From: an uncultured Armatimonadota bacterium
Lineage (GTDB): Bacteria > Armatimonadota > Armatimonadia > Armatimonadales > Armatimonadaceae
Direction: 5' to 3'
Length of the DNA: 42,171 nt
Assembly (NCBI GenBank): GCA_903910385.1
Contig: CAIVZM010000054.1
Location: forward strand, 1 to 42,171
The notes beneath the pieces are model-generated. The model saw only the letters and a program-made list of their open reading frames with translations. It did no database searches and was not told the DNA's origin. Position numbers and translations under genes: made by a program. Of the stretch, positions 1-42,171 are shown in pieces. Each line of letters starts with the position of its first letter. Within the stretch, counting starts at the first letter, position 1.

Positions 1-155
1 CTGTCTTGTTTTCGGAACATGGCGCTTAGTTTGATTCGTTTATCGGGTTTTTGCAACGTGGCTGCGGCTCGGCGTTACTTCGCAGCAAATCCCCGGAGGG
101 CGTTACAATGCATGGGAATACAAATAACTGAATAGCCCTGTCGATGAAGTAAGGA
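1..155. other. Upstream non-coding stretch
   Basis: No open frame with coding character is seen. A TACAAT at about 108-113 could be a -10 box for the following gene, but there is no good -35 at the right distance. The upstream neighbour lies outside the window. Confidence 0.3.
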
Positions 156-2684
156 ATGCAGGAAATTTCGTCTCCGCAGGCGAACAGGCATCAAATGTTG
201 ATTGTCCATTGGCGGAGATTTTTATTTATGATCGCCCTTGCTCTTGTCGGGTTAAACGGTGTGGCTGGCGCGGAGGTGGAAAAGCCTATCGTAACGTTGA
301 AGACAAAAAGCGCTATCGTTGCCGTGGGCGCGAACGGGGAACTACAGGGAATCGTTTCCAAAGCTGAGGGCAAGAACTATCTCGCCGATGTCCAGGCGGC
401 GCCCCTATTAAGCGTTCGGTTGGCGGGAAAATGGCGAACTCCGAACAAGGCGGTCTGGGATTCACGCACAAAATCGATAACCCTTGGTTTTGCTGAACCG
501 GAACTGTCCATCGTCATCGCCGCGACCACTAAACCATCCCATATCGTCTTTGAAATCACCTCGGTTCATGCGCCGGATACGGCTGATTTATTCGTCTGGG
601 GACCGTATCCGACCACCATTAACGCCATCATCGGCGAGACAGTCGGGGTCGTTCGCGATGAGAAGTTCGCTATCGGCATTCAATCTCTCAATGCAAAGAC
701 TCTGGGCGGATTTCCTTCCGAAGAAAACGATATTGAGGCGGAATGGTCGGGAAACGATGGCGGGAAATATCCGAATCTTGAGGCGGAACTGCTCAAAGAT
801 CAGCATTACCGGGGAGACACGGCAAGAAAGACCGCGTTTGGAAGCGTCCTTCAGGCATTCTATAGGAATCGCCATCAGCAACGCATCATACCCAACTGGG
901 GACATGAGAAGTATCTTGTCAAGCCGTTCGAGGACGGCGGCCCGGTCGGCAGTAAGATAGCTTTGTTCGGCTGCCCGGCGGATCAGGCGCTGAAAACTAT
1001 CGGCGCCATTGAAGTCGCGGAAAACCTCCCCCATCCCACCATCAATGGCGTCTGGGCTAAAATGTCACCGGAAGCGACAGCCTCGTATCTGATCGTCGAT
1101 TTCAGTGAGGAAAATGTAGACCGCGCGATTGAAATGACTCGCAGAGCAGGATTGAAACATCTGTATCATAGTTCCCCGTTCGAGACCTGGGGACATTTCA
1201 AACTCAAGCCGGAGTTTTTCCCGCACGGTTGGGAAGGCTTTCGCGCCTGTGTCGAAAAGGCGCGAAAGGCGGGAGTTGCGGTAGGATTCCATACCCTTTC
1301 CAACTTCATCACTCCCAATGACCCTTATGTAACCCCGGTTCCGGATCGTAGACTCGCCATAATCGGTTCCAGTGAACTTGCTGGTTCGATTGACAGGAAC
1401 GCGAAAGAGATTCCTATCGTATCGCCGGAATACTTCGCAAAAAAGACGGCGATGAACACGGTCAAAATCGACGATGAACTCATTCGGTATGGCTCTGTTT
1501 CCACTGAAGCGCCCTATCGACTGCTGGAATGCCAAAGAGGCGCCTGGGGAACTGTCGCCACCGATCATGCTCAGGGCGATAAAGTCGGAAAACTGCTTGA
1601 CCATGAGTACAATGTCTTCCTCTCCGATGCCGATTTATCACAGGAGATCGCACGGAATATTGCAGGCTTTCACAATCGAACTGGGGCGCTTCAGCTATCT
1701 TTTGATGGCCTTGAGGGGAACTGGTCGACCGGATACGGGCAGTACGGCAGAACGCTGTTCACCAAAGCCTGGAATGACGCTCTTTCTCCGGAGTTAAAGG
1801 GACGAGTCATTAATGATGCCAGTAATCCGGGGCATTTTAACTGGCATATGAATACCCGTATGAACTGGGGCGAACCCTGGCATGCAGGATTCCGTGAGAG
1901 CCAGACCCTCTACCGATTCAAGAATCAGGTCTACTTCGAGCGGAACTACTTCCCACATATGCTGGGCTGGTTCGCGTTGCGGTCTGAGACGAGCGTCGAA
2001 GATGCGGAATGGTTGCTCGCCCGCGCCGCAGGATTAGACGCCGGATTTACGCTGGCAACGAGCCTTGCCAGTACCGCGCAACTGGCGGCAGATCCGAATT
2101 CGGCGGCGGCGAGCCAGATTTTCGGCGCCACGGGAGAGATTTTGGAGGCAGTAAGCCAATGGGAGACGGCGCGTCAGGCGCGGGCGTTTACGCCGGAAGC
2201 GTGCGCAGCCCTTCGGGACAACCGGAGGGAGTTCCATTTACAACCGGTCAAGAAAAACGTGTGGAATCTGACGGAGGCGCATTTTACGCGCTTTACGCTT
2301 AACGGCAAAGAGAACGTATCCGCTGAATTCAAAGCTGACAATCTCGATGCGCCGCAACCGTTGCAATGGATCGTGCAATCGACCGCCGAGACGCCGATCC
2401 GCGATTTCCAGTTAGCGATAAACGGCATACCTATCGCTGTTGCGGGCAATGTCGCGATTCCTGCGGGTGGCTATATTCGCTATCGCAGCGGCTCTGAAGC
2501 GCTCGTCTGCGATGCTTCCTGGCACGAAGTCGCCCGTATCGCCGTCAACAGCGCAAAAGCGACGCTTCCGACCGGGCAGTATCGCGTCCGCATAGACGCC
2601 TCTTCCTTCACCGGCTCTCTCAAGATAGAATGTCGGACGTATGGAGCGCCCCTTCGTCTCACCGGGAAGGCATCCCGAAAGTAA
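156..2684 (+). CDS. Secreted TIM-barrel glycoside-hydrolase-like protein
   Basis: The product is 842 residues. A hydrophobic segment at about residues 20-38 ends in AGA-E and reads as a signal peptide, so it is probably exported. The start is uncertain: the ATG at 156 follows AAGGA with no spacer, and the in-frame ATG at 195 would give a more normal signal peptide. Residues about 300-620 alternate strand and helix like a (beta/alpha)8 barrel. QRGAWGT (460-466) and a strand ending in SFDGLEG (D517, E520) resemble motifs seen in uncharacterised polysaccharide-degrading barrels. The last ~150 residues look like beta-sandwich. D517 and E520 are candidate catalytic acids by inference only. A decayed copy of the C-terminus lies 0.8 kb downstream. 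The specific activity is unknown. Confidence 0.7.
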   Translation: MQEISSPQANRHQMLIVHWRRFLFMIALALVGLNGVAGAEVEKPIVTLKTKSAIVAVGANGELQGIVSKAEGKNYLADVQAAPLLSVRLAGKWRTPNKAVWDSRTKSITLGFAEPELSIVIAATTKPSHIVFEITSVHAPDTADLFVWGPYPTTINAIIGETVGVVRDEKFAIGIQSLNAKTLGGFPSEENDIEAEWSGNDGGKYPNLEAELLKDQHYRGDTARKTAFGSVLQAFYRNRHQQRIIPNWGHEKYLVKPFEDGGPVGSKIALFGCPADQALKTIGAIEVAENLPHPTINGVWAKMSPEATASYLIVDFSEENVDRAIEMTRRAGLKHLYHSSPFETWGHFKLKPEFFPHGWEGFRACVEKARKAGVAVGFHTLSNFITPNDPYVTPVPDRRLAIIGSSELAGSIDRNAKEIPIVSPEYFAKKTAMNTVKIDDELIRYGSVSTEAPYRLLECQRGAWGTVATDHAQGDKVGKLLDHEYNVFLSDADLSQEIARNIAGFHNRTGALQLSFDGLEGNWSTGYGQYGRTLFTKAWNDALSPELKGRVINDASNPGHFNWHMNTRMNWGEPWHAGFRESQTLYRFKNQVYFERNYFPHMLGWFALRSETSVEDAEWLLARAAGLDAGFTLATSLASTAQLAADPNSAAASQIFGATGEILEAVSQWETARQARAFTPEACAALRDNRREFHLQPVKKNVWNLTEAHFTRFTLNGKENVSAEFKADNLDAPQPLQWIVQSTAETPIRDFQLAINGIPIAVAGNVAIPAGGYIRYRSGSEALVCDASWHEVARIAVNSAKATLPTGQYRVRIDASSFTGSLKIECRTYGAPLRLTGKASRK

Positions 2685-2755
2685 CGTCTCACATCGATCC
2701 GAGCGCAGAGGCTATGTGCGTCGTAGCATCGCGGAGAACCTGAGGTGAAGAAAAA

Positions 2756-3442
2756 ATGAATCAGATCTTTGTGATGAAGAACGTCCCGATTGAAGTAGTT
2801 TGTGCGGAGGTCGCCGCCGCACTGGAAGCGAAGAAGGGGAGGTTAAGCGCACGTGTTCTCGGCATCGAAACTGTTCGCCCGCTGATTGAAAGGGCGTATG
2901 CTGGGGAAAATGTATGTCTCCGCTGGCATTGGATCGTCAGCTATATTCGACGGCAGCGTGGTGTGGTGGTCTCCATCGTCGCCGATGGCGAACGGTTGGG
3001 CATTGTAGTCACTCTGGGCGGTGGTAAAACGCACGGTGTACAAGGGTGGATCCCGATAGACTCCGGAGCCGGTCGCGGGTGCGACGATGCCACCTATGCC
3101 CGATTATATTTCCTGGAAGACGCCCAGCGGGATATACTCCTTGGCAAAATGGAGCGTCAGAGTAGCGTAATATCCCACGCATTCAAGCGGCGGTTTCGCA
3201 AAGCTTCCCCGGCTTCGGACTACCATAATCTGACCGAGGCGGATGACGCCGCTTACCTGAAGCTAGATCGCATGGGTGGCAAAGAGTCACGCATCGTCCG
3301 TTTCTGCTTCCGCAACTGCAAGCTGAGAATCACTGGCTACGCTTACCTACCAACCGATGCATTAGACCGCAAGTTTACGGACAGCGCGGAGGAGGCAGGC
3401 ATCCGTGAGGAAGAGTTGGCCCTACTTTTGCTAACTATATGA
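2756..3442 (+). CDS. Hypothetical protein, 228 aa
   Basis: I do not recognise this protein. It has a good ribosome binding site (AGGTGAA before ATG), coding-like codon use and no signal peptide or membrane segment. The middle (about 75-105) is a strand-rich, glycine-containing stretch (VVSIVADGERLGIVVTLGGG). Residues 140-165 are basic and the C-terminal ~70 residues acidic. It lies 71 bases after the secreted barrel protein and immediately before a decayed fragment of a second copy of that protein. It may therefore sit where an ancestral tandem paralogue was deleted. Function unknown. Confidence 0.7.
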   Translation: MNQIFVMKNVPIEVVCAEVAAALEAKKGRLSARVLGIETVRPLIERAYAGENVCLRWHWIVSYIRRQRGVVVSIVADGERLGIVVTLGGGKTHGVQGWIPIDSGAGRGCDDATYARLYFLEDAQRDILLGKMERQSSVISHAFKRRFRKASPASDYHNLTEADDAAYLKLDRMGGKESRIVRFCFRNCKLRITGYAYLPTDALDRKFTDSAEEAGIREEELALLLLTI

Positions 3443-3529
3443 GATGGAAGTGTAGCTGAGCTGAATCGTAGGTGACCGTAATCATTCGGTTCTCTTCTTC
3501 CTGCGTCATATCTTCGTTCAATATACGTT

Positions 3530-3592
3530 CTCGAAATAGAATGTCTCGCGTTTGGAACGCCGGTTCGCCTCACCGGTAAGACGTCGCAAATT
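3530..3592 (+). pseudogene. Decayed C-terminal fragment of a paralogue of the 156-2684 gene
   Basis: Read in the frame starting at 3530, this gives LEIECLAFGTPVRLTGKTSQ. The last residues of the 156-2684 protein are LKIECRTYGAPLRLTGKASR: 12 of 20 identical and several conservative. Weaker nucleotide similarity extends left to about 3507. Upstream the frame is lost, and the stop codon of the intact gene is not preserved. This is seen directly in the sequence. The reading as a remnant of a deleted tandem duplicate is inference. Confidence 0.65.
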
Positions 3593-3661
3593 ACTCTCTG
3601 CGACGCCTATAGCGGAAGCATATCAACAACAGATGAGTTCGCCCGGAAGACCGGGAACTGG

Positions 3662-4504
3662 TCAGGGGAACTCGCGGTGGGGGCGGATAACGGTGACGCC
3701 GTCAGGTTCGATGATCGGGTGGTTGTAGATATAAGGCGGTTCCAGGACGGCTCGTTGGGCGTCGGTGAGTTCGCTGACCCACTCTGGAAACTGATGGGAG
3801 TAGTAGCCGCCTGCGAAGTGCAGATACTTTGGGGAGAAACGATACATCAGAGTGCGCCGCTGGTGTTGCGCCTTCCAGGGTAGCGTGCCATGCGTGGTCG
3901 CCTCATTAAAAATCAGGAGGTCGCCCGCCTTGCAGGGCACATGAACGATGCAATCCTCGTCGGCGTCGCACTCCAGAATCTCATCAGGACAGCGATAGTT
4001 CGCCTTGTGACTGCCTGGAACGCAGCAAAAGCCTCCGTCGCCGGGGTTAATGTCCGCCAGCTGAAATTGCAGGGAAACCATACCGCAACGCATGACGCCG
4101 TTCTTGAAAATATAATATTGCGATCCGTCGAAATGGTGTCCGGGACCGTGCAGTTTCAGTCCCTCGACGCCCTCCGAAGCGTAGAAAATCACGGGCGCGT
4201 GATCCAGACGCCATCCTCTACCGAGCATCGTATCGAGGAGAGGAATGGCCTTCGGGTGAGCGAGAAGTTCCCGAAACGGTTCACTGTACGGACGTTCCCA
4301 TTCCAGCATTCCGGAAAGGACGCCTCGTTGGGCGTTTCCCTTCAAACGGGAGGAGTTGCCGAGATAGGTTCCTTCCGTATCGGTCATTTTGTCCCCGTTG
4401 GCATCCACAGCGGCGTTGAGACGCGCCACTTCCTCGGAGGACAGGAAGTTCCGTACTACCAGATAACCCTGCACATCGAACAGATATTTTTGCTTTTCCG
4501 TCAT
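3662..4504 (-). CDS. Phytanoyl-CoA dioxygenase (PhyH) family protein
   Basis: A 280-residue Fe(II)/2-oxoglutarate-dependent oxygenase. The iron facial triad is visible: H124-F-D126 (in HHFDG) and distal H205 (in ATTHGTLPW). An arginine pair at 216-217 could bind the 2-oxoglutarate carboxylate. The length is usual for the family and there is no signal peptide, so it is cytoplasmic. The start follows AGGAG at good spacing. It lies 54 bases after the DUF1854 gene on the same strand and may be co-transcribed with it and the ABC exporter. PhyH proteins hydroxylate varied small molecules, so the substrate cannot be read from sequence. Confidence 0.85.
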   Translation of the reverse strand: MTEKQKYLFDVQGYLVVRNFLSSEEVARLNAAVDANGDKMTDTEGTYLGNSSRLKGNAQRGVLSGMLEWERPYSEPFRELLAHPKAIPLLDTMLGRGWRLDHAPVIFYASEGVEGLKLHGPGHHFDGSQYYIFKNGVMRCGMVSLQFQLADINPGDGGFCCVPGSHKANYRCPDEILECDADEDCIVHVPCKAGDLLIFNEATTHGTLPWKAQHQRRTLMYRFSPKYLHFAGGYYSHQFPEWVSELTDAQRAVLEPPYIYNHPIIEPDGVTVIRPHREFP

Positions 4505-4558
4505 TGGTCAATCGCTCCTGAAGCGCCATTTCGGCGAAGAAGAGAAAAATCCCTGCCG

Positions 4559-5101
4559 TTACCAGTAAATGTAGCGGGTCAACTCCTGACGGTCACGATC
4601 CGGCAGGTCGAAGACGTTCGGGATAATGTAGCGGTTGTCGCGAACATCCAGTAGCGCTTTACCGTGCTCGTCATATTCCTCCGCACGGTCGTGACGCCAG
4701 GGAACGATAAACGACTCCCTTCCTCGCTGGGTTTCTGCATCGAAAAAGAGCATATCCTGATCTAACTTGACCCGATAAATCCGTGATATACGCTGTTCGT
4801 AGTAGTGGTGGGCGAGTTTTCGGGAAAGCAGCGCCTGAGTCTCCTCAGAGAATTCCTCCAGATTTTCGATAACGCCGATTTCCCGGTCTTTGTCTTCGTC
4901 GTTGGTGTAGTTCAGAGAAATGAAGTTCTCCGGGTGGCGAATCGGGAACAACCGAACGGCGAAGACGCCACGATAGAGCGTTTTTTCGTCTACGACGCAA
5001 TATAAAAGACCGGAATCGCCCTCATAGATGCGGGCGTTTTCCGGATGCAGTCGGGTGACTCCCGACGCGAAAAGGGTTCTGGATGTTTTTGCTACGCTCA
5101 A
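4559..5101 (-). CDS. DUF1854 family protein
   Basis: A 180-residue soluble protein matching DUF1854, a family often encoded beside a specific ABC exporter and annotated in some bacteria as cyanophycin-metabolism-associated. Recognisable stretches are the central PENFISLNYT and the C-terminal RYIIPNVFDLPDRDRQELTRYI. The start is TTG, overlapping the TGA of the upstream ABC gene as TTGA, which implies translational coupling. The same kind of overlap appears at 29290-29293. No cyanophycin synthetase is present in the window, so a cyanophycin link rests only on family knowledge. Confidence 0.8.
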   Translation of the reverse strand: MSVAKTSRTLFASGVTRLHPENARIYEGDSGLLYCVVDEKTLYRGVFAVRLFPIRHPENFISLNYTNDEDKDREIGVIENLEEFSEETQALLSRKLAHHYYEQRISRIYRVKLDQDMLFFDAETQRGRESFIVPWRHDRAEEYDEHGKALLDVRDNRYIIPNVFDLPDRDRQELTRYIYW

Positions 5102-7374
5102 CCTTCTGTCTCCAATCGAGTCAGTTCCGTCTGGATACGAACGAGACGATGGTAAATGCCTTCCTGCGCCATCAAATCGTCATGCGTTCCGGATTCGGCG
5201 ATGCGTCCCTCATCGACCACATAGATCCAGTCGGCGTTTTTCAAAGTCGAAAGACGGTGCGCAATAGCAATTGTGGTTCTCCCTTTGCACAGGACAGACA
5301 GCGCTTTTTGGATTTCCTGTTCGCTTTCCGTGTCTACGGACGAAGTCGCTTCATCGAGAATAAGTATGCGCGGATCGCAAAGCAGTGCGCGGGCGATACT
5401 GACGCGTTGACGCTCTCCGCCAGATAGCCCCGAACCTTGCTCGCCGAGGCGTGTATCATATGCGCTGGCGCGTTTCGAAATGAAGTTGTGTGCGTTCGCT
5501 GCCTTGGCGGCATCCATGATCTGCATCATGTTGGATTCCGGGCGACCGTAGGCGATATTCTCGGCGATAGTCGCGCTAAAAAGGAAGGGGTCTTGAAGCA
5601 CCAGAGCGACATCGCGATGTAAATCTTCCTGTTTGAGATTCTTGATATTGATGCCGTCGATCAGAACTTCCCCCTGTTGCGCATCGTAGAAACGGCAGAT
5701 CAGGTTGACCAGAGTGGTCTTGCCCGACCCGCTCTTGCCGACGATTCCGACGAATTGACCAGGCTTGATCGAAAAGGTTACCCCTTTGAGAATCGGGACA
5801 TACGGATCATAGCCGAAGACAACGTCGCGGAACTCAATTGACCCTTCGATTCTCGCCAGGGGTACGGCTTCGGGAGATTCACTCACCGATACATTGGCGT
5901 CCAGCACGTCGAAGATGCGTTGCCCGGCGCTGAGGAATCCGGTCATCCAGTTCGAGAAGGAACTGAGAGCGGAAACTGGCCCATAGAACATTCCGACGTA
6001 GGCGAAAAACGCCATCAATGTCCCAAGGCTCATTTGATCGGTGAGTACGAGATGACCGCCTTCGTACCAGATAATCAATCCGCCCAGACCGAACAGGAAT
6101 GACATGATCGGGTTAAATGTCGCGATACTTCTATCCAGCAGGTTACGGTTATCGCGCATATAGCCCGCTGATTTTTCGAACCGCTGATGTTCGCGTTCCT
6201 CCTGACCGAAAGACTTCACCAACCGGATTCCGGAGAGTAGTCCCGACAGTAGCTGCGACATTTTTGACTGGCTGTCCGAAACGCGGTAATAGATCGGATG
6301 GATATACTTCCAGAAATAAATGGTTCCGATGGCGACGAAGGGGAGAGGTACAATGACCAGTAACGCCAGTTTCCAGTTCATGGAAAATAGCGCGAAGCCG
6401 ATTCCTATGACCAGCATCAGGTTCAGGAGAAAGCCCTGCGAAACCTGACTGACAAACCCTTGAAAGTAGTCCACATCCCAGAGAACTCGACTCATCAAAC
6501 TGCCGACGGAATGGCGGTTATAGTAATCGACACTCAGGCTTACCAATTTTTGTTGCAGTTTCTCACGCAACTCGCGTGTGATCCGCGTGCTGATAGAGGA
6601 ACTCAATCTGCCGATAAATACGCTGAGAACATTCCGTAGGGCGGAAGCCGCCATCAGTCCAATGAGGATATAGGGGAGCCACGTCACATTCTGGTGCGGC
6701 ACCAGAACTTTGTCGACTAGCATGCGGGTAAGAAGGGGAGGCACGAGATCCAAACCGACCCCCGCCAGCATCATTCCCAGTAGGACGACCAGCAAACCGA
6801 AATAAGGTCGCATCATTTCGAGGGCGCGGAAGAGGATGCCGTGATCACGATTGCACCGGGCGCACATCACGCCACGACCCGGCAGGGGCAACCCGCACTT
6901 ATCGCACACGAGATCGCTGGGGCGACTTATTGCATCCGACTGAAACGCTTTACCATCGAGGACTCGCTCAAATTGTTGCAGCGCCCGTCCGAATGTCTCC
7001 CGTTTGGCGTTGCTGTAACGAATAACGTCGAAATAAAGACCATGAATGCGTAATTGCAGAAACGATGATCCGACGGTAGGGAAAGTCCGTACCTTTTGAG
7101 CATCCGATAGCGAAAATGGCCCACTGATTTTCTCAAGGGAGCCATCGGCATTTACCTGGACGGCGCCTGCCTCTTTTTCGGTGACGATCATCCAGGAAGT
7201 GCAACCGACTCCCTCCAAATTCAGATCGCTTCGGATGGAAAATACAATCGGCGCATCATTCATTTCCATGACGGTCAGCGCGCCCGTAAGACCCTCGGGC
7301 AATTCTTCGGCATGGATATTTTCTTCGATGCGGAATTTATCGCTATTAGCTACTTCGTCGGTGAGAACAGGCAT
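5098..7374 (-). CDS. ABC transporter, fused permease/ATPase, with N-terminal zinc-ribbon extension
   Basis: A 758-residue exporter half-transporter. The first ~155 residues are a soluble strand-rich domain. They are followed by a zinc-ribbon-like CxxC-N10-CxxC (C157, C160, C171, C174), six membrane helices (about 190-480), and an ATPase domain. The ATPase has Walker A GKSGSGKTT (about 541), signature LSGGERQ (about 648), Walker B ILILDEATSS (about 670) and the H-loop AHRLST. The start is preceded by GGAGG. The next gene (DUF1854) overlaps by four bases. The domain layout matches the ABC transporter that accompanies DUF1854 in other bacteria. It should act as a homodimer in the inner membrane. 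The cargo is unknown; peptide or lipid-like export is plausible. Confidence 0.88.
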   Translation of the reverse strand: MPVLTDEVANSDKFRIEENIHAEELPEGLTGALTVMEMNDAPIVFSIRSDLNLEGVGCTSWMIVTEKEAGAVQVNADGSLEKISGPFSLSDAQKVRTFPTVGSSFLQLRIHGLYFDVIRYSNAKRETFGRALQQFERVLDGKAFQSDAISRPSDLVCDKCGLPLPGRGVMCARCNRDHGILFRALEMMRPYFGLLVVLLGMMLAGVGLDLVPPLLTRMLVDKVLVPHQNVTWLPYILIGLMAASALRNVLSVFIGRLSSSISTRITRELREKLQQKLVSLSVDYYNRHSVGSLMSRVLWDVDYFQGFVSQVSQGFLLNLMLVIGIGFALFSMNWKLALLVIVPLPFVAIGTIYFWKYIHPIYYRVSDSQSKMSQLLSGLLSGIRLVKSFGQEEREHQRFEKSAGYMRDNRNLLDRSIATFNPIMSFLFGLGGLIIWYEGGHLVLTDQMSLGTLMAFFAYVGMFYGPVSALSSFSNWMTGFLSAGQRIFDVLDANVSVSESPEAVPLARIEGSIEFRDVVFGYDPYVPILKGVTFSIKPGQFVGIVGKSGSGKTTLVNLICRFYDAQQGEVLIDGINIKNLKQEDLHRDVALVLQDPFLFSATIAENIAYGRPESNMMQIMDAAKAANAHNFISKRASAYDTRLGEQGSGLSGGERQRVSIARALLCDPRILILDEATSSVDTESEQEIQKALSVLCKGRTTIAIAHRLSTLKNADWIYVVDEGRIAESGTHDDLMAQEGIYHRLVRIQTELTRLETEG

Positions 7375-7630
7375 TTTCTCGCCCTCCGTTTTGGGACAGG
7401 AATCGGAATACTCTCATTTTTCCCTGATTGCTACCTTCCCATGAAATGAAGACCTTCATGAGAAAACACCGAGATCAATATCGGAAAGACTATTCTTGAC
7501 CGTTTGCTTCACCTTTTCTTGGCGTTTAACCTTTCTCTTTGGGGGTAATTCATAAATTATCTGATAAATTTTTCAAATTCAGCCAGTCACGTATCCGAAG
7601 TCTTTTCTGTAGACGACGATTTGAAAGGAG
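7375..7630. other. Divergent intergenic region between ABC exporter and rhaB
   Basis: AT-rich in places with no coding frame seen. A small inverted pair CATGAA/TTCATG lies at about 7441-7464, close to the ABC gene start, and could be an operator. Nothing else is recognisable. Confidence 0.35.
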
Positions 7631-7660
7631 TTGACTATTCATTGCGCCGTTCGGTATCCT
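7631..7660 (+). promoter_or_regulatory. Candidate sigma70 promoter for rhaB
   Basis: TTGACT (7631-7636), an 18-base spacer, then TATCCT (7655-7660). This would give a leader of about 40 bases before the rhaB start at 7707. Identified by eye. Confidence 0.45.
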
Positions 7661-7706
7661 GAATACGCATACCCCAAAAGTGCAGAGATTTACCGGAGAG
7701 GCGACG

Positions 7707-9182
7707 ATGACAAGCAACGGAAAAACAATACGACTACTGGCGTTGGATTTAGGAGCGGAAAGCGGGCGCGGCGTAGTGGGGGCTTTTGATGGCGAACGTC
7801 TCACGCTGGAAGAGGCGCATCGTTTCCCGAATGGCCCTATTCGCATGGGAGATACCATTCACTGGGACTTACCACGACTGGTACAGGAATGCCGTGACGC
7901 GATGCGTAAGGCGGCGGCTTCCGGATCGCTCGCCAGTGTCGGGGTAGATACATGGGGAGTGGATTTCGGTCTTCTGGATGACCGTGGAGCACTGGTCGGT
8001 TTGCCGGTGCATTACCGTGATGCGCGGACGAACGGCATGATCGAAAAGGTCTTCTCTGTGACACCGCAAAGTGAAGTTTACGCTCACACGGGGATACAGA
8101 CGATGCAGATCAACTCTCTGTATCAATTGTCAGCCCTGAAAGAGAAATCGCCCCGTCTGCTGGATGCCGCTGACCGCTTGCTGTTTATGCCAGACCTGTT
8201 CCATTTTTACCTGACAGGTCGCTCCGATGCTGAATACACTATAGCCTCTACCGCCCAGATGTATGATAGCGTCGCCGGAGATTGGGCTCGCGAGATGCTG
8301 GATAAACTCGGTCTGCCGACCCGAATCCTGCCGAATGTCGTCGCTCCAGGAACGATTTACGGCCGCCTCAACGATACCGACGCTACCGCAACCGGAGTGG
8401 GCAAGATTTCCGTCATCGCGCCTGGAGGTCATGACACCGCTTGCGCTGTCGCCGCAGTACCTGCTGAGGGTGATGGGTGGGCGTTTCTCTCTTCGGGCAC
8501 CTGGTCTCTCTTGGGTGTCGAAGTTCCCTCGCCGATCATCAATGCTGAAACCGCCGCCGCCAACCTGACCAACGAAGGGGGGGTAGCCGGAACTATCCGG
8601 CTCCTAAAAAATATTGCTGGGTTGTGGCTGGTGCAGGAATGCCGTCGCGCCTACGCTCGCCTGGGTGATGAACGCAGTTACGACCATCTGGCGCGATTAG
8701 CCGCTGATGCGAAACCGCTTGTCGCCTGTATCGACCCGGATCACCCGTCTCTGCTTGCTCCTGAAGATATGCCCCGCGCTATTCGTGAACTTTGCATCGC
8801 GACCGGTCAAAAACCGCCGGAAGGGATTGGCGCTACCATTCGTTGCTGTCTGGATTCGCTGGGTCTGAAGTACCGCTCTGTACTGGACACACTGGAAAGG
8901 GTGACAGGAAAGCGCATCCATACGCTCCATATCGTCGGTGGTGGGACGCAAAATCGACTGCTGAACCAGATCGCCGCCGACGCGACCGGGCGCGTTGTGA
9001 AAGCCGGTCCGGTGGAAGCCACAGCGATGGGAAATGCGCTCTTGCAGGCGATAGCGCTGGGCGAACTCGCCGGCCTCGCCGATCTCCGCGCCGTAGTTCG
9101 CGCCTCTTTCCCAATTGAGACCTATGAACCTGACCCGGCTATGACCGCACGTTTCGCCGAAATCGCCTCATCCGCATCTTAA
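7707..9182 (+). CDS. rhaB: Rhamnulokinase (FGGY carbohydrate kinase)
   Basis: A 491-residue FGGY kinase expected to phosphorylate L-rhamnulose to L-rhamnulose 1-phosphate. The start is ATG 7707, preceded by GGAGAGG at five bases; an in-frame GTG at 7680 is less likely. Visible features: N-terminal phosphate loop DLGAESGRG (14-22), GVDTWGVDFG (79-88), the catalytic-base motif GGHDTACAV with D243, and a C-terminal nucleotide-binding HIVGGGTQN. The AESGR motif and HDT form are typical of RhaB rather than xylulokinase or glycerol kinase. No rhamnose isomerase or rhamnulose-1-phosphate aldolase lies in the window. It heads a plus-strand run of sugar-related genes. Confidence 0.85.
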   Translation: MTSNGKTIRLLALDLGAESGRGVVGAFDGERLTLEEAHRFPNGPIRMGDTIHWDLPRLVQECRDAMRKAAASGSLASVGVDTWGVDFGLLDDRGALVGLPVHYRDARTNGMIEKVFSVTPQSEVYAHTGIQTMQINSLYQLSALKEKSPRLLDAADRLLFMPDLFHFYLTGRSDAEYTIASTAQMYDSVAGDWAREMLDKLGLPTRILPNVVAPGTIYGRLNDTDATATGVGKISVIAPGGHDTACAVAAVPAEGDGWAFLSSGTWSLLGVEVPSPIINAETAAANLTNEGGVAGTIRLLKNIAGLWLVQECRRAYARLGDERSYDHLARLAADAKPLVACIDPDHPSLLAPEDMPRAIRELCIATGQKPPEGIGATIRCCLDSLGLKYRSVLDTLERVTGKRIHTLHIVGGGTQNRLLNQIAADATGRVVKAGPVEATAMGNALLQAIALGELAGLADLRAVVRASFPIETYEPDPAMTARFAEIASSAS

Positions 9183-9365
9183 TTTCTCCCTTTGGGAAGT
9201 TGTTGATAGTGGTAAAGAAAGCCGGTTCGCGGAGGCGAATCGACGGGACGTTCACATTGCCGTGATGGAATCCATATGGAATCCATTGACCGTAATCGCT
9301 TGTGTTCGATATTTTCAGGGGCGCCGGACGGAGGAAACTTCCTGTACGCTCGTCAATAGTGAGAT

Positions 9366-10655
9366 ATGACAAAGATTGTTATAATCGGCGCGGGAAGTGG
9401 CTTCGGAGCCGAACTTTCTTGCGATATCCTCTCACAACCCGAACTGCGGGATGCTACCATCGCTCTGTGTGATATTCATGAGGGGCGCCTTGCCGCAATC
9501 ACGCGTTATATGCGACGGGTAGTGGAGGCGAATCAACTGGGCGCTACCATTATCAGCAATGTGGATAGACGCGCCTTGCTTGCGGATGCAGATTTCGTCG
9601 TCACCAGTATCTCGGTGGGTGGCGCCGCCTACGCGGGATATCCTCACAATATCGAAGTGGAGATTCCCCAGAAATACGGTATCGAGCAGTCGGTAGCCGA
9701 TACCATAGGGGTCGGCGGTATTTTCCGGTTTCTGCGGACGGCTCCGGTGCAATGGGCGATCTGTCGGGATATGGAAGAGCTTTGTCCTGACGCTCTGCTG
9801 TTGAATTACACCAACCCCATGTGTATGCTGACTTGGTTGCACTCCGAAGGCTCTAAAATCGCCAATGTCGGATTATGTCACTCGATTCAGCACACCTCCA
9901 ACGAGATCTCCGATTATATCGGCATTCCACGCGGCGAACTTTCGTATCTTGCGGCGGGTATCAATCACCAGTGCTGGTATCTTAAACTGAACCATCACGG
10001 TGAGGATGTTTATCCAAAACTCCATGCCGCCCTGAACAACGCGGAGATTGTCGCACGGGACAATATTCGCTTTGAAATGATGAAGCATTTCGGTTATTTT
10101 GTCTCAGAATCGACCGTGCACTGCTCCGAATATCACCCCTATTTCCGTCGAACTCCGGAAATGCTGGAGCAATTCCAGTTGAAGCGCAGGACGGTAGCGG
10201 CAGAGCCCAATTACGACCGCCGCCCCTATCTTTCCGATCCGGAAAATGCTCCGCTTCGCGATTTGACGGTTTCGGTGGAATATGCATCGCAGATTATCCG
10301 CGCCGTAGTCGCCAATGCCCCGTTTCGGTTCTGGGGGAATGTCATCAATCACGGCATGATCGAGAATCTGCCGGACGGTTCCTGTGTCGAAGTTCCCTGT
10401 ATGGTGGATGGGGAAGGGGTGCATCCCTGCCATGTCGGGAAACTGCCGTCGCAACTCGCTCATCTAAATCTGAGCAATATCGCGCCTCAAGAGATGGCGG
10501 TACGCGCCGTTCTGGAAAAGAACCGTGAATACGCTTTTCATGCGGTAGCCCTCGATCCTCTCGCCCGCTCCGTTTGCACACTGGATCAACTACGTGCATT
10601 GTTCGATGAACTCTGGGAGGCGGAGGGGACGTTACTTTCTCACTTCGATCAATAA
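9366..10655 (+). CDS. Glycoside hydrolase family 4 (alpha-galactosidase/alpha-glucosidase type)
   Basis: A 429-residue NAD- and metal-dependent GH4 enzyme. It shows the Rossmann motif GAGSGFG (8-14), NYTNPM (147-152), the metal-site motif CHSI (C171, H172), and GINHQCW (198-204, H201 as second metal ligand). GH4 subfamilies differ at the CHxx motif: CHS(V/I) belongs to alpha-galactosidase-like members, whereas 6-phospho-glucosidases have CN(V/I)P or CDMP. An unphosphorylated alpha-glycoside is therefore the likely substrate. There is no signal peptide. The ribosome binding site is weak (GTGAG). It lies between rhaB and an unknown barrel protein and probably belongs to the same catabolic block. 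Confidence 0.85.
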   Translation: MTKIVIIGAGSGFGAELSCDILSQPELRDATIALCDIHEGRLAAITRYMRRVVEANQLGATIISNVDRRALLADADFVVTSISVGGAAYAGYPHNIEVEIPQKYGIEQSVADTIGVGGIFRFLRTAPVQWAICRDMEELCPDALLLNYTNPMCMLTWLHSEGSKIANVGLCHSIQHTSNEISDYIGIPRGELSYLAAGINHQCWYLKLNHHGEDVYPKLHAALNNAEIVARDNIRFEMMKHFGYFVSESTVHCSEYHPYFRRTPEMLEQFQLKRRTVAAEPNYDRRPYLSDPENAPLRDLTVSVEYASQIIRAVVANAPFRFWGNVINHGMIENLPDGSCVEVPCMVDGEGVHPCHVGKLPSQLAHLNLSNIAPQEMAVRAVLEKNREYAFHAVALDPLARSVCTLDQLRALFDELWEAEGTLLSHFDQ

Positions 10656-10705
10656 TATACGAAACGAAAGTAAAGTGGTGCATCCGCTCACAGAAAGAAA
10701 GGGAA

Positions 10706-11860
10706 ATGAATCAAAAGATGTATGCCGGCCTGTGGTTGTTCGCATGGGATCTGGCGGATGAGGGCGTCGATTCGGTAATGGGATGGGCTGCGGACAGCGG
10801 TCTGACCGCGTTGCAGATCGCCGGTTCGTACCATGCTGGATGGTTTGTCCATCCACACAATCCCAAACACCGGATTTATATGCCGCAGGACGGTTGTATC
10901 TACTTTCACCCTTCTATGGCTCTGTATGAAGACACAATCCTGAAACCGCAGGTCGCTTCCGTTTGCGCTGAAATGGACTGGATGAGCATCGCCGGAGATC
11001 GAGCGGAACGGTTCGGGCTGAAACTGGTTTCGTGGACTGTTTGCTTGCATAATACGCGTCTGGGGCTTCTTCATCCGGAGTGTACCGTGCAAAACTGTTT
11101 CGGCGATTCGTACCCTCATGCCCTTTGTCCGGCGAATCCGAATGTCCGTCAATATCTGATTGCCCTGTGTCGTGATCTGGCGATGCATTATCCGATGCAT
11201 GCGATCCAGTTGGAAACGCCCGGCTATATGGGCATGAAACATGGACATCATCATGAGCGCGATCTGACCGTCCTGACTCCGCCGGAATGCGCTCTTATCG
11301 ATCTCTGCTTTTGCACGAATTGCCGCCAACAGGCGGAAAGCCAGCAGATTGATGTTGCATATGTACAGGCTACTGTCCGGAAAATACTGGATGATGGCAT
11401 GTCCGCCGCGCCGGAACGGCTTGCTGGACATCCCGAATCGCTGCTGGAAATCGTTGAACGTTTTCCACAAATTGGCGCGTTTATGACATTCCGCCAGAAG
11501 GTGGAGGATAGCCTGATTCAGGAAATTAAGTCGGCGATTTCGGAGTTTGGAACGCTTCTCTACCACTTTGGCGCGCCGAATGTTGAAATCGCTTCAGCGG
11601 TCGATGTCTATAACGGGTCTGTTTACGGTCAGAAAGCGGGCGTCGTCCGATCAGAAACAGAGCGGTGGAAACGGATCATAGACGAACGTCACCATCTGTA
11701 CATGGGGGTGCGCCTCGGTCTGAACTCCGTCCGTGATGCTGGCGAATTGACGGAAATCGTTGCCGCCATTCGGAATGGCGGCGGGGACGGGGTCATGTTC
11801 TATAACTACAGCGAATCGCCACGGAGCGCGCTGAACTGGATCAAAACATCGTTAGAGTAA
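10706..11860 (+). CDS. Predicted TIM-barrel protein with CxCxxC cluster, function unknown
   Basis: A 384-residue cytoplasmic protein. Alternating strand and helix (LTALQIAGSY, LKLVSWTVCLH, IQLETPGY, GVMFYNYSE) suggest a (beta/alpha)8 barrel related to uncharacterised glycosidases or isomerases. A cysteine cluster C201-F-C203-T-N-C206 sits mid-protein and could bind a metal, as in other barrel proteins that carry a cysteine knuckle. The histidine-rich GMKHGHHHERD just before it is a second possible metal site. It starts after AAAGGGAA, 50 bases downstream of the GH4 gene, so it is likely co-transcribed. A role in the same carbohydrate pathway is inferred from position only. Confidence 0.65.
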   Translation: MNQKMYAGLWLFAWDLADEGVDSVMGWAADSGLTALQIAGSYHAGWFVHPHNPKHRIYMPQDGCIYFHPSMALYEDTILKPQVASVCAEMDWMSIAGDRAERFGLKLVSWTVCLHNTRLGLLHPECTVQNCFGDSYPHALCPANPNVRQYLIALCRDLAMHYPMHAIQLETPGYMGMKHGHHHERDLTVLTPPECALIDLCFCTNCRQQAESQQIDVAYVQATVRKILDDGMSAAPERLAGHPESLLEIVERFPQIGAFMTFRQKVEDSLIQEIKSAISEFGTLLYHFGAPNVEIASAVDVYNGSVYGQKAGVVRSETERWKRIIDERHHLYMGVRLGLNSVRDAGELTEIVAAIRNGGGDGVMFYNYSESPRSALNWIKTSLE

Positions 11861-11983
11861 GGTTTTACTATCTGGAAGTCGCCCCTCGAATCCTCGGAAA
11901 TCTTCCTTCGAGGAAGGAAGAGGGACGCATCGGAAAGATGGCGCATCGGAAGATGAGACGCCATTCAGTCGGAGAATTTAATC

Positions 11984-12658
11984 ATGTCGTCACGTGTACT
12001 TTTTGTGGGTGGTTGTATCCATACCTTCCACCTTCTCGAACCCGCTATCCCTCATGTTATTCATGCTATGGAAGCCATTGGCGCAGAAACGCAAGTCACC
12101 GGTATCTTTCATCAGGATGGCGGCAGCGATTACACCGGAGATTATTCGGCTTTGAACGCAGAGACGCTGAAAGAATTCGATGCCGTGACCCTTTTCACAA
12201 CAGGCAAAGCGATGGGCGCGGATATCGATGCATTACTGACGTTTGTTCGTGGTGGCGGAGCGCTCATTGGAATCCATTGCGCTGCGGATTCATTCACCGA
12301 TAATGCGGAATATATCGCTGCTATCGGCGGAAAGTTTCGAACGCACCCCGCTCCGCTGGAGGTAGAGGTTGAGTTTACCGATACCGAGCATCCGATCACT
12401 CAGGGATTGAAACCGTTTACTGTCCTTGACGAACTGTATCTTTATAACGATTACCATCCTGAGCGCGTTCATCTGCTAGCGCAGACCCGAAGCTACGACG
12501 GCGAAGGAACCGATCCCATTCCGGTTTGCTGGACTCGCACGGAAGGCGAGGGTCGCGTTTTTTATCTCTCTCTGGGACATTTCCCGGAGGCGATGGCGTC
12601 CGAAGGCTGGCAGGCGTTGTTCCAGCGAGGCGTCCGCTGGGCGCTTCGGGAAATCTAG
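11984..12658 (+). CDS. ThuA-like domain protein
   Basis: A 224-residue single-domain protein of the ThuA (trehalose utilisation) family, a glutamine-amidotransferase-like fold. Recognisable stretches are the N-terminal RVLFVGGCIHTFH, the central GGGALIGIHCAADSF, EHPITQGLKPFTVLDELY, and the C-terminal GRVFYLSLGHFPEA. ThuA-like proteins commonly sit with sugar oxidoreductases and hydrolases, but their reaction is not established. The start follows GGAG. It ends the plus-strand sugar block. The spacer before it holds a short direct repeat (GCATCGGAA(A)GATG twice, about 11928-11955). Confidence 0.85.
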   Translation: MSSRVLFVGGCIHTFHLLEPAIPHVIHAMEAIGAETQVTGIFHQDGGSDYTGDYSALNAETLKEFDAVTLFTTGKAMGADIDALLTFVRGGGALIGIHCAADSFTDNAEYIAAIGGKFRTHPAPLEVEVEFTDTEHPITQGLKPFTVLDELYLYNDYHPERVHLLAQTRSYDGEGTDPIPVCWTRTEGEGRVFYLSLGHFPEAMASEGWQALFQRGVRWALREI

Positions 12659-12869
12659 GTTCTATATCCACAGATGGAATCCGTTCAATATGGAAAACGA
12701 CGCTCATTTTTGGCGTTCTCAGTTACAAATGAAGGGGCAGTTTAACCTTACCCTGTAGTCAAGCAATACGATCAAAAAACGGAACGGCGCCGGTGATTCT
12801 TCTTCCTCATCATTCCTTGAGAAGCCGGTCTGACGATTTTCTTTCGAAATGCAAATCGACGCGTTCGTT
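12659..12869. other. Intergenic DNA after the ThuA gene
   Basis: No coding frame is recognised. A short ACGC/GCGT pair around a T-rich loop (about 12704-12720) could be a weak terminator for the ThuA gene. Confidence 0.3.
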
Positions 12870-12923
12870 GCTATTTTTCGTTTCTTCGGGATGCCCCGTT
12901 GTATTCCGGAGAAACGAAATAGC
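12870..12923. repeat. Long imperfect inverted repeat (hairpin)
   Basis: Left arm 12870-12889 (GCTATTTTTCGTTTCTTCGG) pairs with right arm 12906-12923 (CCGGAGAAACGAAATAGC). There is a two-base bulge and one mismatch, and a 16-base loop. It lies between the convergent ThuA and GDP-fucose synthase genes. It could be a bidirectional terminator or a remnant of a miniature element. No U-tract follows the stem. Confidence 0.55.
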
Positions 12924-12934
12924 TGGGTCTCGCT

Positions 12935-12970
12935 GAGTATAAAGTTGAGTATATAGTTGTGAATATAGGA
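12935..12970. repeat. 12-bp tandem repeat, about three copies
   Basis: GAGTATAAAGTT (12935-12946) is followed by GAGTATATAGTT (12947-12958) and a degenerate third copy GTGAATATAGGA (12959-12970). It lies right after the inverted repeat in AT-rich DNA. Confidence 0.5.
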
Positions 12971-13287
12971 GATGGTAACCGCTAACCTACGGACGATGTG
13001 ATGATGGATAGGATGGATTACCAGAACAAACATGCTGTTGATTCAACAGGTTCGGCGCAATGGGTAGTTTGGCGCGGAGGGTGCCGATAGGTGTTGGGTT
13101 GCGGACATTGCCCGTTACATCGGCTTCCCGGGGCAGGGATTTTGTACCACAACGATAGAGTCGTGCCACATGCTGTGGTTGAGTGGATTGAGGCCTGGCA
13201 CAATCGTTACAGTTTTTATCAATAATCTTAATTCAATAATTCAGAGCAAGTCGAGGTGAATTGAGATTTATTATGTGCAAGTCACAA
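12971..13287. other. Non-coding stretch upstream of the AT-rich island
   Basis: No convincing gene is seen. One plus-strand frame at about 13146-13205 reads VVEWIEAWHNRYSFYQ followed by a stop, which faintly recalls transposase tails. It is too short to call. Confidence 0.25.
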
Positions 13288-14235
13288 CTATATTTTACTT
13301 GGGTTGATCCAGGTAGATTTGTCAACCGCTTCATAAAGCTCACGAATTCCATCCCTCAATTGGATAGATGGTTTCCATCCCAGATTAGTTAATCGGGACA
13401 CGTCAAGAACCTTACGAGGCGTCCCATCTGGTCTCTCCTTGTCGAAAACCAACTCTCCGGTGTATTCAACTGTCTCCATAATCATTTGAGCCAGTTCTGT
13501 GATGGTCACATCGCAACCAGTTCCGATATTGACAATCTCTGGCGAGTCATAGGTATCCATTAGGAATAGACATGCACTCGCTAAATCGTCTGAATGCAGA
13601 AATTCGCGCCTGGGTGTTCCTGTCCCCCAGATAGTGATCGTCGGCTCATTTTGCATTTTAGCCATATAAGCCTTTCGTATCAATGCAGGAAGAACATGAG
13701 AGCTATCGAGATCAAAGTTGTCATTCGGACCATAAAGATTCGTTGGCATGACGGAAATGAAATTACAACCGTATTCACGACTACATGATTGGCATAGATT
13801 GATACCTGCTATTTTAGCAAGTGCATATGATGCATTCGTTGGTTCCAGGCTGCCGGTTAGAAGGTACTCTTCCTTAATTGGTTGAGGGCTCATTTTGGGG
13901 TAAATGCATGATGAACCTAAGAAGAGTAGTTTGTTTACATTTGCATCTCTTGCAGCCAGAATTATATTATTCTGAATAGACAGATTTTCGACAAGGAACT
14001 CAACTGGATATTGATTATTGGCAAGGATCCCACCTACTTTTGCTGCAGCAAGCAAAACATATTCCGGCTTTTCACGCATGAAAAATGAACGGACTGCAGA
14101 CTCGTTTTGTAAATCCAGTTCATTGCGCCGTCGGGTGAGGATATTTTTATATCCTGCTTTAACGAGGGCGCGTACAAGCGCTGAACCGACAAGCCCCCGA
14201 TGACCGGCTACATAAATTCGAGATTCTAAGTGCAT
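13288..14235 (-). CDS. fcl: GDP-L-fucose synthase
   Basis: A 315-residue short-chain dehydrogenase/reductase. It converts GDP-4-keto-6-deoxy-mannose to GDP-L-fucose with NADPH, supplying fucose for surface glycans. Visible: the NADP-binding motif GHRGLVGSA (12-20), the active-site serine motif LGSSCIYPK, the catalytic YALAK (Tyr-x3-Lys), the [12 protein letters not shown] substrate loop and [17 protein letters not shown]. The length is usual for the family. A good ribosome binding site (AAAGGTGG) precedes the start. The gene and its flanks are visibly more AT-rich than neighbouring genes. No GDP-mannose dehydratase is adjacent. Together with the truncated gene just upstream, this suggests acquisition by transfer. 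Confidence 0.93.
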
Positions 14236-14258
14236 AGAAATACCACCTTTTGATGAAA

Positions 14259-14462
14259 TTAATACGTCATATTTGCGGTTCTCTCGGTCATTTCGTAGAG
14301 GAGACCGGATTCGAGTGCGGAGGGATAGGTCAGTGTGAGCGCGTACTTTCCGGCGCTGACCTGACGCTGACCGCTACGGACTGAAGACTCTAATGACAGT
14401 GAGCCACTCTCATTTCCTTGAACCACGCCTTTGAGAGAAAGAGAATTTTTTTTGTCCTGTAG
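14259..14462 (-). pseudogene. Truncated C-terminal remnant of a host gene
   Basis: An open frame of 67 residues ends in a TAA at 14259-14261. It has no start codon in a suitable place and has a stop immediately upstream. The translation has coding character and strand-like pattern ([30 protein letters not shown]). Composition changes sharply to AT-rich at its upstream edge (about 14460). It looks like the tail of a secreted or surface protein whose 5' part was lost when the adjacent DNA was rearranged. The parent family is not recognised. Confidence 0.5.
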
Positions 14463-14919
14463 TCATTAATGTTACCAACATTATTATTTACATTATTAAT
14501 ATGTGAAGCGATAATTAAATGCAGTTATGGTTCTATTTTAGCATGTTTTTATCTTTTTGGTCTAGAAAACGAGACAAAATAAAAATAATGTACAAATATA
14601 ATGTAAAAGAATCAGAAATGGGGTTATCAGCGCCTTGTATTGCTCTCATTGCGCCCGATGCAACCCAAAGAATACCATTTGTGCGAGGTCTTCAACGCCG
14701 TGCACCTACGCAGTGGGCGGGTATGAGGTTCAAACCGGAATCGCCTGACAGTATCCCGCAAGTTCATCACATGCATTAAAACTGCGTTAACCGAATCATT
14801 CTTTCCCTTCGCCGATAAAAAATGAAGCCTGCGACGAAAAATAGAAGGAACAGATTCATGCATGGCTTCAAACGGCGGGGCAGGAGGTCAATCCTCTGGT
14901 TGACGCGAATAGTTCCTAC
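14463..14919. other. AT-rich junction then unassigned DNA
   Basis: 14463-14625 is markedly AT-rich, with ATTATT/AATAAT stretches and no gene. 14626-14919 has normal composition but no convincing frame. The prmA reading frame stays open upstream from the ATG at 14920 to a TAG at about 14848, so a longer prmA N-terminus with a non-ATG start is formally possible. Confidence 0.35.
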
Positions 14920-15777
14920 ATGGAACAACGTTGGGCGGCGATGGAAATCCCCGTGAGCGGGGATGCGCAGGAGATCGTAGGCGCATTACTGACAGAGGCG
15001 GCGGGTTGCTACGGATATACGGCGACTCCGCAGGCAGTGACCGGGTATCTTCCGGTCGATGAGCGGTTGGAGAACACCCTGCTCCGCTTACGAGAAGCGC
15101 TGGATGCGACGCCAGAACTCGGCAGGCCGGGTTCCGCCGAAATTACGATTCGCTTTGTCGCTGAGGAAGACTGGGCGACCGCCTGGAAACAGTATTTCAA
15201 GCCGCAACAGATTGGTGAGCGTATCGTCGTCAAGCCAACGTGGGAAGAATACGCGCCGCGCCCCCGTGATGTCATCATTCATATCGATCCGGGTATGGCT
15301 TTCGGTACGGGATTACATGCTACCACTCGCCTCTGCTTACGGGCGCTGGAGGATTCTGTCACGTCCGGAATGACGGTCGCCGATGTCGGGACAGGCTCCG
15401 GAATTCTGGCGATTGGCGCTATTCTGCTGGGCGCAACCTCCGCCATTGCGACGGACAACGATCCGGTGGCGGTGCGTATCGCTACGGAAAACGTTCAACT
15501 CAATGAGGTTGATGATCGTATTAATGTTCGGGAATCGTCCTTTCCGCCTGCCGGGACGTTCGATATCGTGGTCGCCAATATTCTTGCGGATGTCATTTTG
15601 AATCTTAAGGAAGAACTGGTCAACGCGATCAAGCCTGGCGGTCTGCTTATCGCTTCCGGAATTATTGAGAACCGGGCTGGAAATGTCCGGGACGGATTGA
15701 AGAGCGTCGGTCTTAGCATTGTCGAGACCCGTGAAGAAGGCGAATGGGTAGCCATACTGGCTCGCAAAGTTGGATAA
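14920..15777 (+). CDS. prmA: Ribosomal protein L11 methyltransferase
   Basis: A 285-residue SAM-dependent methyltransferase that trimethylates lysines of ribosomal protein L11. It shows an N-terminal L11-recognition domain (RWAAMEIPVSGDAQEIVGALL), then HIDPGMAFGTGLHATT and the SAM motif VADVGTGSGILAIGA (D155). The catalytic NILADVI replaces the NPPY of other methylases, and IASGII follows. The length fits the family. The ATG at 14920 lacks a clear ribosome binding site; the conserved domain starts within a few residues of it, so it is kept. The gene is monocistronic and faces the M20 amidohydrolase across a hairpin. Confidence 0.9.
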   Translation: MEQRWAAMEIPVSGDAQEIVGALLTEAAGCYGYTATPQAVTGYLPVDERLENTLLRLREALDATPELGRPGSAEITIRFVAEEDWATAWKQYFKPQQIGERIVVKPTWEEYAPRPRDVIIHIDPGMAFGTGLHATTRLCLRALEDSVTSGMTVADVGTGSGILAIGAILLGATSAIATDNDPVAVRIATENVQLNEVDDRINVRESSFPPAGTFDIVVANILADVILNLKEELVNAIKPGGLLIASGIIENRAGNVRDGLKSVGLSIVETREEGEWVAILARKVG

Positions 15778-15804
15778 TCCGGGAAATCGCTCCGCTCATA
15801 ACGG

Positions 15805-15860
15805 CGGAAAGCCTTTGTCTGCATTCAGCGGTGGAATCGAATGCAAACAGAGGCTTTCCG
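15805..15860. terminator. Long hairpin between convergent prmA and M20 gene
   Basis: Arms 15805-15826 and 15839-15860 pair over 22 bases with two mismatches; the outer CGGAAAGCCT/AGGCTTTCCG is perfect. The loop is 12 bases. It is placed centrally between two convergent genes. There is no T-tract on either side, so it may be a hairpin barrier or mRNA 3'-end stabiliser rather than a classical intrinsic terminator. Confidence 0.6.
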
Positions 15861-15887
15861 AAAGTTCAACAGGTGTGGCGTACCACT

Positions 15888-17081
15888 TCAGGCTTCGGAG
15901 AGGTAGCGCAGGGCGCAACCGACAAACATCAGAATGCCAGTTTCCAGTGGCGAATCGCCGAAATCATATTTCGGCGTGTGCAACAGATACGGGCAACCTG
16001 TTCCCAACCGGAACATCATGCCCGGTTTTCGTTCTAAGTAGTAGGCGAAGTCCTCTGCACCCATGGTAGGCTCCGGCAGTTCCATGACATTTTCATTGCC
16101 CAGCAAATCATAACCGACCTGACGAACCAGTTCCGTTATACCCACATCGTTGACCGTGACCGGCGTTCCATTATGGTACATGAACTCATATTCACAGCGC
16201 ATCGCAGCGCAAACGCCGGCGATAATCCGGCGCATTCGCTCTTCCATCGTCGCTCGCACTTTCGGATCCAGCGCCCGAACCGTTCCTGTAAGCTCCGCCT
16301 GCTGCGGAATGATATTCATGGCGGTTCCCGCATGAAAAGTCGTCACGCTGACGACCACCGGCGCGACCGGAGAAACTTCGCGTGAAACAATAGTCTGAAG
16401 CGCAGTGACCAGTTGAGCGCCGCAGGCGATGGGGTCTATGGTGTCATGAGGGTAGGCGCCGTGCCCCTGTTTGCCTTTGATGGTCAGTTTGAAGCCATCC
16501 GCCGAAGCCATTACCGGGCCGGAACGAATCCCGATCTGTCCGACCGGGACATACGGCCAACCGTGCAAAGCCAGAATCGCATCCACACCCTCCAGAGCGC
16601 CGCCTTCGATCATGGCATCGGCTCCGCGCACCGTTTCTTCAGCGGGTTGGAAAAGGCACTGTATCCGTCCGTTCCATTGATCACGAAGTTCGTTCAGGAT
16701 CAGGGCGGCTCCCATCAGATTCGCTGTGTGTCCATCATGACCGCAAGCGTGCATGACGCCAGGATTCTGGGACTTGTAGGAAGCTTCGTTTTCCTCCACT
16801 ATAGGCAAGGCATCCATGTCACCGCGTAAGGCGAACGTTCTCCCCGATCCCTTGCCCTCGATGGTGGCGACGATGCCATAGCCTCCGCCAACGCCTGTCC
16901 TGTGGGGAATGCCGTATCTCGTCAGCCAATCGGCGACAACGCCCGCCGTTCGCTCTTCCTGACCGGAAAGTTCCGGATGGGAATGTAAGTCATGACGTAA
17001 ATCGATTATTTCAGGCAAAATTCGAGCGATTCGGTCGGCGAGATCGCCCCGCAGAGTTTCGGGAGAAGCGATATTGAGCAT
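15888..17081 (-). CDS. M20 family amidohydrolase (N-acyl-amino-acid/hippurate hydrolase type)
   Basis: A 397-residue cytoplasmic metallohydrolase of the M20D/AmhX-HipO group. It should remove acyl groups from N-acyl amino acids or related amides. Visible: RHDLHSHPELSGQE near the N-terminus, RGDMDALPI (87-95), the metal motif HACGHDGH (111-118), QPAEE (E148/E149), LHGWPY (H173), the dimerisation-domain motif KGKQGHGAYPH, FHAGTAMNIIPQ, and GAEDFAYY. There is no ribosome binding site, but TATAAT lies five bases before the ATG, suggesting a leaderless message. The exact substrate cannot be told from sequence. Confidence 0.88.
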   Translation of the reverse strand: MLNIASPETLRGDLADRIARILPEIIDLRHDLHSHPELSGQEERTAGVVADWLTRYGIPHRTGVGGGYGIVATIEGKGSGRTFALRGDMDALPIVEENEASYKSQNPGVMHACGHDGHTANLMGAALILNELRDQWNGRIQCLFQPAEETVRGADAMIEGGALEGVDAILALHGWPYVPVGQIGIRSGPVMASADGFKLTIKGKQGHGAYPHDTIDPIACGAQLVTALQTIVSREVSPVAPVVVSVTTFHAGTAMNIIPQQAELTGTVRALDPKVRATMEERMRRIIAGVCAAMRCEYEFMYHNGTPVTVNDVGITELVRQVGYDLLGNENVMELPEPTMGAEDFAYYLERKPGMMFRLGTGCPYLLHTPKYDFGDSPLETGILMFVGCALRYLSEA

Positions 17082-17086
17082 ACGAT

Positions 17087-17092
17087 ATTATA
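17087..17092 (-). promoter_or_regulatory. -10 box adjacent to start codon (leaderless promoter candidate)
   Basis: On the minus strand TATAAT is followed by five bases and then the ATG of the M20 gene. Transcription would begin at or next to the start codon. The -35 is poor. Confidence 0.5.
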
Positions 17093-17363
17093 CCGCCGAA
17101 ACTGTTAAAACGTAGATAACATCGGGGTGGGATTTCAGGCGACGGGATATCTGATCTCGCTAGGGTATCTGAGAATCATCTATAGGAAAACCAATCTTAC
17201 TCTCGTCAGTTCGACGCTTCGTTGTGAGGGGTAGGAAAAGGCGCGGTGGGCTCATAGAATTCCGATTTCCGGATATGAACGCTCCTGACCGAACGGCGGG
17301 GGAGAGATAGCCTTCGTGCGGATACAATGAGTCATAACAACTCTGAAATGAGGCGGATGCGGC

Positions 17364-18926
17364 TTGATAGGCATTGAGACGGAATACGGAATTTATGTGG
17401 AGGGCAAAGGGGCGCAAGACCTGGTTGCTGAGGCTACCCATCTTGTCAAACTCTATCCTGGAGTCGCGGCGACCGGTTGGAACTACAAAAATGAGCATCC
17501 ACGCCGCGATATGCGCGGTTTTACCGTAGACCACCTTTCTATTGATCCCACGGACGCGCAATTTGAACAGACGAACCGCCCGCATTCCACGGATGTCGAA
17601 GTGCGCTCGGATCGGGTGCTGACGTCCGGCGCTCGTCTCTACAATGACCATGGTCACCCGGAGTTTTCCACGCCCGAATGCCGTACCCTGCAGGAACTGA
17701 TCGCGCAGGATCGCGCAGGGGAGCGTGTCATGCAACTCTGCGCGGAGAAGCGCATGAGCCGCATGAGCGAAGGCGGATTGGTCGCGCTTTACAAAAACAA
17801 CACCGACTACCATGGAGCAAGCTACGGGACGCACGAATCTTACCTGACCGGACGCGGCGTTCCCTTCGAGGAGTTGCTACAGAGCGTCTTGCCATTCTTC
17901 GTCACGCGCCAGATCATTACTGGGTCGGGAAAAATCGGCATGGAGCAGAGCGGAAGCGGAAGCGAAGCTACCGGCAATTTCTACCAACTGAGCCAGCGCT
18001 CCGACTTCTTTACGACGATTGCCTCCGTCGATACCCTTTACAATCGTCCGATTGTCAATACCCGGGATGAACCGCATACCGATCCCCGGAAATTTCGGCG
18101 TCTGCATGTGATCTGCGGGGATGCCAATCTGTGCGAAACGTCCACGTTTCTGAAAGTGGGAACCACCCTCCTGACGCTCCGACTGCTGGAAGCCGGATGG
18201 CGGGCGAAAGAAATGTCCCTGCGCGATCCGGTGAACGCGATCAAGCAAATCTCCCGCGATGAGAAGCGCAAGTGGATCGTTGACCGTCTGTCTGGCGGGA
18301 CTATCGGCGCGGTGGATATACAGCGCTTCTACCTTGCGGCTGCCAGGGAGCGTTTTACCGGCCTCTCACCGGATACGGATGCCGTCCTTACCGAGTGGGA
18401 ACGCGTCCTCAATGCGCTGGAATCTGACTGGTTATCGCTTGCGGATTCATTGGACTGGGTCGCCAAATACGCGTTGCTCTCCGAGTTCCGTGAAGCGGAA
18501 GGTCTGCCCTGGAATGATTCGACCATGCGTAGCCTCGATCTGGAATACCATAATGTCGATCCTGAAGCGGGGCTTTACTATGGTCTGGAACAGGAAGGGC
18601 GGGTGCGGCGTATTGTCACTGAGGAAGAAATCGTGGCGGCGATGACGACTCCGCCCGCCGCTTCGCCACGACCTGTCGTGCGTGGCATCGCTGTCCGTAA
18701 ATTCGCTCCGTCGGTGTCATCCGTTTCCTGGGGGGAGATGACTTTGAACGAAAATGGGCAATCGCGCGTTGTCCGTATGACCCGTGTGGATGATCTTGAC
18801 CCGACGAAACTGACAGAGACTCTTTCCGCTACCACTACGCCTTCTTCTTTCTTCTCCTCTTTGGAGCAGTTGGAACGGGAGGCGGGAACGGATAAAATAC
18901 CCGTAGACGAAAATGGCGGGGCGTAA
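17364..18926 (+). CDS. dop: Depupylase/deamidase Dop
   Basis: A 520-residue enzyme of the glutamine-synthetase-like Dop/PafA family. It deamidates the C-terminal Gln of the ubiquitin-like tag to Glu and removes the tag from substrates. Visible: the ATP/Mg motif GIETEYG (3-9) and RLYNDHGHPE (91-100) with D95, matching the catalytic Asp of Dop. PafA ligases have a different motif here. Also visible are YGTHESYL, GSGSEATG and RLHVICGDANLCE. The only start before an upstream stop is TTG 17364, preceded by GAGG. It is the first gene of the proteasome cassette. The C-terminal ~60 residues look unstructured and variable. Confidence 0.93.
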   Translation: MIGIETEYGIYVEGKGAQDLVAEATHLVKLYPGVAATGWNYKNEHPRRDMRGFTVDHLSIDPTDAQFEQTNRPHSTDVEVRSDRVLTSGARLYNDHGHPEFSTPECRTLQELIAQDRAGERVMQLCAEKRMSRMSEGGLVALYKNNTDYHGASYGTHESYLTGRGVPFEELLQSVLPFFVTRQIITGSGKIGMEQSGSGSEATGNFYQLSQRSDFFTTIASVDTLYNRPIVNTRDEPHTDPRKFRRLHVICGDANLCETSTFLKVGTTLLTLRLLEAGWRAKEMSLRDPVNAIKQISRDEKRKWIVDRLSGGTIGAVDIQRFYLAAARERFTGLSPDTDAVLTEWERVLNALESDWLSLADSLDWVAKYALLSEFREAEGLPWNDSTMRSLDLEYHNVDPEAGLYYGLEQEGRVRRIVTEEEIVAAMTTPPAASPRPVVRGIAVRKFAPSVSSVSWGEMTLNENGQSRVVRMTRVDDLDPTKLTETLSATTTPSSFFSSLEQLEREAGTDKIPVDENGGA

Positions 18927-18960
18927 TTCATACGAATACGTGAAGAGTAACACCGAGAGG

Positions 18961-18989
18961 GCGAAGTTGGAAAAGATTTTCCCTTTCGC
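18961..18989 (+). promoter_or_regulatory. Hairpin between dop and UBact gene
   Basis: GCGAA...TTCGC enclosing GGAAAA/TTTTCC forms a compact stem with a small internal loop, 37 bases before the UBact start. It may act as an attenuator or mRNA processing site that sets relative levels of tag and Dop. Role inferred. Confidence 0.35.
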
Positions 18990-19025
18990 TTTATATGACG
19001 CCTTTTTTCCAGTGAGGAACTCAGT

Positions 19026-19217
19026 ATGCAAGAAATGAAGTTTGATGACCGTCTGACTCGACCGATGCCGACTTCGGACCCGCTACGGAAGCAGGGAGAC
19101 GGCGACGGTCCCAGCAAGCCCGATGTCAAGCGACCGGAGACTCGCAATATTCTGGATCGCATGAAGCGCGTCGACCCCGATCAGGCAAAGCGCTATCGTC
19201 AGCGTTCCGGTCAGTAA
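19026..19217 (+). CDS. ubact: Prokaryotic ubiquitin-like protein UBact (Pup-like modifier)
   Basis: A 63-residue hydrophilic, probably disordered protein with a good ribosome binding site (GAGG). The pattern is that of UBact, the Pup analogue described in Gram-negative bacteria with proteasomes: acidic Gly/Asp linker GDGDGPSKPDVKRPET, then ILDRMKRVDPDQAKRYRQRSGQ. The terminal Gly-Gln requires deamidation to Glu before ligation; forms ending in Gly-Glu need none. Its position between dop and prcB matches the actinobacterial dop-pup-prcB-prcA order. Actinobacterial Pup usually ends GGQ and is otherwise different, so UBact is the better name. It would be attached to substrate lysines by a PafA-type ligase, which is not seen here. 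Confidence 0.93.
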   Translation: MQEMKFDDRLTRPMPTSDPLRKQGDGDGPSKPDVKRPETRNILDRMKRVDPDQAKRYRQRSGQ

Positions 19218-19265
19218 GGCAGGGCGCGGATTTCCCTCGCTCTGTTTGATTGTAGAAAGGTTGAA

Positions 19266-20105
19266 ATGCTCGATTTGAATAGTGGGCGCGGAGACTTCGC
19301 CGCGCTCCTTGGTAATAACGCGCCCACGAACACGCCGTTTTCTCCGGCTACAATAAACGGAAACGTTTTGTCGTCGAGTGCGATGGCGGGAAACGGACTG
19401 GCGGACACTCATATCCACGGCACTACGGTTATTGCGGTCAAGTATAAAGATGGCGTTATTAATGTCGGTGACCGACGGGCGACCGGCGGTATGGCGATTA
19501 TGTACGACAAAGCGGAAAAGGTGCTTGCCCTTGACGATTATACGTTGATGGCAATTTCCGGCGCTTTTTCCAAAGCGATGGATATTGTTCGCTACCTTCG
19601 ACACGCTTTTAAATACTACGAACGATCCCAACTCCAACCGATGAGCCTTGATGGTAAACTCTCTGAGCTCGGTAAAGTGATTGCCGGAAACCAGATGGCT
19701 GCCATGCAGGGAATCGGTGTCGTGATCCCCGTATTGTCCCTGTTTGACCAGCAGGCGAACGAAGGCCGCATTTTCTTTTATGATGCCGGTGGAGCCCGAT
19801 TCGAGACTGCCGAGTTTGGCGCAGCGGGAAGCGGTTCGACCCAGATTCGCGGCGTTTTTGAGTATATAGCTCGCGAAAAAGGACCGTTCCGTGAAATGGA
19901 CCGGGATACAGCGTTACGTCAGGCTCTCCTTCTGCTCGAAATTGCGGCTGACCTTGATGCCGCGACGGGCGGAGCCGGAAAAATCCTCCCGCTTGCCAAG
20001 ACCATTACGGCGGACGGAATTGAAGATGTCGAGGAATCGACGTTGCGCAGTATGGTTGGGGAAATCCTGAGTAAGGAACCACTGTCGGTCGGCCCGCAAA
20101 GATAA
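19266..20105 (+). CDS. prcB: Proteasome beta subunit (catalytic)
   Basis: A 279-residue N-terminal-nucleophile hydrolase, the proteolytic subunit of the 20S core. A 52-residue propeptide ends at HIHG, and cleavage exposes the catalytic T53 of TTVIAVKYKDGVINVGDRRAT. The conserved GDRR and a lysine in KAEKVLALDD fit the active site. GSGSTQIRGVFE and DLDAATGG are typical of bacterial beta subunits. AAAGGTTGAA precedes the ATG. It begins 48 bases after the UBact gene and is followed four bases later by the alpha-subunit frame, so the genes are surely co-expressed. Confidence 0.95.
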   Translation: MLDLNSGRGDFAALLGNNAPTNTPFSPATINGNVLSSSAMAGNGLADTHIHGTTVIAVKYKDGVINVGDRRATGGMAIMYDKAEKVLALDDYTLMAISGAFSKAMDIVRYLRHAFKYYERSQLQPMSLDGKLSELGKVIAGNQMAAMQGIGVVIPVLSLFDQQANEGRIFFYDAGGARFETAEFGAAGSGSTQIRGVFEYIAREKGPFREMDRDTALRQALLLLEIAADLDAATGGAGKILPLAKTITADGIEDVEESTLRSMVGEILSKEPLSVGPQR

Positions 20106-20199
20106 GACTTTGGGGTATTCCCGTAGCGCTGAGGCGTACTGGAAACTGCTCCGCGTGACAGTGGAAGACCCCAATTGTCCGGTAATGAAGAAAGAAGCT

Positions 20200-21000
20200 A
20201 TGTCGTACAGTTTTTACGATTTCAATAATGCGCTGCAACAGCGTAACGAATACGTCGAAGATCGTCTCAAGGATGGGTCGCCCGTGGTGGCGATCTCCTT
20301 TGACGGCGGCATTCTCCTGCTCACTCTGAAACGCGAGCAACGCAAGGTGTTCGAAGTGTATGACCGTCTGATGATGGGAGTGCTGGGAAAACAGAGCGAT
20401 ATTGAGTCACTGAGGATCGCTGCAATCGAAACGGCGCACAAAGAAGGTTTTGAGCGTTCGCCCGATGATGTCTCGATTCAGCGTTTGGTAGGGTTCTCCC
20501 TTTCTCCGGCGGTGAAGAAAATCTATAACGATCAATCGACGATCCCTCTCACTTTCCGGGCGATTTTCGCGGAAATGGGTTTGAAAGCGGAGAATGATCA
20601 CCTGTTCGTACTCGGGTATGACGGAGAGTTCAAGACCTCGGCAGGCGCCGCTGTCGCTGCGGGAACCGTCTATGCGGAACAGCAGGCGATGGATTTCCTC
20701 AAAGAAGCGAAAATCGAAAATCGCGAAGATGCGCTGCGCGCCGCTCTGACCGCCTGGGGAATCGGACGCGCCCGCCTTAGCGCGAAAAAAGAGTCGGATG
20801 AGGAAGAGTTCAGTCCTCTAGCGGATCGTAGCGAAAACCCGATGCCCTCGAACAGTGATGATCCGGTAGTGGCTTTGAAAGAAGCATTCAAAGACGGTCT
20901 CGTTGTCGAAGCGGGGGTTCTGGAGCGTCGGACTTCCCGAGAGTCGAAGTTCCGTCTCCTGACCACGAAGGACATGGCGAGCGTGTTAGCGGACTATTAA
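20200..21000 (+). CDS. prcA: Proteasome alpha subunit
   Basis: The non-catalytic gate-forming subunit of the 20S proteasome, 266 residues from ATG 20200 (MSYSFYDFNNALQQRNEYV). This start gives an N-terminus like that of actinobacterial PrcA, and AAGAAAGAAG lies in front. An in-frame ATG at 20185 and a TTG at 20110 are less likely. Visible: VVAISFDGGILLLTL, the RKVFEVYDRLMMGVLGKQSDIESLR region, and VLGYDGEFKTSAGAAVAAGT. The C-terminal tail (about 215-266) is acidic and then variable. It closes the cassette directly before a strong terminator. Confidence 0.92.
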   Translation: MSYSFYDFNNALQQRNEYVEDRLKDGSPVVAISFDGGILLLTLKREQRKVFEVYDRLMMGVLGKQSDIESLRIAAIETAHKEGFERSPDDVSIQRLVGFSLSPAVKKIYNDQSTIPLTFRAIFAEMGLKAENDHLFVLGYDGEFKTSAGAAVAAGTVYAEQQAMDFLKEAKIENREDALRAALTAWGIGRARLSAKKESDEEEFSPLADRSENPMPSNSDDPVVALKEAFKDGLVVEAGVLERRTSRESKFRLLTTKDMASVLADY

Positions 21001-21025
21001 ACTTCTGCGGTTGCATTCTATAAAT

Positions 21026-21076
21026 AAAGATGGCGTGAGAAGCGGATAACCGCCATTACTCACGCCATCTTTTTTT
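21026..21076 (+). terminator. Rho-independent terminator after prcA
   Basis: AAAGATGGCGTGAG (21026-21039) pairs perfectly with CTCACGCCATCTTT (21059-21072), with a T-tract to 21076. A small GCGG/CCGC stem nests in the loop. The A-run on the left may also serve the convergent DUF6785 gene. Confidence 0.9.
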
Positions 21077-21097
21077 GTACTGGCTGCGATAAACATC

Positions 21098-23068
21098 TTA
21101 GAGAAATATCTTGTAGGTCGCCTGACCTAACAAAAGACCCAGCAGTGACCACAAAGCGCCGACTGTGTAATCGCCCAGAATCAATCCCAGGAAGAAGGGA
21201 ATCGCTTTCCGATGCGCTTTCATGCCGCCGTAACGGACAAGGAGGAACTTTACCGCCCACGATACCAGAAGGCACATCCAGAAGTAGTTCATGGCATACG
21301 ATGTGCCTAAGGCGAATCCCGCCGGGTGCAACGGCCACCAGAGGAAGGCAGTGCGCAGGGACGCCAGCATTCCGGCAATCGCCAGACCGCCGACGAAATA
21401 CCAGAGATTGGTAGAACCTGCCGGTTGCCCTTGCTTGATCCAGCCATTGAGCGAGTTAAACGCCTCCCAGCCGACCCATGCCTTGTACCCGACCGCTTTT
21501 CCTGCCGCGCCTGCGGAATACGTGAAGACGTAATTCGCTCCATAGGTTACGATCAGGGAAACGATCATCGCGACCAGAAAAACGGTCATCATCGGGGCGA
21601 ATCCCATCAATCGACGATCCTTTCCCTCGCCCATTTTGAAAGCTTCCAGAAAGTTCGGCATGGGATGACACCGATATCCCCGGTTGAACCAGTACATCGA
21701 CTGCATGCCCACCAGATTCTGCGTTCCCAGAGCGGTTGTCCCAAAGAGAGTCACGAGCATATCCGCCGGTTTGACGAAAACGATCTCATGCGGCGTCCCA
21801 AATTCCGCACGCACTCGCGTAATCGCCAGAGACAAAGCCAGTAAAATCAAAAAGAACGATGCCGCAACGACTGGAGAAACGCCCAGCAGGATATAGCAGA
21901 AGGCAAGAAGCGCAATAAAACAAAGCCCGGTTCCGACGAACGCCCACCGATAGCGGTTAGCATCCAGGATTTCCTCGCTTCCTGCCGTATATCCCGTCCT
22001 TGTCGAACGGTCAAAGGCGGCATCGAAAGCACGGGCAAGGTATTTGCCGTTCGCCCAGAGGATCGCTGCGGCTACCCCCAACCAGACGCCGGAGGAAATC
22101 TCCTTCAGAAAGGGCCATCCCTGCGCCGCCGAGGGGCCGTCAAGCCCGAATGCGCGTCCGAAAACAAAATAAGCTCGCGCCAGCAAGTACGAAAACCAGC
22201 AGGAGAACGCCAGATCAAGAGGAATAAAGTACGCCAACCCGATCGCAAAAGGATAGAAAGAGATTTCCATTCCATAAGTGCGAATGGCTTCCCAAGGCTG
22301 CTCTGTAAAAAACTGCCCGATATTGTAGGTCTTGATCCAGGGTATGTTGGGGACAGAAGGGTAAAGTTCGTGAATCCCGTTCATAGCTCCGACCAGAAAC
22401 GCCACGGCGAAACCTGCCCACATCAGCGGATTGCGAAAGAGCGTTCCCGCTGGTTCCGTCATTGCTATCGGCAACTGGATAATAGGAAAAGCCAGTCGTT
22501 CGTTTTCCGTCCATGCCTTCCGGAAAAGGATGGAGATGCACAGGAACAGTAGAACGAGACAGAGAAAGAACGCGCCCCAGAGCGCCAGTGGCAAAACCCA
22601 GTGAGGAAGAAATGTCAACGACTGCGCGAACGGAATATTGCCCCGATACCATGCGGTAAGCGCATCCTTGTCGCTGACAAAAAGAACTTTCGCCAGACGG
22701 GGTAAGATCGTATCCTGCCAGTTGCCCTGTTCAGCGAAGTAGTAAGCGTGGGTCACCTGCCCGAAGAAGTTCTGCAACATATCGTGCCCAGCGAAAGTGT
22801 TGGAGATCACCGCCATAATGTAAGCGATGAGTAACTCTTCCTGCTGGAACGATGTCCGAGGCGCAAACCGGCGAATAACCGCATTCAAAGCAACCAGAAC
22901 GAGTAACAAAAATAAGGGAGTGATGAATAGCGGCAACGATGAGCCATCCAGCATGTAGTATCGCACTTCTACCATCGTCACCCAGACGGCGTTCAACGCT
23001 GCCAACCCTGCTCCCAGTGCGAGCGAACGGCCAATTCCGCGCCGCCTTGCTTCTCGTTCTCTATCCAT
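21098..23068 (-). CDS. DUF6785 family polytopic membrane protein
   Basis: A 656-residue inner-membrane protein with about 12-14 hydrophobic helices spread along its length. The family (DUF6785, with the C-terminal DUF6784 region) is common in Armatimonadota and Planctomycetota and is uncharacterised. Its overall look resembles oligopeptide-type transporters. Landmarks are QEELLIAYIMAVISNTFAGHDMLQ, ENERLAFPIIQLPIAMT, RVRAEFGTPHEIVF and the C-terminal FFLGLILGDYTVGALWSLLG. AAGGGA precedes the ATG. Three tandem TATAAT-bearing repeats lie upstream. A transport role is inferred; the substrate is unknown. Confidence 0.85.
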   Translation of the reverse strand: MDREREARRRGIGRSLALGAGLAALNAVWVTMVEVRYYMLDGSSLPLFITPLFLLLVLVALNAVIRRFAPRTSFQQEELLIAYIMAVISNTFAGHDMLQNFFGQVTHAYYFAEQGNWQDTILPRLAKVLFVSDKDALTAWYRGNIPFAQSLTFLPHWVLPLALWGAFFLCLVLLFLCISILFRKAWTENERLAFPIIQLPIAMTEPAGTLFRNPLMWAGFAVAFLVGAMNGIHELYPSVPNIPWIKTYNIGQFFTEQPWEAIRTYGMEISFYPFAIGLAYFIPLDLAFSCWFSYLLARAYFVFGRAFGLDGPSAAQGWPFLKEISSGVWLGVAAAILWANGKYLARAFDAAFDRSTRTGYTAGSEEILDANRYRWAFVGTGLCFIALLAFCYILLGVSPVVAASFFLILLALSLAITRVRAEFGTPHEIVFVKPADMLVTLFGTTALGTQNLVGMQSMYWFNRGYRCHPMPNFLEAFKMGEGKDRRLMGFAPMMTVFLVAMIVSLIVTYGANYVFTYSAGAAGKAVGYKAWVGWEAFNSLNGWIKQGQPAGSTNLWYFVGGLAIAGMLASLRTAFLWWPLHPAGFALGTSYAMNYFWMCLLVSWAVKFLLVRYGGMKAHRKAIPFFLGLILGDYTVGALWSLLGLLLGQATYKIFL

Positions 23069-23189
23069 ACCTATCCCTTACGCGCCGCCTCCGTTTAATC
23101 CTTCCCATTTTCCAGGCTAAACAGGAATCGAAGATCATTTCTTACGGGATCAGGGAGATTGACCTGGCTCGAAGGATAGCGCTCCCAGT

Positions 23190-23245
23190 AACCAATAGCT
23201 ATATAATTAACCAATAGCTATATAATTAACCAATAGCTATATAAT
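23190..23245. repeat. 19-bp tandem repeat, three copies, each with TATAAT
   Basis: AACCAATAGCTATATAATT occurs at 23190-23208 and 23209-23227, and again at 23228-23245 with the last base changed. Each unit holds the palindrome ATAGCTAT and a TATAAT on the plus strand. It lies between the 3' end of the polymerase gene and the start of the DUF6785 gene. It could be an iteron-like protein-binding array or a recent slippage expansion. Confidence 0.85.
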
Positions 23246-23276
23246 CCGGCGGAAGGAGCAATTTCGCTTTCGGATA

Positions 23277-24533
23277 TTATTCCGGGCGACCAGAGGGCAG
23301 GGGGTGCGGAGGCCCGAAGGGTATTCGTGCATGATCCAGATAATCCTTGCTACATAATGCCGCCGCAATCGTCACTGTACCCCGTCCCATCTTCCGGTTG
23401 ATGCTATCGACGGTTGTCTCGATACGATCTTCCGATGGATCGTCAAATAGCGATAGCGTCACATCCCGATCCGGGATAATGTCTTGCAAGGCGATACTAA
23501 CCTGAATCGGCTTTGCAATATCGTCCTGCCACAGGGATCGTAATGTCGGTAATAAAGTCAATGTCCGATTGGTCGGTGCGAACTTCACGCGCTTCGTCCA
23601 GGAATTTTCTTCGCCCGTCTCACGCGAGCGTGAGAGCCCCTCCACAGACACGCTCAACCGACAGCAGTGATACCCATCGTCCCGCAACCGCTCCGCCGCC
23701 TTTTCCAGCAGACGACACGCGACCGACCATGCTCCGTTTCGGGTTCGAAACTCCGGCGCAAGTACATTGGAGTGTCCGATCTGCCAGCGCTTGACGGGAG
23801 GCATCGCTACACGCTCCCCGTGAATCAAGCGATACCAGCGCTCGCCGACAATTCCGCCGAAGATGCGCCGCATGGCGGGCATCGTCAGTTGATACATTTC
23901 CTCGGAGGTAAACACTCCCGTTGCATGGAATCGCGCTTCCATCCGCTTCCCTATGCCCGGCCAATCCGTCAACTTCAGTCCGTACAGTTTATTGGGCAAG
24001 TCCTCCGGGCTGACTACTGATAGTCCTCGCGGCTTCTGCAGATCGGATGCCACCTTTGCAAGAAAGGGGCTGGGACCGAATCCCACCGAACAGGACAGCC
24101 ACTCCCCGACATCGTATCGAATGGCATCCTGCACCTTCTGTCCCAGCCGTAGCGCTTCCGAGAGTTGAGACTCATTTTTCCAGGGACGGATCACCATCTC
24201 ATCTACAGACAATACTTCATGAACGGGAGCGACCTTTTCGACGGCGCTGATGATGGCGAAATGCGTCTCCCGGTATAATCGTGGACGCGCCTCAACGATT
24301 CGGATATCAGGGCATAATCGCCGAGCCTCTGCGATGCGCGTTCCAGTCTTGATTCCAAAACACTTCGCCTCGTAAGACGCCGCAATAAACCCGGTATTCT
24401 CCGAGATTACCGGCACAATACCCACTGGCCTGCCGCGTAGCTCTTCCCGATACTGTTGTTCACAGGCCGCGAAATAGGCGTTCATATCCAGATGAAGCCA
24501 CCAAGAAGGAGACATATTCGCGTTGGACATCAT
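23277..24533 (-). CDS. dinB: Y-family DNA polymerase (DinB/Pol IV-like)
   Basis: A 418-residue translesion polymerase. Catalytic carboxylates are D16 (in HLDMNAYFA) and D111-E112 (in LSVDEMVI); Y20-F21 occupy the steric-gate position. The palm (to about 160), the SVGFGPSPFLAKVASDLQKP fingers/palm motif, and a thumb with helix-hairpin-helix (DWPGIGKRMEARF) are all visible. The little-finger domain follows, then a C-terminal INRKMGRGTVTIAAAL segment seen in dinB-like accessory polymerases. There is no clear clamp-binding motif at the very end. The residue after the first catalytic Asp-Met is Asn, where DinB usually has Asp. A LexA-like box lies 21 bases upstream, indicating SOS control. Confidence 0.9.
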   Translation of the reverse strand: MMSNANMSPSWWLHLDMNAYFAACEQQYREELRGRPVGIVPVISENTGFIAASYEAKCFGIKTGTRIAEARRLCPDIRIVEARPRLYRETHFAIISAVEKVAPVHEVLSVDEMVIRPWKNESQLSEALRLGQKVQDAIRYDVGEWLSCSVGFGPSPFLAKVASDLQKPRGLSVVSPEDLPNKLYGLKLTDWPGIGKRMEARFHATGVFTSEEMYQLTMPAMRRIFGGIVGERWYRLIHGERVAMPPVKRWQIGHSNVLAPEFRTRNGAWSVACRLLEKAAERLRDDGYHCCRLSVSVEGLSRSRETGEENSWTKRVKFAPTNRTLTLLPTLRSLWQDDIAKPIQVSIALQDIIPDRDVTLSLFDDPSEDRIETTVDSINRKMGRGTVTIAAALCSKDYLDHARIPFGPPHPLPSGRPE

Positions 24534-24553
24534 TTAGCCCAATCCTGCATATT

Positions 24554-24567
24554 CAAACAATTGTTCG
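24554..24567 (-). promoter_or_regulatory. Putative LexA/SOS box upstream of dinB
   Basis: On the minus strand this reads CGAACAATTGTTTG, one base from the Gram-positive-type SOS consensus CGAAC-N4-GTTCG. It is centred about 27 bases before the dinB ATG. The target gene is a classic SOS gene. The LexA specificity of this organism is not known from the window. Confidence 0.55.
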
Positions 24568-24696
24568 CTCACACCTTACTATAAATCAAGCGAAGCGAAC
24601 GCGCTAACAAAAATGTTTCTAAAACATTCAAAAAGGGCGATTGTTCCATAAAGCGAGCGGAGTTTTCAGGTATTCCTGAGGTTTCGATAGCGTGAT

Positions 24697-24846
24697 TCAG
24701 GGACTATTGTTCGCATAAAAGATAATGGAATCGGGTTCGGCTCGGAATACAACGAAGTAATCTTCGTTGTATTCGATCGTCCGAACGAAGCGGGGGAATA
24801 CGAAGTCGCCAGTATGGGTCTGGCGATTTTTCGAGACTGCCAGCAT
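24697..24846 (-). CDS. Possible small protein, 49 aa
   Basis: An ATG preceded by AGAGGAA opens a 49-residue frame with protein-like composition (MLAVSKNRQTHTGDFVFPRF, then VRTIEYNEDYFVVF and IIFYANNSP). It lies 23 bases after the TPR gene on the same strand and the family is not recognised. The frame is also open upstream into the TPR gene's 3' end, so it might be a frameshifted remnant. A perfect 13-bp inverted repeat lies within it, which argues that the DNA may act as a structure rather than a gene. Confidence 0.35.
   Translation of the reverse strand: MLAVSKNRQTHTGDFVFPRFVRTIEYNEDYFVVFRAEPDSIIFYANNSP
24745..24774. repeat. Perfect 13-bp inverted repeat with 4-base loop
   Basis: GAATACAACGAAG (24745-24757), loop TAAT, CTTCGTTGTATTC (24762-24774). 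It is downstream of the TPR gene and upstream of the dinB promoter region, with no adjacent T-tract. It could be a terminator-like hairpin, an operator for a dimeric regulator, or a chance property of the overlapping small frame. Confidence 0.75.
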
Positions 24847-24869
24847 TTCCTCTGGCTGATCTGCACGAG

Positions 24870-25751
24870 TCAGGAAAATTCGAATTCTTCGGCGCGGGCG
24901 TACTTTTCGCTTGCCTGAAGGTTGAGAGCGGCGGCAAGTTCAGCGGGACTGTACTTAGCCTGTATTTGCAGAGCATTCCCCCAGAGCGTGTAGACTTCGC
25001 GAAGTTGCGGATTCAGTTCGGTAGCGCGCAGGTAACGGATTTGCGCCTGACGCGCCGCTTCCATGGCGCCTTCTCCCTGTGACTTTTCGGCGATAGCGTG
25101 TAAAGTGGTTCCCCAACCGCACCAGGCGCCCGCCGAGTTCCGGTCGAGCGTGACAATACGCTGGTAGACGACCGGCAGACGCTGACAGAGAGCGATAACT
25201 TCCGCCTCTGGAGCGATTTCGATCAAATGGTGGAGAGCCATTCCCTCAACGGCGGCGACATACAGGCTTCGTTCATCCAGAGAAGAGGCGTGTTGCGCCA
25301 TGACGAGGGCTTCGTCCCGGAATCTCCTGTCGTTCGGCCCGTTGTTTTCCATTACGTGATCCAGAATGGTCGACGCCCAGGCGCTCCAGGCGAGAGCGAA
25401 GCTGGGCTGAAGTCGAACGGCGATCTGAAATTTCGTTTCCGCTTCTAACCGTAAACGAACCGCTTCCCGCTTTTCCATAAACTGCGCCATTCGCCTGAGC
25501 GAAACGGCCCAGTTATAGGCGGCAACAGGGAAGTTGGATCGGAGTCGTAAGGCGCGCTGGAATTTGTCTGCGGCTTGCCCGTACAGAGAAACCGCGTTTT
25601 TATCCTCCGCCTGCCCCGCCCAATCGAACAGTGCGACGCCCCAGGAGAACATGGCGTTCTCGTTACCCGGACGTAACTCGACTGATCGTTGACGCTCATG
25701 CGCCGCCTTGCGACGATCGTCAATGGTGCGTTTTGAAATATCGTTCGCCAT
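24870..25751 (-). CDS. TPR-like repeat protein
   Basis: A 293-residue soluble helical protein. Repeats with the TPR rhythm (W/L/G-A-P spacing) are visible, such as NENAMFSWGVALFDWA, FPVAAYNWAVSLRRMA, FALAWSAWASTILD, SAGAWCGWGTTLHAIA and LREVYTLWGNALQIQA, spaced 40-65 residues with a conserved Trp. Such proteins are scaffolds for protein interaction. There is no signal peptide or membrane helix. A TATAAC lies six bases before the ATG with no ribosome binding site, so a leaderless message is possible. It is divergent from the M23 peptidase. Specific role unknown. Confidence 0.75.
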   Translation of the reverse strand: MANDISKRTIDDRRKAAHERQRSVELRPGNENAMFSWGVALFDWAGQAEDKNAVSLYGQAADKFQRALRLRSNFPVAAYNWAVSLRRMAQFMEKREAVRLRLEAETKFQIAVRLQPSFALAWSAWASTILDHVMENNGPNDRRFRDEALVMAQHASSLDERSLYVAAVEGMALHHLIEIAPEAEVIALCQRLPVVYQRIVTLDRNSAGAWCGWGTTLHAIAEKSQGEGAMEAARQAQIRYLRATELNPQLREVYTLWGNALQIQAKYSPAELAAALNLQASEKYARAEEFEFS

Positions 25752-25757
25752 ACTGTC

Positions 25758-25763
25758 GTTATA
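25758..25763 (-). promoter_or_regulatory. -10 box adjacent to TPR gene start
   Basis: On the minus strand TATAAC, six bases, then ATG. Same arrangement as for the M20 gene. Confidence 0.4.
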
Positions 25764-25826
25764 CTTCTTTCGCGATCTTTCGTTTCGGCGGCGTTCAGGG
25801 CTAACTTTGCGGGCGCCATGGCGGGG

Positions 25827-25832
25827 TATACT
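25827..25832 (+). promoter_or_regulatory. -10 box adjacent to M23 gene start
   Basis: TATACT, seven bases, then the ATG at 25840; an overlapping TATAAT is at 25832-25837. There is no ribosome binding site, so leaderless initiation is likely. The 88-base gap carries two such promoters back to back. Confidence 0.45.
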
Positions 25833-25839
25833 ATAATAT

Positions 25840-26835
25840 ATGCGCTTACTGTGCTATCGTATCTTTTTTTATAGTATTATGCTGGTCGTTCTGGGGGCAG
25901 TGATGCCTTCGCTTCGAGCGCAAGATACCACATTTCCGCCGAGAAATGGATCGCCGTCGTCCTCCGTGCAGGAGACAGACCACGGATCATTTGTCCCGAT
26001 GATGTTCCCGGTGTTCGGTTCCGCTCGCTTTCAGAAAGAGTTGATAGATACATGGGGCGATCCTCGAGGCGGCGGAACGCGACGGCACGAAGGGCAGGAT
26101 ATGATGGCGCCGCAGATGACGCCGCTCCTCGCGGCCTTTGACGGCGTCGTTTCCTTCAACCGGACGGATGCGCCGAACGCCCATAATATGTTGTATCTGA
26201 CCGGTGACAATGGGTGGGAGGCTGTCTATATGCATATTAATAACGACATGCCGAAAACCAATGATGGTAAAGGAAGCAGGGAATACGCCTTCGCGCCGAA
26301 TCTGCGTCCCGGACAACGCGTAATTGCCGGGCAGTTTCTGGGATATGTCGGTAATAGCGGCAATGCGGAAACAGTGGGGCATCACCTGCACTTCGAATTG
26401 CATAACGCCAACGGGCCGGTCAATGCATATACGTCACTCAAGCGGGCGCAACGATTGACATCGGCCCGGTGGAATGCGCCTCATCCTGAAATTCTTCCGG
26501 GGAGGGATGAAATACGTCTGGATGCCACGGTGCGCGAGACGCAAGTTTCCGCCGGGCGGATCTCGGTATTCTGTGTCGCCTGGCGCAATGCTGCCGGGAA
26601 AACCACTATCGAAACGCGACCCAATATAAAATGGATACGAATTGATGAAAAAACGACTTTTGTCAGGTTGGACGATTCTCCCTTGATGGTGTCGGGTATC
26701 CAACCGGGAGACAACCTGATTATTCAGGCGGTCGCGCACGAAGACGTCAGTGGCATACTTGCCCGCCGTATCTCGGTAGACCCAACGCCGGAACGCGCCG
26801 CAGTCGCTAACAGACAGAAGGCGGTATTACGATGA
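25840..26835 (+). CDS. Secreted M23 family metallopeptidase
   Basis: A 331-residue LytM-type zinc endopeptidase. The signal peptide covers about residues 1-27 (hydrophobic core IFFYSIMLVVLGAVM, ending LRAQ). Zinc ligands are H83 and D87 (HEGQDMMAP) and the H182-L-H184 motif of GHHLHFEL. Members cleave peptidoglycan cross-links in the periplasm or serve as degradative enzymes. After the catalytic domain (about 55-210) comes a strand-rich domain (about 225-315) with Ig-like pattern. The stop overlaps the next start as ATGA, so the two are translationally coupled. Confidence 0.88.
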   Translation: MRLLCYRIFFYSIMLVVLGAVMPSLRAQDTTFPPRNGSPSSSVQETDHGSFVPMMFPVFGSARFQKELIDTWGDPRGGGTRRHEGQDMMAPQMTPLLAAFDGVVSFNRTDAPNAHNMLYLTGDNGWEAVYMHINNDMPKTNDGKGSREYAFAPNLRPGQRVIAGQFLGYVGNSGNAETVGHHLHFELHNANGPVNAYTSLKRAQRLTSARWNAPHPEILPGRDEIRLDATVRETQVSAGRISVFCVAWRNAAGKTTIETRPNIKWIRIDEKTTFVRLDDSPLMVSGIQPGDNLIIQAVAHEDVSGILARRISVDPTPERAAVANRQKAVLR

Positions 26836-27275
26836 GAGCGATAACGCTGGCGCGACTGGTCGGGCATCTCTGGGCGTCGCCGAACACCTTATTGGCTCTT
26901 TGTTTTGGCCTTGGAGGGAAGTTTGCGTTCGATCGGGAAAACCGCGTTATCGTTGCGGAAAACGGTTGGATGGCGCGACTGATCCATCGTTTCGGTTATG
27001 CCGGGATGTGTGTCGGGGATGTCGTTCTCAGTCCTTACGATATTCGCCGTTATGAACCCCGCATCTATCGTCATGAACTGGTGCATGCGACTCAAGCGCG
27101 GATGCTCGGCCCGCTGTACCTGCCATTGACCTTCCTGGGGTATGCGATTGGCGCTCTGATATATCCCCGCTGTCCCCATGATGCCAGCCCGTTAGAAGTC
27201 TGGGCGGACGCCGCTTCCGGCAATGCAGACTATAACCAGTACCTGAACCGCATCCGCTCGCGAAAAAAGCGTTGA
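26832..27275 (+). CDS. Small HExxH zincin-like protein
   Basis: A 147-residue protein whose start overlaps the M23 stop (ATGA). It has HELVH (81-85), a classical HExxH zinc site. The downstream SPLEVWADAAS (119-129) resembles the third-ligand E..AD helix of minimal gluzincins, making E122 a candidate ligand. Two hydrophobic stretches (about 18-30 and 92-112) may be amphipathic or membrane-associated. The C-terminus is basic. Coupling to a secreted peptidoglycan peptidase suggests a joint envelope role, by position only. I know no named family for it. Confidence 0.7.
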   Translation: MRAITLARLVGHLWASPNTLLALCFGLGGKFAFDRENRVIVAENGWMARLIHRFGYAGMCVGDVVLSPYDIRRYEPRIYRHELVHATQARMLGPLYLPLTFLGYAIGALIYPRCPHDASPLEVWADAASGNADYNQYLNRIRSRKKR

Positions 27276-27291
27276 CCATTCGATTTCTTGA

Positions 27292-27930
27292 TCAGGTGAA
27301 AAGCGGGTCTTCCCGATGCGACCCAATGGCTATGGGCGGCCCGAGGTAGCGTGGTTGCGTTTTCCAGAGATTCACATCAAGGACCGCGGTCAGGCGGGAG
27401 AAACGTTCGCGCCACCAGAGTCGCTCCTCAATGCTATCGGGCGGGTCGGTGGCGTCAATAGCGAACGCTTTCAGAGAGGTCGCATCGGCAAGGTACAGAG
27501 CGCGTTCGTTGTGAAAATGCTGTGAAATGATCAGGCATTCCTTCAGACCGAACACTTTTTGCGCCCGAATGATGGAATCCAGTGTGCGAAATTCAGCAAA
27601 GTCGCAAACGATATTTTCTCTGGGAACGCCTTTTTGTATCAGGTCTTTACGCATCGCTGTCGGTTCATCATAGAGAACGCGACCATTATCGCCGCTGACC
27701 AGCAGGTATTTTACCTTTCCTGACTTATAAAGAGCGGCAGCGGCATCGATACGCGCTTTGTACGGATTGCAATTTATAACAAAAGTTTTTATGCGCCCGT
27801 GAATCTTTAGGCGACAGAGAGAAGCGATCCAGCCAACAGGGTTGTCGTAGAACCAAAGAATAGATACTTCGTAAGAATTGCCGGAGTAAAGAACGCCACG
27901 TCCTTCGGAACCAGTTTGCCACCCTTCCAT
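27292..27930 (-). CDS. SanA/YdcF-like (DUF218) protein with abnormal N-terminus
   Basis: From residue about 55 on, the 212-residue frame is a good DUF218 match: NPYKARIDAAAALYKSGKVKYLLVSGDNG, DLIQKGVPRENIVCDFAEFRTLDSI, ECLIISQHFHNERALYLA. SanA proteins are membrane-anchored and linked to envelope barrier function. The expected N-terminal membrane helix and the VLG-T/S loop before NPY are missing, and the first 54 residues look random. The 5' end overlaps the preceding gene by 124 bases. The helix-like stretch appears instead in the frame of that gene (AILTKYLFFGSTTTLLAGSL). A frameshift or small deletion at the junction is likely, so the real start is uncertain. Confidence 0.6.
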   Translation of the reverse strand: MEGWQTGSEGRGVLYSGNSYEVSILWFYDNPVGWIASLCRLKIHGRIKTFVINCNPYKARIDAAAALYKSGKVKYLLVSGDNGRVLYDEPTAMRKDLIQKGVPRENIVCDFAEFRTLDSIIRAQKVFGLKECLIISQHFHNERALYLADATSLKAFAIDATDPPDSIEERLWWRERFSRLTAVLDVNLWKTQPRYLGPPIAIGSHREDPLFT

Positions 27931-28796
27931 CGGTACTCTTTTTGCGTATCTCTATCCGTGACCGAAGCCCCTTCGCGAAGCTTTCGTTGCTGGAATAGGG
28001 CATCCGGTAAATCGTTCAACCGCTCGATGCTCGCCTCAATGGTATGGTCGCACCACAATTCCCGTTTACCATCATCCATAATGGTAGCGATATATCTGGT
28101 TTTGGTCGGCAACCAGATTCCCGCACGTTTTTCAGCGTCCATCAGGGTAACCTGAGTAACCATGTCTTTGGCGGGATCGAGGTATGATTCCCGGAACGCG
28201 ACACACATCCATCCGCGTTGGGGCGCAAGGGTCAAATCATAGTTTTTGGCGTCACTGACACCTTTGAGGCGAAGCGTTTTGCCAAAGCGGGCGTCATTGG
28301 CTCCGGCGGTGACAGTGAATTTACCTTTGCGGACAATATCGCTGATCCATTCGCCTTCCACGCCATAGACGCCTTCTAACGGGGGAACGGTGGAATCGAA
28401 GGAACCGCGTCCGAGTTGGGAGATACTGGCATGCAGGGGGGTAGGGGATTTTTGTTCATCCTTGCCGAAATAACGCACTTCCTGTGTCACCGCGCCATCA
28501 TAGACTTTCACTGTCCAGAGTTTGTCCGGCTCCTGCGACTTTTTGTAGGTCTTATCGCCCTTGTTCGCCCATTGAAAAACCGTCGATTGCGGTTGGCCCT
28601 TATAGTAGCGAAAGGTATCGGCTACCGTATACTGCACAGACTGGATTTTGGCTCGTTCTGTTTGAAGCGAGGAGCGCACTTCAGTCAGCGAAGGAATCCT
28701 TTCGGGAGTTTGACCAAACCCTGCGGACGCGATGAGGAATGACAAAATCCCTCCGGAAAGAACGCGAGACCGGTGAGATGAAAATTGAAATTTCAT
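27807..28796 (-). CDS. Secreted LolA-like outer-membrane-lipoprotein-carrier-fold protein
   Basis: A 329-residue protein with a signal peptide (GGILSFLIASAGFGQ). The rest is strand-rich and begins with a helix LTEVRSSLQTERAKIQSVQYTVADTFRYYKG, the pattern of LolA-like or DUF2092-type periplasmic domains. The final part, after KGGKLVPKD (about residue 300), is a hydrophobic run ending SLLSVA. It does not look like the end of a periplasmic domain and probably derives from the start of the adjoining SanA-like gene. A TATAAT promoter is about 30 bases upstream. Role unknown; binding a lipid or lipoprotein is inferred from fold. Confidence 0.65.
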   Translation of the reverse strand: MKFQFSSHRSRVLSGGILSFLIASAGFGQTPERIPSLTEVRSSLQTERAKIQSVQYTVADTFRYYKGQPQSTVFQWANKGDKTYKKSQEPDKLWTVKVYDGAVTQEVRYFGKDEQKSPTPLHASISQLGRGSFDSTVPPLEGVYGVEGEWISDIVRKGKFTVTAGANDARFGKTLRLKGVSDAKNYDLTLAPQRGWMCVAFRESYLDPAKDMVTQVTLMDAEKRAGIWLPTKTRYIATIMDDGKRELWCDHTIEASIERLNDLPDALFQQRKLREGASVTDRDTQKEYRWKGGKLVPKDVAFFTPAILTKYLFFGSTTTLLAGSLLSVA

Positions 28797-28828
28797 AGGT
28801 TGCCGCTTTGATTTATATTTTTAGAGAG

Positions 28829-28859
28829 ATTATACACAGTGCTGTGGTTAGTATAACAA
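28829..28859 (-). promoter_or_regulatory. Candidate promoter for the LolA-like gene
   Basis: On the minus strand TTGTTA (28854-28859), a 19-base spacer, TATAAT (28829-28834), about 32 bases before the ATG. Confidence 0.45.
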
Positions 28860-29149
28860 AAATGATGCTGAGTCGCAAGAGGTTTTTAGGGGGAAACGAT
28901 TAAGATTCAAAGAGATGTTGTATAGCTATTTTTAATTCAGCTTTGCTTATAGCATATGTGTGCATTTATTTGTAATGATAAGTTAGAAGTAACCTGTTGA
29001 AGACTTGTGTCCAAAAATAAAACCTGTTTCGCAGGAGGGCGGGCATTAGATATAATAATTTTGAAGTTCTTAAAGCGGTTCTGAGAGGATTTACTATGCA
29101 TTTCCGCTCATGTCTCCAATAACCATTGTCTCCGTTCTGCGTTCCGCTA
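28860..29149. other. Unassigned intergenic DNA
   Basis: AT-rich, no gene seen. On the plus strand a TATAAT (about 29050), then GAGAGG and an ATG at 29096, look like expression signals, but the frame closes after eight codons. This may be the wreck of a short gene. Confidence 0.3.
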
Positions 29150-29293
29150 TCACAAAATTTTCTGAAAACAGCGTCCGCGCCCCGCCTTTGCGACAAGGGA
29201 ATCGGTGATGCACAGGATACCCGTGAGTCCTGCGATACCACAACCCGCCACAAACAGCGAGGCGCGAAGAAGCCGTTGACGCCGGGCGTTCAA
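29150..29293 (-). CDS. Possible small single-pass membrane protein, 47 aa, coupled to fumarase alpha
   Basis: A TTG start overlaps the TGA of the fumarase gene as TTGA, exactly as in the ABC/DUF1854 pair. The product has a basic N-terminus (MNARRQRLLRAS) and a ~20-residue hydrophobic helix (LFVAGCGIAGLTGILCI). Its tail, KAGRGRCFQKIL, is basic. This is a normal positive-inside membrane-anchor layout. It is too short for automatic gene calling. No family is recognised. It may be a genuine coupled micro-protein or a fortuitous frame. Confidence 0.45.
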   Translation of the reverse strand: MNARRQRLLRASLFVAGCGIAGLTGILCITDSLVAKAGRGRCFQKIL

Positions 29294-30210
29294 TGGGAAT
29301 CCGGTAACGTCTCTTCGATTGTTTCGTAGAGCCAGGACAGGATTTCATTGGTCTGAGGGTCGAGGGTAACTCCGCGACGGCGATGCGCCCAACAGGCATA
29401 CGAGACGGAAACAAAGAACGAGGCGGGAAGGCGATTCATGGCAGTGATTTTCGCTCCCAGAAGTGTGGTTGCACCACCCCATCCCATCGGGCCGATATCG
29501 AGTTTGTTGGCGATACGAAAGATTTCCTCTTCCAGATCGGCAAGAACGGGGTCAGGGTTTTTGTCGCCGACAACGCGCAGGAGTTGCTCTTTTGCGGCAT
29601 CGTAGCCGCTGGCGCGGTCACCGCCGATACAGACGCCAATATAGCCGGGAGCGCAACCTTTGCCCTGCGCTTTCCAGAGAGCGTCCAGAATGACCAGCTT
29701 ACATCCTTCCAGATCGCGTCCCGCTTTTTTGCCGAGTTCGGGCAGGTCTGCTGGAAGGGAATACTGCGCCCCGACATTTTCGCAGCCGCCGCCTTTGAGG
29801 ATGATGCGAACGTCGACGGTCGGCTTACGCCATGCCTTGAAATGGAAGAGCGGCGTCCCCGGCCCGAGGTTATTTCCGGTGTTCTTCCCGCTCAGCGAGT
29901 CCACGGAATTCTGGCGTAAGTAGCCAATAGCGGTCGCTTCCGCCACCGCCGCCTTTGCCACATCCTCAAAATCCAGAATGTCGTACCCGATAGGATGGTG
30001 GACATAGAACTTGATCATGCCCGTATCCTGACAGATGGGAGCAGACTCCTCGGTAGCAGTGATGTTGTTTTCTGTGATCGTGTTGAGCGCAAGTAGCGCA
30101 CGACTTCCGGGCTGTTCCTTCTCCTGTCCGCGTTGAAGGGAAGCGCGGATATCCGGGGGCAAATCCGACGAAGTGCGGCGTATCAAATCGAGTAAATTCT
30201 CTTTCAGCAT
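29290..30210 (-). CDS. Fumarate hydratase / tartrate dehydratase class I, alpha subunit
   Basis: A 306-residue [4Fe-4S] hydro-lyase alpha subunit (FumA/TtdA N-terminal family). It interconverts fumarate and malate, or dehydrates a related hydroxy acid. Cluster cysteines are C60 (PICQDTG), C186 (GCAPGYIGVCIGG) and probably C273 (SYACWAHRRRG). Further family motifs are NSVDSLSGKNTGNN, KGGGCEN and GPMGWGGATTLLG. Class I two-subunit enzymes need a beta subunit, normally the next gene. Here the gene is followed only by a possible 47-residue frame and non-coding DNA, so the partner must be elsewhere or absent. AAGGA precedes the ATG, and a TATAAT lies about 35 bases upstream. Confidence 0.88.
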   Translation of the reverse strand: MLKENLLDLIRRTSSDLPPDIRASLQRGQEKEQPGSRALLALNTITENNITATEESAPICQDTGMIKFYVHHPIGYDILDFEDVAKAAVAEATAIGYLRQNSVDSLSGKNTGNNLGPGTPLFHFKAWRKPTVDVRIILKGGGCENVGAQYSLPADLPELGKKAGRDLEGCKLVILDALWKAQGKGCAPGYIGVCIGGDRASGYDAAKEQLLRVVGDKNPDPVLADLEEEIFRIANKLDIGPMGWGGATTLLGAKITAMNRLPASFFVSVSYACWAHRRRGVTLDPQTNEILSWLYETIEETLPDSH

Positions 30211-30310
30211 GCGAGGAATCCTTATGACCGTTGTTCCGCGATCATTATACCTCGCTCGATTTGAGTCCCCGAGTCCGCCCGCCGCCTTCGTTGTTATCTC
30301 CGGATAGTCC

Positions 30311-31330
30311 TTATTTGCCGATTAAGGCGCGGTACAGGAGGGAACGGGACTCCGCAGAACCAGCGACACCTTTTAAAGGAACGATCTTCCAGCGCAGAAC
30401 CTGAACCAGTTTGTCGCCAATTTTCATACTGGTAAGAGGGGACATGACTTCCATTTCGTTATAGCGAGCCGCCGAATCGTCCCCGCCTGAATTCCAGATG
30501 GTCACGGGAAATCCGTTACCCAGCGCTCCCTCCGGATAATCGCCTTCTTTTTTATCGGCGCGGAGAATTAGCGCGAAATCGCCTTTCACACCGGCGACTG
30601 CGGGTAACAGGGCATCCGTCCCGAATTTGTAGCCCCCGGCGGTGGTAGGGGTGTAGCGCAACAAGCCTTCGTCCGTCACTTCCAGCTTCCGGGCTTCTTT
30701 TGGCATCGGGCCAAACCAGGAAGAATTGTCTTTGTAGACGCTGTTCGGATTTGCCAGAAGGTAGATGGCGTCCGGTTGCGGAACCTGCACCACATTCCAG
30801 ATAGCAACTTTCCGAGGTTCCCCTTTCACTTTTTCAAAAGTAGTGGTGACCAGAAATTCGCCCGTTGCGTTATCGAAACTGAACTCGCGAGTGGCGCGGA
30901 CTCCGAAGCCTTCCATGATCGGCCCGATGGTTCGGAGTCGGTTACCGGGCAACATTTCCGCCTTATGGGGGAGACCGTCATAAGTAGGATTCGGCGGCCA
31001 TGCCGGAGAGAACAAGGGCCAGTCTCCCTGAAGCGCTGGCCATACCTTTTCACCGCCCCAGTTCGCCCATTCGCCCGATTTGAACGTTTTGGGGCCGTTC
31101 CAGAGGAAATTGCTCCCCCCGACGGAACCAAAGGACATCACTCTACTGCTCAACTCGGGAACAATCACCGCTTCCGTCTTGCCGTCGGAAAGTTTGTAGG
31201 CGGTTCGACCGTCCCACCGGGTTTTTACCACTGTCGTTTGCCCGTTTGCGGGAGTCAATAGCGGAAAAGCGAGAAGGCCCATCGTCAGACCTGCCAGCGA
31301 CACCGCTTGAGAAAAAATCTTCGCTTTCAT
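30311..31330 (-). CDS. DUF4380 family secreted protein
   Basis: The frame is open from 31417, but the ATG at 31330 gives a clean signal peptide (KAKIFSQAVSLAGLTMGLLAFPLL, cleavage near ANGQ) and lies 16 bases from a TATAAT, so it is preferred (339 residues). The mature part matches DUF4380, a galactose-mutarotase-like beta-sandwich family: AVIVPELSSRVMSFG, NFLWNGPKTF, NWGGEKVWPALQGDWP, RVTREFSFD-like segments and EVMSPL. Such domains often bind or epimerise sugars; the real activity is unknown. It is divergent from pyrE. Confidence 0.8.
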   Translation of the reverse strand: MKAKIFSQAVSLAGLTMGLLAFPLLTPANGQTTVVKTRWDGRTAYKLSDGKTEAVIVPELSSRVMSFGSVGGSNFLWNGPKTFKSGEWANWGGEKVWPALQGDWPLFSPAWPPNPTYDGLPHKAEMLPGNRLRTIGPIMEGFGVRATREFSFDNATGEFLVTTTFEKVKGEPRKVAIWNVVQVPQPDAIYLLANPNSVYKDNSSWFGPMPKEARKLEVTDEGLLRYTPTTAGGYKFGTDALLPAVAGVKGDFALILRADKKEGDYPEGALGNGFPVTIWNSGGDDSAARYNEMEVMSPLTSMKIGDKLVQVLRWKIVPLKGVAGSAESRSLLYRALIGK

Positions 31331-31498
31331 AGCGCCATATTCATGAATTATAGAGCGAAAACCTTCTCGCCGAAGGGTCTTTATGCCGGTGGGCGGTGGG
31401 ATGTTGACGGGAAACAACGTATATTAAATGGCGGGCGAAGATCAACGAATCGGTACGCCACATGTAGAACACGATGTAGCCAGAAGGATTTACCTGCC

Positions 31499-32125
31499 AT
31501 GAGCGAACTTTTGAATGAGCTTTCGGAGCAAATGTCCGAAGAGCGGTTGACCGACGAAGATATTCTGGGGATGTTCGAAGAAAGCGGAGCGCTTTTGCTC
31601 GGGCACTTCGTGCTGACAAGCGGGAAACACTCGGATCGTTACTTCGAAAAATTCAACGTCCTGAACAAGCCCTGGTTTGTCGAAAAAATATGTCAGGAGC
31701 TTGCCTTGCGATTGGCGGAATACCAGCCCGATGTCGTGTTGGGACCGACGACACTCGGCGTCCTGCTCGCCTACGAAACGGCAAAGTTTCTCGGCATCCC
31801 CGCGGCCTATGGCGAAAAGGGACCGGAAGGAAAGCGGTTCCTGCGACGACCCGAACATATCCAACCGGGTCAAAAGGTCGCCGTTGTGGATGATGTCCTG
31901 ACTACAGGAGGATCGGTGCGGGAATGTATCGATCTGGTGAAGGAATGCGGGGCTACATTGTGTGCGGTTGGTGTCCTTGTAGACCGTGCGGGCGGGACAG
32001 TGACCTTTCCGGCGCCGCTCGTTTCAACGCTCTCGTTAAAAGTGGAAGCGTTCGATCCTGATGATGTTCCATCATGGTTGGAAGCGATCCCGATCACAAG
32101 ACCGGGTTCGACAGGGAAAAAATAA
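31499..32125 (+). CDS. pyrE: Orotate phosphoribosyltransferase
   Basis: A 208-residue enzyme of de novo pyrimidine synthesis that joins orotate and PRPP to give OMP. The start at 31499 follows AAGGA at nine bases; the frame is open 64 codons further upstream but without coding character. Visible: HFVLTSGKHSDRYFEKF, VVLGPTTLGVLLAYETA, EKGPEGKRFLRR with the catalytic loop, and the PRPP-binding motif VAVVDDVLTTGGSV. The short tail ends with a Lys-rich tag. It is a single gene closed by a strong terminator; no other pyr genes are near. Confidence 0.93.
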   Translation: MSELLNELSEQMSEERLTDEDILGMFEESGALLLGHFVLTSGKHSDRYFEKFNVLNKPWFVEKICQELALRLAEYQPDVVLGPTTLGVLLAYETAKFLGIPAAYGEKGPEGKRFLRRPEHIQPGQKVAVVDDVLTTGGSVRECIDLVKECGATLCAVGVLVDRAGGTVTFPAPLVSTLSLKVEAFDPDDVPSWLEAIPITRPGSTGKK

Positions 32126-32155
32126 GTCGAACTCTCAGAAACGCAGGTTTGAGAG

Positions 32156-32187
32156 GAAAAAGGCTTGCCTTCAGGCAAGCCTTTTTC
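32156..32187. terminator. Bidirectional Rho-independent terminator after pyrE
   Basis: GAAAAAGGCTTGCC, loop TTCA, GGCAAGCCTTTTTC: a perfect 14-bp stem with A-run and T-run. It serves pyrE on the plus strand and can serve the convergent Gly-rich gene. A further small imperfect hairpin is at about 32202-32224. Confidence 0.92.
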
Positions 32188-32243
32188 TTGATCCTCTGTC
32201 AACATTCACTCTGAAAGTGATGTTTTAACAGTCAAAGAAGCGC

Positions 32244-32915
32244 TTATGCAGCCCGCGTTTTCAGAAGGTTGATGAATTCCGTGGTGCGCTTACCGCCCCG
32301 TTCCTTCATGAAATCAGGGTAGCTGCTGACGTTCAGCGGGTTGTATTCCTTCATTTGCATTTTGCTGGGATCCCAGGGACGCCCACTGCCACCGGGAGCG
32401 CCGCCACCGGGTCGTCCGCCGCCACCGCCAAATCCGCCACCGCCGCCCGGGGCGCCGCCACCGGGAGCGCCACCGCCGGGTCGTCCGCCGCCACCGCCGC
32501 CCCAACCGCCCCGCCGGGAGGCGGATTCCGCTTGAATCGCCGCGTATTTCTTCAATTGTGTGGTGTTGAGAGGCATTGTGATCTGCTTGAGGACTTCTCG
32601 CGCCTGCTCATCGGTCATGACTGGCTTGCTCTGCCAGGAACCGACCGCTGTCCACATCTTTTTCGCCTGATCTTTGGTCAATTTGGTAGCAGGTTCTTTG
32701 TCCATATCCATAATTGCTCTCATGGTCTGGTTGAGTTGCGTGATGTTCTTGTGGCTTTCTCGCCAAACCTGCATCTTTTTGAACGCCGCCATCATTTCGG
32801 GAGTAGGTTGGAAACCTCCCGCGCCGCCCGGAGGTTGTGCCATCGCTACCCCAGACAAAGAGAACGTTGCTGTTGCCAGCGCCAACGCTGAGAGAGTTCG
32901 AAAATTGATTTTCAT
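32244..32915 (-). CDS. Secreted Gly-rich hypothetical protein
   Basis: A 223-residue protein with signal peptide (LSALALATATFSLSGVAMAQ). The helical middle (about 38-132) has LTKDQAKKMW and MTDEQAREVLKQI, which resemble repeated helix-turn motifs in periplasmic stress or metal-sensing proteins. A low-complexity stretch of Gly, Arg, Ala and Pro (about 134-180) precedes the conserved-looking tail NPLNVSSYPDFMKERGGKRTTEFINLL. It is the last gene of the adaptor-permease operon. AAAGGA precedes the ATG. Its companions also carry Gly-rich tails, which suggests a shared cell-surface role. Confidence 0.7.
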   Translation of the reverse strand: MKINFRTLSALALATATFSLSGVAMAQPPGGAGGFQPTPEMMAAFKKMQVWRESHKNITQLNQTMRAIMDMDKEPATKLTKDQAKKMWTAVGSWQSKPVMTDEQAREVLKQITMPLNTTQLKKYAAIQAESASRRGGWGGGGGGRPGGGAPGGGAPGGGGGFGGGGGRPGGGAPGGSGRPWDPSKMQMKEYNPLNVSSYPDFMKERGGKRTTEFINLLKTRAA

Positions 32916-32993
32916 TTTTTCCTTTCAAGAGGCTAACGGAATACAGTCAGGTTTGAGGCTTGTAAGCGCCTTGCCAAAACTATTTCCCTCGCC

Positions 32994-34289
32994 TTATTCG
33001 TACCGTAACGCTTCTATCGGGCTCAGGTTGGATGCCTTATAAGCCGGATAAAAGCCAAAGAAAATGCCGACGACTGCTGAGAAACTGAATGCCAGTGCGA
33101 CCGTCGTCGGATCAACGGAAATCCGCCAGTTATTGGCGGTTCCCACCGCATTGGAACCGATAACGCCCAGACCAACGCCGATCAGACCTCCGACCAGTGA
33201 GAGGAACAGGGCTTCCAGCAGGAATTGAGTCAGAATATCGCCGCGTTTCGCGCCAATCGCTTTACGGATACCGATTTCACGGGTGCGCTCAGTGACCGAG
33301 ACCAGCATGATATTCATGATGCCGATGCCGCCAACGACCAGCGAGACAATCGCCAGATATTTGATCAGGCTACCGAAGGTATCCTGTTGCGCGTTCTGCG
33401 TTTCCGCCAGATCCGCCTGATTGAAGATCGTGAAGTCCGGCGCCGCATCCGAAGATAGCTTGTGACGCTTACGCATCAATGCATCGACCTCCGTCTGGGC
33501 TCGCGATAGCAAATTGAAGGAACGTGCCTGGACGGTAATATTATTGACGAACTTCATGCTGAAGAGACGCCGCATCGCTGTTGTCACAGGAACATAAACG
33601 GCATCATCAGGATTTCGGAATCCGGTACCGCCTTTTGACTTGAGAACGCCGATGACCTTGAAGCTTTGCCCGCCAATTCGGATGTCCTTATTTATAGGGG
33701 ATAGTTTATCGAAGGTGTCCTTGGCAGCATTCGATCCGAGCACCGCGACACGACGGTATGATCTCAAGTCGTCCGCATTGAAGTAGCGACCATTCAAAAC
33801 AGCGTGCGCTGAGACGACAGGGTAATCCGCTCCCGTGCCGGTGATGGAACGGGAGTCATTTTTATTGTTAAATTTGACTTGTAAGCTTCGGTTGACTGTC
33901 GGGGAAACGCGCTGAACCGAAGGACATTCCTTGAGAATAGCCGCCGCATCTTCCAGAGTCAGTGTCTGCGAGGATCCTCCGCCGAAGGAAATTCCGCCAC
34001 GTCGCTGACTGCCCGGAAAGACAGTCAGCACGTTGGTGCCCAGCTTTTGAATGGCTTCCTGCACCGCCGCTTTGGAACCCTCGCCAATGGCGATAGCGAC
34101 GATGACAGCGCCGACCCCGATAATGACGCCAAGCATGGTCAGGAGTGACCGGAGTTTATTTGCTGTTAACCCGGACCACGCCATCAGAGCGGTAGTAAAA
34201 AACAGCCCGATAGGATCGCGGTTTCCCACATTTGCCTGCGGCCCGACGCCGGAAGACGTCGGAAGCGAAGTCGCGGTTTCTGATGCCAT
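32994..34289 (-). CDS. MacB-like ABC transporter permease (FtsX family), without ATPase domain
   Basis: A 431-residue protein from ATG 34289, chosen because AGGGGAAGG lies six bases before it; the frame is open 26 codons further into the adaptor gene. It has four membrane helices: one near the N-terminus (LLTMLGVIIGVGAVIVAIAIG), then the large periplasmic MacB-type domain, then three at the C-terminus. The FtsX signature ERTREIGIRKAIGAKRGDI follows the second helix. E. coli MacB carries its own ATPase; here the ATPase domain is absent and no ATPase gene follows. With the adaptor it should form a tripartite mechanotransmission-type export complex. Confidence 0.88.
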   Translation of the reverse strand: MASETATSLPTSSGVGPQANVGNRDPIGLFFTTALMAWSGLTANKLRSLLTMLGVIIGVGAVIVAIAIGEGSKAAVQEAIQKLGTNVLTVFPGSQRRGGISFGGGSSQTLTLEDAAAILKECPSVQRVSPTVNRSLQVKFNNKNDSRSITGTGADYPVVSAHAVLNGRYFNADDLRSYRRVAVLGSNAAKDTFDKLSPINKDIRIGGQSFKVIGVLKSKGGTGFRNPDDAVYVPVTTAMRRLFSMKFVNNITVQARSFNLLSRAQTEVDALMRKRHKLSSDAAPDFTIFNQADLAETQNAQQDTFGSLIKYLAIVSLVVGGIGIMNIMLVSVTERTREIGIRKAIGAKRGDILTQFLLEALFLSLVGGLIGVGLGVIGSNAVGTANNWRISVDPTTVALAFSFSAVVGIFFGFYPAYKASNLSPIEALRYE

Positions 34290-34293
34290 ATTT

Positions 34294-36102
34294 TTACCTT
34301 CCCCTGCCTCCACCGCCGCCGCCGCCAAATCCGCCACGACCGCCGCCGAATCCGCCGCTAGCGCCAAACGGACTGCCCGCCGCCGCCGTGGTAGCAGGTT
34401 CGATCGTCTGAGTCACTATCTTTTCGCCGTCCTTGACCCCGGACACAATTTCAACGGAGTCATTGCCTTCGGTGCCGACTTCAACGGCACGACGCTCTTT
34501 TTTGATATTGACCAGAGCGTCTGCATCCGCCGCCACGCCCGTTTTAGGATCAGGCGGAGCAGGTACGCCTCCTGTGGCGACTTCGACATATTTCCCTTTA
34601 TCATCTTCGCGAACGGCTTCGGAAGGAACCTTCACGACGCCTGTTTTCTTCGCGAGAACGAATTGGCAGGTGGCGTTCATGCCCGGCTTGAGAAGGCGGA
34701 ATGTCGGTGCGGAGTTATCGACTTCGACACGGACATGAACCGAAGTGACGTTCTGGTTGACCGTCGCCAGAGGGTCGATCCGGTAGACTTTTCCTTCGAA
34801 GGGGACGCCAGGGTAAGCGTCGATGGCGACTTCTACCTTTTGTCCGACATCCACATTGGCGATATCCGTCTCATCGACGGAAATATCGCAGTACATTCGC
34901 GAGATATTTCCCATCTGGAGGATGTTGGTGCCGGATGCGGTAATGGAAAGCGCGGAGGCGATAATCGTTCCTTGCTCCACATACTTCTGGAGAACGATAC
35001 CGTCTGAAGGCGCACGGATTTCGGTACGCTCATAGGAAGTCTGCGCGTTGATACGGGACGCTTCGGCGCTTGCGATAGAAGCGGTCGCCGTCTTGATATC
35101 AAAGGAGCGAATCTTGTTGTTTTGCTGATTGGCGATTGCTTGATTTAATGCCGCTTTCGCAGTTGCGATCTGCGCCTGAGACTGCTTGTAGGAAGCCTCC
35201 GCCTCGCGCACAGCGTTCTGGCGGTTTACAATGTCCGCTGTTCCGGCGCGGGAGCTTTCCAGAGAAGCCTTCGCCTGATTGACACGAGCATCGGAGTTGG
35301 CGATCGTCGCCGTTTGCTCCGCCTGTATCGTATCCAGTTTACTCTTCGCCGAAGCGACCTGAGCGTCCACCACACTGAGGTTCGCCACCGCGGTATCTAC
35401 CGCCTGTTGTGAGACAAAACCTTTAGCGGCAAGCGTTTTCTGTCGTTCAAGGGTCTGGTAGGCATTTTTCTGATTGGCAATCGCCTGATCATAGGCCGCC
35501 TTGACGCCGACCCTGTCCTGCTGGTTGGTGATTTCCAACTGCTGTCGTTGTTTGAGCGCCTGATTATAGGAAGCGATAGAGTTTGCGATAGCCGCACGCG
35601 TCAATTCCGGCTGAGTCGCCGCCTGTTGCCGAGCGGTTGCAAGACGCGCAGACGCCGCCTGAGAACTTGCCTCCGCAGACTGCAAGCTTGCTCTGGCATT
35701 CTCAATAGCGATCTGGCTTTGCGCTACCTGAAGTTCATAGGTCGCCTGATTTTGCTCTTTACGCGCTCGCGCCGATTCTTCATTCGCTGTAGCAGTATTG
35801 AGATTGAGGCGGACATCAAGGGGGTCGATCTTGGCAAGAAGTTGACCTTTTTTAACCTCGTTGCCGACATCGACAGCGAGCGTCGTCAATTCGCCTCCCG
35901 CACGTGCCTTAATGTCAACGACTTCCCAGGCTTGTAGCGTACCACTGGCGGAAACGGTCTTCTTGACTTCTCCCGTCTCCACCTTGGTTAATTTGTACTG
36001 CGTCGCCGTAGCGGCGCTGGCTGATCCCCCTTTGAACCACCAGTACCCGCCGCCAGCAATGGCGGCAATGACAACGAGAATGGCAATAATGCGACGATTC
36101 AA
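34294..36102 (-). CDS. HlyD/MacA-type periplasmic adaptor protein with long coiled coil and Gly-rich tail
   Basis: A 602-residue membrane-fusion protein, clearly longer than typical MacA. The start is TTG 36102 with GGGGGAG in front. It has an N-terminal membrane anchor (IIAILVVIAAIAGGGYWWF) and a first lipoyl half (KVETGEVKKTVSASGTLQAWEVVDIKAR). An Ala/Gln-rich coiled-coil region follows (about 85-340), then the second lipoyl half with EIRAPSDGIVLQKYVEQGT. Beta-barrel and membrane-proximal domains lead into a C-terminal Gly/Arg tail (about 575-602). It would bridge the permease to an outer-membrane channel. The last bases encode the ribosome binding site for the permease. Confidence 0.9.
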   Translation of the reverse strand: MNRRIIAILVVIAAIAGGGYWWFKGGSASAATATQYKLTKVETGEVKKTVSASGTLQAWEVVDIKARAGGELTTLAVDVGNEVKKGQLLAKIDPLDVRLNLNTATANEESARARKEQNQATYELQVAQSQIAIENARASLQSAEASSQAASARLATARQQAATQPELTRAAIANSIASYNQALKQRQQLEITNQQDRVGVKAAYDQAIANQKNAYQTLERQKTLAAKGFVSQQAVDTAVANLSVVDAQVASAKSKLDTIQAEQTATIANSDARVNQAKASLESSRAGTADIVNRQNAVREAEASYKQSQAQIATAKAALNQAIANQQNNKIRSFDIKTATASIASAEASRINAQTSYERTEIRAPSDGIVLQKYVEQGTIIASALSITASGTNILQMGNISRMYCDISVDETDIANVDVGQKVEVAIDAYPGVPFEGKVYRIDPLATVNQNVTSVHVRVEVDNSAPTFRLLKPGMNATCQFVLAKKTGVVKVPSEAVREDDKGKYVEVATGGVPAPPDPKTGVAADADALVNIKKERRAVEVGTEGNDSVEIVSGVKDGEKIVTQTIEPATTAAAGSPFGASGGFGGGRGGFGGGGGGGRGR

Positions 36103-36241
36103 GGCAAACTCTCCCCCATGGTCGTTCGCGTCGGCTATCGACGTGACCTACTCAATCCGGAATAGACGGCAGAAATTAAGACAAAGTTCAGCCTGTTGAA
36201 AAAAAATCGGTTCCCTGTTAGAAATGCCATTACCAATTATG

Positions 36242-36778
36242 TCAGGAATAATCGGACAGCGAATTTTTGAGCAGGTCGCTCCCATAATGATGGCGGAAAC
36301 TATTCGTAATATTCGCCGCTTCCTGTCGCGATATATCCGCTAACTCAGGCCATTTTTCCGAGACGTGACGCAGAAAACGCAGGGATGCTTCATAGGCGGG
36401 CCGTTCATACCGTTGCATAGGATGCTGTCGGGAAAAGACGCCTCCCCAGAATGATGCCGTTTTTAGCAAATGATTCTGGTGACGATGATAGTTTTCATGA
36501 ATCAGCGTCTCCGCCAGACTGAGCAATGAATCCTCCATCGTTTCCTGCCCCAGAGTAATTATCCCGGTTAAAGAAGCCTGCCCGCGATCCGGCAGATCAG
36601 GATTGAACCGGATTCGTTGTTTCTGGAGCAGTTCACCGAGTTCTCTGGACTCCTGGTAATATTCCGGCAGTTGACCGATCAGATCAATCGCGTTCTGAAT
36701 TCGATGCGCGATGTTTCTGTCGGTTTCCTCCCTTTCTGAAGGATTGTCGGAGTTCGGCGATATTATCTTCCTCATCAT
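36242..36778 (-). CDS. HExxH-containing hypothetical protein
   Basis: A 178-residue soluble protein. LIHENYHRHQ (92-101) holds an HExxH site (H94, E95, H98), and YERPAYEASLRFL (124-136) offers E130 as a possible third zinc ligand, as in gluzincins. No signal peptide. The N-terminus is charged and probably flexible. A modest AGGA precedes the ATG. Whether it is an active peptidase or only a metal-binding fold cannot be decided. It diverges from the S10 carboxypeptidase. No named family is recognised. Confidence 0.65.
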   Translation of the reverse strand: MMRKIISPNSDNPSEREETDRNIAHRIQNAIDLIGQLPEYYQESRELGELLQKQRIRFNPDLPDRGQASLTGIITLGQETMEDSLLSLAETLIHENYHRHQNHLLKTASFWGGVFSRQHPMQRYERPAYEASLRFLRHVSEKWPELADISRQEAANITNSFRHHYGSDLLKNSLSDYS

Positions 36779-36790
36779 GATGTCCTGTTG

Positions 36791-36804
36791 CAGAATACGA
36801 GAAG
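36791..36804. repeat. Dispersed copy of the 40.8 kb repeat core
   Basis: CAGAATACGAGAAG is identical to the core of the tandem units at 40753-40812, about 4 kb away. Both copies lie in intergenic DNA upstream of a gene. Confidence 0.45.
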
Positions 36805-36837
36805 GAAAGCATCAGAATTACCCCGAACGTTCAAATC

Positions 36838-38301
36838 ATGACAAAAGATAATGAAAAGAATGCATCCGCTGAATCCGCCGAGGCGAAAATGGCGGCGTTG
36901 ATGGAGTCTGAGCCGGAACCTGTCGTTACTGAGGGGCGAATTTCCCTCGGTGGGGAAACTGTTTCCTATACAGCAACAACCGGAAGACTTCCGGTTAAAA
37001 ATGATAAGGGGGAAATCGAAGCGCTCCTTTTCTTTACTGCCTATACCCGGACTGACGCTCCGAAACATATAAATCGCCCCCTAACAATCGCCTTCAATGG
37101 CGGACCCGGCTCCTCGTCCGTATGGTTACATATGGGCGCCCTTGGTCCAAAAATGGCCGCCATGAACCCGGATGGCTCTTTGCCCCCGCCGCCTTATACC
37201 GTTTCCGATAATGCGTTCACCTGGTTGGATGAAACGGATTTACTGTTTATCGATCCGCCCGGTACGGGATACAGCCGCGCCAGAGATGAAGAAACAGCGA
37301 AAAAATTTTACGGAGTCGAGGGGGACATTCAGGTTCTGGGCGAGTTTATCCGTCTTTACCTCACGAGATACCAGAGATGGCATTCCCCTCTGTTCCTCTC
37401 CGGCGAGAGCTATGGCACGACACGAGCGGCAGGTCTGGCAGGCCATCTCACGGAAAAGGGAATTGTTTTCCGGGGAATCATCCTTATCTCCACAGTCCTG
37501 AATTTTCAGACTATCGTCTTCGGACCCGGCAATGATTTGCCTTATGCACTCTTTCTTCCGACGTATGCGGCGACCGCTTGGTATCACGGCAAACTCTCCG
37601 ACTCCTGGCAAAGTCGCGCTTTGAGCGAACTATTACAAGAATCCGAAACCTTTGCGGAGGGTGAATATACCTCCGCATTGATGAAGGGCGACAGGCTATC
37701 GATTGCGGAAACAGAACGGGTCGCGCACCGTGTGGCGGAATTGACCGGAATTTCCGCCGATTATGTCAAACGAAGCGCATTACGAGTACCGCCCCATCAG
37801 TTTCGTAAAGAGTTAAGGCGCGACGAAGGGATTCTGGTAGGCCGTCTGGATTCGCGCCTGACAGGGCGTGAAGGGCGAGGTAACTCGGAAGCGGGGGAAT
37901 ATGATCCCGCAATGAGCGCTATTCGCCCTCCCTATACCGCTATTTTCAATGCCTATGTCCGGGATTCCCTGAAGTTTGAGACTGACCTCCCTTATGAGAT
38001 TCTGGGTGGGTTGTACTCATCGTGGGACTGGGGTAAGAATAACCACTATGCCGATACGGCGAACGCATTGCGCTCCGCAATGGTCAAGAATCCGCATCTG
38101 CGCGTTCTGAACGCCGCCGGTTACTACGATCTAGCGACACCGCATTTCGCGGCGGAATATACCTTTTCGCATCTTGATCTCGACCCTTCACTACGTCAGA
38201 ATGTCTATTTTGTCTATTATGAGGCAGGGCACATGATGTATATCGAGGATTCGTCGCTCGAAAAACTCAAAAAGGATGTTGCCGATTTCTTGCTCAGGTA
38301 G
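36838..38301 (+). CDS. Peptidase S10 (serine carboxypeptidase)
   Basis: A 487-residue alpha/beta-hydrolase peptidase. The catalytic triad is visible: S191 in SGESYGT, D431 in AAGYYDLATP and H465 in EAGHMMY. FNGGPGSSS (about 83-91) forms the oxyanion region, and DPPGTGYSR is typical of bacterial S10 members. There is no signal peptide, so it appears cytoplasmic or non-classically exported. The ATG at 36838 lacks a ribosome binding site; ATG 36889 follows GAGGCG and is an alternative that keeps the whole domain. It removes C-terminal residues from peptides. A terminator follows. Confidence 0.9.
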   Translation: MTKDNEKNASAESAEAKMAALMESEPEPVVTEGRISLGGETVSYTATTGRLPVKNDKGEIEALLFFTAYTRTDAPKHINRPLTIAFNGGPGSSSVWLHMGALGPKMAAMNPDGSLPPPPYTVSDNAFTWLDETDLLFIDPPGTGYSRARDEETAKKFYGVEGDIQVLGEFIRLYLTRYQRWHSPLFLSGESYGTTRAAGLAGHLTEKGIVFRGIILISTVLNFQTIVFGPGNDLPYALFLPTYAATAWYHGKLSDSWQSRALSELLQESETFAEGEYTSALMKGDRLSIAETERVAHRVAELTGISADYVKRSALRVPPHQFRKELRRDEGILVGRLDSRLTGREGRGNSEAGEYDPAMSAIRPPYTAIFNAYVRDSLKFETDLPYEILGGLYSSWDWGKNNHYADTANALRSAMVKNPHLRVLNAAGYYDLATPHFAAEYTFSHLDLDPSLRQNVYFVYYEAGHMMYIEDSSLEKLKKDVADFLLR

Positions 38302-38334
38302 ATCATGGTCGTGATAGCCGAGAATTCTGCCTGT

Positions 38335-38377
38335 AATCAGGGGGAGAAGCGACGAAACGCTTCTCTCCTTGATTTTG
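38335..38377 (+). terminator. Rho-independent terminator after the S10 gene
   Basis: A 17-bp stem (38335-38351 with 38358-38374, two G-U pairs), loop ACGAAA, followed by a short T-run. Confidence 0.8.
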
Positions 38378-38404
38378 TGAATGCCTATAACTTGCACCGG
38401 TAGT

Positions 38405-38436
38405 TTGACGAGAGAACTAAATCCGCCTGATAAAAT
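38405..38436 (+). promoter_or_regulatory. Candidate leaderless promoter of ispH
   Basis: TTGACG (38405-38410) and TAAAAT (38431-38436), with five bases to the ATG at 38442; an alternative -10 TGATAA at 38428 gives a 17-base spacer. There is no ribosome binding site. Confidence 0.45.
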
Positions 38437-38441
38437 AGGCT

Positions 38442-39398
38442 ATGAAAGTAATGCTGGCGGGGCCGAGAGGCTTTTGCGCAGGGGTAGACCGGGCGATAGA
38501 CATTGTCGAAATGGCGCTCGAAGTATATGGGGCGCCGATTTATGTCCGTCATGAAATCATTCATAATGAGCATGTCGTCGGACGTTTAAGAGCGGCTGGC
38601 GCCATATTCACGGACTTTCTGTCAGACGTTCCACGGGGAGCCAATCTGGTTTTTTCCGCCCACGGCGTTTCTCCTGCGGTGCGGCGGGAAGCGGAAGATC
38701 GGGAATTGAATGTCATTGACGCTACCTGTCCGCTCGTTACAAAAATCCATCTTGAGGTTCATAAATACCTCAAGAGAGGTTATGGTATCTTCTTTATCGG
38801 TCACCGGGGGCATGTCGAGACGGAAGGAACGTTGGGAGAAGCGCCAGATCGGCTGATCCTGGTCACGACCGAAGAGGAAGTCGATATGTTACCGGAACCG
38901 TCGGAAAGTAAACTGATCTATCTGACTCAGACCACGCTTTCGATTGATGAGACACGAGGAATCGTCGATGCTCTGAAACGGCGTTTTCCCCGCCTGGAAA
39001 ATCCCCCGAACTCGGATATCTGTTACGCAACGCAAAACCGACAGGACGCCGTGAAGGTTCTGGCGCAGAAAGCCGATACGATTTTCGTGGTCGGTTCGCA
39101 ATCTTCCTCGAATTCCCGTTCGTTGCGACAAGTTGCGGCGGCGCACGGCGCGAAAGCGTTCCTGATCGACGGCGCCGAGAATATTACCGACCAGATGCTC
39201 GAAGGCGCGACGGTCATCGGAGTGACGGCGGGAGCGTCCGCACCGGAAGATATTGTGCAGAAAGTGATCGTCGAACTTCAACGACGAGGCGTAACCGAGG
39301 TGGAGAACTTCGTCCTGATGGAAGAAGATGTCGAGTTCAAGGCGCCACCCGGTCTTATCGAACTCTTCCGAAAGAAAACCGGAAACGGCAAAAAGTAG
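38442..39398 (+). CDS. ispH: 4-hydroxy-3-methylbut-2-enyl diphosphate reductase
   Basis: A 318-residue [4Fe-4S] enzyme, the last step of the MEP isoprenoid pathway, making IPP and DMAPP from HMBPP. The three cluster cysteines C12 (GFCAGVDRAI), C96 (ATCPLVTK) and C194 (DICYAT) are in place. So are the substrate residues H41, H74, H124 and E126 (GHVETEGT) and the SSNSRSL loop. The length is normal. TAAAAT is five bases before the ATG and no ribosome binding site is present, so leaderless translation is likely. The gene stands alone. Confidence 0.95.
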   Translation: MKVMLAGPRGFCAGVDRAIDIVEMALEVYGAPIYVRHEIIHNEHVVGRLRAAGAIFTDFLSDVPRGANLVFSAHGVSPAVRREAEDRELNVIDATCPLVTKIHLEVHKYLKRGYGIFFIGHRGHVETEGTLGEAPDRLILVTTEEEVDMLPEPSESKLIYLTQTTLSIDETRGIVDALKRRFPRLENPPNSDICYATQNRQDAVKVLAQKADTIFVVGSQSSSNSRSLRQVAAAHGAKAFLIDGAENITDQMLEGATVIGVTAGASAPEDIVQKVIVELQRRGVTEVENFVLMEEDVEFKAPPGLIELFRKKTGNGKK

Positions 39399-39412
39399 AA
39401 CCTTCGCCTACC

Positions 39413-39471
39413 CTCTTACGAAAGGGACAATCTCTTAAGAAAGGGACAACCTCGCCGGTGAGTCTGTCCCT
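39413..39471. repeat. Two 19-bp tandem repeats leading into a small hairpin
   Basis: CTCTTACGAAAGGGACAAT (39413-39431) is repeated with two changes at 39432-39450. AGGGACA (39442-39448) pairs with TGTCCCT (39465-39471). It lies between convergent ispH and dgoD and may act as a weak terminator. Confidence 0.5.
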
Positions 39472-39511
39472 GAGGTTCTCCATAGCGAAAAAGGGATTCC
39501 GCTACGCTTCA

Positions 39512-40663
39512 TTACCATTCCGTGACACATCCATCCGCATTGCGCCAGACGGGATTGTGCCAGCGATGCCCGACTTTATCCATTTCGCGCACTTTTTCTT
39601 CATTGATCTCGATTCCAAGACCAGGCGCTGTCAATAGCTGGACATAACCGTTCTGGTAACGGAATACGCCAGGGTCTGACAGATAGTCCATCAGGTCGGA
39701 ACCCTGATTGTAATGGATTCCAAGACTTTGCTCCTGGATGAAAGCGTTCGGCGTGCAGAAATCGAGTTGCAGACAGGAAGCAAGCGCAATTGGTCCCAGG
39801 GGGCAATGGGGTGCAACGGCGACATCGTACGCTTCCGCCATCGCGGCGATCTTGCGGGTTTCCCAGATACCTCCTGCATGGGATAGATCCGGCTGGATAA
39901 TATCGACCCCGCCTGTCTGGAGGATTTTTTTGAAGTCCCACCGTGTATACATACGCTCACCGGTTGCTATGGGTACGGACGTTATCTTCGCCAGTTCGGG
40001 CAAAAACTCGTTATTCTCGGATAATACAGGCTCCTCATAAAAGAGTGGCGAATAGGGCTCCATCGCTTTTGCGATCAACTTCGCCATTCCCTTATGGACT
40101 CGTCCGTGAAAATCGATGCCGATGCCGACTTTTGAACCTACCGCCTCACGTGCGGCGCGAAGGCGCTCCGCCGCAAGTTCCACCTGCTCCGGCGAGTCGA
40201 TCCATTCCATCGGACCAGTCGCATTCATTTTGAGCGCCGTATAGCCCTCATCCACGATGCGAGTTCTTGCCTGTGCGGCGATTTCAACCGGATCATCGCC
40301 GCCGATCCAGGCATAGACCTTCATACGATCACGGACAGGGCCGCCCAGAAGCTCATAAATGGGAACGCCCAGAGCCTTTCCCTTGATATCCCACAGGGCT
40401 TGCTCAATTCCGGAAATAGAGGAGGAGAGAACTGGACCACCTCTATAGAACCCGCCCCGATAGAGAACCTGGAAAATGTCTTCGATATGACGGGGGTCTT
40501 TGCCAATCAGGAAATCGGACATTTCTTCCACACACGATTTTACAGTAGCAGCTTTACCTTCGACAATTGGTTCGCCCCAGCCAAACGTACCATCATCACA
40601 GGTGATTTTAAGGAACAGCCAGCGCGGCGGTACGGTGAACAGTTCCAGTTGATCGATTTTCAT
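39512..40663 (-). CDS. dgoD: D-galactonate dehydratase (enolase superfamily)
   Basis: A 383-residue enzyme that dehydrates D-galactonate to 2-keto-3-deoxy-galactonate in galactose/galactonate breakdown. It resembles E. coli DgoD along its whole length. Landmarks are PPRWLFLKI, GFYRGGPVLSS, the metal-site GIDFHGRVHK, FYEEPV, the GERMYTRWDF loop, QPDLSHAGGI, APHCPLGPIALASC and a C-terminal WRNADGCVTEW. These identify DgoD rather than general mandelate racemase relatives. The start lacks a clear ribosome binding site. No galactonate kinase or aldolase lies in the window. It could serve the GH4-derived galactose route 30 kb away, by inference. Confidence 0.9.
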   Translation of the reverse strand: MKIDQLELFTVPPRWLFLKITCDDGTFGWGEPIVEGKAATVKSCVEEMSDFLIGKDPRHIEDIFQVLYRGGFYRGGPVLSSSISGIEQALWDIKGKALGVPIYELLGGPVRDRMKVYAWIGGDDPVEIAAQARTRIVDEGYTALKMNATGPMEWIDSPEQVELAAERLRAAREAVGSKVGIGIDFHGRVHKGMAKLIAKAMEPYSPLFYEEPVLSENNEFLPELAKITSVPIATGERMYTRWDFKKILQTGGVDIIQPDLSHAGGIWETRKIAAMAEAYDVAVAPHCPLGPIALASCLQLDFCTPNAFIQEQSLGIHYNQGSDLMDYLSDPGVFRYQNGYVQLLTAPGLGIEINEEKVREMDKVGHRWHNPVWRNADGCVTEW

Positions 40664-40728
40664 GTTGCTACCGTTCGACGCTGAGAAGACAATACCTTCC
40701 CATATCTTCGCTTCTCAACAACTTCCAG

Positions 40729-40812
40729 ACTTCTCGTATCTGACTTACGCAAGATACGAGAAGTCAGAATACGAGAAGTCAGAATACGAGAAGTCAGAAT
40801 ACGAGAATTCGG
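40729..40812. repeat. 15-bp tandem repeats (x4) with an inverted copy
   Basis: GATACGAGAAGTCAG (40753-40767), then AATACGAGAAGTCAG twice (40768-40797) and a decayed copy AATACGAGAATTCGG (40798-40812). GACTTCTCGTATC (40728-40740) is an exact 13-base inverted copy of part of the first unit, so a hairpin with a 12-base loop can form with any of several units. It lies upstream of dgoD and downstream of the subtilase gene. Possible operator array or slippage repeat. Confidence 0.8.
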
Positions 40813-40820
40813 TAACTCGT

Positions 40821-42171
40821 TTAAGGATTGACGACGACGGACACCGTTTTTGACACGGAACCCTGTACGAACCTCTGGGTCGCTACAATGTTCCCGAAAG
40901 TGCGCGAAGATTGGGGCGATATTGTGTTCACGGTAAAGGTCGCCGATGATTGTCCTGCCGCAACAATGACGGTGGTCGGCACAGTTGCAGCTTTGTTCGA
41001 ACTTGTGAGCATGATTACCGTATCTACAGCGGTGACACCAGAGAGAGTCACCGTCCCCGTCGAGGAACCGCCCGCTTTGATCTGTGAAGGCGAGAGACGT
41101 ACGGATACCAAATCCGGTGTCCGAACGGTCAAATGCGCCGTTTTCGTCAGGTCTCCCAACGTGGCGCTCACCGCGACTACTGTACTCTCCGCTGCCGGAG
41201 ATACGGTCAGCGGGAAAGTGGCGCTGGACGCCCGGGCGGGAATGGTGACCGTGGCAGGAGTCGTGACCAGAGGACTGGAAGAAGCGAGGGTGACCGTAAT
41301 TCCGCCCTCTGGAGCCAGCGCCGATAATGTGACCAGACCGGTGCAGGACGTCCCGCCGAGTACGCTGGTCGGGTTGACATTGACGCTACTGAGAACCGGC
41401 GCTTTCAAAGTCAGGGTCGTTGATACCGACATCGGATCGGTAGTAGCGGTCACCTGAATCAGAGTGTCTGCAGATACGCCCGCCGTATCGATTGTGAAGG
41501 AAGCACGAGAAACGCCTTCCGGAAAGAAGACGGAAGTAGGGGGATTAACTAAACTGCTGGTCGAGCTATAGGAGATAGTAGCTGTAACTCCCCCTCGTTG
41601 CGGCGCTCGCGAAAGACGAAGGATGCCTGTCACTCGTGACGGATTCGTTACAACGCCGGTCGAGAAATACAGGCTTGTGACTGTCGGTGGAGCGTACGCA
41701 TTCGATTGTAATGCCTTGAGAATATTGACTCTACCCGCTCCGTTAGCAATGAACCGACCGGAAAACGGTTTATATTCGTCGACATTCTTCACGATGATAT
41801 CTGCAATTTGATATTCATACAGGACAGGATTTTGCGCGCGGAGTAGGGCCGCTTCCCCGGCGACGTGTGGGCACGACATGGATGTACCGGAGAGGTATTC
41901 GTATCCGCCGCCGGGGAAAGTAGAGTAGATACCAACGCCCGGCGCAGCGACTTTGACCCAGGAACCATAGTTGGAGAACGAAGCGAGTGTGTCGGTACGA
42001 TCCGTTGCGCCAACGGAGATAACCCCGGAATATGCCGCAGGAAAGAACAGCGAGTTGGTGGCGCTATTACCGGCTGCCGCAACTATATTAACGTCCTTCC
42101 TGCGGGCGTAAGCGACTGCATCCGCCAGTGTCTGGCTGTATCCGAATCCTCCCAGACTCAGACTGACGACC
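40821..42171 (-). CDS. S8 subtilisin-like serine peptidase with Ig-like repeats (5' end outside window)
   Basis: The frame runs from 40821 to the window edge (449 residues, N-terminal part missing). The catalytic serine is in SGTSMSCPHVAG and the oxyanion Asn in VAAAGNS; AAYSGVISVGATD and VKVAAPGVGIYS are typical of secreted subtilases. The Asp and His of the triad must lie beyond 42171. After the catalytic domain come three ~85-residue strand-rich Ig-like repeats. The repeats share a pattern: V-L-P-S, then GG-S-TG-VTLS, then SSATFxV, then LTV. They probably hold the enzyme at the surface or on polymers. The protein ends abruptly at VVVNP. Confidence 0.9.
   Translation of the reverse strand, partial: VVSLSLGGFGYSQTLADAVAYARRKDVNIVAAAGNSATNSLFFPAAYSGVISVGATDRTDTLASFSNYGSWVKVAAPGVGIYSTFPGGGYEYLSGTSMSCPHVAGEAALLRAQNPVLYEYQIADIIVKNVDEYKPFSGRFIANGAGRVNILKALQSNAYAPPTVTSLYFSTGVVTNPSRVTGILRLSRAPQRGGVTATISYSSTSSLVNPPTSVFFPEGVSRASFTIDTAGVSADTLIQVTATTDPMSVSTTLTLKAPVLSSVNVNPTSVLGGTSCTGLVTLSALAPEGGITVTLASSSPLVTTPATVTIPARASSATFPLTVSPAAESTVVAVSATLGDLTKTAHLTVRTPDLVSVRLSPSQIKAGGSSTGTVTLSGVTAVDTVIMLTSSNKAATVPTTVIVAAGQSSATFTVNTISPQSSRTFGNIVATQRFVQGSVSKTVSVVVNP

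Follow-up and report, generated by a model that had tools for sequence, protein, structure and literature searches.

A UBact–proteasome cassette in an Armatimonadaceae genome, its unlinked ligase gene and the probable whereabouts of its unfoldase

Introduction

In the actinobacterial Pup system, the genes follow the order mpa-dop-pup-prcB-prcA-pafA. Related systems built on UBact were described from Gram-negative bacteria by Lehmann et al. (2017, BBRC 483:946), as cited in PMC12751074. The presence of Pup and PafA outside Actinobacteria was reported by Iyer et al. (2008, PMC2588565), and the loci of Plesiocystis and Rhodopirellula covered there are proteasome-free. A 2020 study (PMC7947786) found Dop/PafA homologues beyond Actinobacteria and Nitrospirae to be only very sporadic and noted homologues in Armatimonadetes. 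Our literature search found no paper on UBact in Armatimonadota.

Here, we analyzed a dop-UBact-prcB-prcA cassette in a genome of the family Armatimonadaceae, phylum Armatimonadota (4,465,079 bases, 84 contigs, 95.2% complete). The stretch of DNA that was analyzed, hereafter the window, spans contig C54 from end to end (42,171 bases). The locus shares with the actinobacterial Pup system the Dop/PafA enzymes, a 20S core with a single type each of alpha and beta subunit, the order of the core genes and a Gln-ended tag that needs Dop. It differs from that system in that the tag is UBact rather than Pup, in that PrcA, PrcB, Dop and PafA score below the NCBIfam cut-offs, and in that the ARC ATPases of its relatives lack a GQYL end. 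Compared with the UBact system of Lehmann et al. (2017), the likeness extends to a UBact tag with an R-S-G-[E/Q] end, Dop, PafA, PrcA and PrcB, whereas here pafA is found on a different contig and the assembly lacks ARC. With the Plesiocystis and Rhodopirellula loci (PMC2588565) it has in common PafA-family enzymes and a tag ending in G-[E/Q]; unlike in those loci, 20S genes belong to the cassette.

Results

Composition of the cassette

The following features were identified in the window:

17364 to 18926, plus strand: dop, 520 aa with a TTG start at 17364, depupylase/deamidase type, with the family-conserved residues and the Dop-specific loop
19026 to 19217, plus strand: UBact, a 63-aa Pup-type tag with the C-terminus RQRSGQ (Gln form)
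19266 to 20105, plus strand: prcB, 20S proteasome beta subunit, a 52-residue propeptide followed by the Thr nucleophile (HG/TTVIAV)
about 20200 to 21000, plus strand: prcA, 20S proteasome alpha subunit; the ORF extends back to a TTG at 20110
about 21029 to 21078, plus strand: hairpin resembling an intrinsic terminator, then a T run, found by folding

The original prediction, made from the letters of the window, had named these four genes in this place, strand and order, and profile matches were obtained for each of them. All four point in the same direction and end at the hairpin. The strong terminator that had been predicted to close the cassette was confirmed by folding (about 21029–21075, −34.2 kcal/mol, z −5.6 versus shuffles); a scan for consensus terminators did not pick it up. 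The placement of the cassette outside Actinobacteria was likewise correct.

The first gene product matched PF03136 (6.7e-152) and scored 449 bits against the NCBIfam model for Dop and 352 bits against that for PafA, a margin of 97 bits. A loop of ~40 residues was present in all Dop rows of the alignment and in no PafA row, and the best match among solved structures was the depupylase 5lrt. The enzyme adjoining UBact in the window is thus of the Dop type. The tag exceeded the cut-offs of both PF20513 (3.8e-23) and NF033388 (2.1e-22); in the Pfam/NCBIfam profile search it matched the UBact family only, with no match to the Pup family. The motif YRQRSG was invariant in an alignment of UBact from 18 relatives, whose tags end in SGQ or SGE. 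When named genomes were scanned with the UBact alignment, the matches came almost only from Armatimonadota, with Armatimonadaceae bacterium YX3bin16 among the nearest. Extra or partial tandem copies of UBact were seen in two genomes of the family, G013 (L107:10105-10441) and G071 (C30:12142-12415), and another genome (G129) had three UBact matches at three places.

PrcB matched PF00227 (1.2e-24) and the 20S_bact_beta model (7.8e-47), scoring 159.8 bits against the latter versus 24.4 bits against HslV. Mature 20S beta chains aligned to it from residue 53 on, and T53, D69 and K85 were invariant among relatives. PrcA is a divergent alpha subunit (PF00227, 1.8e-6; 20S_bact_alpha, 1.1e-17); a profile of 11 PrcA relatives matched actinobacterial PrcA structures at 7.6e-18, and the pocket lysine (K79 of the listed ORF) is conserved and aligned to those structures. 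The start of prcA is probably the ATG at 20200, as relatives begin at the corresponding residue, which would place the listed TTG at 20110 90 bases too early. HslV or Anbu in place of a 20S core was ruled out by the presence of both alpha and beta subunits.

Surroundings of the cassette and the ligase gene

The neighbors of the cassette (prmA, an M20-type amidohydrolase, a membrane protein, a Y-family polymerase and a fucose synthase) showed no evident tie to proteolysis, and no tRNAs were found in the window. The original prediction had also stated that neither a PafA-type ligase nor an Mpa/ARC-type unfoldase lay within 17 kb to the left or 21 kb to the right, which held for the entire contig: the Pup-ligase model found no PafA there, and no Mpa/ARC was found there either. 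The two distances are set by the ends of C54, where the assembly stops.

Across the whole genome, the Pup-ligase model detected exactly two genes, dop on C54 and a second gene on contig C67:

C67, 3185 to 4660: pafA, 491 aa without the Dop loop, a typical PafA

Its product is 85–88% identical to the PafA of three family relatives (G013, G071 and G086). In a fourth, G106, the orthologue stands directly 3' of prcA, inside the cluster. That G106 copy (L104:12400-13820), at the end of an otherwise complete cluster, is split into several frames, reflecting either a sequencing error or a damaged gene. PafA of Armatimonadota (L002:1417-2889) carries an insertion of ~30 residues before FQLSQRAD, which is absent from Dop and interrupts the alignment to solved actinobacterial PafA structures.

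Gene order across the phylum

In most of the relatives examined that had enough flanking sequence, outside Fimbriimonadales-like groups, the genes ARC-dop-UBact-prcB-prcA-pafA stood in one row. The complete six-gene cluster was present in G106, G041, G052, G118, G003 and G022, among others. In G013 and G071, which belong to the same family as the genome studied here, ARC, the cassette and pafA occupy three unlinked places, and in several further lineages ARC lies apart from dop. Since the cluster is broken in several lineages, its separation has happened repeatedly in the phylum and gives no sign of different partners. In a Dop tree, the split seen here could be neither tied to that of G013/G071 nor set apart from it. 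In the window, prmA (14920–15777) is 1.6 kb away from the cassette, and in G013 (L109:6890-7717) a distance of 2.2 kb separates it from the lone pafA; this may be a remnant of a single ancestral cluster. The seeming absence of prcBA from G013 was rejected, as antisense ORFs had been miscalled and tblastn showed both genes.

A second, divergent pupylation-like operon was observed at L230:850-7822 (minus strand) and L231:about 2000-9500 (minus strand), with no proteasome genes in the stretch covered. It encodes two Pup-ligase family proteins with a small ORF between them that ends in SKQRGGQ (L230) or STRQQGGE (L231), as well as a small ORF that is possibly ubiquitin-like, a weakly matching JAB-like protein and an ARC-like AAA protein with an OB domain. 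In genome G007, this operon occurs alongside a UBact system.

The unfoldase and its absence from the assembly

We searched the 95.2% complete assembly for Mpa/ARC with an OB-domain model, a proteasome-ATPase model and, at the protein level, the ARC of a relative, and none of these searches found it. The top matches of the proteasome-ATPase model in the genome were FtsH and other AAA proteins. In genomes of the phylum, ARC scores about 400–470 bits when whole. The genome-wide profile search proposed along with the original prediction thus located the ligase and returned no Mpa/ARC.

The meaning of this absence was assessed in a sample of 251 Armatimonadota genomes. UBact was detected in 137 of them, and 132 of these 137 also had ARC. 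Taking the probability of missing a gene as 1 minus completeness, we expected incompleteness to produce 6.4 UBact genomes without ARC and observed five. For UBact genomes that were at least 90% complete, 3.8 absences were expected and two were observed, one of them being the genome studied here. In four members of the family (G013, G071, G086 and G106), ARC is adjoined by a divergent LuxC-type reductase gene, and this gene was also not found in the present genome. Because a single gap would remove both, their joint absence makes an assembly gap the simplest account. An attempt to place the gap by synteny gave no result: the LuxC, APH-like and atpD neighbors of ARC in G013 and G071 have no orthologous neighborhood here, and no contig end could be matched to the gap. 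We infer that ARC is present in the organism and that its gene most likely lies in an assembly gap rather than having been lost.

True loss of ARC, with UBact and the 20S core run by another AAA ATPase, would also fit its absence from an assembly of this completeness. Candidates of this kind would be a Cdc48-like protein or the TPR-AAA protein P0001 on C50, which fits the ARC model best among the non-FtsH AAA proteins of the genome. P0001, however, occurs throughout the order (19 of 19 genomes) and stands alongside ARC where ARC exists, which argues against replacement; it was rejected as a substitute on these grounds. It also has TPR-like repeats (below Pfam cut-offs) where ARC has OB domains, and it lacks an HbYX end. 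Together with a count of ARC-less UBact genomes no higher than incompleteness predicts, these points make a substitute ATPase improbable. Proteins of the P0001 type (L004:919-2199, C50) are nearest to CDC48/FtsH-type AAA modules. A separate AAA protein encoded beside dop in L138 was discarded as a proteasomal ATPase, being ClpA/ClpB-like with an ankyrin-like start and matching only weakly.

A decaying system, in which the loss of ARC leaves UBact tagging or the 20S core working but uncoupled from degradation, or in which the genes are relics, would be in keeping with the failure to find ARC and with the distance between the cassette and pafA. Against this, dop, UBact, prcB, prcA and pafA are all intact and free of frameshifts in this genome, they keep their conserved residues and are highly identical to those of relatives, and the terminator is preserved; we consider decay very improbable. 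Finally, the core could be served by a Bpa/PafE-type cap, which needs no ATP and works with the 20S cores of Actinobacteria (PMC12288473). The Bpa family (PF10759), however, exceeded its cut-off in 0 of the 251 Armatimonadota genomes and had no match whatever in the genome studied here, which leaves hardly any room for this explanation.

The reading we favor over these three is that the organism very probably has the ARC ATPase, and nothing in the data forces an unusual partner. The original prediction had held that the system must be split or use different partners: the split is borne out by pafA on C67, but different partners are not, given ARC in 132 of the 137 UBact genomes.

The C-terminal tail of Armatimonadota ARC

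An HbYX-type C-terminus had been suggested as the mark by which the AAA partner could be recognized. No such end was found among the AAA proteins of this genome with a readable end. One AAA protein of the genome ends in SRYIL, which we take to resemble the HslU tail. We also read the C-termini of 53 distinct Armatimonadota ARC proteins (L059-L077, L101-L136 and L139-L206). These have OB domains and an AAA domain as in proteasomal ATPases and align to mycobacterial Mpa across 465 residues. An aromatic residue at position −2, corresponding to the tyrosine of GQYL/HbYX, was present in none of the 53. Position −2 was Ile or Val in every case (53/53), position −1 was Ile, Val or Met in 52, and position −4 was Arg or Lys in 36. 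The commonest final triplets were NII, GVI, SVI, NVI and GII. As the ARC proteins of relatives lack HbYX, selecting for this motif would miss a true partner.

In mycobacteria, the GQYL end of the ATPase is required for core opening (PMC12288473). We tentatively suggest, at slightly less than even odds, that Armatimonadota ARC uses a conserved, tyrosine-less [VI]-[IV] tail (often R/K-N-I-I or G-V-I) to dock on the 20S core and open it, while PrcA retains the lysine pocket expected to receive such a tail. This tail would resemble the short, hydrophobic C-terminus of HslU more than the GQYL/HbYX ends of actinobacterial, archaeal and eukaryotic caps.

Discussion

We conclude, with a probability of roughly 0.86, that the cassette represents the part of an ordinary UBact (Pup-type) conjugation and 20S proteasome system that processes the tag and forms the core particle, with pafA on C67 and ARC likely in an assembly gap, and that these genes probably once formed one cluster. 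By analogy with the known pathway, Dop would deamidate the Gln-ended UBact to Glu, and PafA would link it via this Glu to lysines of substrates. A ring of the Mpa/ARC-type AAA ATPase would then bind the tag, unfold the substrate and feed it into the PrcA/PrcB barrel, inside which the N-terminal Thr of PrcB would cut; Dop may also be able to take the tag off. The ancestral cluster was probably ARC-dop-UBact-prcB-prcA-pafA and would have been separated later by rearrangement in this lineage.

The cassette is real but largely expected, being a common gene set in Armatimonadota. The original prediction had noted that the surrounding genes point to a Gram-negative-type phylum; this setting is not unusual, UBact having been described from Gram-negative bacteria already in 2017, according to the citation in PMC12751074. 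The finding of UBact–proteasome systems in 137 of 251 genomes makes them widespread in Armatimonadota, compared with the sporadic Dop/PafA homologues of PMC7947786, and several lineages of this phylum no longer have the six-gene cluster in one piece. If the tyrosine-less tail of ARC is indeed its docking element, ATPase rings would have a second means of engaging bacterial 20S cores.
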